This document shows, piece by piece, positions 1-64,000 of a stretch of 64,000 nucleotides of DNA. Source of the DNA: Gallionella sp. (lineage in GTDB: Bacteria; Pseudomonadota; Gammaproteobacteria; Burkholderiales; Gallionellaceae); contig JABEVG010000059.1 of NCBI GenBank assembly GCA_013044075.1, forward strand, positions 1-64,000, given 5' to 3'. The translations under genes were made by a program, and so were the position numbers. A model generated the notes under the pieces. The model made no database searches, was not told where the DNA came from, and saw only the letters and a list, made by a program, of their open reading frames with translations. Numbering within the stretch: position 1 is the first letter of the stretch; the number at the start of each line of letters is the position of its first letter.

Positions 1-96
1 GCTGCGGTCGAACACCACGCACTGGTGTCCGGCTTTTTGCAAACGACGCACCATGTTCGCGCCCATACGTCCCAACCCTATCATCCCGATCTGCAT
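1..96 (-). CDS. gnd: 6-phosphogluconate dehydrogenase, N-terminal fragment (runs off window start)
   Basis: Reverse complement translates [32 protein letters not shown], the Rossmann N-terminus typical of Gnd; adjacent to pgl and zwf. Confidence 0.85.
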
Positions 97-120
97 TTTC
101 ACTTCTCCCCTAAAATAAAA

Positions 121-837
121 TCAATGACCTTCCGGCATGGCGGCACGATCGACATGCCACTCGGCCGATCCCACCCGTGCGGCGGGCAAAGCCGCCCCGT
201 CCCTCATCGCCTGTAATGCGGCACGCTTGCCCGCACCCGACACCAAAAAAATACGCTGCCGCGCCTGCCGCAGCGTGTCCAATCCCAACGAAACACGTTG
301 CGGCGGTGGTTTGGGTGCGTCGAGCACGGCCACCACCGCGTCCTTCAACTCGGTTGCCGGATTCCCCGGGAACAAGCTGGCGGTGTGCCCGTCCTCCCCC
401 ATGCCCAGCAACACCAGATCGAGCGCGGCAGTCTGATCGAACAGCCCGGCATAATGCCGCGCCGCTTCATCCGCACCACGTTCGGCGGCGATACGATGAA
501 TATGCGTCGGCGGAATGGCCACATGATCAAGCAAGGCATTGCTGGCCATCGTGTCGTTGCGTTGCGCATCGCCGACGGGCAAGCAACGCTCATCGCCAAA
601 AAAGATTTGTACGCGGCTCCAGTCTATCGGCAGATGGCGCAACTGCTCGTAGCAGCGGCGCGGTGTTTCGCCGCCCGCCAATGCAAGCCGAAATTCGCCC
701 CGCTCACGAATGGCTTGCGCCGCAACTTCGGCGACCCGCCGCGCCACACTGACCGCCAGGTCGGCGGCATTGTCATGCGGCACAAATTGCGCGGGCTGGC
801 ACACCCATTTCTCCCGTTTCATTTTCGCTTCAGACAT
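121..837 (-). CDS. pgl: 6-phosphogluconolactonase
   Basis: MSEAKMKREKWV...LALAGGETPRRCYEQL...FFGDERCLP...LGMGEDGHTASLFPG motifs; start chosen inside the longer ORF; overlaps the zwf stop. Confidence 0.9.
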   Translation of the reverse strand: MSEAKMKREKWVCQPAQFVPHDNAADLAVSVARRVAEVAAQAIRERGEFRLALAGGETPRRCYEQLRHLPIDWSRVQIFFGDERCLPVGDAQRNDTMASNALLDHVAIPPTHIHRIAAERGADEAARHYAGLFDQTAALDLVLLGMGEDGHTASLFPGNPATELKDAVVAVLDAPKPPPQRVSLGLDTLRQARQRIFLVSGAGKRAALQAMRDGAALPAARVGSAEWHVDRAAMPEGH

Positions 838-2342
838 CAATAAGCCTGCAGGTCTGCCCCGCTCGGATCGAGCGAATGCCGCCAGAACTGGTCGTCGCGA
901 TCGAACAGGCGGTACGTGCCGCGCGGCCCCCAGCTGCCCGCCGGATAGGTGTTGATGAACTCGCGCTCCATCGACCACACCTTGAGCACCGGATCAACCA
1001 CACGCCAGGCCGCTTCCACCTCGTCTATGCGCAAAAATAAAGAGTGGTCGCCCAGAATTACATCGAGCAACAAGCCCTCGTACGCGTCGTAATCCTCATC
1101 GCCCTCCTTGCGATAGGTCGCATCCAGGCTGATGGTGCGCGTATGCAAATCCAGCCCGGGGACTTTGACTTGCATTTCCATTTTCAGGCAATCGTCCGGC
1201 TGGATGCCCAGCATGATCCAATTCGGTTGTGGCGGACCCTGCCGGGTGTGGCGCAACAGATCCTGTGGCGGTGTTTTGAAGCGGATGCAAATCGCCGAGC
1301 TGTTCTGCGCCAGACGCTTGCCGGTACGCAGATAGAACGGCACACCGGCCCAACGCCAGTTGTCGATGAACAGCTTCATGGCGGCGTAAGTCTCGGTGGT
1401 GCTGTCCGCCGCCACGTTCTTTTCTTCCAGATAACCCGAGACGGTTTTGCCGTCGATGCTGCCGCTGGCATACTGGCCGCGAAACGCGTGGGCATGCACC
1501 GCATTCTGGGTGATCGGGCGTATCGCCTTGAACACCTTGACCTTCTCGTCACGCAGATGCTCGGCATCCATGGTCACCGGCGGCTCCATCGCCACCAGTG
1601 CCAGAAGTTGCAGCAAATGGCTCTGGACCATATCGCGCAACGCACCCGCGCCCTCGTAGTAATCGGCGCGCCCGTCCACGCCCAGCGTCTCGGAATGGGT
1701 GATCTGCACATGGTCGATGTAGTGATGATTCCACAAGGGTTCGAGCAACAGATTGGCAAAGCGGAACACCATCACATTCTGCACCGTGCCTTTGCCCAGA
1801 TAGTGGTCGATGCGATAGATCTGTGGCTCGTTCAGGTGGCGATACAAACTGGCTTGCAGCGTCTGAGCACTCAGCAGGTCATAACCGAAAGGCTTCTCAA
1901 TCACCACGCGCCGCCAACCGGTTTTCTGCTGGAGCAGACCGACCTTGCCCAGCTTATCCACGATACCGGGATAATCCGCCGGGCGTACCGCCATGTAATA
2001 CACGATATTGGGCGGAAAGTTCGGATCGTCATCCAGCAGTTTCTGCAAGCGCGTGTAGACCTCGTCGTCGTTCGGCGGGACCGCAAAATAATATAAACGC
2101 GCGCAAAAACGCTGGAGTGCGGATTCATCAATGTTGTGTCCGTGCAATCCGCGCAGAATGTCGCAGACGAAGCCCAGCCAGTCTTCCCGCTCGCGCGGCA
2201 CGATGTCGCATCCCAGTATGGCCATCTGCGCCGGCAGCCGCTTTACCATTTCCAGATGAAACAGCGCGGGGATCAGTTTACGGCGACTCAAGTTGCCACC
2301 GGCACCGAAAAATACCAGTGTGCAGGGATCCAGAATTTTCAT
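837..2342 (-). CDS. zwf: glucose-6-phosphate 1-dehydrogenase
   Basis: FGAGGNLSRRKLIPALF and RIDHYLGKGTVQNVMVFRFAN signatures, 501 aa. Confidence 0.95.
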   Translation of the reverse strand: MKILDPCTLVFFGAGGNLSRRKLIPALFHLEMVKRLPAQMAILGCDIVPREREDWLGFVCDILRGLHGHNIDESALQRFCARLYYFAVPPNDDEVYTRLQKLLDDDPNFPPNIVYYMAVRPADYPGIVDKLGKVGLLQQKTGWRRVVIEKPFGYDLLSAQTLQASLYRHLNEPQIYRIDHYLGKGTVQNVMVFRFANLLLEPLWNHHYIDHVQITHSETLGVDGRADYYEGAGALRDMVQSHLLQLLALVAMEPPVTMDAEHLRDEKVKVFKAIRPITQNAVHAHAFRGQYASGSIDGKTVSGYLEEKNVAADSTTETYAAMKLFIDNWRWAGVPFYLRTGKRLAQNSSAICIRFKTPPQDLLRHTRQGPPQPNWIMLGIQPDDCLKMEMQVKVPGLDLHTRTISLDATYRKEGDEDYDAYEGLLLDVILGDHSLFLRIDEVEAAWRVVDPVLKVWSMEREFINTYPAGSWGPRGTYRLFDRDDQFWRHSLDPSGADLQAY

Positions 2343-2458
2343 GTTACTTGGCCTTTCAGGTTGTACCGCGATGTGGGGCGTTGATGGTGCAGCTCGTTAT
2401 TGACTTGCGCTTGGGTGCGCGGTCTGGCCGACCTTACCGCAGCAGTGACTTGCGGTCG

Positions 2459-2848
2459 TCATTGTCTCATGCCAGCCCGGATGATGTAGTCCTCAACCTG
2501 TCTGTCCGCATACTGAATGTGCGCGAGCACTCTGGAAAACGGCCAGTGGTTGAACCACTCGGTAAACATCTCGTCCCCGACATAATCCAATTTTCCTTTG
2601 AGATGGAGTGCGTCATCTACCATCTGCGCGTGCATATTCCGATGCGACTCGATCTCGGGGTAACCGCACTGGATCATGAGCTGCTCTTCGGTCGCAAAAT
2701 GCAGACGGGTGGAGGCAATCACGGCATCGATGATGCGGTAAATTTCTTCCCGAGATTCCCTGTTCTTCACTGCGTCGTTCAATCGCTCAAGCATGCTCAC
2801 GAGCTCCCGATGTTGCCGGCCTATTGGTTGCGCATCAGACATCGCCAT
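2459..2848 (-). CDS. bacteriohemerythrin / hemerythrin-domain protein
   Basis: QHRELVSML, HFATEEQLM, HRNMHAQMV, HIQYADRQVEDY match the diiron ligand pattern of hemerythrins. Confidence 0.85.
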   Translation of the reverse strand: MAMSDAQPIGRQHRELVSMLERLNDAVKNRESREEIYRIIDAVIASTRLHFATEEQLMIQCGYPEIESHRNMHAQMVDDALHLKGKLDYVGDEMFTEWFNHWPFSRVLAHIQYADRQVEDYIIRAGMRQ

Positions 2849-3131
2849 CTTCTCCTCTCGTGCCCATGCTAACGGCAAAAATTTTCGGTTTCGGGAAGGC
2901 AACCCTGGCATCCGCTCTGGCAAACAACAAATGCCGCTGTGACGGCGATTGCAACGGCGCGATCCCAGCGTACGGCCGGTGGAAATGTTGGCCTCATGAC
3001 TGCCCTCTTGTTCTGTCCATGTCTGGCATACGGTCTCGTTCGTCGCACGATACTTGTCGGCCAGAATACGCCGGATTTCTTACAGCATTATTTTGCACGC
3101 GCGGAAATACGCGTGGCAAATCGGCGCGCGC

Positions 3132-4082
3132 TTACAGTTTCTCCAACAGCACCTTTTCCAGCTTGATCTGGTCCGCAGTGAAGCCGCGTATGCCTTCGGC
3201 AAGCTTTTCCGTGGCCATGGCATCTTCGTTCATCTCCCAACGGAACTGTGCTTCACTCATGGGGGACGGGCGTGCTTCGGTCGCGCCGGTGTCGATCAAG
3301 CGGCGCGCCAATACGCCTTGCGTGTTTTCCAGCTCCTTCAGCAAAGCCGGTGCGATGGTCAGACGGTCGCATCCGGCCAGTGCCAGAATCTCGCCGGTGT
3401 TGCGGAACGATGCGCCCATGACGATGGTCGGGTAGCCGTGCGTCTTGAAGTACGCATAGATCTTGCGCACCGACACCACACCCGGATCTTGTTCCGCCAG
3501 GAAATCAAGTCCGCCGTGTGCCTTGTGCCAGTCGAGGATGCGTCCGACGAACGGTGAGATCAGCGTCACGCCGGCCTCGGCACAGGCACGTGCCTGGGCA
3601 AAGCCGAACAACAGCGTGAGGTTGCAGTTGATGCCTTCACGCTCGAGGATCTCTGCGGCGCGTATGCCTTCCCAAGTGGAGGCGATCTTGATCAACACGC
3701 GGTCGTTGGATATTCCCGCCGCGTTATACAGACCGATCAGTTTGCGCGCCTTGGTCAGGGTGGCCGCCGTATCGAAGGAAAGCCGCGCGTCCACCTCGGT
3801 CGAGATGCGTCCCGGAACGTATCTGAGCACTTCCAGCCCGACATCCACCGCCAACTTGTCCATGGCCTCGCGCGCCTGCTGCTCACGGTCGGTGCTGTGC
3901 GACTTGCCCCATGCAAGCGCATCGGCGATCAGCGGAACATATTCCGGCAGGGCTGCCGCCTTGAGCAACAACGAGGGATTGGTGGTTGCATCCTGCGGCT
4001 GATGATGGTGTATCGCCTCGATGTCGCCGGTGTCGGCGACGATGGTGGTCATGGATTTCAATTGTTCCAGCAGATTGTTCAT
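3132..4082 (-). CDS. tal: transaldolase
   Basis: [53 protein letters not shown]. Confidence 0.95.
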
Positions 4083-4125
4083 GTCATTTCCTAAAATTCG
4101 ACTCCCGAAACGGATGTCGGGTCAT

Positions 4126-6606
4126 TCATTTTTGCGGCACCGGTTTGACTTGCCAGATCTTTTCGGCGTATTCGCGGATGCTTCTGTCGCTGGAAAACTT
4201 GCCCATCTGCGCCACATTGAGTATGGCCTTGTGCGCCCACTCGTCCGGCTTGCTATACAGGGCGTCGACCTTTTCCTGCGCCTCGATGTAAGCAGCATAA
4301 TCGGCCAGCAACAAGAAGCGGTCGCCCCCATGCGTGAGATCGTTCACAAGGCTGCGAAATCGTTGCGGTTCATCCGGTGAGAAATAGCCTGAACCGATCA
4401 TCTCCAACGCCTGGCGCAACTCGCCACAGGCCTGGTAATAATCCCACGGGTTGTAGCCACGCTGTTGCAGGCTGGCCACTTCCTCGATATTCAATCCGAA
4501 GATGAAGATGTTGTCCCATCCCACTGCCTCCCCGATCTCGACATTGGCACCATCCATCGTGCCGATGGTCAGTGCACCGTTCAGTGCCATCTTCATGTTG
4601 CCCGTGCCGGAGGCTTCGGTTCCGGCAGTGGAGATTTGCTCGGACAAATCAGCGGCGGGGATGATGTCGGTTGCGAGCGCGACGTTGTAGTTGGGCAGGA
4701 ACACCACCTTGAGCAAATCCTGTACGGCGGGGTCGTTGTTGACGAAGTCCGCCACATCATTGATGAGCTTGATGATGAGCTTGGCGGTGGCGTAACCCGG
4801 TGCCGCCTTGCCGCTGAAGATGACGGTGCGCGGCACCAGCCCTGCCGTCTGCCCGGAACGGATGCGGTTGTAGCGGGTAACGACATGCAGCAAGTTGAGC
4901 AGCTGGCGTTTATATTCGTGGATGCGCTTGATTTGCACGTCGAACAAGGAATCCGCATTGACCTGGACTTTCAGCTGTTCACGGATATAGCCGGCGAGGC
5001 TTGCCTTGTTGGCTTGCTTGACGGACATGAACGCTTTTCTAAAGGCCTCGTCCTCCGCCAACGGAATGAGTTTTTCCAACTGCCCCAACTCGGTCTTCCA
5101 CGCCGCCCCGATGTGCGCGGAGATCAAAGCGGACAATGCCGGATTGGCCTGATTGATCCAACGCCGGGGCGTGATGCCATTGGTGATGTTAATGATCTTG
5201 CCCGGATAGGTGCGTTCAAAATCGGCGAACGTGGTGCGCTTCATCAGGTCGGTGTGGATCTGTGCCACGCCATTCACCCGGTGGCTGCCGACCATGGCCA
5301 GATGAGCCATCCTCACCCGTTTGCCGCTATCCTCGTCGATGATCGAGACACGCCGCAGCAGCTCCACGTCACCGGGATTGCGGTGCATTACATCGTGCAG
5401 GAAACGCTGGTTGATCTCGTAAATGATCTGCAAATGGCGCGGCAGAACCCGCTCAAACATCGCCAGCGGCCAGGTCTCCAGTGCCTCCGGCATCAGGGTA
5501 TGGTTGGTGTAGGAAAAAGTCCGCCCCGTGATGTCCCACGCCCGGTCCCAATCCAGACCGTGAACATCCACCAACAGACGCATCAGCTCCGGTATGGCGA
5601 CCGAGGGGTGCGTATCGTTCAACTGGATGGCCGCTTTGTCCGGCAGCTGGTCAAATTCCTTGTGGGTCTTCTGGTAGCGGAAGAGGATGTCCTGCAGGGA
5701 CGCGCTCACGAAAAAATATTGCTGCTTGAGCCGCAGTTCTTTCCCCATGGTAGTCGTATCGTCCGGGTAGAGCACTTTGGACAGGCTCTCCGATTCACTT
5801 TTGTCACCGACCGCTTTGATATAGTCGCCACTGTTGAAATAGCGCAGATCAAAATCCCGCGTCGCCTTGGCCGACCACAGGCGCAGGTTGTTGACCGTGT
5901 TGTTGCCAAAGCCGGGAACGGGGGTGTCGTAGGCCATCGCCATCACTTCGGCGGTGTCCATCCAATGGTAGCGATACACATCGTCGTCATCTTTGTAATG
6001 CACGACCCGCCCATAAAAATTGACTTTGTAAAGCAGATCCGTACGGGGAAATTCCCAGGGATTTCCGTAGCGCAGCCAATTGTCCGGACGTTCGACCTGC
6101 CCGCCATTTTCGATGTCCTGATGGAACATGCCGTATTCATAGCGAATACCGTAGCCGTAACTGGGTATGGCGAGCGTGGCCAGCGAGTCCAGGAAACAGG
6201 CGGCCAGACGACCCAATCCGCCATTGCCCAGTGCCGCGTCTTCCTCTATCTCGCGCATGGCATCGAAATCCACGCCCAACTCCTGAACCACTGCCCGGCA
6301 ATTATCAAAGAATCCCATGTTGAGCAGGCTATTGGCCAGCATGCGCCCGATCATGAATTCCATCGACAGGTAATACACCCGCTTGGCATCTTCACGATAG
6401 TAGCTGCGCTGGGTTTCCATCCAGTGCTCGATCAGCCGGTCGCGCGCGGCAAAGGCGACCGCATGAAACCAGTCGCGCACCGTGGCAGTGATCGGCTCTT
6501 TGCCGACGCTGTAGGTAAGCCTGTTGAGCAGCGAACGTCGCAGCGAGGCCTTGTCCAGTCCGAGGAATTCATGCTGAACCGCGTCGTTTGTTTTATTTTC
6601 AGCCAT
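4126..6606 (-). CDS. glgP: glycogen/maltodextrin phosphorylase
   Basis: 826 aa; YYLSMEFMIGRML, ALGNGGLGRLAACFLDS, EASGTGNMKMALNGALTIGTMDGANVE (PLP site). Confidence 0.95.
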   Translation of the reverse strand: MAENKTNDAVQHEFLGLDKASLRRSLLNRLTYSVGKEPITATVRDWFHAVAFAARDRLIEHWMETQRSYYREDAKRVYYLSMEFMIGRMLANSLLNMGFFDNCRAVVQELGVDFDAMREIEEDAALGNGGLGRLAACFLDSLATLAIPSYGYGIRYEYGMFHQDIENGGQVERPDNWLRYGNPWEFPRTDLLYKVNFYGRVVHYKDDDDVYRYHWMDTAEVMAMAYDTPVPGFGNNTVNNLRLWSAKATRDFDLRYFNSGDYIKAVGDKSESESLSKVLYPDDTTTMGKELRLKQQYFFVSASLQDILFRYQKTHKEFDQLPDKAAIQLNDTHPSVAIPELMRLLVDVHGLDWDRAWDITGRTFSYTNHTLMPEALETWPLAMFERVLPRHLQIIYEINQRFLHDVMHRNPGDVELLRRVSIIDEDSGKRVRMAHLAMVGSHRVNGVAQIHTDLMKRTTFADFERTYPGKIINITNGITPRRWINQANPALSALISAHIGAAWKTELGQLEKLIPLAEDEAFRKAFMSVKQANKASLAGYIREQLKVQVNADSLFDVQIKRIHEYKRQLLNLLHVVTRYNRIRSGQTAGLVPRTVIFSGKAAPGYATAKLIIKLINDVADFVNNDPAVQDLLKVVFLPNYNVALATDIIPAADLSEQISTAGTEASGTGNMKMALNGALTIGTMDGANVEIGEAVGWDNIFIFGLNIEEVASLQQRGYNPWDYYQACGELRQALEMIGSGYFSPDEPQRFRSLVNDLTHGGDRFLLLADYAAYIEAQEKVDALYSKPDEWAHKAILNVAQMGKFSSDRSIREYAEKIWQVKPVPQK

Positions 6607-6668
6607 CGTGCCTCCATTCCATGCAAGCCCGGTAAACGCCGGGGCTGTTACTCCAAACCAGTACCGGC

Positions 6669-7316
6669 TCAGAAGTTGTAAACACCACCCAGGGAAATCA
6701 TCCTCATGCCGACCCCGGGAACGAGATTCCCCAGATCTTCATACTGCGCACGCACCACGAACCCGCCGCCCACGTTGTATTGCGCACCGACACCGAACAT
6801 ACGATTGGATGTCGAGCCGCTGATGGTGGGCAGGTTGTTGCCATTGTTGTCGGTAGAGTCGTAGCTCATGGAGTTGCGAGCCATACCGAACTTGGCGGAC
6901 AGGGAGATCGCATCGCTGACCGGGAGCGTGGCGACGGCGGCCAGCTGCAACGAGGAGACGTTGAATGAATACGAGGCCATCGGCTGGGCATAGGGATAAC
7001 CATAATATCCGCCGCCCCCGTAATAGCCATATCCGCCCCCATAGCCGCATCCATAGTTACAGTTGTTGCTTGAACTCGACAACATCACGTAACCCGCTTC
7101 GATGGCCAGCTCCGAGGTAAAGTTATAACCGCCCGCGACGCGCAAGCCCGTGGTGCTGGGATAAAACGACCCGCCGTAGGAGGCCGATGCCATGTCCAAA
7201 CCGGCATAGAACTTACCGGCGTTATCGTCCGGCGCGGGGTAATCGTAAAAATCATCCGCCACAGCGGAAAAGCTGACAACAGCTGACAGCAGCACGACAA
7301 TCGCTCGTTTTTTCAT
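6669..7316 (-). CDS. outer-membrane beta-barrel protein with Gly/Tyr-rich loop
   Basis: Signal peptide MKKRAIVVLLSAVVSFSAVA, alternating beta-strand pattern, C-terminal aromatic (GVYNF). Confidence 0.75.
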   Translation of the reverse strand: MKKRAIVVLLSAVVSFSAVADDFYDYPAPDDNAGKFYAGLDMASASYGGSFYPSTTGLRVAGGYNFTSELAIEAGYVMLSSSSNNCNYGCGYGGGYGYYGGGGYYGYPYAQPMASYSFNVSSLQLAAVATLPVSDAISLSAKFGMARNSMSYDSTDNNGNNLPTISGSTSNRMFGVGAQYNVGGGFVVRAQYEDLGNLVPGVGMRMISLGGVYNF

Positions 7317-7355
7317 GGTATTCCTATCTCCGATATCGCGCAGCCCGTGCATCGC

Positions 7356-7637
7356 TCATGACAAAAGTATCCGTCCGGTCGCCGAATCCACCAGCACCTC
7401 TTTGATGGCATCCCCCCGTCTGATCTCGACCAGATATGCGGGGATGCCCGGCTTCAATTCCGGCGGCTTGCGGCCCGAGGTGACCTTGGTAGCCATCTGT
7501 GACGCGCTTGTAACGAGCGCGATTCTGTTTCGGGACAGGCTACCGTCTTCGGTTTTAAATTTCCCATCGACAAACCCTATCACTGCCGTCAAAGCGATGA
7601 TGCGTGCCGCGTCCAATGAAATTTTCAGTGTTGTCAT
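7356..7637 (-). CDS. PepSY-like domain protein
   Basis: MTTLKISLDAARIIAL...GIPAYLVEIRRGDAIKEVLVDSATGRILLS resembles PepSY. Confidence 0.6.
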   Translation of the reverse strand: MTTLKISLDAARIIALTAVIGFVDGKFKTEDGSLSRNRIALVTSASQMATKVTSGRKPPELKPGIPAYLVEIRRGDAIKEVLVDSATGRILLS

Positions 7638-7674
7638 CTCGGTCTCCAATCTACCAAAAGGCACTGATCGCCTT

Positions 7675-8121
7675 TTACCGGGGAAGCCCCTTCCAATGGA
7701 AGTTCAACTCCTTGCTTTCTTTGCCGCTCAGCGTGACCTCCTGCGATTCGGTCAATCCCTCGAAGCGGCTGCTCACCTTGTATTTGCCATTGGGCAGCAT
7801 CACGAACAGCATCGGGCCGGCGCGTGGCAATTCCAGCACCGGATTGCCGCGCGCGTCCGAAATCACCACGGGCACATCGGTAACGAATTCACCATTCTTA
7901 CGCTCGGAAAAAATGATGCGCAGCGGAAACACTTGAGCGACGCGGCGCATAGTGGCCTCTTCGTCCTTGCCGACACCGCCGTTAAAGTAGGTCGTTGCAG
8001 TGATCGTTTCGACCACGTTGACGTTCTCATGCATATCCTCCTCCGCGCTGGCCGCGAATGGGATGGAAACAAGCAATCCGGTGGTAATCAGGGCAGTGGT
8101 CAGAGTGTTGCGGATTTTCAT
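7675..8121 (-). CDS. exported protein, carboxypeptidase-regulatory-like
   Basis: Signal peptide MKIRNTLTTALITTGLLVSIPFAASA; PVVISDARGNPVLELPRAGPMLFVMLPNGKYKVSS. Confidence 0.55.
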   Translation of the reverse strand: MKIRNTLTTALITTGLLVSIPFAASAEEDMHENVNVVETITATTYFNGGVGKDEEATMRRVAQVFPLRIIFSERKNGEFVTDVPVVISDARGNPVLELPRAGPMLFVMLPNGKYKVSSRFEGLTESQEVTLSGKESKELNFHWKGLPR

Positions 8122-8401
8122 GATGTTTATCCTTTCTAAAAAGTGCGGTCTGCCGGGCGATCCGCCAGAATCCAAGCCGGTAAAACTATCGGTGTCCGAT
8201 TGATTCCAACTCGCCACAACATGGCACGATTCATTTAAGCATGCACCTGTAACCGAATCACGTTAATAAATATTCATGTTGTAAGTAGTTGTAAGGGCTC
8301 GGCCATTGAATGAACAGGGCGAGCCAGCCCGGCTGGGCAATCGGAGAATGGTACGTTGCGACCCAAACGGCTGGGGAGGGTGATGCTTTATTCGTCGCCG
8401 C

Positions 8402-10129
8402 TTACTGGCTATTGAGTTTTTCCAACAACTCGCGGATTTTCAGCGGGTCGTCGGCGCGCAGTATTTTCTGCGTCAGCGCGGCGATCTCGGGCAGGCTGGT
8501 GGTGAGCACGCGCTGTTTGATACCCGGCACTTGCGCGGAGGACATGGAGAACTGGCGCAGTCCCATACCCAGGAACAAGCGCGTGTAGCCCAACTCACCG
8601 GCCATCTCACCGCACACCGAGACCGGAATACCGAACTTGTTGGCGGTGCTGATCACATGCGACAACAGGTGCAGGACGGCCGGATGCAGCGGATCGTAGA
8701 GATGCGCGACCTCCTCGTCGGTACGGTCTATCGCCAGCGTGTACTGGATCAGATCGTTGGTGCCGATGGACAGAAAATCCAATCGTTTCGCGAACACATT
8801 GAGTGCCAGTGCCGCCGCCGGAATCTCTATCATGCCGCCGATCTTCACCTCGCGGTCGTAGGGTATGCCCTCGTCGTCCAGGCTTTGTTTGGTCGCCGCG
8901 ATGAACTGCAAGGTCTGGTTGATCTCCGCCGCGCCCGACAGCATCGGGACGAGTATCCTGACGTTGCCGAAATGCGTGGCGCGCAGCAGCGCGCGCAACT
9001 GGGTGCGGAACAATTGCGGCTCGGACAGACAGAGCCGGATCGCGCGCAGACCCAGCGCGGGATTGTTGGCGACACGCTCCGCGCCTTTGAGCTGCTTGTC
9101 CGCCCCCAGATCGAAGGTGCGTATGGTCACGGGCTGGCCTTCCATGCCCACCGCCACCGCTTTATAAGCGTGAAACTGCTCCTCTTCGTCGGGCAGCACA
9201 TCGCGATTCAGGAACAGAAATTCGCTGCGGAACAACCCTATCCCGGTCGCGCCGTTCTCTTTCACCTCGACCAGGTCGTCCGGTTTTTCGATGTTGGCGT
9301 ACAACTCGATGGTGCTGCCGTCCAGGGTGTTGGCGCGCGCGCCGCGCAGACGTTTGAGTTTCTTGCGTTCCAGGTCCCACGCGCTTTGGCGCAGTTTGTA
9401 TTCGGCGAGTATGGCTTTGTCCGGATTGACGATGAGCACACCCTGCTCGCCATCCAGGATCAACAAGTCATCCTCGCGCAGCAACTCGCGCGCATGATGC
9501 AAACCCACCACGCACGGCGTGTTCAGACTGCGTGCCACGATGGCGGTATGCGAGGTCGCGCCACCCAGATCCGTGATAAACGCGGCATATTGCTGCGGCC
9601 TGAACTGGATCAGATCGGCGGGACTCAGATCGTGCGCGACCAGTATCGTTTCCACATCATGGCGGGTCGGGGCAGGCTGGTGTCCCGGCTGTCCGAGTAA
9701 TTGTTTGAGCAACCGCTCCGCGACCTGCGTCACGTCGGTCTGCCGCTCGCGCAGATACGCATCCTCGAATTCATCGAACTGCGCGACCAGTTTTTCGGTC
9801 TGCGTCTTCAAGGCCCACTCGGCGTTGCAATGCTCGGTGGCGATCATGTCGCGCGGTGACACGCTCAACAGGGGATCGTCCAGAATCATCTGGTGCAATT
9901 CGAGAAAGGCATCGAACTCGGCGGCGGCATATTGCGGACGATTGCCGCGCAAGCTGATGAATTCGTTGCGCGTGGCGAGCAGTGCCGCATCAAAGCGCGC
10001 GATCTCTTCCTCGACCAGCGGTTTGGGCAACACGTAATGCACGACCTCCAGCGAGGTGTGCGACAACAGATGCGCGTACCCGATCGCGATACCGCTGGAG
10101 ACGGCGATGCCATGTAGCGAAAAGGTCAT
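8402..10129 (-). CDS. ptsI: phosphoenolpyruvate-protein phosphotransferase (EI)
   Basis: GGATSHTAIVARSLNTPCVVG (active His), GIGLFRSEFLFLNRD, VCGEMAGE. Confidence 0.95.
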   Translation of the reverse strand: MTFSLHGIAVSSGIAIGYAHLLSHTSLEVVHYVLPKPLVEEEIARFDAALLATRNEFISLRGNRPQYAAAEFDAFLELHQMILDDPLLSVSPRDMIATEHCNAEWALKTQTEKLVAQFDEFEDAYLRERQTDVTQVAERLLKQLLGQPGHQPAPTRHDVETILVAHDLSPADLIQFRPQQYAAFITDLGGATSHTAIVARSLNTPCVVGLHHARELLREDDLLILDGEQGVLIVNPDKAILAEYKLRQSAWDLERKKLKRLRGARANTLDGSTIELYANIEKPDDLVEVKENGATGIGLFRSEFLFLNRDVLPDEEEQFHAYKAVAVGMEGQPVTIRTFDLGADKQLKGAERVANNPALGLRAIRLCLSEPQLFRTQLRALLRATHFGNVRILVPMLSGAAEINQTLQFIAATKQSLDDEGIPYDREVKIGGMIEIPAAALALNVFAKRLDFLSIGTNDLIQYTLAIDRTDEEVAHLYDPLHPAVLHLLSHVISTANKFGIPVSVCGEMAGELGYTRLFLGMGLRQFSMSSAQVPGIKQRVLTTSLPEIAALTQKILRADDPLKIRELLEKLNSQ

Positions 10130-10395
10130 TCGCCTTCTCCGAAATAATCGTTGATGAGTGCCAGCAACGCCCGCATCGCTTCGGCTTCATCCTCACCCTG
10201 GGTTTCGATGTTGATGGTCGTGCCTTTGGCGGCCGCCAGCATCATCACGCCCATGATGCTTTTCGCATTCACGCGGCGGTGGTTGCGCGACAGCATGACC
10301 TCGCATTTGAAGCCCGATGCCAGCTGCGTGAGCTTGGCGGAAGCGCGGGCGTGCAGACCGAGTTTGTTGATGATGAGTACGTCTTGTTGTTGCAT
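10126..10395 (-). CDS. ptsH: HPr phosphocarrier protein
   Basis: MQQQDVLIINKLGLHARASAKLTQLA...KSIMGVMMLAAAKG; 4-nt overlap with ptsI. Confidence 0.93.
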   Translation of the reverse strand: MQQQDVLIINKLGLHARASAKLTQLASGFKCEVMLSRNHRRVNAKSIMGVMMLAAAKGTTINIETQGEDEAEAMRALLALINDYFGEGE

Positions 10396-10397
10396 GG

Positions 10398-10790
10398 CTA
10401 AATATCCGCATTCATATATACGATGCAATCGCGGCCACCTTCCCACGCGACCTTGGCCAGCTCGGGCAGATCGCCCACAGGATGACATACCACGCGCAGC
10501 AGCATGGGCAGATTCACGCCGGCCACGCCGATGACGCGTCCGACATGACACAGTTGGCGGCCGATGTTGCTCGGCGTCGCGCCAAACACGTCCGCCAGCA
10601 TCAACACGCCGCTGCCTCCATCCAATTGCTTGATGAGCTCCCGGCCTTCTGCCAGTTTTTGCTGCGTGTCATCGTCCGCCAACACCGACAACACCCTGAG
10701 ATTGTCCGGCACCGAGCCCAATATATGCCTGACGCAATCGACCAGACTATCGCCCAGCCCGTTGTGCGTAACCAACAAAATCCCCACCAT
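10398..10790 (-). CDS. PTS EIIA component, mannose family
   Basis: MVGILLVTHNGLGDSLVDCVRHILG...GVLMLADVFGATPSNIG. Confidence 0.88.
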   Translation of the reverse strand: MVGILLVTHNGLGDSLVDCVRHILGSVPDNLRVLSVLADDDTQQKLAEGRELIKQLDGGSGVLMLADVFGATPSNIGRQLCHVGRVIGVAGVNLPMLLRVVCHPVGDLPELAKVAWEGGRDCIVYMNADI

Positions 10791-10998
10791 CAGATGACCC
10801 CCAGAAAATGCGCCAATATGGCGCAGACCAGCAATAACATTGCGATTCCGTAACGCAACAACCAGCGCGTGAACGCACCTTGGCAGCCTCGATCTTTTGT
10901 TCTTCCCCGACTATCGTCGAGATCTTGCGCATGGCATTCACTGCCGTCGCATGCTTGACCTTGTGCTCGATCACTTCATCGACTGACTGCGTCATCAT
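10790..10998 (-). CDS. small C-terminally membrane-anchored protein, apparent -1 frameshift
   Basis: N-terminal frame MMTQSVDEVIEHKVKHATAVNAMRKISTIVGEEQKIEAAK; -1 frame gives GAFTRWLLRYGIAMLLLVCAILAHFLGVI* whose TGA overlaps the EIIA ATG (TGATG). Span 209 nt is not divisible by 3. Confidence 0.55.
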
Positions 10999-12023
10999 TC
11001 CACCTCGACCGGACTGTTCTTGTCGGTCAATTCTAGCCGTTTCTGCAAGGCAGCTGTGACATGCAAGCGACCCTGCTCATCGACCAGCATCGCCGAATCC
11101 AGGTCCATCAGCGCGGCGGCATTGCGCCAGCCCTTGACCCCGGACATGAACAACGGTTTGGAATCCGCATCGGACAACACCCCCGCGCGCGCGCCGTGGG
11201 TCAGGACGGTCACCGCCTGCACGGCCTGCATCGGGTAGCCGGTGTGCGGGTTGATGAGATGACAGTAGCGCACCTCGCCCAGCATGAAGTACCGCTGGTA
11301 GTCGCCGGACGTGCCGATCGCCTCGCCATCGCGCAGTTCCAGGCTCGCCAGTGCGCCAGACTTGCGCGGATGCTGGATGCCCACCCGCCAGGGGCGGTCG
11401 CCGTGCTTGCCCAACGCCATGACATTGCCGCCGATATTGATCAGCGCGTTGCGGATGCCGCGCTTGCGCAACAGCGCGGCGGCTCGGTCCAGCGCGTAGC
11501 CTTTCGCATACCCGCCCAGATCGATCTGTACCGCCGGGTTCTTGCTTTCGACCCGACCACGCACGACGGACAAGTCACTCATCTGCGGATTCGCCGCCAC
11601 CCACTTGGCGATGTCTTTTTCTTCCGGCTGCACCGGCTTGAACTCATCGGCATGGAATCCCCACAGCCCGACCAGGCCGCCGATAGCCGGGTTGAACATG
11701 CCGTGCGATTGCCTGGAGATCAGCGTCGCGTCTTTCAATATCGCCACCATCTCGTCGGAAACCGCCACGCTTTCACCCTTGGCGATCGCGGCATTCAGAT
11801 CGCTCAACTCGCTGGGCTGCCAGGCGTGCAGCATGGTGTGCAACCGCTGGAACTCCTGCATCACCGCGCTCGCCGCCTGCTTGGCCTCGGCTTCCGGCGC
11901 GCCGTAGATACTGACTTCCACCAGTGTGCCGAACACGTAACCCTGCTCCTGGTACAGCGGCTCTTTGCTGCTGCACGAACCCAGTAGCCATATGGCAAGC
12001 AAGACGAGTAAACGGGATCTCAT
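10995..12023 (-). CDS. apbE: FAD:protein FMN transferase, lipoprotein
   Basis: Lipobox LLGSCSS; QIDLGGYAKGYALDRAAALL; NIGGNVMALG; HLINPHTGYP. Confidence 0.9.
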   Translation of the reverse strand: MRSRLLVLLAIWLLGSCSSKEPLYQEQGYVFGTLVEVSIYGAPEAEAKQAASAVMQEFQRLHTMLHAWQPSELSDLNAAIAKGESVAVSDEMVAILKDATLISRQSHGMFNPAIGGLVGLWGFHADEFKPVQPEEKDIAKWVAANPQMSDLSVVRGRVESKNPAVQIDLGGYAKGYALDRAAALLRKRGIRNALINIGGNVMALGKHGDRPWRVGIQHPRKSGALASLELRDGEAIGTSGDYQRYFMLGEVRYCHLINPHTGYPMQAVQAVTVLTHGARAGVLSDADSKPLFMSGVKGWRNAAALMDLDSAMLVDEQGRLHVTAALQKRLELTDKNSPVEVE

Positions 12024-12028
12024 TCTCT

Positions 12029-13300
12029 CTAGTTCTCCGCCGCTTCAATCTCCAGCGCGGCGGCCAATAGGGCAAGACGCGCCACCACGCCATAGGCGTA
12101 GAACCGGTTGGGCGTGTCGTCGGGCGCGCAATCTGGATTGGGCAGACTGCAACAGCTCTCGAACGCCAGCGGCACGAATTGCATGCCCGGCGCGTTGAGG
12201 TTTTCGTCCACGCCGCGCCCGGTATTCACGCGATAAAATCCGCCGACCACATAATGATCCACCATGTAGATCACCGGCTCGGCCACCGCCTCGTTGATGT
12301 TCTCGAAGGTGTACACCCCCTCTTGCACCAGCACGTCGCTGACGGCCAGCCCTTCTTTGACGACCGCCATTTTGTTGCGCTGCTTGCGGTTCAGCGCGGT
12401 GATCTCGCCGGCATCCTTGACCGTCATGATGCCCATGCCATAAGTGCCCGCGTCGGCTTTGACGATGACGAAAGGATCGTGCTTGACTCCGTATTCGGCA
12501 TACTTGACGCGCATCTTTTGCAGCGTGGCATCCACCTTTTCGGCCAGACATTCCAGACCGATGCGCTCCTGGAAGTTGACCTGATTGCAGGTGTCAAAAT
12601 AAGGATTGATGAGCCAGGGATCGATGTTGATGAGTTGCGCGAATTCGCTGGCGACCTTGTCGTATAGCGCGAAATGCTGCGACTTGCGCCGCGTGTACCA
12701 GCCCACCGAGAGCGGCGGATAGATGTCCTGTTCGAGATTCTTCAGGATGTCCGGTACACCGCCCGACAGGTCGTTGTTGAGCAGCACCACACAAGGATCG
12801 AAGTCTTCCAGCCCCAGGCGGTTGCCGCGTCGCACCAAGGGCTCCAGCGTCAGCGTGCCGCCGCTGGGCAAGGCTATCGGCGTGGCGTGAGTGATTTCCG
12901 GCAGCAGACTGCCCACGCGCACGCGCATCCCAGCCTGCTTGATGATGGTAACCAGGCGCGCCACGTTTTCCAGATAATACATATTGCGCGTGTGATTCTC
13001 CGGAATCAGCAATACCCCGCGCGCCTCGGGACAGACCTTCTGCACCACGCTTTGCATGGCTTGCACGCACAGCGGCATAAAATCGGGGTTGAGATTATTG
13101 AAGCCGCCGGGGAACAGATTGGTATCGACGGGAGCGAGTTTGAAGCCGCTGTTGCGCAGATCGACCGAGGCGTAGAACGGCACGGGATGCTCCTGCCATT
13201 GCGTGCGCAGCCAATGCTCGGTGGTGGGCATGGCGGACAACAACCGTCGCTCCAAGTCCAGCAGCGGGCCGGTCAATGTTGTGGTGAGATGAGGGACCAT
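12029..13300 (-). CDS. gshA: glutamate-cysteine ligase, proteobacterial ATP-grasp-like type
   Basis: VDLRNSGFKLAPVDTNLFPGGFNNL, VIVKADAGTYGMGIMTV, VVGGFYRVN. Confidence 0.85.
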   Translation of the reverse strand: MVPHLTTTLTGPLLDLERRLLSAMPTTEHWLRTQWQEHPVPFYASVDLRNSGFKLAPVDTNLFPGGFNNLNPDFMPLCVQAMQSVVQKVCPEARGVLLIPENHTRNMYYLENVARLVTIIKQAGMRVRVGSLLPEITHATPIALPSGGTLTLEPLVRRGNRLGLEDFDPCVVLLNNDLSGGVPDILKNLEQDIYPPLSVGWYTRRKSQHFALYDKVASEFAQLINIDPWLINPYFDTCNQVNFQERIGLECLAEKVDATLQKMRVKYAEYGVKHDPFVIVKADAGTYGMGIMTVKDAGEITALNRKQRNKMAVVKEGLAVSDVLVQEGVYTFENINEAVAEPVIYMVDHYVVGGFYRVNTGRGVDENLNAPGMQFVPLAFESCCSLPNPDCAPDDTPNRFYAYGVVARLALLAAALEIEAAEN

Positions 13301-13435
13301 GTGTTTCAGTGTGTAATTAACCCGGCGCATTCTAGCCGATAGGCCGCGATAAATCCGCCGTCGTCCGCAATGAAACGCACGCTGCCGGGTAGCGGTGTTA
13401 AAATCGCGCCCCAATTTTTTGAAGTCGAGCAGCTC

Positions 13436-15031
13436 ATGTTATCCACCGCAAACATCACCATGCAATTCGGGGCGAAACCCCTGTTCGAGAATGTCTCGGT
13501 CAAATTCGGCGACGGCAACCGTTACGGCCTGATCGGCGCGAACGGCTGCGGCAAATCGACCTTCATGAAGATCCTGGGGCGCGACCTGGTGCAGACTTCG
13601 GGGGAAGTGATGATAGACAAGAACGAGCGGCTGGGTAAGTTACGCCAGGACCAGTTCGCCTACGAGGACATGCGCGTGCTCGATGTCGTGATGATGGGCC
13701 ACACCGAGATGTGGGCGGCGATGTCGGAACGCGACGCGCTGTATGCCAATCCCGACGCGACCGAAGAAGACTACATGCGCGCCGCCGATCTGGAGGCGAC
13801 CTTCGCCGAATACGACGGTTACACCGCCGAAGCGCGTGCCGGTGAGTTGCTGCTGGGACTGGGCATAGACATCAAACTGCATCAAGGACCGATGCGCGAA
13901 GTCGCGCCGGGCTTCAAGCTACGCGTGTTGCTGGCGCAGGCACTGTTCTCCAATCCCGATATTTTGTTGCTGGATGAGCCGACCAACAACCTGGACATCA
14001 ACACCATCCGCTGGCTGGAGAACATCCTCAACGCGCGCACCTGCACCATGGTCATCATCTCGCACGACCGCCACTTCCTGAACAGCGTGTGCACCCACAT
14101 GTCCGATCTGGACTACGGCAAGATCACCACCTACCCCGGCACTTACGACGATTACATGCTGGCCGCGACACAAGCGCGCGAACAGCAATCCGCCGACAAC
14201 AACAAGGCCAAGGAAAAAGTCGCCGAACTGAAAGCCTTCGTGGCACGCTTCTCGGCCAATGCGTCCAAGGCCAAACAAGCGACCTCGCGTGCGCGCCAGA
14301 TCGACAAGATCAAGATCGAAGACATCAAACCTTCCAGCCGCCAGTATCCGTTCATCCGCTTTGAATACGACGAGCGCGAGAAGCTGCATCGCACCGCCGT
14401 GGAAGTCGAGAACCTGACCAAGGGTTTTGACAAGGTGCTGTTCTCCAACGTCAATCTGCGTGTCGATGCGGGCGAGAAAGTGGCCATCATCGGCCCGAAC
14501 GGTATTGGCAAGACCACGCTGCTGCGCTGTCTGGCGGGTGACCTTGCGCCTGACTACGGCGTGATCAAATGGACGGAAAAAGCCAAGATCGGCTACTACG
14601 CACAGGACAGCACCAGCGAATTCGCGCAGGACCGGATCATGACCGACTGGATGACTTATTGGCGCGGCCCGGGCGACGACGACCAGACCGTGCGCGCAAC
14701 CTTGGGACGCTTGTTGTTTTCCGGTGACGATGCCCATAAACCGGTGAAAGTACTGTCCGGTGGTGAAAAGGGACGCTTGCTGTTCGGAAAACTGATGCTG
14801 CAACGCAACAACGTGCTGCTGATGGACGAGCCGACCAACCATATGGACATGGAATCCATCGAGTCGCTCAACACCGCGCTGCTGGAATACAAAGGCACCG
14901 TGGTGTTCGTCAGCCACGACCGCGAGTTCGTCTCATCCTTGGCGACACGCATCATCGAAATCACCGACAAGGGCGTGAACGATTACCACGGCACCTACGA
15001 AGAATATCTGCGTGACCAGGCGATGGCTTAA
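13436..15031 (+). CDS. ABC-F family ATP-binding protein (YbiT-like)
   Basis: Two Walker A ([18 protein letters not shown]), [37 protein letters not shown]; no membrane domain. Confidence 0.9.
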
Positions 15032-15051
15032 GCCCCGCGAATCTTAAAGCT

Positions 15052-15079
15052 CGTCATTCCCGCGACGGCGGGAATGACG
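15052..15079. repeat. REP-like palindrome between ABC-F gene and murI
   Basis: CGTCATTCCCGCGACGGCGGGAATGACG, near-perfect inverted repeat. Confidence 0.85.
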
Positions 15080-15095
15080 ACCATCTAGCTAGTTT

Positions 15096-15935
15096 ATGGA
15101 AACTTCTTCGGCAACAATCGGCGTATTCGATTCCGGTGTGGGCGGACTCTCCGTGCTGCACCACATCCGCCGCACGTTACCCGAAGCGCGCCTGATCTAC
15201 GTCGCCGATTCCGCTCATGTCCCCTACGGTGACAAGCCCGCAGCCTATATCGAACAACGCTCGCACACCCTTACCCGTTTCCTGATCGAACAAGGCGCGG
15301 AGGCCATCGTCATCGCCTGCAACACCGCCACGGCAGCCGCAGCCGCGAGTCTGCGCACTCAGTTCTCGTTGCCCATCATCGGCATGGAACCCGCCGTCAA
15401 ACCCGCCGTCGCGGCAACCAGGAGCGGCGTGGTCGGCGTGCTGGCGACCACCGGCACGTTGGAGAGCTCGCGCTTCGCCGCCTTGCTGGAGCGCTACGGC
15501 GAAGAAGTCGAGATCGTCACCCAAGGTTGCCCCGGACTGGTCGAACAAGTGGAGCAGGGCGATTTGAACGGATCTCGCACCCGCGAGTTGATCGCCCGCT
15601 ATACCGCGCCGCTGTTGGTTCGCGGAGCGGATACTTTTATTTTGGGTTGCACCCATTACCCTTTTCTCGCGCCGCTGATACGCGACGTAGTGGGCGAGGG
15701 CATCACACTGGTAGACACCGGCGCGGCGGTGGCAAGACAAGTGCAACGGCGCATTCAAAGCGAGTTGTCCACGCGCACAAAATCTGCTCATCCTTCGACA
15801 GGTTCAGGACGAACGGATTTACATGATGCCGCTCAATTTTTCACCAGCGGCGATACCGAAGCTGCCTCGCGCATCATGTCACTGTTGTGGGGAGAAACCG
15901 TAGTCGCGCGACAATTACCCATCGAGTGCCTATAA
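15096..15935 (+). CDS. murI: glutamate racemase
   Basis: IGVFDSGVGGLSVLHHI, VIACNTATAAAAASLR, ILGCTHYPFL. Confidence 0.93.
   Translation: METSSATIGVFDSGVGGLSVLHHIRRTLPEARLIYVADSAHVPYGDKPAAYIEQRSHTLTRFLIEQGAEAIVIACNTATAAAAASLRTQFSLPIIGMEPAVKPAVAATRSGVVGVLATTGTLESSRFAALLERYGEEVEIVTQGCPGLVEQVEQGDLNGSRTRELIARYTAPLLVRGADTFILGCTHYPFLAPLIRDVVGEGITLVDTGAAVARQVQRRIQSELSTRTKSAHPSTGSGRTDLHDAAQFFTSGDTEAASRIMSLLWGETVVARQLPIECL
15788..15816. repeat. interspersed repeat embedded in frame in murI
   Basis: TCATCCTTCGACAGGTTCAGGACGAACGG, reads HPSTGSGRTD in the MurI frame. Confidence 0.75.
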
Positions 15936-15987
15936 ACTCGGAGTTTCATTCGCTACAATCTGCCGGAACAATCTCGGGAAAAATCGC

Positions 15988-16839
15988 ATGAAGCATCACT
16001 ACACCCTGACCATCTCCTGCCCCGACCGCGCCGGCATCATCGCCGCAGTGAGCGGCTTCATCGCCCAGCATGGCGGTTTCATCGTCGAGGCGAGTTATCA
16101 CACCGAACAGGAGGCCGAGCATTTCTTCATGCGCCAGGAGATACGCGCCGACTCCTTGCCGTTCGACGCAAATGAATTTCGCCGCCTGTTCACGCCGCTG
16201 GCGGAGAAGTTCGGCATGGTCTGGCAGCTTGCCGATTCGGCAATCAAAAAACGGCTGGTGGTACTGGTGAGCAAGCAGGATCATTGCCTCGACGATCTGC
16301 TGCACCGCTGGCGCAGCGGCGAGTTGCTGGTAGATATTCCGTGCGTGATCTCCAACCACGAAGACTTGCGCAGCTTTGTCGAATGGCATGGCATCCCGTT
16401 CATCCATGTCGATATGCAAAGCGATAAAGCGGCCGCGTTCAAGAAGATCGCCTCGCTGTTCGAGGAGTATCGCGGCGACACCATGATCCTGGCGCGCTTC
16501 ATGCAGATCATGCCGCCCGCACTGTGCCGCCGTTATGCCGGGCGCATCATCAACATCCACCACAGCTTTCTTCCCTCCTTCGTTGGCGCGAAGCCTTATC
16601 ACCAGGCTTACCAGCGCGGCGTGAAACTCATCGGCGCGACCTGCCATTACGTCACCGACGAACTGGACGCGGGACCCATCATCGAGCAGGACACGGTGCG
16701 CATCGATCATGGCGACACGGTAGACGATCTGGTGCGTTACGGACGCGACATCGAAAAGACAGTGCTATCACGCGGCCTGCGTTATCACGTGGAGAACCGC
16801 GTGCTGGTGTGCGGCAACAAAACCATCGTGTTCCGCTAG
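15988..16839 (+). CDS. purU: formyltetrahydrofolate deformylase
   Basis: N-terminal ACT domain; IINIHHSFLPSFVGAKPYHQAYQRGVKLIGATCHYVTDELDAGPIIEQD. Confidence 0.95.
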   Translation: MKHHYTLTISCPDRAGIIAAVSGFIAQHGGFIVEASYHTEQEAEHFFMRQEIRADSLPFDANEFRRLFTPLAEKFGMVWQLADSAIKKRLVVLVSKQDHCLDDLLHRWRSGELLVDIPCVISNHEDLRSFVEWHGIPFIHVDMQSDKAAAFKKIASLFEEYRGDTMILARFMQIMPPALCRRYAGRIINIHHSFLPSFVGAKPYHQAYQRGVKLIGATCHYVTDELDAGPIIEQDTVRIDHGDTVDDLVRYGRDIEKTVLSRGLRYHVENRVLVCGNKTIVFR

Positions 16840-16853
16840 CATGGCATTGCCGC

Positions 16854-17090
16854 TCAACCAATAGGCTCATTTGTTTTGGCGTCACGTTGCTTCAGAGAAC
16901 TGACTCTACTCTTCAGAAATTTAATATCTTCCTTTAGACTCTCCGACAAGTTTCGATAGCGTTCCAAATCATTTCGAACCTTTTCGTCAACTTGCTCGAA
17001 TGTTTTTTCCTGGCGATAATCCTTGTGGTTATAGGCAACGGTCAGACCAAAGAACACACCCACGCCAAAGTATATTATCCCTTCAAACAT
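16854..17090 (-). CDS. small membrane/coiled-coil protein of unknown function
   Basis: MFEGIIYFGVGVFFGLTVAYNHKDYRQEKTFEQVDEKVRNDLERYRNLSESLKEDIKFLKSRVSSLKQRDAKTNEPIG; AGGAGA ribosome site; upstream sigma-54-type promoter. Confidence 0.7.
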   Translation of the reverse strand: MFEGIIYFGVGVFFGLTVAYNHKDYRQEKTFEQVDEKVRNDLERYRNLSESLKEDIKFLKSRVSSLKQRDAKTNEPIG

Positions 17091-17146
17091 CGCTATTTCT
17101 CCTGTTATAAATTTGCAGCAAACCTACGTCTTCCGGAATTTATCAA

Positions 17147-17162
17147 AGCAGCAATCGTGCCA
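17147..17162 (-). promoter_or_regulatory. sigma-54 (-24/-12) promoter for the small ORF 16854-17090
   Basis: Minus strand TGGCACGATTGCTGCT: GG-N10-GC spacing, matches TGGCAC-N5-TTGC consensus closely. Confidence 0.75.
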
Positions 17163-17215
17163 ATTTATACTTGCATTTTTGTTTATGTATGAACTTGTGC
17201 ATAGGCACTGATCAA

Positions 17216-17242
17216 TAAAAAAGGACACCTTGCGGTGTCCTT
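17216..17242 (-). terminator. Rho-independent terminator downstream of amt
   Basis: Minus strand AAGGACACCGCAAGGTGTCCTTTTTT: 9-bp stem plus T run. Confidence 0.85.
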
Positions 17243-17280
17243 GAAACTGAAGCGGGATGCTTCAGGGGAGGAGGAGATTT

Positions 17281-18765
17281 TTAGAGGTTGTATGCACGCT
17301 CGCCATGCGACGCAGTATCCAAACCTTCGCGCTCTTCTTCCGCAGTAACACGCAGACCGATGACCAGATCAACGACTTTGTAGCAGATGAAAGCAACCAC
17401 ACCCGACCAGATAACAGTAGTCAATACGGCTTGGGCTTGAATCCAAACTTGCGCGCCCATTTCTGTATCAACCGCTTTGTTTGCCACATAGTCTGTGATA
17501 CCGGTGCCGCCCATACTCCAACCATTGAATACACCAGTCAGCAACGCGCCCGTGATACCGCCAATGCCGTGAATACCGAACACATCCAACGCATCATCCG
17601 CACCCAGCATTTTCTTCAAGCCAGTTACGCCCCAGAAGCACACCACACCTGCCAATGCACCGATTGCCATGCCGCCACCCACACCGACCCAACCACATGC
17701 CGGAGTGATCGCCACCAGGCCAGCGACCGCACCCGATACCGCACCTAACATTGATGGATGACCTTTCAACAACCATTCAGCCAGTGTCCAGGTTAAAGCC
17801 GCCGCCGCAGTTGCATCCAAGGTATTGATGAATGCCAGAGCTGCTGTTCCATTCGCTTCCAGCGCAGAGCCTGCATTGAAGCCGAACCAGCCCACCCACA
17901 ACAACGACGCGCCTATCATGGTCATCACCAAGCTATGAGGTGCCATGGGCTCTTTACCGTAACCGATACGTTTGCCCACCATGATCGCGCCGACCAGACC
18001 CGCGATCGCCGCGTTGATGTGAACCACAGTACCGCCGGCAAAGTCCAGCGCGCCCTTCTGGAATAACCAGCCAGCCTTGGCAGTTTCTGTCACCAAAGTT
18101 GCCGCATCGGTAATCGCATCAGGGCCGGTCCAGAACCACACCATGTGTGCAATAGGCAAGTAAGCGAAGGTGAACCACAGCGCGGAGAACAACATCACCG
18201 CACCAAACTTCATCCGTTCCGCGAATGCACCAACGACCAATGCAACCGTAATTGCCGCGAACGTGCCTTGGAATGCAACGAATACGAACTCAGGCAATAC
18301 CACGCCTTTGCTAAATGTTGCCGCATTCGCCACGCTACCCGCCACCGGATCAAAGATGCCCTTTAGGAACAAGCGATCAAAGCCACCGAAAAATGCATTA
18401 CCCTCGGTAAACGCGATTGAGTAACCGTAGATCGCCCACAGCACGATGATCAGGGCGAAGATGCTGAACACTTGCATCAGGATGGACAGCATGTTTTTGC
18501 TGCGCACCAGGCCACCGTAGAACAACGCCAAACCGGGGATGGACATCATGATGACCAGCAAGGTCGCCACCAACATCCACGCGGTGTCGCCCTTATTGGG
18601 CACGGGTGCGGCGACCGCAGAGGCGGCATCCGCCACGGCTGCAACAGCAGCGGGTGTAGTAGCGGCAACCGCCGAAGTCGCCATCGCCATTTCGTCGGCA
18701 TACACTGTTGCGGAAAGCCCGCTCAGCACGGCCAGCAGCGCGAATAATGCAAATAACTTCCTCAT
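17281..18765 (-). CDS. amt: ammonium transporter
   Basis: WMLVATLLVIMMSIPGLALFYGGLVRSKN, FAGGTVVHINAAIAGLVGA, DALDVFGIHGIGGITG; signal peptide. Confidence 0.95.
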   Translation of the reverse strand: MRKLFALFALLAVLSGLSATVYADEMAMATSAVAATTPAAVAAVADAASAVAAPVPNKGDTAWMLVATLLVIMMSIPGLALFYGGLVRSKNMLSILMQVFSIFALIIVLWAIYGYSIAFTEGNAFFGGFDRLFLKGIFDPVAGSVANAATFSKGVVLPEFVFVAFQGTFAAITVALVVGAFAERMKFGAVMLFSALWFTFAYLPIAHMVWFWTGPDAITDAATLVTETAKAGWLFQKGALDFAGGTVVHINAAIAGLVGAIMVGKRIGYGKEPMAPHSLVMTMIGASLLWVGWFGFNAGSALEANGTAALAFINTLDATAAAALTWTLAEWLLKGHPSMLGAVSGAVAGLVAITPACGWVGVGGGMAIGALAGVVCFWGVTGLKKMLGADDALDVFGIHGIGGITGALLTGVFNGWSMGGTGITDYVANKAVDTEMGAQVWIQAQAVLTTVIWSGVVAFICYKVVDLVIGLRVTAEEEREGLDTASHGERAYNL

Positions 18766-18777
18766 CTCATTCTCCTT

Positions 18778-19125
<348 letters not shown>

Positions 19126-19143
19126 CTAGAGATTGACTGCTGC

Positions 19144-20325
19144 TTAAAACTGGTAAACGGCATCTATTGCGTAACTATGCTGGCTGTTGGTACCAAGTCC
19201 GCTGGATTGCAAAAACGAATTCTGGGTGGATTTATCCGCACGAAATTCGCCGCGCAATTCCAATGCTTTGCTCACCGCATAACCGACCGTCACCGTATTG
19301 GATGCCAGGTTCTGTGCTACGCCCGAACGGAATCCATTAGGGTCATCAAAAACTTCGTTACGGTAAGCAAGACGCCATGTGTCATTGAACTGGTAGTTGC
19401 CGTACAAGGCCAACGCATGCCATTTCGCATCTGTTCCCGCCACAACGGCATTCTGCTGCTTGCCGTTCGCATAATCGAACACGAATTTGAGCTGACTGCT
19501 TGCCGTGATGGTACCCACCATATCGAGATATCCCCGGTAACCATTTACATTCGAGACTGCGGATGTTTCCTGGCCGCCGTAATAAGTAGTCGCCAAAGAG
19601 AACATCGGGCTGGCCGTCACGGTCAAGTTCAACTCGGCCATCTTGCCGCCTTGCTGTGAGTTGACCTGATCGAAGCCGTTGTTCACACCGCCGATCAAAG
19701 TAAACACGTCACTGGCGACATAAGTTGCCCGCACACCCGTGTGAGTGTAAGGCCCCCAACCAAACATCCAGGCGCGTGAATAATTCATGTTGGATGGGCT
19801 GGTGATCAACTCGGCTCCCGCCAGTGTCGCAAACTTACCCGCCTGCACGTTAAGCGCGCCGGTTGCGTAGTTCATGAATGCCTGAGTGATGTCGGCATTG
19901 CCCGTGGTCAGACCAGTCGAGGCGATGGTGGGCGCATCTTGCCCGGCGGTGATATTCACCAGTCCGCCCAATCCTTCTTTAGGCAATTTAGAAATGATCA
20001 CCGCAGCCTGGTTAAAGTTGAAGCTGTTGAAGTTCTGCCCCGCGTTTGCTCCGGGCGTATCAAAAATCCGCGAGTTACCCGCTGCACCGCCTGTGATGCC
20101 GTTCGGAGTATGAGTTGTCGTAACCACACCCTGGTTGTTAGTAGCGAACAATCCGGTTGTGTCCATCTTGTTGTACGCCATATCCATATAGCCTGTGACG
20201 CTCAGACCGGAAGCATCAAAGACTTGCCCCAGAGTAGGCACTGCTGGCGCGACGGGCGCATCTTCTGCAAATGCGGAACTTGAGCAAGCCGCCAATACAC
20301 AAACTACGAGTGCTTTCTTTTTCAT
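19144..20325 (-). CDS. outer-membrane porin (BBP2/OmpL-like), upstream of glnK-amt
   Basis: Signal peptide MKKKALVVCVLAACSSSAFA; beta-barrel pattern; C-terminal IDAVYQF. Confidence 0.75.
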   Translation of the reverse strand: MKKKALVVCVLAACSSSAFAEDAPVAPAVPTLGQVFDASGLSVTGYMDMAYNKMDTTGLFATNNQGVVTTTHTPNGITGGAAGNSRIFDTPGANAGQNFNSFNFNQAAVIISKLPKEGLGGLVNITAGQDAPTIASTGLTTGNADITQAFMNYATGALNVQAGKFATLAGAELITSPSNMNYSRAWMFGWGPYTHTGVRATYVASDVFTLIGGVNNGFDQVNSQQGGKMAELNLTVTASPMFSLATTYYGGQETSAVSNVNGYRGYLDMVGTITASSQLKFVFDYANGKQQNAVVAGTDAKWHALALYGNYQFNDTWRLAYRNEVFDDPNGFRSGVAQNLASNTVTVGYAVSKALELRGEFRADKSTQNSFLQSSGLGTNSQHSYAIDAVYQF

Positions 20326-20382
20326 GTCAACTTCCTTTCAGTTTTGGTTTTAAGGTGTGAAAGATTTCCACGCTCATACCAA

Positions 20383-20398
20383 AGCAGCATCCGTGCCA
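20383..20398 (-). promoter_or_regulatory. sigma-54 (-24/-12) promoter for porin-glnK-amt
   Basis: Minus strand TGGCACGGATGCTGCT, GG-N10-GC spacing, 58 nt upstream of the porin start. Confidence 0.8.
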
Positions 20399-20461
20399 AT
20401 CTTTTTTGTCCTTACTATACAGATTGATAGCACGTATCTCAGCTAGTCTTAAAAATCATCC

Positions 20462-20478
20462 CGCACCAAAACGGGACG
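20462..20478. promoter_or_regulatory. candidate NtrC binding site
   Basis: CGCACCAAAACGGGACG, 12 of 17 matches by eye to TGCACCAAAATGGTGCA; about 65 nt upstream of the -24 element. Confidence 0.5.
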
Positions 20479-20649
20479 GGATTTTATGCGGATGCACTGC
20501 TGAAGCGCGCCGCTTTGCCTCGGTTATCCAAGCCCTGTAGAATCCGCCCTCGTTACATCTTGTAACAAGTTAATCGCCGTGTTTAATACTGCCGTAACAG
20601 TCCGGGCATTCGCGCCCTGGCTGAATCACTACTTTAGGAGAGAGTTGGT

Positions 20650-21459
20650 ATGTTGTTAAAAAATAAGTTGTTCGTTTTCTGTCTCGGTTTTATCTTCGCT
20701 GCTCCCGCCTTTGCTGAAGATGTCCGGCTTGCAGACGAAGTCACCTCCGCTCTTAACGAAGAGTCTCCATTTACCTCCAACATCAACTTGACCAACAACT
20801 ATCTGTTACGCGGCATTTCGCTAACCGGCGGCAAACCGGCCATCCAGGGCGGTGCGGATTATGAGCGTGCGGGTTTTTATGTTGGTATCTGGGGTTCCAG
20901 CATCAGCATACTGGGGGACACGTATCAAGAATCCAAAGGCGCGGCTGGTGCAACCAACGGCGGCCTGGAACTGGATACCTATATCGGTTATAAGAAAAAG
21001 CTGGAGAACGACTTTTCGTATGACGTGGGCTTCCTGCGTTACAACTATCCCGGTAACTATGCTGCGGGTGCAACCAGTGCCAATACCAACGAAGTATATG
21101 GCGCAGCAGGCTACAAATGGATCACGGCAAAATATTCGTATAGCCTGGGCAACACTTTCGGCTACGCCAATACCACCGGCACCAACTACATGGAGTTGAA
21201 TGCGGTTTATCCCATCGAGCCTATCGGCATGGCGTTGGGTGCGCATTATGGCAAGCAGACTTTTGTCGGTACGGGGGCCATACTCAATGGGAATAGCCTG
21301 ACCTACAGCGACTACAGACTCAGCGTAACTAAAGAATTGGACGAGGAATTTGAATTCTCTCTGGCCTATAGCAAAACCAATGCAACTGCCGCTTACACCG
21401 TCCTTGGGCAAAACCTGGGTAAGGGAGCGATCATCGGAACGCTTACTCGCGTGTTCTAA
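20650..21459 (+). CDS. TorF-family putative porin
   Basis: Signal peptide; SNINLTNNYLLRGISLTGGKPAIQGGADYERAGFYVGIWGSSI pattern. Confidence 0.8.
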   Translation: MLLKNKLFVFCLGFIFAAPAFAEDVRLADEVTSALNEESPFTSNINLTNNYLLRGISLTGGKPAIQGGADYERAGFYVGIWGSSISILGDTYQESKGAAGATNGGLELDTYIGYKKKLENDFSYDVGFLRYNYPGNYAAGATSANTNEVYGAAGYKWITAKYSYSLGNTFGYANTTGTNYMELNAVYPIEPIGMALGAHYGKQTFVGTGAILNGNSLTYSDYRLSVTKELDEEFEFSLAYSKTNATAAYTVLGQNLGKGAIIGTLTRVF

Positions 21460-21488
21460 CTACTTCAGCAATCGATCCAGTCGTTCTC

Positions 21489-21524
21489 AAATGCAGGCTG
21501 TCGTTCCACGATCAGCCTGCATTT
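21489..21524. terminator. strong hairpin downstream of the TorF-like porin gene
   Basis: AAATGCAGGCTG...CAGCCTGCATTT, perfect 12-bp stem with further pairing inside; no clear T run. Confidence 0.45.
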
Positions 21525-21678
21525 CAACCAATCTCCCACCCTTCTCTTAAACAGTTCAGCCAAACGGAGCTGGGGTATCTCCATTCGCCCCAGGCGTAAG
21601 ATTTGAGGCCCAACGCACCGCGCAGATGAACCCGGTTTTTTGCTACACTCCCGCCACTATATCGCCGAGGAGTACACC

Positions 21679-21915
21679 ATGCTGAACGCCAAGATTTTTA
21701 ACGACCTATCCGAAAAGCTGCACGAGGCCGTCAACACCAGCCCCGCCAAAGACATCGAAAAAAATATGCGCGCACTGCTCGCGCAAGGGTTCTCCAAGCT
21801 GGACCTGGTCACGCGCGAAGAGTTCGATGTACAGGCACAAGTGCTGGCGCGGGCACGCGAGCAACTCACCGCACTGGAAGCACGCATCACTGAACTGGAA
21901 GCGCAGCGCAAATAA
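21679..21915 (+). CDS. ubiK: UbiK/BMFP-type accessory factor
   Basis: MLNAKIFNDLSEKLHEAVNTSPAKDIEKNMRALLAQGFSKLDLVTREEFDVQAQVLARAREQLTALEARI. Confidence 0.85.
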   Translation: MLNAKIFNDLSEKLHEAVNTSPAKDIEKNMRALLAQGFSKLDLVTREEFDVQAQVLARAREQLTALEARITELEAQRK

Positions 21916-21948
21916 ATTTTCATGTTGACCGACAATCTTTGGCGATTC

Positions 21949-22073
21949 GTCATACCCGCGCAGGCGGGTATCCAGCAAATAAAAATCTTCGCGCGCAGGA
22001 CGGCCAAAACCAGGTTTTGTCCACTGCGTGGAATCGCTTTGAATAATTGGATACCCGCCTGCGCGGGTATGAC
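21949..22073. repeat. REP doublet / MITE-like element with 26-bp terminal inverted repeats
   Basis: GTCATACCCGCGCAGGCGGGTATCCA at 21949-21974 and its exact reverse complement at 22048-22073. Confidence 0.92.
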
Positions 22074-22079
22074 GGGCCG

Positions 22080-23576
22080 ATGAGCCTCGCCGTCCTCTAT
22101 AGCCGCGCCCTGTCCGGCATGGAGGCGGAACTGGTCACAGTCGAGGTGCATCTTGCCAACGGCCTGCCCAGCTTCACCATCGTTGGTTTGCCCGAGACCG
22201 AAGTCAAAGAAAGCAAAGATCGTGTGCGCGCGGCTTTGCAGAATTGCAACTTCGAGTTCCCCGCACGCCACATCACCGTCAACCTCGCTCCCGCCGATCT
22301 GCCCAAAGAAAGTGGGCGATTCGATCTGCCCATCGCACTGGGCATCCTGGCTGCCACCGGGCAGATTCCTTCCGACCGGCTCACCGAATATGAATACGCG
22401 GGCGAGCTGGCCTTGACCGGCGAACTGCGTGCGATACGCGGCGCGCTGGCGATGACTTATCGCGCCGCCAATTCCGGTCGCGCTTTCGTGCTGCCCGCCG
22501 TGAATGCGCCGGAAGCCGCGCTGGTCGAGGATGCCGTGGTGTATGCCGCGCAATCGTTGCTGCAAGTCGCCGCCCATCTGGCCGGGCGCGAACTGCTCAC
22601 ACGCTACGTTCCCAATCCGCAAGTCATCACGCCCAACTATCCCGACATGCGCGAAGTGAAAGGACAGACACAATCCAAACGCGCGCTGGAGATCGCCGCC
22701 GCCGGGGGACACAGCGTGTTGATGAGCGGCCCACCCGGAACGGGCAAGAGCATGTTGGCCGCGCGCTTTCCCGGAATCCTGCCGCAGATGACGCAACAGG
22801 AAGCCCTGGAAAGTGCCGCCATGCAATCGCTGGGCGGCACTTTCGAGATCGCGAACTGGAAACGACGGCCTTATCGCGCACCCCATCACACCGCATCTGC
22901 CGTGGCACTGGTCGGCGGCGGCAGCAACCCGCGTCCCGGCGAAATTTCCGTCGCGATGCACGGCGTTTTATTTTTGGACGAGCTGCCGGAATTCGATCGC
23001 AGTGTGTTGGAGGTATTGCGCGAACCGCTGGAGAGCGGTCGCATCACCATCTCGCGCGCCGCCCGCCGTGCCGATTTCCGCGCGCAGTTCCAGCTCGTCG
23101 CCGCAATGAACCACTGTCCCTGCGGCTATCTGGGTCACTACAACGGCAAGTGCCGCTGCACACCCGATCAGGTATCGCGCTATCGCGGCAAAATCTCCGG
23201 CCCGTTGCTGGACCGCATCGACATCCAGATCGAAGTCCCCGCTGTTCCGCAGGAAGACTTGCTCAAACAAGCAGACGGCGAAACCAGTGCGGCCATCCAG
23301 GCCCGCGTGGAAGCGGCGCGACAACGCCAACAAGCCAGACAAAACAAACCCAACGCTCAACTTTCCGTCACCGAGATCGACCGCTACTGCGCGCCGGACG
23401 CGCAAGGTGAGACTTTGCTGCGTCAGGCCATCACCCGCCTCAGCCTTTCCGCCCGTGCCTACCATCGCATCCTCAAGGTGGCGCGCACCATCGCCGATCT
23501 GGCCGGTAGCGAAAACATCCAGACCGCTCACATCGCCGAAGCCGTGCAGTATCGGCGTATGGATAAATCCGGGTAA
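22080..23576 (+). CDS. comM: YifB/ComM family Mg-chelatase-like AAA ATPase
   Basis: MSLAVLYSRALSGMEAELVTVEVHLANGLPSFTIVGLPETEVKESKDRV; MSGPPGTGKSMLA. The provided ORF start (22047) reads through a repeat, so the start was moved to 22080. Confidence 0.92.
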   Translation: MSLAVLYSRALSGMEAELVTVEVHLANGLPSFTIVGLPETEVKESKDRVRAALQNCNFEFPARHITVNLAPADLPKESGRFDLPIALGILAATGQIPSDRLTEYEYAGELALTGELRAIRGALAMTYRAANSGRAFVLPAVNAPEAALVEDAVVYAAQSLLQVAAHLAGRELLTRYVPNPQVITPNYPDMREVKGQTQSKRALEIAAAGGHSVLMSGPPGTGKSMLAARFPGILPQMTQQEALESAAMQSLGGTFEIANWKRRPYRAPHHTASAVALVGGGSNPRPGEISVAMHGVLFLDELPEFDRSVLEVLREPLESGRITISRAARRADFRAQFQLVAAMNHCPCGYLGHYNGKCRCTPDQVSRYRGKISGPLLDRIDIQIEVPAVPQEDLLKQADGETSAAIQARVEAARQRQQARQNKPNAQLSVTEIDRYCAPDAQGETLLRQAITRLSLSARAYHRILKVARTIADLAGSENIQTAHIAEAVQYRRMDKSG

Positions 23577-23653
23577 TTCAAAACGGCGATGCACGGAAAT
23601 TGCCCCACACCACCAATGCGCATATAATCTGCGCATCATTTATGGAGGCAATC

Positions 23654-23902
23654 ATGTCCAACATCCACTTCGACACCAGCGCACCCAAAAAAGCCACCAA
23701 TCTCAGCATCAATTCAGACTTGCTGCGTCAAGCCAAAGAGCTGCACATCAATCTTTCGCAAACCGTGGAAGACTATCTGGCGAGCGTGGTGCGGGAGGCG
23801 AAGCAACAGCAATGGCTGGCAGAAAATGCCGACTTCATCGCCGCATATAACGAACGGGTAGAGAAGGACGGGTTGCCATTGGCGCAATACCGTACCTTCT
23901 GA
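23654..23902 (+). CDS. ccdA: CcdA-type antitoxin
   Basis: KKATNLSINSDLLRQAKELHINLSQTVEDYLASVVREAKQQQWLAENADFIAAYNERVEKDGLPLAQYRTF. Confidence 0.9.
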   Translation: MSNIHFDTSAPKKATNLSINSDLLRQAKELHINLSQTVEDYLASVVREAKQQQWLAENADFIAAYNERVEKDGLPLAQYRTF

Positions 23903-23904
23903 AG

Positions 23905-24225
23905 ATGGCTCGCTTCGACATCTATCCCAACCCGGGACAGACCAAGAAATCCGATGTGCCTTATCTGCTGGAGGTGCAGTGCGACCTATTGAGCCATCTG
24001 GATACGCGCATCGTCGTGCCGATGCGCAGGGTCGATCATTTTCCCAAGGTGGCACTGCCGCACAATCTTCTGCCGGTGTTTGATATTGAAGGCATCGCCT
24101 GTCTCATGGAGACACCAAAATTAGCGGCTGTCCCCGTCAAAATCCTTAAAACACCGGTCGCCTCCATCGCCAAGCACCATGCCAGTGTAACGGCTGCCCT
24201 GGATTTTCTGTTCCAGGGTTTTTGA
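23905..24225 (+). CDS. ccdB: CcdB-type toxin
   Basis: MARFDIYPNPGQTKKSDVPYLLEVQCDLLSHLDTRIVVPMRR...; directly downstream of ccdA. Confidence 0.9.
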   Translation: MARFDIYPNPGQTKKSDVPYLLEVQCDLLSHLDTRIVVPMRRVDHFPKVALPHNLLPVFDIEGIACLMETPKLAAVPVKILKTPVASIAKHHASVTAALDFLFQGF

Positions 24226-24258
24226 CCCAACCCGCGCGCGCCGACCCACATTAAAACC

Positions 24259-27200
24259 ATGAACCAACATTCTCATCTCATTGAGCCACTCCCCATAGAA
24301 AAATTATTGGCCCAGCGCATCCTGATTTTGGATGGTGCGATGGGCACGATGATCCAGCGCTACAAACTAACCGAAGAACATTATCGCGGCACGGTCCTGC
24401 ATGGCAACTACCCAGGTGTACGCAAGACTTTCGCCGATCATCCCGTGGACGTGAAAGGCAACAACGACCTGCTGGTGCTGACACAACCGCACATCATTCG
24501 CGAGATCCATGCGCAATATCTGGCGGCGGGCGCGGATATTCTGGAGACCTGCACGTTCAACTCCACCGCCGCCTCGCTGGACGATTACGACATGGTGGAT
24601 TTGGCCTACGAATTGAACTTCGCCGGCGCACGATTGGCGCGCGACGTGTGCGACGAGTTCGAAGCCAGGGTCGCCAACAAACCGCGCTTCGTCGCGGGCG
24701 TGCTGGGCCCGACCACCAAGACCGCCTCCATCTCACCCGATGTGAACGATCCGGGTTTTCGCAACATCAGTTTCGACGCATTGGTCGAGGGTTACGGCGT
24801 GGCGATACGCGGTTTGCTGGATGGCGGCGCGGATATTCTGATGGTCGAAACCATCTTCGATACGCTCAATGCCAAAGCCGCATTGTTCGCCATCGAAAAG
24901 CATTTCGAACAACACAAAATGCGCGTGCCGGTGATGATCTCCGGCACCATCACAGATGCATCTGGACGCACCTTGTCGGGGCAAACCACAGAAGCATTCT
25001 GGAATTCTTTGAGCCATGCGCGTCCGCTTTCCATCGGCCTGAACTGCGCGCTGGGCGGCGATCTGATGCGACCTTACATTGAAGAATTGTCGCGCGTGGC
25101 AAGCTGCTACGTGAGCGCGCACCCCAATGCCGGCCTACCCAATCCATTGTCGGAAACCGGCTACGACGAAACACCCGAATACACCGCCAAAGTCGTCAGG
25201 GAATTCGCCACCAGCGGCTTTCTCAACATCGCGGGCGGCTGCTGCGGCACGTCGCCCGCGCACATCAAGGCCATCGCGGATGCCTTGCGCGACGTGCCGC
25301 CGCGCCAGTTGCCGGAACTGGAACACAAGTGCCGCTTGTCGGGCTTGGAGCCCTTCAACATCGGCGACGATGCGTTGTTTGTCAACGTCGGCGAACGCGC
25401 CAACGTGACCGGCTCGGCCAAGTTCAAACGCCTCATTCTCGAAGGTCAATACGACGAGGCCCTGGAAGTCGCCAAGCAGCAGGTAGAAACCGGTGCGCAG
25501 ATCATCGACGTGAACATGGACGAGGCGATGCTGGACGGTCAGGCCGCGATGGTGAAATTTTTGAATCTCATCGCCTCCGAACCGGACATCTGCAAAGTGC
25601 CGCTAATGATCGACTCCTCGAAATGGGACATCATCGAAGCCGGACTGAAATGCGTCCAAGGCAAGTCCATCGTCAATTCGATCTCGCTCAAGGAAGGCGA
25701 AGAAAAATTCCTGGCGCAAGCGCGTCTGGTGCGCAGCTACGGCGCGGCAGCAGTGGTGATGGCGTTTGACGAACAGGGTCAGGCAGACACGTTCAAACGC
25801 AAGACCGAGATCTGTAAACGCAGCTATGGCATCCTGGTAAACCAGGTCGGCTTCCCGCCTGAAGACATCATCTTCGATCCCAACATTTTCGCGATTGCGA
25901 CCGGCATCGAAGAGCACAACAACTACGCGGTGGACTTCATCGAGGCCTGCGCGTGGATACGCCAGAACCTGCCTTACGCGAAGATCAGCGGCGGCGTGTC
26001 CAACGTGTCGTTCTCATTCCGTGGCAACGAGCCGGTGCGCGAAGCCATCCACACCGTGTTCCTGTATCACGCCATCAAAGCGGGCATGAACATGGGCATC
26101 GTCAACGCCGGGCAGCTGGGCGTGTACGAGGAGATCCCGCGCGAATTGCGCGATGCCGTGGAAGATGTGGTGTTGAACCGTCACCCCGACGCGGGCGAGA
26201 AATTGGTCAAGATCGCCGAGAACGTGAAGGGCGGTGGCAAGGAACAGGTCGAGGATCTGGAGTGGCGCAACGGCACAGTGCAGGAGCGGCTAACGCACGC
26301 GCTGGTGCGCGGCATCACCACCTACATCATCGAGGACACCGAAGCAGCGCGCTTAGAGGCTAAGTTCCCCGTTGAAGTCATCGAAGGGCCGCTGATGAAC
26401 GGCATGAACGTGGTCGGCGACCTGTTCGGCGCGGGCAAGATGTTTTTGCCACAAGTGGTGAAATCCGCGCGCGTGATGAAGCAGGCCGTGGCGCATCTCA
26501 TCCCCTACATCGAAGCCGAGAAACTGCGCTCCGGCGACACCAGCACCAAGGGCAAAATCGTCATGGCGACGGTCAAAGGCGACGTGCATGACATCGGCAA
26601 AAATATCGTCACCGTGGTGTTGCAATGCAATAATTTTGAAGTGGTGAATATGGGCGTAATGGTGCCGTGCCAACAAATTTTGGATACCGCGCGCGAACAT
26701 AACGCCGACATCATCGGGTTGTCTGGATTGATTACGCCATCACTCGAAGAAATGGCACACGTCGCCAAAGAAATGGAACGGCAAGGTTTCAAAATTCCGC
26801 TGCTCATCGGCGGCGCGACCACCTCGCGCGTACACACGGCGGTGAAAATCGAGCCGAATTATCCTAGCGGTCAGACCGTGTACGTCACCGATGCCTCGCG
26901 CGCGGTGGGCGTGTGCAGTAATTTGCTTTCCGACACGCTACGCGATGCCTACGTTGCCGAGATTAAAGCGGATTATCAAGCGGCGCGCGAACAGCACGAA
27001 GGCCGCAAAAGCAAAGCGGTTTATGTGACGCTGGATGAAGCGCGCGCACATGGTTTGCAAACTGATTGGGCGCATTACACGCCACCCAAGCCCGCGCTGC
27101 TCGGCGTGCATAAACTGGAAAATTACCCGCTGGAAAATCTGGTGGACTTCATCGACTGGACACCGTTTTTCCAAGCGTGGGAACTTGCCGGACGTTACCC

Positions 27201-28014
27201 GAAAATTTTGCAAGATGAAGTGGTGGGCGTGGAAGCGACCAAGCTATTCAATGACGCGCAAGCCATGTTGAAAAAAATCGTTCAAGAAAAATGGCTCACC
27301 GCGAATGCCGTGTTCGGCTTGTTCCCCGCCAACACCGTAGCCGTTGGTGAAGGGCGGGGCGACGACATCGAAATCTACACCAACGAGAAGCGCAACAAAG
27401 TCGCGATGACTTGGCACAACCTGCGTCAGCAAACCAAAAAGCCCGCCGACATTCCCAACTATTGTTTAGCCGATTACATCGCGCCGAAAACCAGCGGCGT
27501 GGCGGATTACATCGGCGGTTTTGCAGTCACGGCAGGTCTTGGAATAGACGAACATGTCGCGCGTTTTGAACAAGACAACGACGACTACAACGCAATTTTA
27601 TTGAAGGCACTCGCCGACCGTTTAGCCGAAGCGTTCGCCGAACATCTGCACCTGCGTGTGCGCCGCGAATTCTGGGGCTACGCGCCGGATGAGGCCTTGG
27701 AAAATGACGCGCTTATCCACGAAAAATATCGCGGCATCCGTCCCGCGCCCGGCTATCCCGCCTGCCCGGAACACAGCGAAAAGGGTCCGTTGTTCGAGCT
27801 ACTGCAAGCACCAATAAATGCGGGCATCACCATCACCGACAGCTTCGCCATGTTGCCCACCGCAGCGGTCAGCGGCTTCTATTTCTCCCACCCAAAGGCG
27901 CAATATTTCGCCAGCGGCAAAGTGGACAAGGAACAAGTCGCCAGCTACGCCAAACGCAAGGGCTGGACGATGGAAACGGCCGAGCGTTGGTTGGCTCCGG
28001 TGCTGAGTTACTAA
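24259..28014 (+). CDS. metH: cobalamin-dependent methionine synthase
   Basis: 1251 aa; [33 protein letters not shown]-terminal [17 protein letters not shown]. Confidence 0.97.
27961..28014 (+). repeat. metH 3' end, copy 1 (in intact gene)
   Basis: GGCTGGACGATGGAAACGGCCGAGCGTTGGTTGGCTCCGGTGCTGAGTTACTAA = [17 protein letters not shown]. Confidence 0.95.
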
Positions 28015-28101
28015 GCCAGTTCTAATTGCCAGATAGGGCGGATTAAAAGATACTGCAAATTGAAATGAGTTTTTCCATCACGAGGTATCAGGAGTCGCCG
28101 A

Positions 28102-28371
28102 ATGAAATTTGCATGGGACAACAAAAAAGCTGCCGCGAATCTGAAAAAGCACGGCATCTCTTTTGAGCTCGCAGCGGGTGCTTTTTCAGACGAACTATCG
28201 GCGACATTTCCCGACCCCGATCACTCTAAAAGCGAGATGCGACTCATCACTTACGGTATGACAAATGATGGGAAATTATTAGTGGTATCACACACGGAAG
28301 AGGGCGACACGATACGCATCATCAGTGCCAGATTGGCAACAAACCATGAGAGGAAACGCTATGAAATCTAA
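28102..28371 (+). CDS. brnT: BrnT-family toxin
   Basis: MKFAWDNKKAAANLKKHGISFELAAGAFSD...RLITYGMTNDGKLLVVSHTEEGDTIRIISARLATNHERKRYE. Confidence 0.9.
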   Translation: MKFAWDNKKAAANLKKHGISFELAAGAFSDELSATFPDPDHSKSEMRLITYGMTNDGKLLVVSHTEEGDTIRIISARLATNHERKRYEI

Positions 28372-28624
28372 AAAGCAAACACCCGCTGACGAATTGCGTC
28401 TTGAATATGATTTCGATTTTTCCAAAGCGCAACGCGGACGTTACGCCAACCGTTTGAAAACGGAAGGCTCTAACCTAGTATTGATAGAACCCGAATTGGC
28501 AGCGACTTTTCCCGATGCCGCGTCCGTGAATGCCGCGCTACATGCCATTGTTGAATTTGCACAACGCTCGACAGAATTGACTCACCCCGTGACAACAAAT
28601 GCCAGCAAGCGGCGTGCCGCTTGA
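28361..28624 (+). CDS. BrnA-like antitoxin candidate
   Basis: Overlaps the brnT 3' end by 11 nt; MKSKKQTPADELRLEYDFDFSKAQRGRYANRLKTEGSNLVLIEPELAATFPDAASVNAALHAIV. Confidence 0.7.
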   Translation: MKSKKQTPADELRLEYDFDFSKAQRGRYANRLKTEGSNLVLIEPELAATFPDAASVNAALHAIVEFAQRSTELTHPVTTNASKRRAA

Positions 28625-28628
28625 TTTG

Positions 28629-28682
28629 GGTTGGAATTTGGAAACCGCCGAGCGTTGGTTGGCTCCGGTTTTGAGTTATTAG
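28629..28682 (+). repeat. metH 3' end remnant, copy 2 (displaced beyond TA module)
   Basis: GGTTGGAATTTGGAAACCGCCGAGCGTTGGTTGGCTCCGGTTTTGAGTTATTAG = [17 protein letters not shown]; 45/54 nt identical to copy 1 with a 23-nt exact core. Confidence 0.95.
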
Positions 28683-28720
28683 TAGTAAATTTATCAAGAA
28701 ATATTATGGAGAAATGCAAC

Positions 28721-29407
28721 ATGACTACGCTTATTAAAACGGACACCAAACCAGGCGATGGCATGGAAGCGCGAGCCGGACAAACCGTCATCGTGCATTA
28801 CACCGGCTGGCTGTATGACGAAAGCGCACCGGGAAACAAGGGCGCGAAATTCGACAGCTCGCTGGATCGCAACGATCCGTTCAGCTTTCCTCTCGGTGCT
28901 GGACATGTCATCCAAGGTTGGGACGAAGGTGTGGCGGGCATGCGCGAAGGCGGCTCACGCACGCTGATCATCCCGTCCGAGATGGGCTATGGTGAAATGG
29001 GCGCAGGCAATGACATCCCGCCCAATGCGACGCTACTGTTCGAAGTGAAGCTGCTCAAGGTGGTGCATACCAAGATCGATGACGTGAAGGTCGGTAGCGG
29101 TGAAGTAGCACAAGCCGGACAACTGGTGACGGTGCATTACACCGGCTGGTTGTTCGACAAGAACGCGGCGGGTAACAAGGGCATCAAGTTCGACAGCTCG
29201 CGCGATCGCAACGAACCGTTTGAATTCCCACTGGGTCATGGCCGCGTCATCTCCGGTTGGGACATGGGCGTGCAAGGCATGAAGGTCGGCGGTCAGCGCA
29301 CCCTCACCATCCCGCCCGAGATGGGCTACGGCGCACGCGGTGCGGGTGGTGTGATTCCGGCCAATGCGACGCTGGTGTTCGATGTGGAACTACTGGATGT
29401 GCAGTGA
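28721..29407 (+). CDS. tandem two-domain FKBP-type peptidyl-prolyl isomerase
   Basis: Two repeats of VHYTGWL...KFDSS.DR..PF.FPLG.G.VI.GWD.GV.GM..GG.RTL.IP.EMGYG. Confidence 0.92.
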
Positions 29408-29441
29408 TCCTTTTATCCGCTTACCCACCCCTAAGATCGCT

Positions 29442-29891
29442 ATGAACCTGACTACGAAATTATTGTTCGCATTGCTGCTGAGTAGCACTGCTATCACCAC
29501 GGCCTGCAGCAAACCCGACCTCCCCCCTATGGAGACGACTCAAGTGGCTGAACTCATCAAGACCGATACCAAGCTGGGCACGGGCACCGAAGCCATCGCC
29601 GGACACGACATCTCGGTGCATTACACCGGCTGGCTGTATGACGAAGCCGCGCCTGAACACAAGGGCAAGAAGTTCGACAGCTCGCGTGATCGTGGTCAGC
29701 CGTTCGAGTTTGGCTTGGGCGGCGGCCAGGTCATCAAGGGTTGGGACCAAGGCTGCGCCGGTATGAAAGTGGGTGGACAACGCACCCTTATTATCCCTGC
29801 CAAATTGGGCTACGGCGCACGCGGTGCGGGCGGTGTCATTCCCCCGAATGCGACACTGGTGTTCGATGTGGAATTGTTGGGTGTGCGTTAA
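29442..29891 (+). CDS. FKBP-type peptidyl-prolyl isomerase, lipoprotein-like
   Basis: Signal with lipobox [14 protein letters not shown]...[24 protein letters not shown]. Confidence 0.92.
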
Positions 29892-29923
29892 GCACGTATG
29901 TTGGTTGTTTTGCTGACGATACA

Positions 29924-30277
29924 ATGAACCTGATCGCCTATCCCATTCTGGTCACCGCTTTGATGCTGGCTGTGTCCAATCTTTTTATGACGTTCGCCTG
30001 GTATGGACATCTGAAAAATCTCGCCACTTCGCCCTGGTATGTGGCGGCACTGGTGAGTTGGGGTATCGCATTGTTCGAGTATCTGTTGCAAGTCCCGGCC
30101 AATCGCATCGGCTACACCGCAATGGATCTTGGCCAGTTGAAGATACTGCAAGAAATCATCACGCTGCTGGTGTTCGTGCCGTTCGCCGTGTTGTATATGA
30201 ACCAGCCGCTGAAGTGGGATTATCTGTACGCCGCGCTGTGCATGATGGGCGCGGTGTATTTTATTTTTCGTACCTAA
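29924..30277 (+). CDS. DMT/DUF486-family membrane protein
   Basis: MNLIAYPILVTALMLAVSNLFMTFAWYGHLKNL...WGIALFEYLLQVPANRIGY...QLKILQEIITLLVFVPFA. Confidence 0.88.
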   Translation: MNLIAYPILVTALMLAVSNLFMTFAWYGHLKNLATSPWYVAALVSWGIALFEYLLQVPANRIGYTAMDLGQLKILQEIITLLVFVPFAVLYMNQPLKWDYLYAALCMMGAVYFIFRT

Positions 30278-30280
30278 ACC

Positions 30281-31621
30281 ATGAGCCATCCAAAACACAT
30301 CCACATCCTCGGCATCTGCGGCACCTTCATGGGCGGCATCGCGGCCATCGCCAAACAGGCGGGTTATCGCGTCACGGGCTGCGATGCCAATGTCTATCCG
30401 CCGATGAGTACCCAGCTTGAGGCGCAAGGTATTGAGCTCATCGAAGGTTTCGGCGTGGAGCAACTCGCGCTGAATCCTGACGTGTTCGTCATCGGCAATG
30501 TGGTGACGCGCGGCAACGCGCTGATGGAAGAGATACTGAATCGCAACCTGCCTTATGCGTCTGGGCCGCAATGGCTATCCGATACTTTGCTGCGCGACAA
30601 GTGGGTGTTGGGCGTAGCGGGTACTCACGGCAAGACCACCACGACTTCTATGCTGGCATGGATTTTGGAATATGCAGGACTGACTCCCGGCTTCCTCATT
30701 GGTGGCGTGCCGCAGAATTTCGGCATCTCGGCGCGCATTACCGAGTCATCTTTCTTCGTCATTGAGGCGGACGAGTACGACACGGCGTTTTTCGACAAGC
30801 GCTCCAAGTTCGTGCACTACCATCCGCGCACCGCCATCCTCAACAATCTCGAGTTCGACCACGCGGATATCTTCGCCGACTTGGATGCTATCGAGACGCA
30901 GTTCCATCATCTGGTGCGCACCGTGCCGGGCAACGGACTGGTGGTGTGTAATGGCCGTGAAGAATCTCTACAGCGCGTGCTCAAACGCGGCTGCTGGACT
31001 CCCGTGGAACGGTTCGGCAACGATACCGGGTGGAACATCGATGACGCGAATCGGGTCACGCTCAACGGTGTCGCACAAGGCACGCTGCAATGGGACTTGA
31101 TGGGCGAACACAATCGCATGAACGCACTGGCGGCCTTGTCTGCCGCGCGCCATGTCGGCGTGCCTGTCGCGCAAGGCCTGGCGGCACTGGCCGAGTTCAA
31201 GAACGTGAAACGCCGCATGGAAGTGAAGGGCTGCGTGAACGGCATCACCGTATATGACGACTTCGCCCATCACCCTACGGCCATAGACACCACGGTCGCA
31301 GGTCTGCGCCGCAAGGTGGGCAAAGCGCGCATCCTGGCGGTGCTGGAACCGCGTTCCAACACCATGAAGCTGGGTGTGATGAAAGATGCCTTACCCGCCA
31401 GCCTGAAAGATGCGGACTTGGTGTTTTGCTACGCCGGAAATTTGGGCTGGGATGCGCGTGGCGCACTCGCGCCCTTGGGTGAAAAAGCCATCGTCAAAGA
31501 CGATTTGAACGAACTCATTTCCGTTATCGCCACCGCAGCAAAATCGGGCGATCAGATTCTGGTGATGAGCAACGGCGGCTTTGGCGGCATACACGAAAAA
31601 CTGCTGAAAAAACTCGCGTAA
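30281..31621 (+). CDS. mpl: UDP-N-acetylmuramate:L-alanyl-gamma-D-glutamyl-meso-diaminopimelate ligase
   Basis: HILGICGTFMGGIAAIAKQAGYRVTGCDANVYPPMSTQLEAQGI; VAGTHGKTTTTSMLAWILE. Confidence 0.95.
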   Translation: MSHPKHIHILGICGTFMGGIAAIAKQAGYRVTGCDANVYPPMSTQLEAQGIELIEGFGVEQLALNPDVFVIGNVVTRGNALMEEILNRNLPYASGPQWLSDTLLRDKWVLGVAGTHGKTTTTSMLAWILEYAGLTPGFLIGGVPQNFGISARITESSFFVIEADEYDTAFFDKRSKFVHYHPRTAILNNLEFDHADIFADLDAIETQFHHLVRTVPGNGLVVCNGREESLQRVLKRGCWTPVERFGNDTGWNIDDANRVTLNGVAQGTLQWDLMGEHNRMNALAALSAARHVGVPVAQGLAALAEFKNVKRRMEVKGCVNGITVYDDFAHHPTAIDTTVAGLRRKVGKARILAVLEPRSNTMKLGVMKDALPASLKDADLVFCYAGNLGWDARGALAPLGEKAIVKDDLNELISVIATAAKSGDQILVMSNGGFGGIHEKLLKKLA

Positions 31622-31638
31622 CTACAGGCGATTCACAC

Positions 31639-33045
<1,407 letters not shown>

Positions 33046-33050
33046 ATAAT

Positions 33051-34094
33051 TTAAGGGGGCAGGGGCAGCATCACGCTGAAACAGGTGCGTCCGGGTTCGC
33101 TGTCGAACTCTATTGTGCCATGGTGCTGACTCACAAAATCCTGTGCCAGCGTCAGCCCCAGACCATGTCCGTCCGCGCGACCGGACACAAGCGGATAAAA
33201 GATCTTGTCGCGCAATTCTGGCGGGATGCCGGGTCCGTTGTCGATGATTTGCACCAATATCGCCAGACGATGACGGCGGCGTATGAGCGTGATCTGGCGA
33301 GCAATGCGCGTACGCAGAATGATGCGTCCCTTGCCTTGCATCGCTTGAGCTGCATTGCGCACGATGTTGAGCATGACTTGTATCAGTTGCTCTTTGTCAC
33401 CAATCAGGGCCGGCAGGCTGATGTCATAGTCGCGTTGTATAGTCAGGCTTTCCGGCAGTTCTGCCAACACCACGCTGCGCACCCGCTCCAAGACCTCGTG
33501 AATATTCAGCGCGCTGTGATGTGCAATATTTTGCGGGGTGAGCAATTTCTCCATCAGGCCGCGCAGTCTGTCGGCTTCCTGGATAATGACTTGCGTGTAT
33601 TCACGCAAGCCGGGTTTTTCCAATTCCTGTTCGAGCAGTTGTGCCGCACCGCGTATGCCACCCAAAGGATTTTTAATTTCGTGCGCAAGATTGCGCAACA
33701 ACAAGCGGTTTGCCTGCGTCTGATCGAGCATCTGTTCTTCGCGCGCCAACTTGAGCGTGCGATCGATCAAATGGAATTCCAGCATCAATCCAGGCTCGTT
33801 CAGCTGCAAAGGCGTGGCGGCACAACGCAGATGCAGCTTGCCGTGCGCGTGGGTACCCAGGGTCATGTCGTGTTCGATATAGCTGGCATGGCTGAGTACC
33901 GCCTGTTGCATCGCACTCGCCAATTGCTCGGTATGGGTAAACACTTGCTGAACCGTCAAGCCTTGCAAATTCTTGCTACCGATCTCGAACAGATTTTCCG
34001 CCGCCGGATTGAGATAAACAATACGCAACTCTGCGTCCAGCAGCATGACTGCGGTCGAGAGATATTCAAGCGTGAGGGTAGGGAAGTCTGGCAT
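33051..34094 (-). CDS. ntrB: nitrogen regulation sensor kinase NtrB
   Basis: PAS, LRNLAHEIKNPLGGIRGAAQLLE, IIDNGPGIPPELRDKIFYPLVSGRADGHGLGLTLAQ. Confidence 0.95.
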   Translation of the reverse strand: MPDFPTLTLEYLSTAVMLLDAELRIVYLNPAAENLFEIGSKNLQGLTVQQVFTHTEQLASAMQQAVLSHASYIEHDMTLGTHAHGKLHLRCAATPLQLNEPGLMLEFHLIDRTLKLAREEQMLDQTQANRLLLRNLAHEIKNPLGGIRGAAQLLEQELEKPGLREYTQVIIQEADRLRGLMEKLLTPQNIAHHSALNIHEVLERVRSVVLAELPESLTIQRDYDISLPALIGDKEQLIQVMLNIVRNAAQAMQGKGRIILRTRIARQITLIRRRHRLAILVQIIDNGPGIPPELRDKIFYPLVSGRADGHGLGLTLAQDFVSQHHGTIEFDSEPGRTCFSVMLPLPP

Positions 34095-34133
34095 GTGAGT
34101 TACGGAGCATGAACCATGCCAGACCTTATGGGA

Positions 34134-34607
34134 TTATTTTAATTTCGACAGTTCGGTATTCAATGCGGCGATGTTTTGTTGATGCAGATTCACTTCGGCA
34201 GTCAGGCTGTTAATCGTTGCCTCATACTCTTGGGCACGCCCCCCGTTGTGCATGGATTTTCCGTTGCTCACAAAATTCCCGTTGTTTTCCCCCTGCGCGG
34301 CTTGCAGCTTTTGCTGGGCAGTTTCCAGCAGTTTTTGCTCGGCATCCAACTCATCCTGCAAAATCTTACGTCGCGAGGCATCACGGCCTTTTTGTGTTTC
34401 ACCATCCACTTTCGGAAAGTCCGACGGTGAACGCGCTTTGGCCAGCGGAGCCATGGTGGGCAAGGGTTCCAGATAGATTTTTTTGCCGCCCTTGAGCGGC
34501 GAGCTGGAATACGTGACATGCCCGTCGGCATCGACCGCTTTATACAAATCCGCATGCGCCGCCAGCGGCGCGGCGCACAACAGCGCAAACATATAGGCAA
34601 TTCTCAT
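34134..34607 (-). CDS. DUF4124-domain exported protein
   Basis: MRIAYMFALLCAAPLAAHADLYKAVDADGHVTYSSSPLKGGKK plus coiled-coil. Confidence 0.8.
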   Translation of the reverse strand: MRIAYMFALLCAAPLAAHADLYKAVDADGHVTYSSSPLKGGKKIYLEPLPTMAPLAKARSPSDFPKVDGETQKGRDASRRKILQDELDAEQKLLETAQQKLQAAQGENNGNFVSNGKSMHNGGRAQEYEATINSLTAEVNLHQQNIAALNTELSKLK

Positions 34608-34699
34608 AGCAGACCCCCCAAGTAAAACAACGCCGAGTATAGGCGAAGCCTCAAACCGCGACAATTAGTTTGCAGCTTCCCCCGCTTCGCCAACAATGC

Positions 34700-34724
34700 A
34701 AAACGGGGCTTGCGCCCCGTTTTG
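34700..34724 (-). terminator. terminator downstream of glnA
   Basis: AAAACGGGGCTTGCGCCCCGTTTT hairpin with T-rich flank. Confidence 0.75.
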
Positions 34725-34744
34725 TTGTCCTGCCCTAACCTGAA

Positions 34745-36160
34745 TTACAGGCTGTAGTACATATCGAACTCAATCGGGTGAGTCGTCATGCGCATACGCG
34801 TGACTTCTTCCATCTTAAGCGCGATGTACGCGTCGATGAAGTCATTGGAGAACACACCGCCACGAGTCAGGAACTCGCGGTCTTTGTCCAAGGCATTCAA
34901 TGCTTCGTCCAAAGAAGTGCAGACGGTAGGGATCTTTGCATCTTCTTCCGGTGGCAGATCGTACAAGTTCTTATCCGCAGGGTCGCCAGGATGGATCTTG
35001 TTTTGTATGCCGTCCAAACCCGCCATCATCAGTGCCGAGAAACACAAGTATGGGTTAGCCGAAGGATCGGGGAAGCGTGTCTCGATACGGCGTGCTTTTT
35101 CGCTGGGAACGTGCGGGATGCGGATCGAAGCGGAACGGTTTTTCGCGGAATACGCCAACTTGGTTGGTGCTTCGTAATGCGGCACCAGACGCTTGTACGA
35201 GTTGGTACCCGGGTTGGTGATCGCGTTCAACGCCTTGGCATGTTTGATGATACCGCCGATGTAGTACAACGCCGTTTCGGACAAACCTGCGTAGCCGTTT
35301 CCGGCGAAAGAGTTCTTGCCATCTTTCCAGATGGATTGATGCACATGCATACCGGAACCGTTATCGCCCACGATAGGCTTGGGCATGAAGGTCGCGGTCT
35401 TGCCGTATTGGTGGGCGACGTTGAACACCACGTATTTCAGTGCTTGAGTCTGGTCAGCGCGGCGTACCAACGTGTTGAACTTGGTACCGATTTCGCACTG
35501 GCCCGCATTCGCCACTTCGTGATGATGCACTTCCACTTCGATGCCAATGTCTTCCAATGCCAGACACATCGCGGCACGGATGTCGTTCAAGCTGTCGACT
35601 GGAGGAACTGGAAAGTAACCGCCTTTTACCGTAGGACGGTGACCGGTATTACCACCTTCGATCTTGTCGCCTGTGGACCAGGCTGCTTCTTCAGAATTGA
35701 TCTTGCTGAAGCAACCGGACATATCCACGCCCCATTGCACGGAATCGAAAATGAAGAATTCAGGCTCGGGACCGAAGTAAGCGGTGTCGCCTATACCGGT
35801 AGATTTCAAATACGCTTCCGCACGCTTCGCGATCGAACGCGGGTCGCGGTCATAGCCCTTGCCGTCGGTTGGATCGACCACGTCACAGGTTATCACCAGA
35901 GTGACCTCGTCCATGAACGGATCGATGAAGGCAGTCTCGGCTTGTGGCATCAGCAACATATCGGAGGCTTGTATGCCTTTCCAGCCGGCAATGGATGATC
36001 CGTCAAACGCGTGTCCATCTTCAAACTTGTCCATACCCACGTACTTCGCCGGAACACCCACATGGTGCTCTTTACCGCGGGTATCGGTAAAACGGAAATC
36101 AACGAATTTAACGTCACGATCTTTGATCAACTTCAATACATCATTAGCCGACATTGCCAT
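34745..36160 (-). CDS. glnA: glutamine synthetase type I
   Basis: [55 protein letters not shown]. Confidence 0.97.
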
Positions 36161-36226
36161 CACACTCTCCCAATGAAAAAACCGTAAATAAAATGAATTT
36201 GTAGGAACCATCCCGCCATGGATCTA

Positions 36227-36242
36227 AGCAGTTACCATGCCA
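36227..36242 (-). promoter_or_regulatory. candidate sigma-54 promoter of glnA
   Basis: Minus strand TGGCATGGTAACTGCT, GG-N10-GC spacing, 67 nt upstream of the glnA start. Confidence 0.65.
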
Positions 36243-36401
36243 GCACATCCCCATCCAGCAGCTGCGCATTCTGCCATAAGCACACCGGGCGGCGAAGCAA
36301 AAAATTGCACTGGAACGAGGCGTATCGCCGATATTGCGCACTATTGTTGTGCGGCACACCAGCACACCTCCGTGCCGATCCTGTCGGGTCGCGCTACTGA
36401 C

Positions 36402-37574
36402 TCAGAGCCTTCTTAACACCAAGATGCTACGGAATATCTCATCCGACTTGACCAGCTCGTCACACCGCTGTTGCAGTGCCTGCGCATACTCTTGGTCTGA
36501 CGCTAGGCAGATCTCGGCATCCACCTTGCCATCCAGGTAGTGGAACACCAGCCGCTGTTGTAACAAACTCTGATCGCCCAACCTGTTCGCCAAGTGCTGC
36601 AGCAACTCCAGACGATTTGGCAGGTGGGCATTAGGCTTGGCTTGCATATCATCCTCAGGGTCGATATGCACCATCACATCCAACACGTGATGCGCCTTCA
36701 ACACCGCATGACGCGCGGCTTCCGCGATGTAATGTCCTTCCGATACGCTCACCTTGGGATCGACGATGATGTGCGCATCGACCAAAGCATTATCCGCCAT
36801 CTTGCGCGTGCGCAGGTCATGCAGACTGAGTACACCCGGCGTAGTGAGCAGGGTATTGCGTATCGCTTCCACCTCTTCGGCATCGAGTCCGGTATCGATC
36901 AGCTCGGCCAAGGCCTCGAATGCCAACTTGCCGCCCATATGGCCGATCATCACGCCGACCACTGCCGCCGCCAGCAGATCGAGAAAGGTATAGCCCATCA
37001 AATTGCCGGTGATACCGACCACCACGACCAATGATGAGGCTGCATCCGAGCGCGCATGCCAAGCATTGGCGATCAACATTTGCGAGCGCACCCGCTTGGC
37101 CACCGCCATCATGTAGTGAAACATGCCTTCTTTGGCGACCAGTGCAACGATCGCGATCGCCAAACCAACCGGACTGACGGTCTGCAAAGCAAGGGGGTTT
37201 TGTAATCGCATCGCCGCCGCCACAAGTAGCATCACACCCAGTACCGCCAGGAAAACGCCCAGCACCAGTGTGGCTGCGGTTTCCACGCGCGCGTGTCCAT
37301 ATGGATGGTTGGCATCGGCATGGCGATTGCCGTGGCGGTTGGCGAACAGCACCAAAATATCGGAAAGCAGATCCGACAAGGAGTGCAAACCATCGGCCAT
37401 CAAGGCTTGCGAATGCGCGAAGAACCCGCCCAGCACTTGAAGAAAGGTCAACAGCAGGTTGATTACTATGCTGACCCAGGTGCTTCGTTGTGCGGCGGCA
37501 AAACGCACCGGATGCGCAGGCTCAAAAGTCGCTTTGTGAGCCTGGCTACGCTGCGGGAGACTGTGATTTTTCAT
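36402..37574 (-). CDS. cation diffusion facilitator transporter
   Basis: QALMADGLHSLSDLLSDILVLFANRHGNRHADANHPYGHARVETAAT; N-terminal start uncertain. Confidence 0.9.
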   Translation of the reverse strand: MKNHSLPQRSQAHKATFEPAHPVRFAAAQRSTWVSIVINLLLTFLQVLGGFFAHSQALMADGLHSLSDLLSDILVLFANRHGNRHADANHPYGHARVETAATLVLGVFLAVLGVMLLVAAAMRLQNPLALQTVSPVGLAIAIVALVAKEGMFHYMMAVAKRVRSQMLIANAWHARSDAASSLVVVVGITGNLMGYTFLDLLAAAVVGVMIGHMGGKLAFEALAELIDTGLDAEEVEAIRNTLLTTPGVLSLHDLRTRKMADNALVDAHIIVDPKVSVSEGHYIAEAARHAVLKAHHVLDVMVHIDPEDDMQAKPNAHLPNRLELLQHLANRLGDQSLLQQRLVFHYLDGKVDAEICLASDQEYAQALQQRCDELVKSDEIFRSILVLRRL

Positions 37575-37656
37575 CTTGGTTGAGCTAGTATACGAATCGG
37601 CCGCGCAGCATATCACTTGCGCATTAACGATTAAAGAATCCTTACGCGAGGGCATC

Positions 37657-38109
37657 ATGGGAAAAATCACCGCCATACTGGATACGGCCCAGCAACGTGC
37701 CAAACAAATGAATCTCCCTTATCAGGGCACGCTGCTTCCCGCTGAGGCTTACCAGATTTTACAATCCGCACCGGGTGCCAAGCTGGTGGATGTGCGTACC
37801 CGCGCCGAACAGGATTGGGTGGGACGCATCGCCGGTGCGATCGAGATCGAATGGCTGACCTACCCCGGCATGAAGTCCAATCCGCATTTTCTGGCACACC
37901 TGGATCAACAAGTGGAAAGAGAAGCTCTGGTATTGTTCATCTGCCGCAGTGGAGGCCGTTCGCATGCTGCCGCCACTGCGGCCACCCTGGTGGGCTACAC
38001 AAGTTGCTATAACGTGCTGGAAGGCTTCGAGGGTGATGTGGATGCTGATAAACACCGCAACACGCTGGGCGGTTGGCGGGCAGCCAGGTTGCCTTGGCAA
38101 CAGGGCTAA
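37657..38109 (+). CDS. rhodanese-like domain protein
   Basis: GAKLVDVRTRAEQDWVGRIAGAIEIEW...LVLFICRSGGRSHAAATAA. Confidence 0.9.
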   Translation: MGKITAILDTAQQRAKQMNLPYQGTLLPAEAYQILQSAPGAKLVDVRTRAEQDWVGRIAGAIEIEWLTYPGMKSNPHFLAHLDQQVEREALVLFICRSGGRSHAAATAATLVGYTSCYNVLEGFEGDVDADKHRNTLGGWRAARLPWQQG

Positions 38110-38873
38110 TCCCGATAGTCAATGATCAACGGGGCATGATCTGAAAAACGCTGCGCTTTGTAGATACTTGCGGCATGAGCGCGCCGGGCGATCCCGGGCG
38201 TGGCGATCTGATAGTCGATGCGCCAACCCACATCCTTAGCCCACGCCTGACCGCGATTCGACCACCATGTGTAAGCCTCCAACTCCGGATGGATATGCCT
38301 GAAGGTATCGATCCATCCGACCTCATCGAATAGCTGCGTCAGCCAAGCACGTTCCTCGGGCAGGAATCCCGAGTTCTTCTTGTTGCCGCGCCAATTCTTC
38401 AGGTCGATTTCCCGGTGTGCGATGTTCCAGTCGCCACAAATCACCACCTCGCGTCCACTCGCCCGCAGCTCGAGCAGGTGCGGCATGAACGCGTCCATGA
38501 ACTTGAACTTGACCGCTTGCCGTTCTTCGCCGCTGGAACCCGAAGGCAGGTACAAAGAGACCACGCTATAGTCGGCATAATCAGCGCGCAGGTATCGGCC
38601 CTCGGCATCGAATTCGGTGATACCCAGACCGGCCACCACTCGCTCAGGTTGCACCCGGCTATAAATCCCTACGCCGCTATAACCTTTTTTTTCCGCATAA
38701 TGGAAATGGCCGTGATAGCCGGACGGTGCGAGCATTTGCCCGGTCATATCCCCAGCCTGCGCTTTGAGTTCCTGCACACAGATCACGTCGGCCTCTTGTT
38801 GGGCCAGCCACTCATAAAATCCTTTGCTGCTGGCCGAGCGGATGCCATTCAAATTGATGGAGATAATGCGCAT
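38106..38873 (-). CDS. xthA: exodeoxyribonuclease III
   Basis: MRIISINLNGIRSASSKGFYEWLAQQEADVICVQELKAQ; ICGDWNIAHREIDLKNW; SDHAPLIIDY. Confidence 0.93.
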   Translation of the reverse strand: MRIISINLNGIRSASSKGFYEWLAQQEADVICVQELKAQAGDMTGQMLAPSGYHGHFHYAEKKGYSGVGIYSRVQPERVVAGLGITEFDAEGRYLRADYADYSVVSLYLPSGSSGEERQAVKFKFMDAFMPHLLELRASGREVVICGDWNIAHREIDLKNWRGNKKNSGFLPEERAWLTQLFDEVGWIDTFRHIHPELEAYTWWSNRGQAWAKDVGWRIDYQIATPGIARRAHAASIYKAQRFSDHAPLIIDYRD

Positions 38874-38940
38874 GATAGTTTTGGTGAAATTCGGCGCACC
38901 ATTATAATGGTCGTACTTACCTTCCCCTATTGTCATCGCC

Positions 38941-39588
38941 ATGTTTAATTTCAGACTCGATTTCATCCGCTTTGCCGTCGCACAAAACGTACTGTGTTTC
39001 GGCGAGTTTCAAACCAAGGCGGGGCGGTTGTCGCCTTATTTTTTCAACGCCGGCTTATTCAATGACGGCGCGTCGCTGCATAAGCTGACCCAGTTCTATG
39101 CCCAGGCCATACTGGCTTCCGGACTGCCTTTTGACATGTTGTTTGGGCCAGCCTATAAGGGCATACCGTTAGCCGCCGGAACCGCTATCGCGTTGGCTGA
39201 ACAAGGTCGCAACATTCCCTATTCCTACAACCGTAAAGAAGCCAAAGACCACGGCGAGGGCGGCACTATCGTTGGCGCAAAGTTGCAAGGCCGCGTGTTG
39301 ATCATAGACGATGTGATCTCGGCAGGCACATCGGTACGCGAGTCGATCGAGCTCATCCGTGCGGCAGGAGCCGAGCCTTGCGGGGTGGTAATTGCGCTGG
39401 ATCGCATGGAGCGCGGACAGGGTGATCTATCCGCCGTACAGGAAGTGCGTCAGAGTTACGGCATCCCGGTCATCGCCATCGCCACGCTGGATGACTTGCT
39501 GGGCTATTTGCAGGACGAAGCACATATGGTGCAGAATCTGCGAGCCACTCAAATTTATCGCGATCAATACGGGGTCACACATGGTTAG
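38941..39588 (+). CDS. pyrE: orotate phosphoribosyltransferase
   Basis: [41 protein letters not shown]. Confidence 0.95.
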
Positions 39589-40189
39589 GTCCTGGGTTTT
39601 AAGCGCTGTCATCACCGGTAGCCTGTTGAGCTTGCCCGCGCAGGCCAAACTGTATAAGTGGGTGGACGATAGAGGCGTGACCCACTACGGCGAGACCATC
39701 CCGCCCGAGTTTGCCGACAAGAGCCGTTCGGAACTCGACAAATCGGGAAGGATCATAAACACGCGGGATGTGCTTACTCCGGAGGAGCACCGCGCCAAAG
39801 ATGCCGCCGAATTAAAGAACAAAGCCGTGCTCGAAACCGAACGTGATCAAAAATTGCATGACAACTCTTTGCTTAACACTTACAGCAATGTCAAAGAAAT
39901 CGAGCTGGCCAAGGTTCGCAACATGCAGCAGATTGATGCGCGCGCTCAAGTTGCCGCCAAACAACTCGGTGATGCCAACAAAAGCCTGGCCGACCTGCAA
40001 CACGCGGCGGATGCGCGTACCAAAATTGGCAAACCGGTTCCGCCCTATTTGAAAGAAGACATCCAGTCATCCCAAGTGCAGGTCGATAAATTAAGCAAAG
40101 ATCTGGCCAATATCAATGCCGAAAAGGCCACATTGGAGGCGCGCTACGATGCCGATAAGGCGCGCTACAAAGAGTTAACCGGAAAATAA
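39581..40189 (+). CDS. DUF4124-domain exported protein
   Basis: [44 protein letters not shown]; overlaps the pyrE end. Confidence 0.8.
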
Positions 40190-40190
40190 A

Positions 40191-40823
40191 TCACAGCCTT
40201 ACGAATTGCCGTGCAGTCGCGTCATAACCCAGCAGTTGCCCCTGTTCAATATCAAAATACCACCCGTGCAACGTCAGTGTGCCTTGCTCGACCCGTTGGC
40301 TGATCCAGGGGAAAGTCTGTAAATTTTGCAACGAGATCAGGATAGCGCGTTGCTCGCAGGCACGTTGCCGTTGATCTTCATCCGCATCTGGAAATTCAAG
40401 CACCACACTCGCGCGCGCCGATTCAACCAGGCTCATCCAATCATCGATGAAGGAGTTCGGGTTGTTCAAGCCCTGGCTGCCCATCAGATTATGAATCCCG
40501 CCGCATTGGGCATGACCCAGCACCACGATGTGTTCCACACCCAGATTCCTTACGCCGTATTCCAGCGCGGCGGTGGTGCCGTGATGGCCCACTCTATCCT
40601 CGGCGGGCGGAACCAAATTCGCCACGTTGCGTATGACGAACAAGTCACCTGGGGCGCAATCGAAGATCAGGGCCGGATCCACGCGTGAATCACAGCATCC
40701 GACAATCAGGAACTTGGGCGTTTGTCCCTGTTCAACCAGATTGCGATACATCACGTCCCCGGTTGAAAAATGATTGCCGCGAAAGCGCGCAAATCCTTCT
40801 ATCAGCTGGAGTGGCGCACTCAT
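40191..40823 (-). CDS. beta-class carbonic anhydrase
   Basis: [29 protein letters not shown]. Confidence 0.93.
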
Positions 40824-41704
40824 ATGCCGATCAGACGTTGTTGCGCTTCGCGATATTTGGCTGCGGTCTTCTCCAGTATCTCTTGCGGGATGCGGGGAGC
40901 GGGGGCCTGCTTATTCCAACCCGATGCCTCCAGCCAATCGCGCACGAACTGTTTGTCGAAGCTCGGCGGATTGCTGCCCACCTGATATTGGTCGGCGGGC
41001 CAAAAGCGCGAGGAATCGGGCGTCAATGCCTCGTCTATCAAATACAACTTGCCGGTCTCATCCACACCAAACTCGAACTTGGTATCTGCGATGATGATGC
41101 CCCGCTTAGCCGCATAGTTGGCCGCTTCGATATACAAAGACAGTGTCGCATCGCGGACTCGCCCGGCCATTGCCGCGCCCAACAATTCCTCCGCTTGCGC
41201 ATAGGAGATATTCTCATCGTGGTCGCCCACCGCCGCTTTGGTGGAGGGCGTAAACAAAGGCTCGGACAATTTCTGCGCCTCGCGTAATCCCCCCGGGAGT
41301 TTGATGCCGCATACCGCGCCGGTCTTTTGATAATCCTTCCAGCCCGACCCGACCAGATAGCCGCGTACGATGGCCTCGATAGGCAAAGGTTTGAGTTTTT
41401 TGGTGACGAATGCGCGGCCCTTTACCTGTGCTTGTTCCGCTGCGCCCTTGACCACTGACTCGGGCGCGATGCCGCTCAGATGGTTGGGAATGACATGCAG
41501 CAACTTGCTGAACCAAAAATTCGACACGGCGGTGAGCACCTCGCCTTTTCCGGGAATCGGGTCGTCCAGAATCACGTCGAATGCCGATAGTCGATCGGTT
41601 TGCACAATCAACAGATGGTGCGCATCCACTTCGTAAAGATCCCGAACCTTGCCCCGGTGCAGCAAAGGCAGGCTAGTTAAATTTGATTGATGTAAGACGC
41701 TCAT
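40820..41704 (-). CDS. purC: phosphoribosylaminoimidazole-succinocarboxamide synthase
   Basis: [54 protein letters not shown]. Confidence 0.95.
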
Positions 41705-41728
41705 GTTTAATGACCCTTAACTAACTGG

Positions 41729-41763
41729 AAAGCAAAAGCGAGGTGTGACCTCGCTTTTGCTTT
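41729..41763 (-). terminator. terminator downstream of purE
   Basis: AAAGCAAAAGCGAGGTGTGACCTCGCTTTTGCTTT long perfect stem. Confidence 0.75.
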
Positions 41764-41784
41764 GCCACGACTTCTTAAAATGCT

Positions 41785-42282
41785 TCAGTGCAAAGCTGGC
41801 AGTGTCGTCGCGGCGATCTGCTCCGCTTGCTTTGTGCGATAGTCGGCCAGCTTTTGCGCCAGCTTCTTATCGTGCAACGCCAGCATGGACACCGCGAACA
41901 ACCCGGCATTCGCCGCACCCGCTTCACCGATCGCAAACGTCGCCACCGGTATCCCTTTGGGCATTTGCACGATAGACAACAGCGAGTCCATCCCCTTGAG
42001 ATATTTGGAAGGAATCGGCACGCCCAACACCGGCAGCGTGGTCTTGCCCGCGATCACGCCCGCCAGATGTGCCGCCCCGCCCGCACCGGCGATAAAACAT
42101 TGCACACCTTGCGCGCTCATCTCTTTGATGTAATCGAACAGCAAATCCGGTGAACGATGCGCCGAAATCACCCGCGCATCATAAGCCACACCGAAATCCT
42201 GCAAGGCGCGGGCGGATTGCTGCATCACGTCCCAGTCGTTGGCACTGCCCATGATGATGGATACCAGCGGCTTCATACTCAT
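41785..42282 (-). CDS. purE: N5-carboxyaminoimidazole ribonucleotide mutase
   Basis: VSIIMGSANDWDVMQQSARALQDFGVAYDARVISAHRSPD. Confidence 0.95.
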   Translation of the reverse strand: MSMKPLVSIIMGSANDWDVMQQSARALQDFGVAYDARVISAHRSPDLLFDYIKEMSAQGVQCFIAGAGGAAHLAGVIAGKTTLPVLGVPIPSKYLKGMDSLLSIVQMPKGIPVATFAIGEAGAANAGLFAVSMLALHDKKLAQKLADYRTKQAEQIAATTLPALH

Positions 42283-42284
42283 CG

Positions 42285-43286
42285 TTACTTGCCTTTGTGA
42301 TAACCGACGACGCGGTCCACTTCGTTCTTGGAACCGAGGATGACCGGCACACGCTGATGCAGACCGGTGGGTTGCAATTCCATGATGCGCTCACGCCCCG
42401 TGGAACATACGCCCCCAGCCTGCTCGACAATGAAGGACATCGGATTGGCTTCATACAATAAGCGCAGTTTTCCGGCCTTACCAACTTCTTTGGTGTCGAA
42501 CGGGTACATGAAGATGCCGCCGCGTGTCAGGATACGGTGTACTTCGGCAACCATGGACGCGACCCAGCGCATGTTGAAATTCTTTTCGCGGCCACCATCC
42601 TTGCCCTTCACGCACTCCTCGACATAACGCTGTACCGGCTCTTCCCAGTAGCGACGGTTGGACATGTTGATCGCGAACTCTTGCGTATCGACAGGTATCT
42701 TCATGTCCGGATGGGTCAGGAAGAAATCACCCACATCGCGATCCAGTGTGAAACCGTTCACGCCGTTACCGGTGGTGATGACCATCATGGTGTTCGGGCC
42801 GTACAACGCGTAACCGGCGCACACTTGTTTGGTACCAGGCTGCAGAAAGTCCGCCGCCTTGGGATCGGTAACACCGTCCGGGCAACGCAATATCGAAAAG
42901 ATGGTACCGACCGAGATATTTACGTCGATGTTGGAAGAACCATCCAACGGGTCGAAAGTGATCAGATATTTGCCGCGCGGATATTGCTTGGGGATTTCGT
43001 AGATGTCGTCCATCTCTTCGGATGCCATGCCTGCCAGGTGACCGCTCCACTCGTTAGCCTTGATGAATACCTCATTGGTGATGATGTCGAGCTTCTTCTG
43101 TGTCTCGCCCTGGATATTCTCGCTACCCGCGCTGCCCAACACGCCGATCAGCGCACCTTTGTTCACGTCGTGGGCAATCTGTTTACAGGCTGAGATCACA
43201 TCGCTCAGCAGGCCGGTAAAGTCGCCGCTGGCATTGGGGATATGACGTTGTTCTTCAATGATGAATTGGATCAGACTCTTGCTCAT
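42285..43286 (-). CDS. fbp: class I fructose-1,6-bisphosphatase
   Basis: [37 protein letters not shown]. Confidence 0.96.
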
Positions 43287-43357
43287 GGTGCGTTCTCCTC
43301 GGTTATGAATTTTTTCAATCGTGCGATTCTACTGCTTTTACTGCCCGCCCTCTATAG

Positions 43358-45667
43358 CTATTTAGTCAATGAAATGAATAGTTGAGGCAACTTTTCGGGC
43401 AGTTGCGCCACGTTGTCGATAATGGTGTACTGCTTGCCAAAGATATCCGCCACATACTCATCTGCCTTCGGATCAAGGTTGATGCAATAACTAAAAATGC
43501 CCTGTTGGTCGAGTTCTTTCACCGCCATGCGCGCATCCTCGATCAGCATTCTCTCATCGTGACTATCCACGTCGGCTGGCTCACCGTCGGTCAACACCAG
43601 CAGCAATTTTTTATCGGCGGTTTGACGCTCCAAATAATGGGCAGCATGGCGCATCGCCGCACCCATACGCGTGGAATAGCCCGCTTCCATGGCAGCCAAT
43701 CTGCTTTTCACTTCATCGCCCCAATGCTCGCTATAGCCTTTGATATGCAAGTAACGGACATCGTGGCGCGTGTTGGAATGGAAACCCGCGATGGCAAACG
43801 GATCACCGAGTTTTTCTATCGCCCAGGACAATATCGACAATGCCTCCTGGCTCAATTGCAAAATGGTCTGGTCGCAGCCCGCCGCTTTCTGATTCAGCGA
43901 CTCGGACAAGTCCACCAGCAGCATCACCGCGATACTGCGCCCGTCGTTGCGGTGGCTCATGTTGATGCGCGGGTCGGGTGAGGATGATCCACTCTTGTAA
44001 TCGATCAGGGAGCGCAACGCCACATCCAGATCCAGCTCGCTGCCTTCTTCCTGGTAGCGGATACGCACCTTGTCCTGCGGCTTGAGCAGGTCCAGCAACT
44101 TCTTCAATCGTTTCGCCAGTGCCGCGTGCTTGTTCAGCAGTGCATCGATGTCAGCCGGGTTGCCATGCGGATGGATGCGTTCATACACGCTCACCCAATC
44201 GGGGCGGTAGGTACTGTTGCTGTAATCCCATTCCGGATACAGACGTGGTGGCAATCCTTCAATCGCTTCTTCCACCTGCGCGTTGTTTTGATCCGCAAAA
44301 GTTTCTTCCTCGTCGCCTTGTTCGATGAATTGCCACAAATGACGATTGTCATCGCGATAATCCACTTCGGTATTCTTGAAATGGATCTTGGCCGACTGAT
44401 CGCTTTTCAATCGGGTCTTGGCGATGAAAGAAACCCCCATATCTGCCATCTCGGCGGTACTGGCATCGCCACTGCGCATCAGTTCATGGAAGCGGTTTGC
44501 GTATTCGACGATGTAGGGATGTTGGTAAGAATGTTGCGCGTCCAGAATCGCCCGCGACAGCATCGCCAGCCGATGACGGATGCTGGACTCATGTTCCGTA
44601 TCGCATGCATCTTCTTCCGGCTCGGGGTGCAGTGCCATAAAAATCGGCCGCAAGCCTGGGTACTCGCGCATCGCCAGATATTCCACTCGCGAATCCTCCA
44701 GCAATTCGATGGCGATGCGCTGGAACGGGCTGAAGTTGTCCGCTATGACCGCCTTGCTCCAGCGGCGGTGTGCGGCAATATGTGCCAGACAGGCGCGGTA
44801 TCGATTCAAGCCGGAAACGCTAACCGCAGCCGGCCGCTGGTCGCGAGCTGATCGTACAGTAACAGCAGGAACGAAATCGTCATAGGCGTCCGGTAAGCGG
44901 ATGCCTAATTTATCAAAGTAAGGTTGAGGTTTGCGCAGCTCGTCATACGCCAGAGAGTAGGGGATCAACTGCTCGGGATCGCGCCACAAACCGCGCATGT
45001 ACATATCCAGCTTACGCTCGTTATCCACCAGCAAAGTGCCCTGCCGCTCGCGTTGCAAAACAGCGCGACTGTCCGCCGACTGTAAAGTGAAGTAATCGAT
45101 CTGCCGCTCGGGGTGATTATTGTAATAACGCACCCCATATTCCACCCAGTTCCGCAGTCCCTGGATAGTCAGCAAGCTCAGTAGGCGCGGCACCTGATTG
45201 AAAAAATCCGGCAAACCTGGGCTGGGAAAAGTCTTATGGATGCCGTGTACCGATCCGGTGGTGCGCTCCGTGAAATCCAGCACCAGATCCAAGTAATGCT
45301 GCATTTGTTCGGCGGTGCGCAACCGCTCCGCGACAGCATGCATGCTCTGCAGAAACGGCGTGATTGCTTTCCCGTTGGGTGATTTCCACAGCACTTTGAC
45401 ACACGCCATGATGGCGTGCATCGCCTCTTCACCGAGTATCTTTGCTGTGTTCGGAGCGACTTCCAGAAACACCAGTATCGGCTCTGCTCCGCGTCCCATC
45501 TTGCCGAGAAAGCGCGCGTTTGAGATGTACTCCTCCACACCTTGCGGTGACAAGACCGCCATAGCTTCCCGCATACATTCCGCAAAGACCGGTTCGACTG
45601 GCTTGAAGCCGCAATCGAGGTCTTTCCAGTAACGTTCTAGCTCGGGTGGAATGTTGAGGGTTTCCAT
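43358..45667 (-). CDS. cbbO: CbbO RubisCO-activation protein (VWA domain)
   Basis: 769 aa; VMLLVDLSESLNQKA (MIDAS), LLLVLTDGEPADVD; adjacent to cbbQ and cbbM. Confidence 0.92.
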   Translation of the reverse strand: METLNIPPELERYWKDLDCGFKPVEPVFAECMREAMAVLSPQGVEEYISNARFLGKMGRGAEPILVFLEVAPNTAKILGEEAMHAIMACVKVLWKSPNGKAITPFLQSMHAVAERLRTAEQMQHYLDLVLDFTERTTGSVHGIHKTFPSPGLPDFFNQVPRLLSLLTIQGLRNWVEYGVRYYNNHPERQIDYFTLQSADSRAVLQRERQGTLLVDNERKLDMYMRGLWRDPEQLIPYSLAYDELRKPQPYFDKLGIRLPDAYDDFVPAVTVRSARDQRPAAVSVSGLNRYRACLAHIAAHRRWSKAVIADNFSPFQRIAIELLEDSRVEYLAMREYPGLRPIFMALHPEPEEDACDTEHESSIRHRLAMLSRAILDAQHSYQHPYIVEYANRFHELMRSGDASTAEMADMGVSFIAKTRLKSDQSAKIHFKNTEVDYRDDNRHLWQFIEQGDEEETFADQNNAQVEEAIEGLPPRLYPEWDYSNSTYRPDWVSVYERIHPHGNPADIDALLNKHAALAKRLKKLLDLLKPQDKVRIRYQEEGSELDLDVALRSLIDYKSGSSSPDPRINMSHRNDGRSIAVMLLVDLSESLNQKAAGCDQTILQLSQEALSILSWAIEKLGDPFAIAGFHSNTRHDVRYLHIKGYSEHWGDEVKSRLAAMEAGYSTRMGAAMRHAAHYLERQTADKKLLLVLTDGEPADVDSHDERMLIEDARMAVKELDQQGIFSYCINLDPKADEYVADIFGKQYTIIDNVAQLPEKLPQLFISLTK

Positions 45668-45738
45668 GTTTTCTTTCTACTGGATACGCAAACTGTGTCT
45701 GCGCTATATAAGCGGCGACACGTCATCGCACGCCGAAC

Positions 45739-46545
45739 TTATTGGGCAAACGTCGCATCAATCGCGTGATCCAGCGTATCGCGGATGTCCGCATCGTCGG
45801 TGATAGGGCGCACCAATGCCATTCGGCATGCTGCACGCGGAGCAACCCCACCGTTGATGAGCGTGGCCGCGTAAACCAGCAAACGCGTTGAGATGCCTTC
45901 GTCCAAACCGTGGCCTTTAAGGTTGCGTGCTACCGCGCCTATCTTCACCAGCTTGGCAGAGATCGCCTTGTCCATGCCTGTTTCCTTGCTCAGGATATCA
46001 GCCTCGACATCCGCAGTCGGATAATCAAAATCGAAAGCTGTGAAACGCTGCTTGGTCGACTGCTTCAGATCCTTCATCAGACTTTGGTAGCCCGGATTGT
46101 ATGAAATCACCAATTGAAAATCGGGATGTGCAGCCAGGAGTTCGCCCTTCTTGTCCAGCGGCAAAGTGCGGCGATGATCGGTCAGCGGATGGATCACTAC
46201 CGTGGTGTCTTGCCGTGCCTCGACAATCTCATCCAGATAGCAAATCGCGCCGATGCGCGCGGCAACGGTCAACGGCCCATCCAGCCAGCGCGTACCGTTG
46301 GCATCCAGCAAATAGCGCCCGACCAGATCGCTGGCGGTCATGTCTTCATTGCACGCCACGGTGATTAACGGTTTGTCCAGCTTCCATGCCATGTATTCCA
46401 CGAAGCGCGACTTACCGCAACCGGTCGGACCCTTCACCATCACCGGCAGTCGGGCCCGATAGGCGGCCTCGTACAGCGCGACTTCACCACCCTGTGCCTG
46501 GTAGAACGGCTCTTGCGCTACTTTGTATTGATCTTTGTTCGTCAT
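45739..46545 (-). CDS. cbbQ: CbbQ AAA+ RubisCO activase component
   Basis: [52 protein letters not shown]. Confidence 0.94.
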
Positions 46546-46591
46546 TTGACTCTCCAAATACTCACTTGCTCCAAACGGTTTTTGTGTTTGG

Positions 46592-46619
46592 AAAAAAACG
46601 CCCCCAGCGAGTGGGGGCG
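46592..46619 (-). terminator. terminator downstream of cbbM
   Basis: Minus strand CGCCCCCACTCGCTGGGGGCGTTTTTTT; separates cbbM from cbbQ. Confidence 0.88.
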
Positions 46620-46647
46620 AGTTTTCACTGCATTACGGCATCCAGGC

Positions 46648-48027
46648 TTACTTGTGTACGCCCAATTTTTCGCGCCAACCCGGATACAACTTGTCCGCAT
46701 CTTTCGGGAACGATTCAAACGCACGAGCGAACTCTTTGTGGTCTTTAGCGAAGGCGATTGGATCTGCACCTTCTTTCCAGCAGTTATAAGCCTGACGCAA
46801 AGAGATCGCGCCAGCCGCTGGGGAATCGATATGTCCGTAAGATCCGCCACCTGCTGTATTGATCACGTTACCGTGACCCAGATTTTCAAAGAATCCTGGC
46901 AAGCGCAATGCGTTCATACCGCCGGAGATGATAGGTGTGGTTGGCTTCATGCCCAGCCATTCCTGATGGTAGTAAGGACCATCGGCAGAATCACGTTCGA
47001 TCATGTAAGCGATGTTACGGTCATCCGCACCGCCCTCCATCTTGCCGAAGCCCATCGTACCCACGTGGATACCGGAAGCACCTTGCAGACGGGAGATCTT
47101 GGCCAGCACGAACGCGGTGTAACCACGAACGGAGGATGGCGACGTAATCATTCCGTGTCCCGCACGGTGATAGTGCAAGTATTGTTGTGGGTATTGACGG
47201 CGGGCTGTCGTAATCATGCCCGGACCACCCACGAAACCATCAACCAGGAATGCCAATTTATTCGCATCCGTACCAAACACTTCCAAAGCGTAGTCGGCAC
47301 GCGCCAACATTTCGTAATGGTCATCTGCTGTAATGTTCATTGAGAACAGTTTTGCATCGCCGGTTTCATCCATTGCACGTTTCATCGAATCGTAGACCAA
47401 TGGCAACACTTTTTTGAGCGGGCAGAATACTTGGTTGCCTTGTGGCTCATCGTTCTTGATGAAGTCACCGCCCAACCAGAATTGATACGCGGCCTTGGCG
47501 AAAGGTTCGGGGCGCAGACCCAGCTTGGGTTTGATGATGGTACCGGAGATGTAGCCACCGTCCTTGATTGGGCGACCCAGAATGCGCCACAAATCGGAAA
47601 TATCAGTAGCCGGGCCATCGAACTGCATCAGCATTTGTGGTGGAACGTAGAAGTCCTGCATCTGCGCGCATTTCACGTCGCCCATGCCTTGATTGTTACC
47701 GATCGCGCAAGTCAGGAAAGACACGATCATCGCGCGACCGTCGGTGATGTTGCGGTCGAACAACACGCTAGGATAAGCGATTTTCATCACGCCTTTTACT
47801 TCATCGATGAAGTAAACCAGCGCGTCCACACCCTTGGTGAATTCGTCGGTGGTGGAAACTTCAACGTTGGTACCGGTCGAAGATTCGGCGGCAAAGTGAG
47901 CGGCGGTTTCCAAATAACCGTGACCGTCTGCCGGAGTCATATGGTAAGCCACCAGAATGTGCTTACCGTTCTTGATCAGCTCGGCTTCATCCAAGCTCAG
48001 ATCCGCATAACGATTTGATTGATCCAT
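46648..48027 (-). CDS. cbbM: ribulose-bisphosphate carboxylase, form II
   Basis: [93 protein letters not shown]. Confidence 0.98.
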
Positions 48028-48145
48028 TACGTATTCTCCCAAAGTTAAAGTTTGATTTTCTTCTATCCAGTACAACAGCGACTTGCTACGGTTGCCACTA
48101 TAGGGGGCTCGTCCTATAAGCGATAGTCAATTATTTTTATCAAGA

Positions 48146-48164
48146 TCATAAGTTTTGCTTATGA
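48146..48164. promoter_or_regulatory. CbbR (LysR-type) operator candidate in the cbbM-cbbR intergenic region
   Basis: TCATAAGTTTTGCTTATGA: perfect 7-bp dyad containing T-N11-A; a second small dyad CTATAAGCGATAG is at 48114-48126. Confidence 0.65.
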
Positions 48165-48211
48165 CTTGTTATAATCGCAACTTGCCCTCTTGCTGATATT
48201 GCCCATCGTCC

Positions 48212-49114
48212 ATGCTGCACTTCACCTTGCGCCAACTCCAAGTGTTCGAGAAAGTGGCGAACCATCTGAACTACTCCCGTGCAGCTGAGGAACTATACCT
48301 ATCCCAGCCTGCCGTGTCGATGCAAATCAAGCAATTGGAAGAACATGTCGGGCTGCCGCTTTTTGAACAAATGGGCAAGAAGATATTCCTCACGGCGGCA
48401 GGAAAAGAGTTGTTCCATTACGCACGCAACATCGCGCAACAGATAGGCGAAATCGAAGCAATGTTCGACCAGATGAAAGGGCTGGGGCATGGCAAGCTCA
48501 CCCTTTCCGTGGTCAACACTGCCAACTATTTCACTCCTCAGCTGCTGGCCGATTTTTGCCGGCTACATCCCAACATCAACGTTATTCTGCAAGTCGCCAA
48601 CCGCGATGCCGTACTCAAACATCTCGCCGACAACAGCACCGATCTGGCCATCATGGGACAGCCGCCAGCAGGGCTGGACATCAGCTCCAAAAAATTTATG
48701 GATAACCCGCTGGTGGTGATTGCCGCGCCCACACATCCCCTGGCAAAACTTAAACGCGTCAAATTTGCCCAACTTGCCGAGCAATCTTTTTTGTCCCGCG
48801 AGCAGGGATCTGGAACGCGCAGTGCGATGGAGCGCGTGTTCGCCCAACATCACATCCATCCCCGCATCAACATGGAAATGGAAACCAACGAAGCCATCAA
48901 ACAAGCTGTGCAAGCGGGATTGGGGCTGGGCATCTTGTCCCTGCATTCCATCGAATTGGAGCTGGAAACCAAACGCCTGGTGATGCTCAACGTCGAACAC
49001 TTTCCGCTATTGCGCCACTGGTTCGTCGCCCATCGCAACACCAAACGGCTATCCAGCGCTGCCTTGGCCTTCAAGGAATTTCTGCTGGCGGAGCAACAGC
49101 ACAAACCCCAATAA
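48212..49114 (+). CDS. cbbR: LysR-type regulator CbbR
   Basis: LRQLQVFEKVANHLNYSRAAEELYLSQPAVSMQIKQLEEHVGLPLFEQ; divergent from cbbM. Confidence 0.93.
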   Translation: MLHFTLRQLQVFEKVANHLNYSRAAEELYLSQPAVSMQIKQLEEHVGLPLFEQMGKKIFLTAAGKELFHYARNIAQQIGEIEAMFDQMKGLGHGKLTLSVVNTANYFTPQLLADFCRLHPNINVILQVANRDAVLKHLADNSTDLAIMGQPPAGLDISSKKFMDNPLVVIAAPTHPLAKLKRVKFAQLAEQSFLSREQGSGTRSAMERVFAQHHIHPRINMEMETNEAIKQAVQAGLGLGILSLHSIELELETKRLVMLNVEHFPLLRHWFVAHRNTKRLSSAALAFKEFLLAEQQHKPQ

Positions 49115-49137
49115 AAATCCCCCGGCGCACCGGGGGA
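49112..49137 (-). terminator. terminator downstream of the pilin cluster, shared with the cbbR end
   Basis: Minus strand TCCCCCGGTGCGCCGGGGGATTTTTAT. Confidence 0.75.
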
Positions 49138-49163
49138 AATGGGTTGTTACTGCCGAGCTTCTC

Positions 49164-49592
49164 TTACCAGGTGGGAGACGCGCCTGTCCACAAACGCTGA
49201 CCTACAGAATTGATCGACAGTATGCCATCGTTGGCTTGTGTGGTTCCGGGTATCGGCGTGGCCGTGAGTGTAAAACTGCTCGCCACACAAGTCGCGGCAG
49301 GGCACGCGTAGTTATATTTCCCGTCTTTGGATTGCGCCGGCCAACCCAGCCCACCCGTGGCCTGCCCGGTATAGGCATCGGTGACGACATTGGCCGTGGT
49401 ACTGTAACTGGAAGAGTTCAGATAGATCTTTTCCTGAAGAGCAGCCATTTGCAACAGATCAGTCTGCGCTGCCTGACGGCTGGCTTTCACCACATACCGG
49501 TTATAGCTTGGCAGTGCTACCACCGCCAAAATACCGGCGATGGCCACGACAATGACCAATTCGATCAAGGTAAAACCGCGAATCTTCTTCAT
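49164..49592 (-). CDS. pilE: type IV pilin-like protein (PilE family)
   Basis: MKKIRGFTLIELVIVVAIAGILAVVALPSYNRYVVKASRQAAQTDLLQMAALQEKIYLN. Confidence 0.88.
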   Translation of the reverse strand: MKKIRGFTLIELVIVVAIAGILAVVALPSYNRYVVKASRQAAQTDLLQMAALQEKIYLNSSSYSTTANVVTDAYTGQATGGLGWPAQSKDGKYNYACPAATCVASSFTLTATPIPGTTQANDGILSINSVGQRLWTGASPTW

Positions 49593-49643
49593 ATCATGCA
49601 TCCCTTCAAATTGACCAGAGTGTACATCTCCGGTCAGCCATTT

Positions 49644-52600
49644 CTATTGACGAATCAGTTCATGCCAGGAGATTCGTCCCGTGCCAGCAGTCTTGCCGAC
49701 TTGGTTACATGCCGGTTGTCCCGTCGTACCGCATGGGTTGCATGCCGCACCAACGCAGGGTGTCGTTGTTTGACACGCCGCGCCTACACAGGAAGTGCAG
49801 GATGTACCCACACAGGAGGTGTTAGGCGTGATCGTAGCCATCCCCCCAATCGAATTAACCGGTAAAACCACAAGCGTGGTGGATGGAACGATAGGCGGCG
49901 TACTGCTCGTTCCGGGCGAAGATGAGACAAAGCTTGCCGTGCGCGGATCATCATGCAGCGCATTGTAATTAGGGCAGAACGGCAAGGTGGTTTCTGTATC
50001 CAGAGGCGGCGTGATCGTAAAGCCAGCTGGCGGCCAACCTGGTGGATTTGTCCAACCTGCTGGTGGAGTCGGTGGTGTTGAAGTGGTAGTAGCGTTCCAG
50101 GCTGGATTACTACTGCCATTTGGATTGCTATTACATAAAAGAGGACTGCCATCCGGCTTCGTACCAAATACCGTACCCGTGGTATCTGGAAAATTGTTGG
50201 TTTCTTGAGCAGGCCACCAAGGATCACCCGAATTATTTGCGACACGCCAAGTGCTGGAGGTATCGCCATAACAAACTGCCATCGGGTGATGCCAGTAGAT
50301 AGTGATCTCGTACAAGACGTAATTCTTGAATTGTGCATCTATGACACGGAATCCTAAATCCGGCCTACCGGGCACATTGAGTTGCACAGCACTATCTGGT
50401 GTGGCGTCCTTGACGACTTGCACTGTGAGCGTACCGTCATTGCGCTCACCCAATACTCCGCTGTATTGCCGCCCGTTACCAGTACCGTTGGCCTGTTCCG
50501 CCCCGCTAGAAAGGCTATTGCCGGGGCAGGCATAAAACGTGGGCATCACACCGGTTTGTTTTACGCCATCGCCCCACCAATCGCGCGTTTCGAACGCATT
50601 GCTGGGCATCGACACCTCGAACCCGCCGACTCCGCCGACCGCATCCGCTTGGCGCACGCCGGTCGTGACGGAAGTCGTGGTACAACCCGGATTAATCGCC
50701 ACGCCATTGAGCATCCCGCCGCAACCGATGGAGCCCGTCGTACTGACAGCGGTCACTGTAATCTTGCCAAAGATTGGGGTTGGTGCGGTAGAGGGAGCGG
50801 TGGTGTAGCCGGTCACCGTCGAGTTGATACCCGTGTAGGTCGGCAAACTAGACATTTTCAGTGCCCCGACACCCGTTGCGGTACCGGTCATACTGACCGA
50901 CGTATTGTAACTACCCGATGCATTGGCCGTACCGGTTTGATAGTCCTTGGTACTCCAGATCGTTTTACCCAGCGTCAAGAACATCGCGCGATTCCACGAC
51001 TGGTTCATCAACAACACTTTGTAAGGCGTGGTAGCCGTGATCGCGGTACCTGAAACCAAATCCTTCGCGTTACTTAATCGCTTGTTCGTTTGATTCGGGT
51101 TCAGGAAATTCACGCCGTTTACGTCGTAAATCTTGTCGTATTCATGGGTGTGAGTCGAAGGAAGGCTGTTGCCATAAAGACCTTTGTACCATGCATCCAC
51201 ATCGAAGTGGCCTCCACCTATCCCTGTCGAATTGGTATTGGCTGTTGCAGGAGTCGCTGCCGGTGGGACATCCCAGTTTGAGTTGTAGAACGTTGCACTA
51301 AAATTGCCAACACCACCCAGTGCGGGTTGGGATTGCACGCCATAAGTGGTAAAAAAACCGACCGGGATACCAAAACTGGTCATGATCGGATTGCCCACCA
51401 CGCTAGGTGGAGGTATCACGTCACTCGCCACGTATTGCACTCGGTCGGCATCATTCAAAAATCCATCGGAATTCATATCAAAAAAGGGCTTGCCTGCATT
51501 GCCGCCGCTTAGATAATCCAGCTCCATCAGCCAGTTCACGCCGTTACCTGTAACAGGTGCCGCACCTGGTGGAGTAGGCGGGGTGTAGCTGTAAGGAACG
51601 GTAGGGTTCGTGGAATTAAAGAAAAACCGTCCGAATTGATCGAAGGCCGTATCTCCGGTCACGCGCTCTCCACCCACGGGCAATGCAGCCATCCATCCCT
51701 TATTGCCGCCCGAACTCCAATTCGGCACCACAGCCGCACTGGCAGGAGTCGCGCCGACCACCCGCACCGTCGCAGGGGTCGCCCCCGGTGCAGGGGTATA
51801 TTGGCGCACGGTAATAGTTTGGTTGATTAAACTGGTATTCGCTGCGGGTGCACCATCCCATATCCCGTAGGCATAATAGACACTTGTATCAATTGCATCC
51901 GCTGCGGTCAATATTCTGCCGGTGGCAAAATTGACCATGTAGCCGCCATAAGGATGCACAGCCACCCCCGGCATCATGGTGATGGCTTGTCCAGCCGGCG
52001 TGGCCGGATTGCTTTTTGTCGAATAAAGCAGCTTGACGGACCATAGACTGGGCGTGCTGCTGGTCAAATCGAACTTCCACATATTGCCATCTATGTCGCC
52101 CGCATAAACCGTGTCTACCGCGCCATCGCCGTTACTATCCACGGCGGCGGGAGTGGACAACCCATTCGGACCGCCTACCCCGGCTACACCCGTATCAATT
52201 TCAGCGAGTTTGTTGCCGGTCAACACGTCAATGACCAGTAAAGTGGCATGTCCATTTCCGGTGTTGTTGTAACCATTACCCACAATCACCACATTCACCG
52301 TGCTCCCACTAATTTTTATCGGGGCCAGGGTTGGATTGCTGTAGGTATAGCCCAAATTGGCGTAGCTGGTCGATGCGGCTCGACCACCCGTGCTGGTCGT
52401 AATACTGGTTGGTGTGATCTCCCAGAGAAATTTGCTAACGACATCCGCATCCGAGGCGGCGGTCAAATATGTCACATTCAGCGCGTATATTCCTTTACCT
52501 CCCGCGCCCAACACGCCTACCAATATATTCTTCGGTGAGGCAGCTGTTCCGGCATTGATGATATTGACACTGCCATCGACAAAGTCCTGGTGTACGTAAG

Positions 52601-53300
52601 GACTAGCCCACAGTTTGCCGAGATTAGGTACCAGCATGGAAGGAATGTATGCCCAGCGCTCCCTTCCGCCCGTGGCCTGGGTCGCGTCTATCGCATGCAA
52701 CATTCCGTCGTTGCCGCCGTAAAAAATGGTCGGGTTAGTACCGCCACTATCCCTTGTGTAAAAAGGACGAGAATGGATAGTGTCGCCCAAAACGGAAATA
52801 CGCGGACGTAACGACAAACCCGCCGGGGCTTCGTTGCTTCGATCGCCCCGTATGTAATTCACATGACTGGCATCGATTAAATTTACGGAATCGGCGGCCA
52901 GCGTGAACGCAACTGGGATGCCTGTGGTATTTAGCGTTGCGATATTTCGACTGCCACTGACAAACCCTTGCTGATCAACCTGTGATTGAGCACCAACTTT
53001 TAGGGTCGTGCCCGTTCCGCTAGTCCAACAAGGTGAGGCGGTGTTCACAATACCCATCGCGCTAACGGGGTAGCATGACAAATTACCAGACCAGCTGGTT
53101 CTTTCATATTCGCCTCGGAACACGCTTTCGAGGCCGGACTGCAAGTTGTAATTCGTCAATTCCGGCTGAGCTACATATCCGACAATGGGAGGGCTGGCTG
53201 GCACAAACACGGGGGCGGCATAAACCATCCCAGATAACTGGGTAAACATACCAATCAATCCGGCTAACAATACGTTAGTGTGAATAGCATTTTTACGCAT
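49644..53300 (-). CDS. pilY1: PilY1-like type IV pilus tip/biogenesis protein
   Basis: 1218 aa; RPFYTRDSGGTNPTIFYGGNDGMLHAIDA, GDIDGNMWKFDL; located in minor pilin cluster. Confidence 0.9.
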   Translation of the reverse strand: MRKNAIHTNVLLAGLIGMFTQLSGMVYAAPVFVPASPPIVGYVAQPELTNYNLQSGLESVFRGEYERTSWSGNLSCYPVSAMGIVNTASPCWTSGTGTTLKVGAQSQVDQQGFVSGSRNIATLNTTGIPVAFTLAADSVNLIDASHVNYIRGDRSNEAPAGLSLRPRISVLGDTIHSRPFYTRDSGGTNPTIFYGGNDGMLHAIDATQATGGRERWAYIPSMLVPNLGKLWASPYVHQDFVDGSVNIINAGTAASPKNILVGVLGAGGKGIYALNVTYLTAASDADVVSKFLWEITPTSITTSTGGRAASTSYANLGYTYSNPTLAPIKISGSTVNVVIVGNGYNNTGNGHATLLVIDVLTGNKLAEIDTGVAGVGGPNGLSTPAAVDSNGDGAVDTVYAGDIDGNMWKFDLTSSTPSLWSVKLLYSTKSNPATPAGQAITMMPGVAVHPYGGYMVNFATGRILTAADAIDTSVYYAYGIWDGAPAANTSLINQTITVRQYTPAPGATPATVRVVGATPASAAVVPNWSSGGNKGWMAALPVGGERVTGDTAFDQFGRFFFNSTNPTVPYSYTPPTPPGAAPVTGNGVNWLMELDYLSGGNAGKPFFDMNSDGFLNDADRVQYVASDVIPPPSVVGNPIMTSFGIPVGFFTTYGVQSQPALGGVGNFSATFYNSNWDVPPAATPATANTNSTGIGGGHFDVDAWYKGLYGNSLPSTHTHEYDKIYDVNGVNFLNPNQTNKRLSNAKDLVSGTAITATTPYKVLLMNQSWNRAMFLTLGKTIWSTKDYQTGTANASGSYNTSVSMTGTATGVGALKMSSLPTYTGINSTVTGYTTAPSTAPTPIFGKITVTAVSTTGSIGCGGMLNGVAINPGCTTTSVTTGVRQADAVGGVGGFEVSMPSNAFETRDWWGDGVKQTGVMPTFYACPGNSLSSGAEQANGTGNGRQYSGVLGERNDGTLTVQVVKDATPDSAVQLNVPGRPDLGFRVIDAQFKNYVLYEITIYWHHPMAVCYGDTSSTWRVANNSGDPWWPAQETNNFPDTTGTVFGTKPDGSPLLCNSNPNGSSNPAWNATTTSTPPTPPAGWTNPPGWPPAGFTITPPLDTETTLPFCPNYNALHDDPRTASFVSSSPGTSSTPPIVPSTTLVVLPVNSIGGMATITPNTSCVGTSCTSCVGAACQTTTPCVGAACNPCGTTGQPACNQVGKTAGTGRISWHELIRQ

Positions 53301-53318
53301 GGCAGACTCCTTGGTCGA

Positions 53319-53903
53319 TTAACAACTCAGCACTTGATAAACGGTTTGTATATATCGCACCGCACCCCGCGCATTCGTTCCGCGGGCGGTAATCTGATAC
53401 AGGTTCACTTGATTACACCCCGGAGCTCCGCCCCCTCCACCCTGTGCTGCATTGGCTCCCAGGGGAGATTTGTTATTCGCCAGTTTTTCGATCATGTATC
53501 CATTCGGGCTGATTATGGTACTGGTGGAATTGGCTCGCCATTGAGCATCGGTCATGTTCAACGGGTCGTTATTCAAGATGCCCAATGTTGCAATATGTCC
53601 GATCGGATGAAGTTGCGGGGTCGCTGACGACCAAGTGTCAAAACCGGGATTGTTTATGTACAGTGCGAATGGGGAGGAGTCCGGTAAGGACAGCCAATTT
53701 TCAGCGACCACGATTTGATTTTCGGCATTGTTTTTGGCTATGTTCTCAAACTGTAAATTGCCCGCCAACTTAAACTGTGTATTCGCTGTTGTCATTGCCA
53801 TCACGCCTATGATCATCAACACGATCAGAATGAACAGGGCCACAACCAATGTCGCACCGCGTTGTTTGCATGTAATGATTTTTAGCTGGTTCATGATTTT
53901 CAA
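53319..53903 (-). CDS. pilX: minor pilin assembly protein PilX
   Basis: QRGATLVVALFILIVLMIIGVMAMTTANTQFKLAGNLQFENIAKNNAE. Confidence 0.85.
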   Translation of the reverse strand: MKIMNQLKIITCKQRGATLVVALFILIVLMIIGVMAMTTANTQFKLAGNLQFENIAKNNAENQIVVAENWLSLPDSSPFALYINNPGFDTWSSATPQLHPIGHIATLGILNNDPLNMTDAQWRANSTSTIISPNGYMIEKLANNKSPLGANAAQGGGGGAPGCNQVNLYQITARGTNARGAVRYIQTVYQVLSC

Positions 53904-54934
53904 TTTCGAATCTGAATGGTCGACGTGAACAACTGGCGGCGGAATGGATCGTTGTACTGCCTGACCACATCACCCATAGCGTACTGCGTGTTGTTGATAT
54001 ACGCCTCGTTGCGTTCGCTGCCGGCATTGCGCGATAGTAACCAGACGCGCACCGCATTTACATTCCCCCAGTTGTTAACGCTGATTCCAGTCGCATCGAC
54101 AGGGCTAGTTACCGAATCCAATGCTGGAGCGACTCCGGGATTGACATTTTGCGCATCAAAATATTGAGTGTTACCTGCAGTCAGAATCCCATATTGCACT
54201 TGCATGTTTTCGATACCGCTCGCGACCAATTGATCGGTCATCGCGCCGGTGTTATCTAAGACCAAACGACGCAACGAAGGTATCTGCGGATTTTCCGCCG
54301 CGCTCACCGACCACGGAGCAACGTAGTACACATGCACCTGCACGATATGGTCACGTTGCGGCTGATTAGTAAAAGTAGGTAGGGCGACCGCTTGGTAAAG
54401 CTTATTTGTTTCGTAAGCCGATCTAAAAAACAAAGTATTTGCGCCAGTATTGGCAAAGCCGGTTATGCCAGCCGGATCAACCGGCGGTGGAACACTTGCT
54501 ACAGAAGGAAAGTCATTTAGACTGGTATAGCGTATCACCAGAATGTCGCTGCCAGCATAATTCGCAGTCGGAATACAACTGGTATTGAACGTGTTCACCC
54601 CGTCGTTGCTACCCCAAATCCGCTGGTTGATGTTGCTGGCAAATCCGGCATAACAATCTTGCGGCAGATTTATTAACGACTGATCCACACCCCGCCCACT
54701 CAATCCGTAGTACCCGGCACTTTGCAAGTCGCGCTTCAACACATCCAAGGCATAGCGGCCATTGCTCTGCAATTCCGAGGTACGGTCATTCGCTCTCGAG
54801 CTGCGCCCGCTGCTGATGACCACCGCTGTCAGTGCGGCGACGACCATCAGCCCGATGGTCATCGCTATCATCATCTCGATCAAGCTGAAACCCTTGCCAT
54901 GGTTGCGTGATGTTATCTTGCCCATATCAGACAT
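53900..54934 (-). CDS. pilW: minor pilin PilW
   Basis: KGFSLIEMMIAMTIGLMVVAALTAVVISSGRSSRANDRTSELQSNGRYALDVLKRDLQSAGYYG. Confidence 0.9.
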   Translation of the reverse strand: MSDMGKITSRNHGKGFSLIEMMIAMTIGLMVVAALTAVVISSGRSSRANDRTSELQSNGRYALDVLKRDLQSAGYYGLSGRGVDQSLINLPQDCYAGFASNINQRIWGSNDGVNTFNTSCIPTANYAGSDILVIRYTSLNDFPSVASVPPPVDPAGITGFANTGANTLFFRSAYETNKLYQAVALPTFTNQPQRDHIVQVHVYYVAPWSVSAAENPQIPSLRRLVLDNTGAMTDQLVASGIENMQVQYGILTAGNTQYFDAQNVNPGVAPALDSVTSPVDATGISVNNWGNVNAVRVWLLSRNAGSERNEAYINNTQYAMGDVVRQYNDPFRRQLFTSTIQIRN

Positions 54935-54962
54935 GACATTCTCTCTTTGAATTGGTTGATGC

Positions 54963-55490
54963 CTAATTGCGTATCGTCTTGTCGGTAGTAATAGAGTACG
55001 TTTCGCTGCGACCCGCATTGGCAACTGCCGAGCCTGCCGAGATCTGGTTGGTAGCTCTATCCACCCAGTTGATTACGATGGTGTAGGTGGACGGGTTACC
55101 CACAACGGTTTGCGTAATCACGCCCGTGCCTTGTGGCAGTACCGCCGCGATCGCAGCCTGCCAATTAGCCAGATCATACTGAGCCAATTGCGCGGGTGTG
55201 CAAGGACCCGTGTTGCACGCTGTGGACGCCGCAGGAATCGCTGCACCCGCTGCCAACGCGTATCCGCCCGCAAGTACTGCTTGAACTTTATTGGCTTCCA
55301 TCCGCTCAGCAATGTCCGCGCTTAAAAACACCGCCTGATTGCGGAACTGTCCGCCCATGTTGGTCTTGAGCGCGTGCGCCTGCAACCCAGCCGTACCCAG
55401 CAATGCCGTCGCCACAATAACCAAGGTGATCAAAATTTCCAGCATGGAAAATCCTTGCTGGAATGCCTGATGTTTGTTCGGAGTTTTCAT
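54963..55490 (-). CDS. pilV: minor pilin PilV
   Basis: QQGFSMLEILITLVIVATALLGTAGLQAHALKTNMGGQFRNQAVFLSADIAERMEAN. Confidence 0.9.
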   Translation of the reverse strand: MKTPNKHQAFQQGFSMLEILITLVIVATALLGTAGLQAHALKTNMGGQFRNQAVFLSADIAERMEANKVQAVLAGGYALAAGAAIPAASTACNTGPCTPAQLAQYDLANWQAAIAAVLPQGTGVITQTVVGNPSTYTIVINWVDRATNQISAGSAVANAGRSETYSITTDKTIRN

Positions 55491-55496
55491 GATGTG

Positions 55497-56051
55497 TTAT
55501 TGACTCGTGATATTTCCGGTGGGTGCCACGGTCACGGTACGTGTTCCTGTATAGCCAGACCAATTTCCGGATAGATTAAAATTCACCATAGCCCCCCCTG
55601 CCGGACCCTGTGATCCTACCGGGTTGAAGTATATAGGTGCTGCGGCAGCATTGAACTGCACCACCAGTCCCAGTGCATTGGCTGACGCGCGTAGCGGTGC
55701 TCGCACAAGTAAGGGATTGGGGTCGGTAGCCGTCGCTGGATCACATTGGCCATTTAAATCCGAGTCATAACACAGCACCCAGCCGGTAACCGCCCAATCC
55801 GCGCCATTGACGCAATTGCCCGCAGTGATCGCGTCTCCACTACAGACCAACACACGGACATTGCGTTTGATAGCTTCGCCGCGCGCCAGATTCAAATCGC
55901 TGACGAGTTGCATCCTTGCCGAAGTCAACTGATTATCTCTAACAAATGTCGTCAGTGAAGGCACTGCTATCGTTGCAAAGATGGCCACGATGGCAATCAC
56001 GACCAGCAATTCCAATAAGGTCACGCCTCGTTGTTGCTTGAGATGTTCCAT
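55497..56051 (-). CDS. fimT: GspH/FimT-family pseudopilin
   Basis: QRGVTLLELLVVIAIVAIFATIAVPSLTTFVRDNQLTSARMQLVSDLNLARGEAIKRN. Confidence 0.9.
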   Translation of the reverse strand: MEHLKQQRGVTLLELLVVIAIVAIFATIAVPSLTTFVRDNQLTSARMQLVSDLNLARGEAIKRNVRVLVCSGDAITAGNCVNGADWAVTGWVLCYDSDLNGQCDPATATDPNPLLVRAPLRASANALGLVVQFNAAAAPIYFNPVGSQGPAGGAMVNFNLSGNWSGYTGTRTVTVAPTGNITSQ

Positions 56052-56216
56052 TGTGACTGTTCCTCGTTGATTTACGATTCGCATACTATCCATCTGCTTC
56101 TGGGATGTAAGCATGTTGCCGATATGAGGTTCAATTCTAATTATTAACGGCAGAGGCAATGGCTCAACGGTTGGCCTCTGAGTTTGTTCGGATATTGTCA
56201 GGCTATATTCTGCGCG

Positions 56217-56243
56217 AAAAAAAGGCGACTTCACGTCGCCTTT
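56217..56243 (-). terminator. terminator downstream of fba
   Basis: Minus strand AAAGGCGACGTGAAGTCGCCTTTTTTT. Confidence 0.85.
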
Positions 56244-56266
56244 TCTCATCCGTTGGTTGCTAAGGT

Positions 56267-57331
56267 TTATTTAACAATCGCCTTGAGCTCGCCCTTGGTA
56301 TAACGGTTGGCCATGTTCTCCAAAGAAATTGGCTTGATCTTGCCGGCTTGGCCTGCCGAACCGAACGCTTCGTAACGAGCCACACAGATTTCCTTCATCG
56401 CCTTGGTAGACACAGCCAAGAATTTGCGAGGGTCGAAATCTTTAGGGTTTTGCGCAAGATAACGGCGTACCGAACCGCTGGAAGCCATACGCAGATCGGT
56501 GTCGATGTTGACCTTGCGCACGCCGTGCTTGATACCTTCGACGATCTCTTCTACTGGCACGCCGTAAGTTTGGCCCATGTCACCCCCAAATTCGTTGATG
56601 ATCTTCAGCCATTCCTGTGGCACGGAAGACGAACCGTGCATCACCAAATGCGTGTTGGGAATGCGTGCATGTATCTCTTTGATGCGGCTGATCGCCAGGG
56701 TGTCGCCAGTGGGCGGCTTGGTGAACTTGTACGCGCCGTGTGATGTGCCGATGGCAATCGCCAACGCATCTACGCCGGTTTGACGCACGAATTGTGCGGC
56801 TTCTTCCGGGTCGGTCAATAATTGGTCGTGGCTCAACACGCCTTCCGCGCCATGACCGTCTTCCTTTTCGCCCATGCCGGATTCCAACGAACCCAGACAA
56901 CCCAATTCACCTTCAACCGATACGCCGACGGCGTGAGACATTTCCACCACGCGGCGAGTCACATCCACGTTGTATTCAAACGAGGAGGGCGTCTTGGCAT
57001 CTTCTTTCAACGAGCCGTCCATCATCACGCTGGAGAAGCCCGACTTGATCGCGTTGATGCAGACCGCTGGCGACGCGCCGTGGTCCTGGTGCATCACGAC
57101 CGGGATGTGTGGATACATTTCGATTGCAGCTTCGATCAGGTGACGCAGGAACGGTTCGCCCGCGTATTTTCGCGCCCCGGCGGAACCTTGCATAATCACC
57201 GGGCTGTTGCATTGATCAGCCGCCTCCATAATCGCTTTGACCTGCTCCAGATTATTGACGTTGAAAGCAGGCAAGCCGTAGCCATTTTCTGCCGCGTGAT
57301 CGAGCAGTTGACGCAAAGATACTAAAGCCAT
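56267..57331 (-). CDS. fba: class II fructose-bisphosphate aldolase
   Basis: [60 protein letters not shown]. Confidence 0.95.
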
Positions 57332-57377
57332 TTTCTTCTCCTTTTGATATAAATTTTAGTTGCGGGATTGCTGCCGA

Positions 57378-58817
57378 TTAATGTTTGCGGTGATCGCCCA
57401 CTTTGACGATTTTCATCGTGTTGGTGTGGCCCGTCTGACCGATGGCTTCACCGATGGTCATGACAATCAAATCACCCTCGCTCACCACCTTCTGACGCAC
57501 CAATTCATCCTCGGCATCGCGCAAGGTTTGCGAGTGGTCTTTGGAAGAGTTGGTGAATGAAATGGGATGCACACCACCGAACAAAGTAACTTTGCTGAGC
57601 GTGGCTGCCACCGGAGTCATGGCAAAAATCGGCACGCCAGCATTGGAGCGCGACATCCATAATGCGGTCGAACCGGACTGGGTCAACGCCACAATCGCCT
57701 TGACCTTCAGGTGAGTCGCCGCATACAAAGCTGACATGGCGATAGATTGATCGACACGGGTGAATTTCTCATGCAGCACACGCCGTTCATTGGCGTGGAT
57801 ATCCAACTCTTTTTCTGCGCTAATGCAGATACGCGCCATCGCTTCTATGGTTTCGATCGGATAATCGCCAACTGCCGTTTCTGCCGAAAGCATCACCGCA
57901 TCGGTGCCATCCAACACCGCGTTCGCCACATCGGAAACTTCCGCGCGTGTGGGGATCGGATTGGTGATCATGGACTCCATCATTTGCGTCGCCGTGATCA
58001 CCAAACGATTTTTTGCGCGCGCCATTTTGATCATGCGCTTTTGCAAACCGGGCACAGCCGCATCGCCGACCTCAACCGACAAGTCACCGCGCGCTACCAT
58101 AATTGCATCCGAGGCATCGATGATGTCCCCCAGCACTGGAATCGCTTCGGCCCTCTCGATCTTCGCCATCAACAGGCTCTTTCCCCCTGCCGCATGCATC
58201 AGTTCGCGCGCCATGCGCATATCATCACCGGTACGCGGGAAGGACACCGCCAGATAATCCGCCTTGATCAGCGCGGCCGTCTTGATGTCTTCTTTGTCCT
58301 TGTCGGTCAGAGCCGGAGCAGTCAGCCCGCCACCCTTGCGGTTAATGCCCTTGTTGTTGGACAGTACGCCGCCACGGACAACTTTACAGTGCACTTCCGT
58401 GCCTTCGACGCTGGTGACGTGAAATTCCAACATGCCATCGTTCAACAACAACACCGTGCCGACATCCACATCATTGGGCAGCTCTTTGTAGTCCAGTCCC
58501 ACGCGCTGTTGATTACCCAGACCATCAAGTGCGGCATCGAGGATGAACGCATCACCCTTGTTCAAAATGATCTTGTCGTTCTCGAATTTGCGCACGCGTA
58601 TCTTCGGCCCCTGCAAGTCGGCCAGAATACCCACCGTGCGGCCCACGGCCACAGCGGCGGCACGGACGGTTTCAGCGCGCTTCATGTGATCCTGCGCCGT
58701 GCCGTGGGAGAAGTTCATCCGCACCAGATCGACTCCGGCACGTATCATGTCTTCCAGCACCTTTTGACTGCTTGAAGCAGGGCCCAGGGTTGCTACAATT
58801 TTGGTTCTGCGCAGCAT
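57378..58817 (-). CDS. pyk: pyruvate kinase
   Basis: RRTKIVATLGPASS, MNFSHGTAQDH, IMVARGDLSVEVG, VITATQMMESMI. Confidence 0.96.
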   Translation of the reverse strand: MLRRTKIVATLGPASSSQKVLEDMIRAGVDLVRMNFSHGTAQDHMKRAETVRAAAVAVGRTVGILADLQGPKIRVRKFENDKIILNKGDAFILDAALDGLGNQQRVGLDYKELPNDVDVGTVLLLNDGMLEFHVTSVEGTEVHCKVVRGGVLSNNKGINRKGGGLTAPALTDKDKEDIKTAALIKADYLAVSFPRTGDDMRMARELMHAAGGKSLLMAKIERAEAIPVLGDIIDASDAIMVARGDLSVEVGDAAVPGLQKRMIKMARAKNRLVITATQMMESMITNPIPTRAEVSDVANAVLDGTDAVMLSAETAVGDYPIETIEAMARICISAEKELDIHANERRVLHEKFTRVDQSIAMSALYAATHLKVKAIVALTQSGSTALWMSRSNAGVPIFAMTPVAATLSKVTLFGGVHPISFTNSSKDHSQTLRDAEDELVRQKVVSEGDLIVMTIGEAIGQTGHTNTMKIVKVGDHRKH

Positions 58818-58832
58818 GTATTTCCTATCTGA

Positions 58833-60029
58833 TTATTTACTGGCACGTTGCTCTAGAATTTCCACAGCAGGCAAGGTCTTGCCTTCGAGGAATTCAAGGA
58901 ACGCACCGCCAGCGGTAGAGATGTAGGACACCTTGTCGTAGATGTCGTACTTCTGGATCGCCGCGATGGTGTCGCCGCCGCCCGCCAGGGTAAAGGCTTT
59001 GGTATTGGCAATCGCCATCGCAATGGTCTTTGTGCCTTCGCCAAATTGGTCATACTCAAACACGCCGACCGGTCCGTTCCATACCACGGTACCGGCCTTC
59101 ATGATGATGTCGGCGATAGCTTGCGCCGAGTTGGGACCGATATCGAAAATCATTTCGTCATCCGCAACGTCTTTGGCATCTTTCAATGTCGCCGGCGTAT
59201 TTTCATTGCCGGGCAAGAACGGGGCAGCGGTACCCACCACGACATCGGTCGCGATCGGGATGCTCGCGCCGCGCGCGGACATTTTTGCGATCAAGGCTTG
59301 CGCAGTCGGAACCAGATCGTTCTCACACAACGATTTTCCGACCGGATGACCGGTCGCCTTGAGGAAGGTATTGGCAATTCCGCCGCCGACTACCAGTTGC
59401 TCGCATTTTTCAGACAGAGACTCCAACACGGTCAGCTTGGTGGAAACCTTGGAACCACCGACGATCGCCACCATAGGGCGAGTAGGATTGAGCAAAGCTT
59501 TAGTCAGGGCTTCCAGCTCTTCGGTCAGCAACACGCCGGCAGCGGCGACCGGTGCGAACTTGGCGACACCATGTGTTGATGCTTCGGCACGGTGGGCCGT
59601 CCCGAATGCGTCCATCACGAACACGTCGCATAGTGCCGCATATTTTTTCGCCAGTTCATCGGTGCTTTTCTTTTCACCTTTGTTGAAACGGCAATTTTCC
59701 AGCAATACCAGCTCGCCGTCAGCCACATTGAAGCCGCCGTCCGTCCAATCTTTGATCAAACGCACGGGCTTGCCCAATTTGTCGGCGATGACGTGCGCTA
59801 CAGGCTTGAGAGAGTTTTCTTCGGAATACACACCTTCTTCGGGTCGACCCAAGTGCGATGTCACCATCACGCGCGCACCGGCTTTCAGCGCGAAGTTGAT
59901 GGTCGCCATTGATGCGGTGATACGCGCATCGGAAGTCACCTTGCCGTCTTTGACGGGCACATTCAGATCGGAACGAATCAGGACGCGTTTGCCCTTGAGA
60001 TCCAAATCGGTCATTTTGATTACTGACAT
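58833..60029 (-). CDS. pgk: phosphoglycerate kinase
   Basis: [50 protein letters not shown]. Confidence 0.96.
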
Positions 60030-60129
60030 TTTCTTCCCCTAAACTTTATGTGAGAAACGGTGAATGGTCAGCAGCGAGCGGGGTAATTACCGCGCACCGC
60101 TTGCCACTATTCCATCACCGCCCTTGTTT

Positions 60130-61152
<1,023 letters not shown>

Positions 61153-61221
61153 TTATAAAGATTGCCAGTTTTTCCAATGAGATTGAGGTGCAAATTTCGA
61201 TGAATTTGCACCAAAGTCAAC

Positions 61222-63243
61222 TTAAGCGGCCAAAACCTTTTTCACTGTGGCAACCACATTTTCTGTGGTGAAGCCGAAGTGTTTGAACAGCTCCGGTGCC
61301 GGAGCGGATTCGCCGAAGCAATCCATACCCATCACCGCGCCATCCAAACCGACGTACTTGTACCAACCGCCGGTCACGCCAGCCTCGACAGAGATGCGTT
61401 TCACGCCCTTGGGCAACACGCTATCTTTGTAGGCTTGATCCTGTTTGTCGAACACATTGGTAGACGGCATGGATACCACGCGCACATTGATGCCCTCTGC
61501 GGCCAATGCTACCTGTGCCTTCATTGCCAGATCGATTTCCGAACCGGTGGAGATGATGACGGCACGCGGCTTGCCACCGGCAGCTTCCGACAACACATAA
61601 CCGCCTTTGCGGATATTGGCGATCTGTGCCGCATCGCGTTTTTGGAACGCCAGATTCTGGCGGCTGAAGATCAAACTGCTTGGGCCATCCTTGCGCTCCA
61701 CAGCAGCCACCCAGCTCACAGCAGATTCCACCGTGTCGCATGGACGCCATACCTCCATGTTGGGGATGTAACGCAAGGTGGCGGTTTGCTCTACAGGCTG
61801 GTGTGTCGGGCCGTCTTCACCCAGACCGATGGAGTCGTGGGTGAACACATAGATCACGCGTTGTTTCATCAGAGCCGACATACGCAACGCATTGCGCGCG
61901 TATTCTGAGAACATCAGGAAGGTTCCGCCGAACGGCAACAGACCACCGTGCAAAGCCATGCCGTTCATAATGTGCGACATACCGAATTCGCGTACCCCGT
62001 AACTGATGTAGTTACCAGGCTTTTTGCCGCTCACGTGATGCGCGCCTGTCCAGTTGGTCAGGTTGGAGCCAGTCAGGTCGGCGGAGCCGCCAAGGAATTC
62101 CGGTAATGCAGGCTGCAAGGCATTGATTGCGTTTTGCGAAGCCTTGCGAGTGGCGATGGTCTCGGCCTTCTCATTGATCTGCGCGATCACTTTGGCCGCA
62201 TGTTCGGCCCAACCCGCAGGCAACTCACTCTTGGTACGACGCGTGAATTCAGCGGCTTCTTTTGGGTAGGCAGCCTTGTATTCGGCAAACTTGTTGTTCC
62301 ACAATTTCTCCAGGCCTTCACCCTTGGTGCGAGCATCCCATGCTTCGTACACATGCTTGGGTATCTCAAACGGGGGATATTTCCAGCCGATATGTGCGCG
62401 TGTTGCGGCAACTTCAGCATCACCCAATGCCGCACCGTGCACATCGTGCGTGCCTTCCTTATTAGGCGAACCCGCGCCAATGATGGTTTTGCAACAGATC
62501 AATGTCGGCTTGTCGGTAACGGCCTTGCCAGCCTTGATCGCTGCGTCAATTGCTTCGCTGTCGTGACCCTGCACATCGGCGATAACGTGCCAGCCGTAAG
62601 CCTCAAAGCGTTTCGGCGTATCGTCCGTGTACCAGCCGTCGATGTGACCATCGATCGAAATGTTGTTGTCATCCCAGAATACGATCAATTTGCCCAGGCC
62701 CCAAGTCCCGGCCAGTGCACACGCTTCGTGGGAAATACCTTCCATCATGCAGCCGTCGCCCATGAACACATAGGTGTGGTGATCAACGATCTCGTGGCCG
62801 GGCTTGTTGAATTCGGCCGCCAGCAGTTTTTCCGCCATCGCCATGCCGACCGCGTTGGTGATGCCTTGACCCAGCGGGCCGCCTGTTGTTTCCACACCGG
62901 CGGTATAACCGTATTCGGGGTGGCCAGGTGTTTTGGAATGCATTTGACGGAAGCGTTTCAATTCTTCGATCGGCAGGTCGTAACCGGACAGATGCAGCAG
63001 CGCGTAAACCAGCATCGAGCCATGCCCGTTGGACATCATGAAACGATCGCGACCCGGCCATTTCGGGTTGGCGGGATTGTGGCGCAGGTGGCGGTTCCAC
63101 AATACATCGGCGATTTCTGCCATGCCCATAGGCGCGCCGGGATGACCGGAATTCGCTTTTTGTACGGCATCCACTGCCAGCATACGAATCGCGCCGGTGA
63201 TGTCATTGAATTTTGGTGGGGTGATATTGCGTGCAGCTGACAT
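61222..63243 (-). CDS. tkt: transketolase
   Basis: [67 protein letters not shown]. Confidence 0.97.
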
Positions 63244-63370
63244 ACTGACTTCCTCCTAAGCATCCCATTAGGGACGGGTTACATTTCAAAGCTTGTAAAG
63301 CGGGCGATTATGCCGTAGCCCAATGTTTAGGGCAACTGCCGCACCGTTATTGGGTTACAGAGCCGTTACC

Positions 63371-64000
63371 TTAGTGACTATCGGGAACGGCTCTCTTGGT
63401 TAACTTGATGCCCAACTGTTTTAACTTACGGTACAAATGGGTGCGCTCTACGCCGATCTTCTCGGCCATGCGGCTGATATTCTCGTCTTCTTTTTGCAAG
63501 TGGTACTGAAAATAAATCGCATCAAAATAATCGCGTGCTTGACGCAACGGCATATCCAGCGGCAGAGCATACTGCTTCTCAACGCCCGCGATTTCAACGG
63601 TAAGATTTTTTTGCGTTTCTTTCGGAGCTTCCACAAGATGCGCCACTTCGATGTTGATGGCCCGTGCCACCGTAGACAGCAATTTTTGCAGACTGATGGG
63701 CTTCTCCAAAAAATCTACCGCGCCGATGCGCGTGGCCTCGACCGCTGTCTCTATCGTGCCATGCCCCGACATCATCACCACCGGCATCGTCAACAACTCC
63801 TGCTCGGCCCATTCTTTCAGCAATTCCACACCATCCGTGACCGGCATCCAAATATCGAGCAAGACCAGATCCGGCTCGCGCGCGTTCCGATAGACTCTCG
63901 CCTGTTCGGCACTTTCCGCCAAATGCACCTGGTAACCCTCATCGAAAAGAATTTCCGCCAACAACTCGCGTATCCCTATTTCATCATCCACCACAAGAAT
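63371..64000 (-). CDS. NtrX-like response regulator: receiver plus Fis HTH, no AAA+ domain (start beyond window)
   Basis: VVDDEIGIRELLAEILFDEGYQ...LVLLDIWMP...VVMMSGHGTIETAVEATRIGAVDFLEKPI then RMAEKIGVERTHLYRKLKQLGIKL. Confidence 0.85.
   Translation of the reverse strand: MLVVDDEIGIRELLAEILFDEGYQVHLAESAEQARVYRNAREPDLVLLDIWMPVTDGVELLKEWAEQELLTMPVVMMSGHGTIETAVEATRIGAVDFLEKPISLQKLLSTVARAINIEVAHLVEAPKETQKNLTVEIAGVEKQYALPLDMPLRQARDYFDAIYFQYHLQKEDENISRMAEKIGVERTHLYRKLKQLGIKLTKRAVPDSH

Follow-up and report, generated by a model that had tools for sequence, protein, structure and literature searches.

Why does a gene for methionine synthase have its own last codons repeated behind a toxin-antitoxin module? 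The question arises in a stretch of 64,000 nucleotides (hereafter the window) at the start of contig JABEVG010000059.1 of a Gallionella sp. assembly (GCA_013044075.1; 124 contigs; G000 below), where metH is followed by two small genes, a second copy of its 3′ end and a gene for an FKBP-type prolyl isomerase. A preliminary description had proposed that incoming DNA with its own metH 3′ end restored the gene and displaced the native tail to a position beside FKBP. The features of the locus are:

24259–28014, plus strand: metH, intact, encoding a B12-dependent methionine synthase (1251 aa; five Pfam domains)
27781–28014, plus strand: 3′ part of metH that may have arrived with the module, with a putative breakpoint at about −234 (switch at informative sites)
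27961–28014, plus strand: tail 1, the metH 3′ end inside the functional gene
28102–28371, plus strand: BrnT-family toxin, 89 aa (PF04365, 95.5 bits, E = 2.4e-27)
28361–28624, plus strand: candidate antitoxin, 87 aa, overlapping brnT by 11 nt, with its stop at 28622–28624
28625–28628, no strand: junction TTTG between the antitoxin stop and tail 2, without extended microhomology
28629–28682, plus strand: tail 2, the displaced and putatively native metH 3′ end, with its own stop TAG (85% identity; continuity with FKBP)
28724–29407, plus strand: FKBP-type prolyl isomerase (PF00254), the conserved right neighbour

Tail 2 comprises the last 17 metH codons and the stop (54 nt) and starts 4 nt past the antitoxin stop. 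In the register of the preliminary description it is identical to tail 1 at 45 of 54 nt, with a 23-nt exact core; in a register shifted by one position (27960–28013 against 28628–28681) the count is 46 of 54. A self-BLAST of the window returns the repeat with E ~1e-12, far beyond chance, and the second tail is thus real. Seven sense codons differ between the copies, five synonymously and two non-synonymously, as do the stops (TAA/TAG). The module had been named BrnT/BrnA, of which only the first name stands: the toxin domain scores 95.5 bits against a PF04365 cut-off of 34.5, whereas the partner has no match in Pfam or NCBIfam, leaving BrnA unconfirmed by profile. The same partner also lies beside BrnT in three other genomes (G019, G028, G035), and we consider the two overlapping genes a candidate toxin-antitoxin (TA) pair. 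Elsewhere in the window, a repeat at 21922–22083 that encodes 'VIPAQAGIQ ... WIPACAGMT' and looks like a dispersed repeat type sits just before a comM-like gene (22047–23576).

The surroundings of metH were compared across the genus by searching 76 genomes, 67 of which have a readable metH end. Among the 66 relatives, the right neighbour of metH is usually FKBP or an FKBP paralogue, at distances anywhere between 20 bp and over 4 kb. The genes lodged in this gap encode BrnT, PIN, HicAB, ParE, DUF4160-DUF2442, HNH and HEPN proteins, an AAA_15/AAA_21 protein with a DUF3226 partner, GmrSD, a HARE-HTH protein and phzF. The metH-FKBP interval is a hotspot, holding variable and unrelated cargo between conserved flanking genes. 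No integrase was present among 30 cargo proteins scanned from the relatives, and the module of the window consists of two small genes only. Some TA types are found behind metH in more than one species: BrnT in G000, G019 and G028; PIN/VapC in G460, G461, G467 and G005; and DUF4160-DUF2442 in G024 and, by eye, in G461. A common small ORF, GIY-YIG-like by eye, lies directly after metH in G285 (L073) and G035 (L063) as a further recurrent cargo of this gene end; the G285 copy has no Pfam match.

Nor is the second tail a quirk of one assembly. The preliminary description had suggested a search for other cassettes that end in a metH tail, and one or two extra tails were found in six of the 67 genomes, the window's included (G000, G002, G019, G024, G461, G467). 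The copies are in different states: that of G024 is about 190 nt long and open, while that of G019 (117 nt) has in-frame stops and is followed by phzF, and tail 2 is decayed and pseudogene-like in both G019 and G002. G461 carries an array, in which metH is followed by a DUF4160-DUF2442 type pair, a tail, a VapBC type pair, another tail, further genes and FKBP (pair names assigned by inspection and from resemblance to annotated copies). A search for ectopic metH tails elsewhere in the genomes gave nothing above noise.

The layout also recurs at other genes. In a control scan for tail duplications among 605 ORFs of the metH-end regions, the only other true case was xthA in G035, in the order xthA, BrnT, partner, xthA tail; the remaining minus-strand matches were artefacts of antisense FKBP paralogues. 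Six of the 69 BrnT loci in the genus are clear cases, namely metH twice, xthA, and ettA (named from its sequence) in G432, G450 and G454. Up to four tails are found at ettA, and G454 has an array of ettA, a DUF2281 protein, a tail, PIN, a tail, a BrnT pair and a tail. The clear cases among 50 PIN loci are hsdR (G445) and a mobA-like gene (G029); in G010, a Fic protein lies between hsdR and its tail. Fifty BrnT loci from elsewhere in the Burkholderiales yielded clear cases at comM (G267) and at an amidohydrolase gene (G059), the latter with the BrnT pair reversed; the comM copies in relatives of G267 are too alike to tell which is native. In another Burkholderiales assembly (L162), metH is followed by a TIR-DnaB_C protein and a 205-nt copy of the metH tail. 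TA and defence genes thus appear to have been added repeatedly behind ordinary genes in Gallionella and some relatives, apparently together with a foreign gene end.

Several side observations belong with this survey. The protein at L162 (positions 707–2455; 582 aa), with TIR_2, DnaB_C helicase and DUF3775 domains, is a possible defence protein. In Xanthomonas chitinilytica (L211:6575–7046), the last 35 nt of metH are repeated in tandem 112-nt units behind the gene, and a Luteimonas (L182) has one such copy; no TA module was seen at these repeats. At L127 (G443:C15), a BrnT pair in reverse orientation is flanked by direct repeats of 55–57 nt, one of them at the end of a 282-codon ORF with no Pfam match.

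If the two tails of a locus were the products of a fresh duplication, non-synonymous changes should accumulate freely in the second copy; an excess of synonymous changes instead indicates diverged orthologues. Counts of synonymous against non-synonymous codon changes stand at 18:4 in hsdR, 38:9 in the amidohydrolase gene, 13:1 in ettA, 11:3 in comM and 10:2 in metH of G024. Under a stricter null that assigns half of the changes to an unconstrained copy, ten cases taken together yield p = 0.0036, and hsdR of G445, the amidohydrolase gene and ettA are each significant singly; the 54-nt copy of the window taken alone shows no significant excess (p = 0.45). Several tail pairs are therefore likely to be diverged orthologues rather than fresh duplicates, in agreement with the proposal of two metH lineages in place of slippage.

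These comparisons bear on a local tandem duplication, whether by slippage or by unequal crossing-over, in which the module came to lie between the copies at the same time or afterwards and the divergence is due to later mutation. The tails are indeed direct repeats at close range, and the decay of tail 2 in G019 and G002 would suit a redundant duplicate. We nevertheless think such an origin quite improbable: the tail pairs of hsdR, the amidohydrolase gene and ettA, though not the 54-nt copy of the window alone, contradict it because their divergence is mostly synonymous, tail 2 of G000 is nearer to the metH tail of G460 than to its own tail 1 (six against nine differences), and two metH tails without cargo between them, an arrangement that the preliminary description had named as speaking against insertion, were found in none of the Gallionella relatives examined. 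A target-site duplication made by a transposase is likewise unlikely, given this divergence and the varying lengths of the tails.

Which of the two tails is native was approached by aligning the metH-FKBP region of relatives with and without the module. G031, G466 and G398 lack the module and have one metH tail, and this tail with FKBP aligns uninterrupted with the window from 28628 or 28639 to 29400. Because the tail and FKBP of module-free species are continuous with tail 2 and its FKBP, tail 2 is most simply the native right-hand end. The metH gene of G000 points the same way: its body is nearest to G460 (86%) and its last 300 nt to G285 (91%); upstream of a cut at about −234, 62 of 80 informative sites match G460, and 18 of 25 match G285 after it (permutation p = 0.001). 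Tail 2, in turn, matches G460, the closest relative of the metH body, at seven of eight discriminating sites. This mosaic would fit a G460-like recipient and a G285-like incoming end, as supporting rather than decisive evidence. In a control on 65 genomes G000 ranked only tenth, with similar or stronger signals in genomes that have no second tail, and such signals are inflated by the choice of nearest neighbours. Mosaicism in the last 330 nt of metH is common in Gallionella and is strongest in G466, which has a single tail. Because it is so widespread, including in genomes with no second tail, it is not attributable to the insertion in the window, and we have downgraded it as specific proof. 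At the window locus alone, these alignments moderately, not decisively, support tail 2 as the native end; they come from comparison between species rather than between strains of one species.

The joins themselves are scattered. Tail copies begin at −55 to −285 from the stop codon, at varied places and in varied genes; the metH tails start at −55, −58, −114 to −118 and −190. A single TA type at metH can have different boundaries in different species (BrnT at −55 and −118, DUF4160-DUF2442 at about −58 and −190). No core sequence is common to the joins, with little or no homology at the junctions compared, and the distance from cargo stop to tail start is at most 31 nt in nine of the ten cases with a measured distance. 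Scattered junctions with no sequence in common speak for illegitimate joining and against any attachment site; selection or deletion would have trimmed the remainder. In G019 (L049), G467 (L092) and G461 (L091), metH tails start at −118, −117 and −114 behind different or separately placed modules; this clustering could be the trace of a common older event or of a preferred break point.

The preliminary description had likened the locus to the integration of islands at gene ends, and this analogy is not supported. A site-specific mobile element might integrate at the metH 3′ end and rebuild it, the present cassette being a stripped remnant. Restoration of the gene end and accretion do resemble islands such as the SCC elements at rlmH, and the three tails that start at −114 to −118 could be read as a preferred site, but boundaries from −55 to −285, several unrelated host genes, the missing common core, the lack of an integrase in the scanned cargo and the lack of any virus with a close metH tail make such an element hardly probable at all. 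An integrase island at the gene 3′ end is rejected for the same want of an integrase in the scanned cargo and of a fixed attachment core. As to integron cassettes, no integrase was seen in the scanned cargo. Carriage by a phage or plasmid was also discarded: the only viral matches to metH were three of 27–30%, none a close tail, and no BrnT relative on a plasmid or phage reaches 60% identity.

The best explanation, which we hold to be probable, is homology-facilitated illegitimate recombination at a gene end, with displacement of the native tail. In this process one end of the incoming DNA recombines by homology and the other is joined illegitimately; it has been reported as rare in Escherichia coli conjugation (PMC3240628). 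At the window, the incoming piece would have comprised the last few hundred nucleotides of metH and the TA pair from another Gallionella lineage. Its metH part would cross over with the resident metH by ordinary homology, while its far end, just behind the antitoxin, would be joined to the resident metH tail by illegitimate recombination. The gene would thereby be restored with a foreign 3′ end, the module added and the downstream DNA kept, and the stub of the native tail would be pushed towards FKBP, to decay there. Arrays could form by repetition of the process at the same gene end or by homologous recombination between tails. We infer the direction of transfer, the illegitimate joining as the last step and DNA uptake as the entry route; a ComEC-type protein is encoded in the genome of the window, a widespread protein that is only compatible with DNA uptake. 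Judged from the aligned sequences, the loci appear to have the marks of displacement arrays, that is, homology at one end, little or none at the other, a displaced remnant and repetition at the same end. Tail 2 of G019 is followed by phzF, as is metH itself in G006, an order that favours displacement. Against it, tails within 31 nt of the cargo stop lie closer than joining at random would give, barring later trimming of the joins by deletion or selection, and the layout recurs although the process is reported as rare.

An alternative is an exchange of integrase-free cassettes, in which the donor already had the order gene, TA module, tail, and homologous crossovers took place on the left in the gene and on the right in the tail copy. 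The tail would then be a homology handle into naive gene ends and arrays, and illegitimate joining would be needed once per module. The recurrence of BrnT, PIN/VapC and DUF4160-DUF2442 behind metH in different species, the arrays at metH and ettA, and the cargo stops that nearly abut the tails are in its favour. We consider it unlikely, since the same TA type has different metH tail boundaries in different species and tails down to 54 nt are poor substrates for homologous recombination. A more general form is doubtful: gene-tail copies may serve as homology handles at large, such that a TA or defence gene once enclosed by a housekeeping gene and its tail copy becomes an integrase-free cassette, insertable at the end of that housekeeping gene throughout related genomes. 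Arrays at metH, ettA and other genes would then grow in an integron-like manner by general recombination.

Displacement by homology-facilitated illegitimate recombination, as preferred here, has a counterpart in Vibrio cholerae, where effector-immunity modules of the type VI secretion system (T6SS) are sequentially displaced and the same process was proposed (Kirchberger et al. 2017, PMC5361080); parallels with integrons are noted there, and the same idea is given for Rhs orphan 3′ regions. Both systems have a conserved upstream anchor, illegitimate joining at the far end, an old 3′ part shifted downstream and arrays formed by repetition. In Vibrio, however, the T6SS cluster holds the anchor, and immunity genes or effector ends are what is displaced, whereas the anchors here are housekeeping and restriction genes with a restored 3′ end and the cargo is unrelated TA and defence genes. 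The asymmetry of the ends is also that of the E. coli process, which is known from laboratory experiments and would here be read from repeated natural insertions.

Hotspots between core genes that lack mobile elements and have recombining flanks have been described (Oliveira et al. 2017, PMC5635113). Like the loci studied here, they have variable cargo and conserved neighbours and need no integrase; unlike here, under the hotspot or minimal-mobile-element model the cargo is exchanged by a double crossover, one in each flank, and no copy of a gene tail stays behind. The minimal mobile elements of Neisseria are variable cargo between conserved neighbours and are integrase-free. The term occurs in PMC3388099. 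The Gallionella loci differ from integron cassette arrays and from SCC accretion at rlmH in that no recombinase and no conserved recombination site was found at them. In those two systems, new units are added at one fixed end and older ones are pushed away. A narrow search of open-access full text found no account of housekeeping genes behind which TA or defence modules had accumulated and displaced the gene tail. Taken as a whole, the pattern is best read as displacement through homology-anchored recombination, in a variant form. For the window, the preliminary description was right about the structure and largely correct in its reading, which is partly supported overall.

How small TA and defence modules pass between chromosomes when no plasmid, phage or integrase carries them has so far been poorly explained, and the pattern suggests an integrase-free route for such genes. 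A module behind a gene whose end it replaces could also be retained more readily, as many excisions would damage the gene. The gene-tail stubs may be fossils of the joining step, recording the entry side, the order of additions and the foreign gene end, and the whole genome of any bacterium can be scanned for them. Gene-tail repeats that are short or partial also occur near the BrnT loci L248 (G463:C238; 56 nt), L221 (G020:C93; 36 nt) and L305 (G224:C67; 66 nt); these may be eroded examples of the gene, TA module and tail layout.
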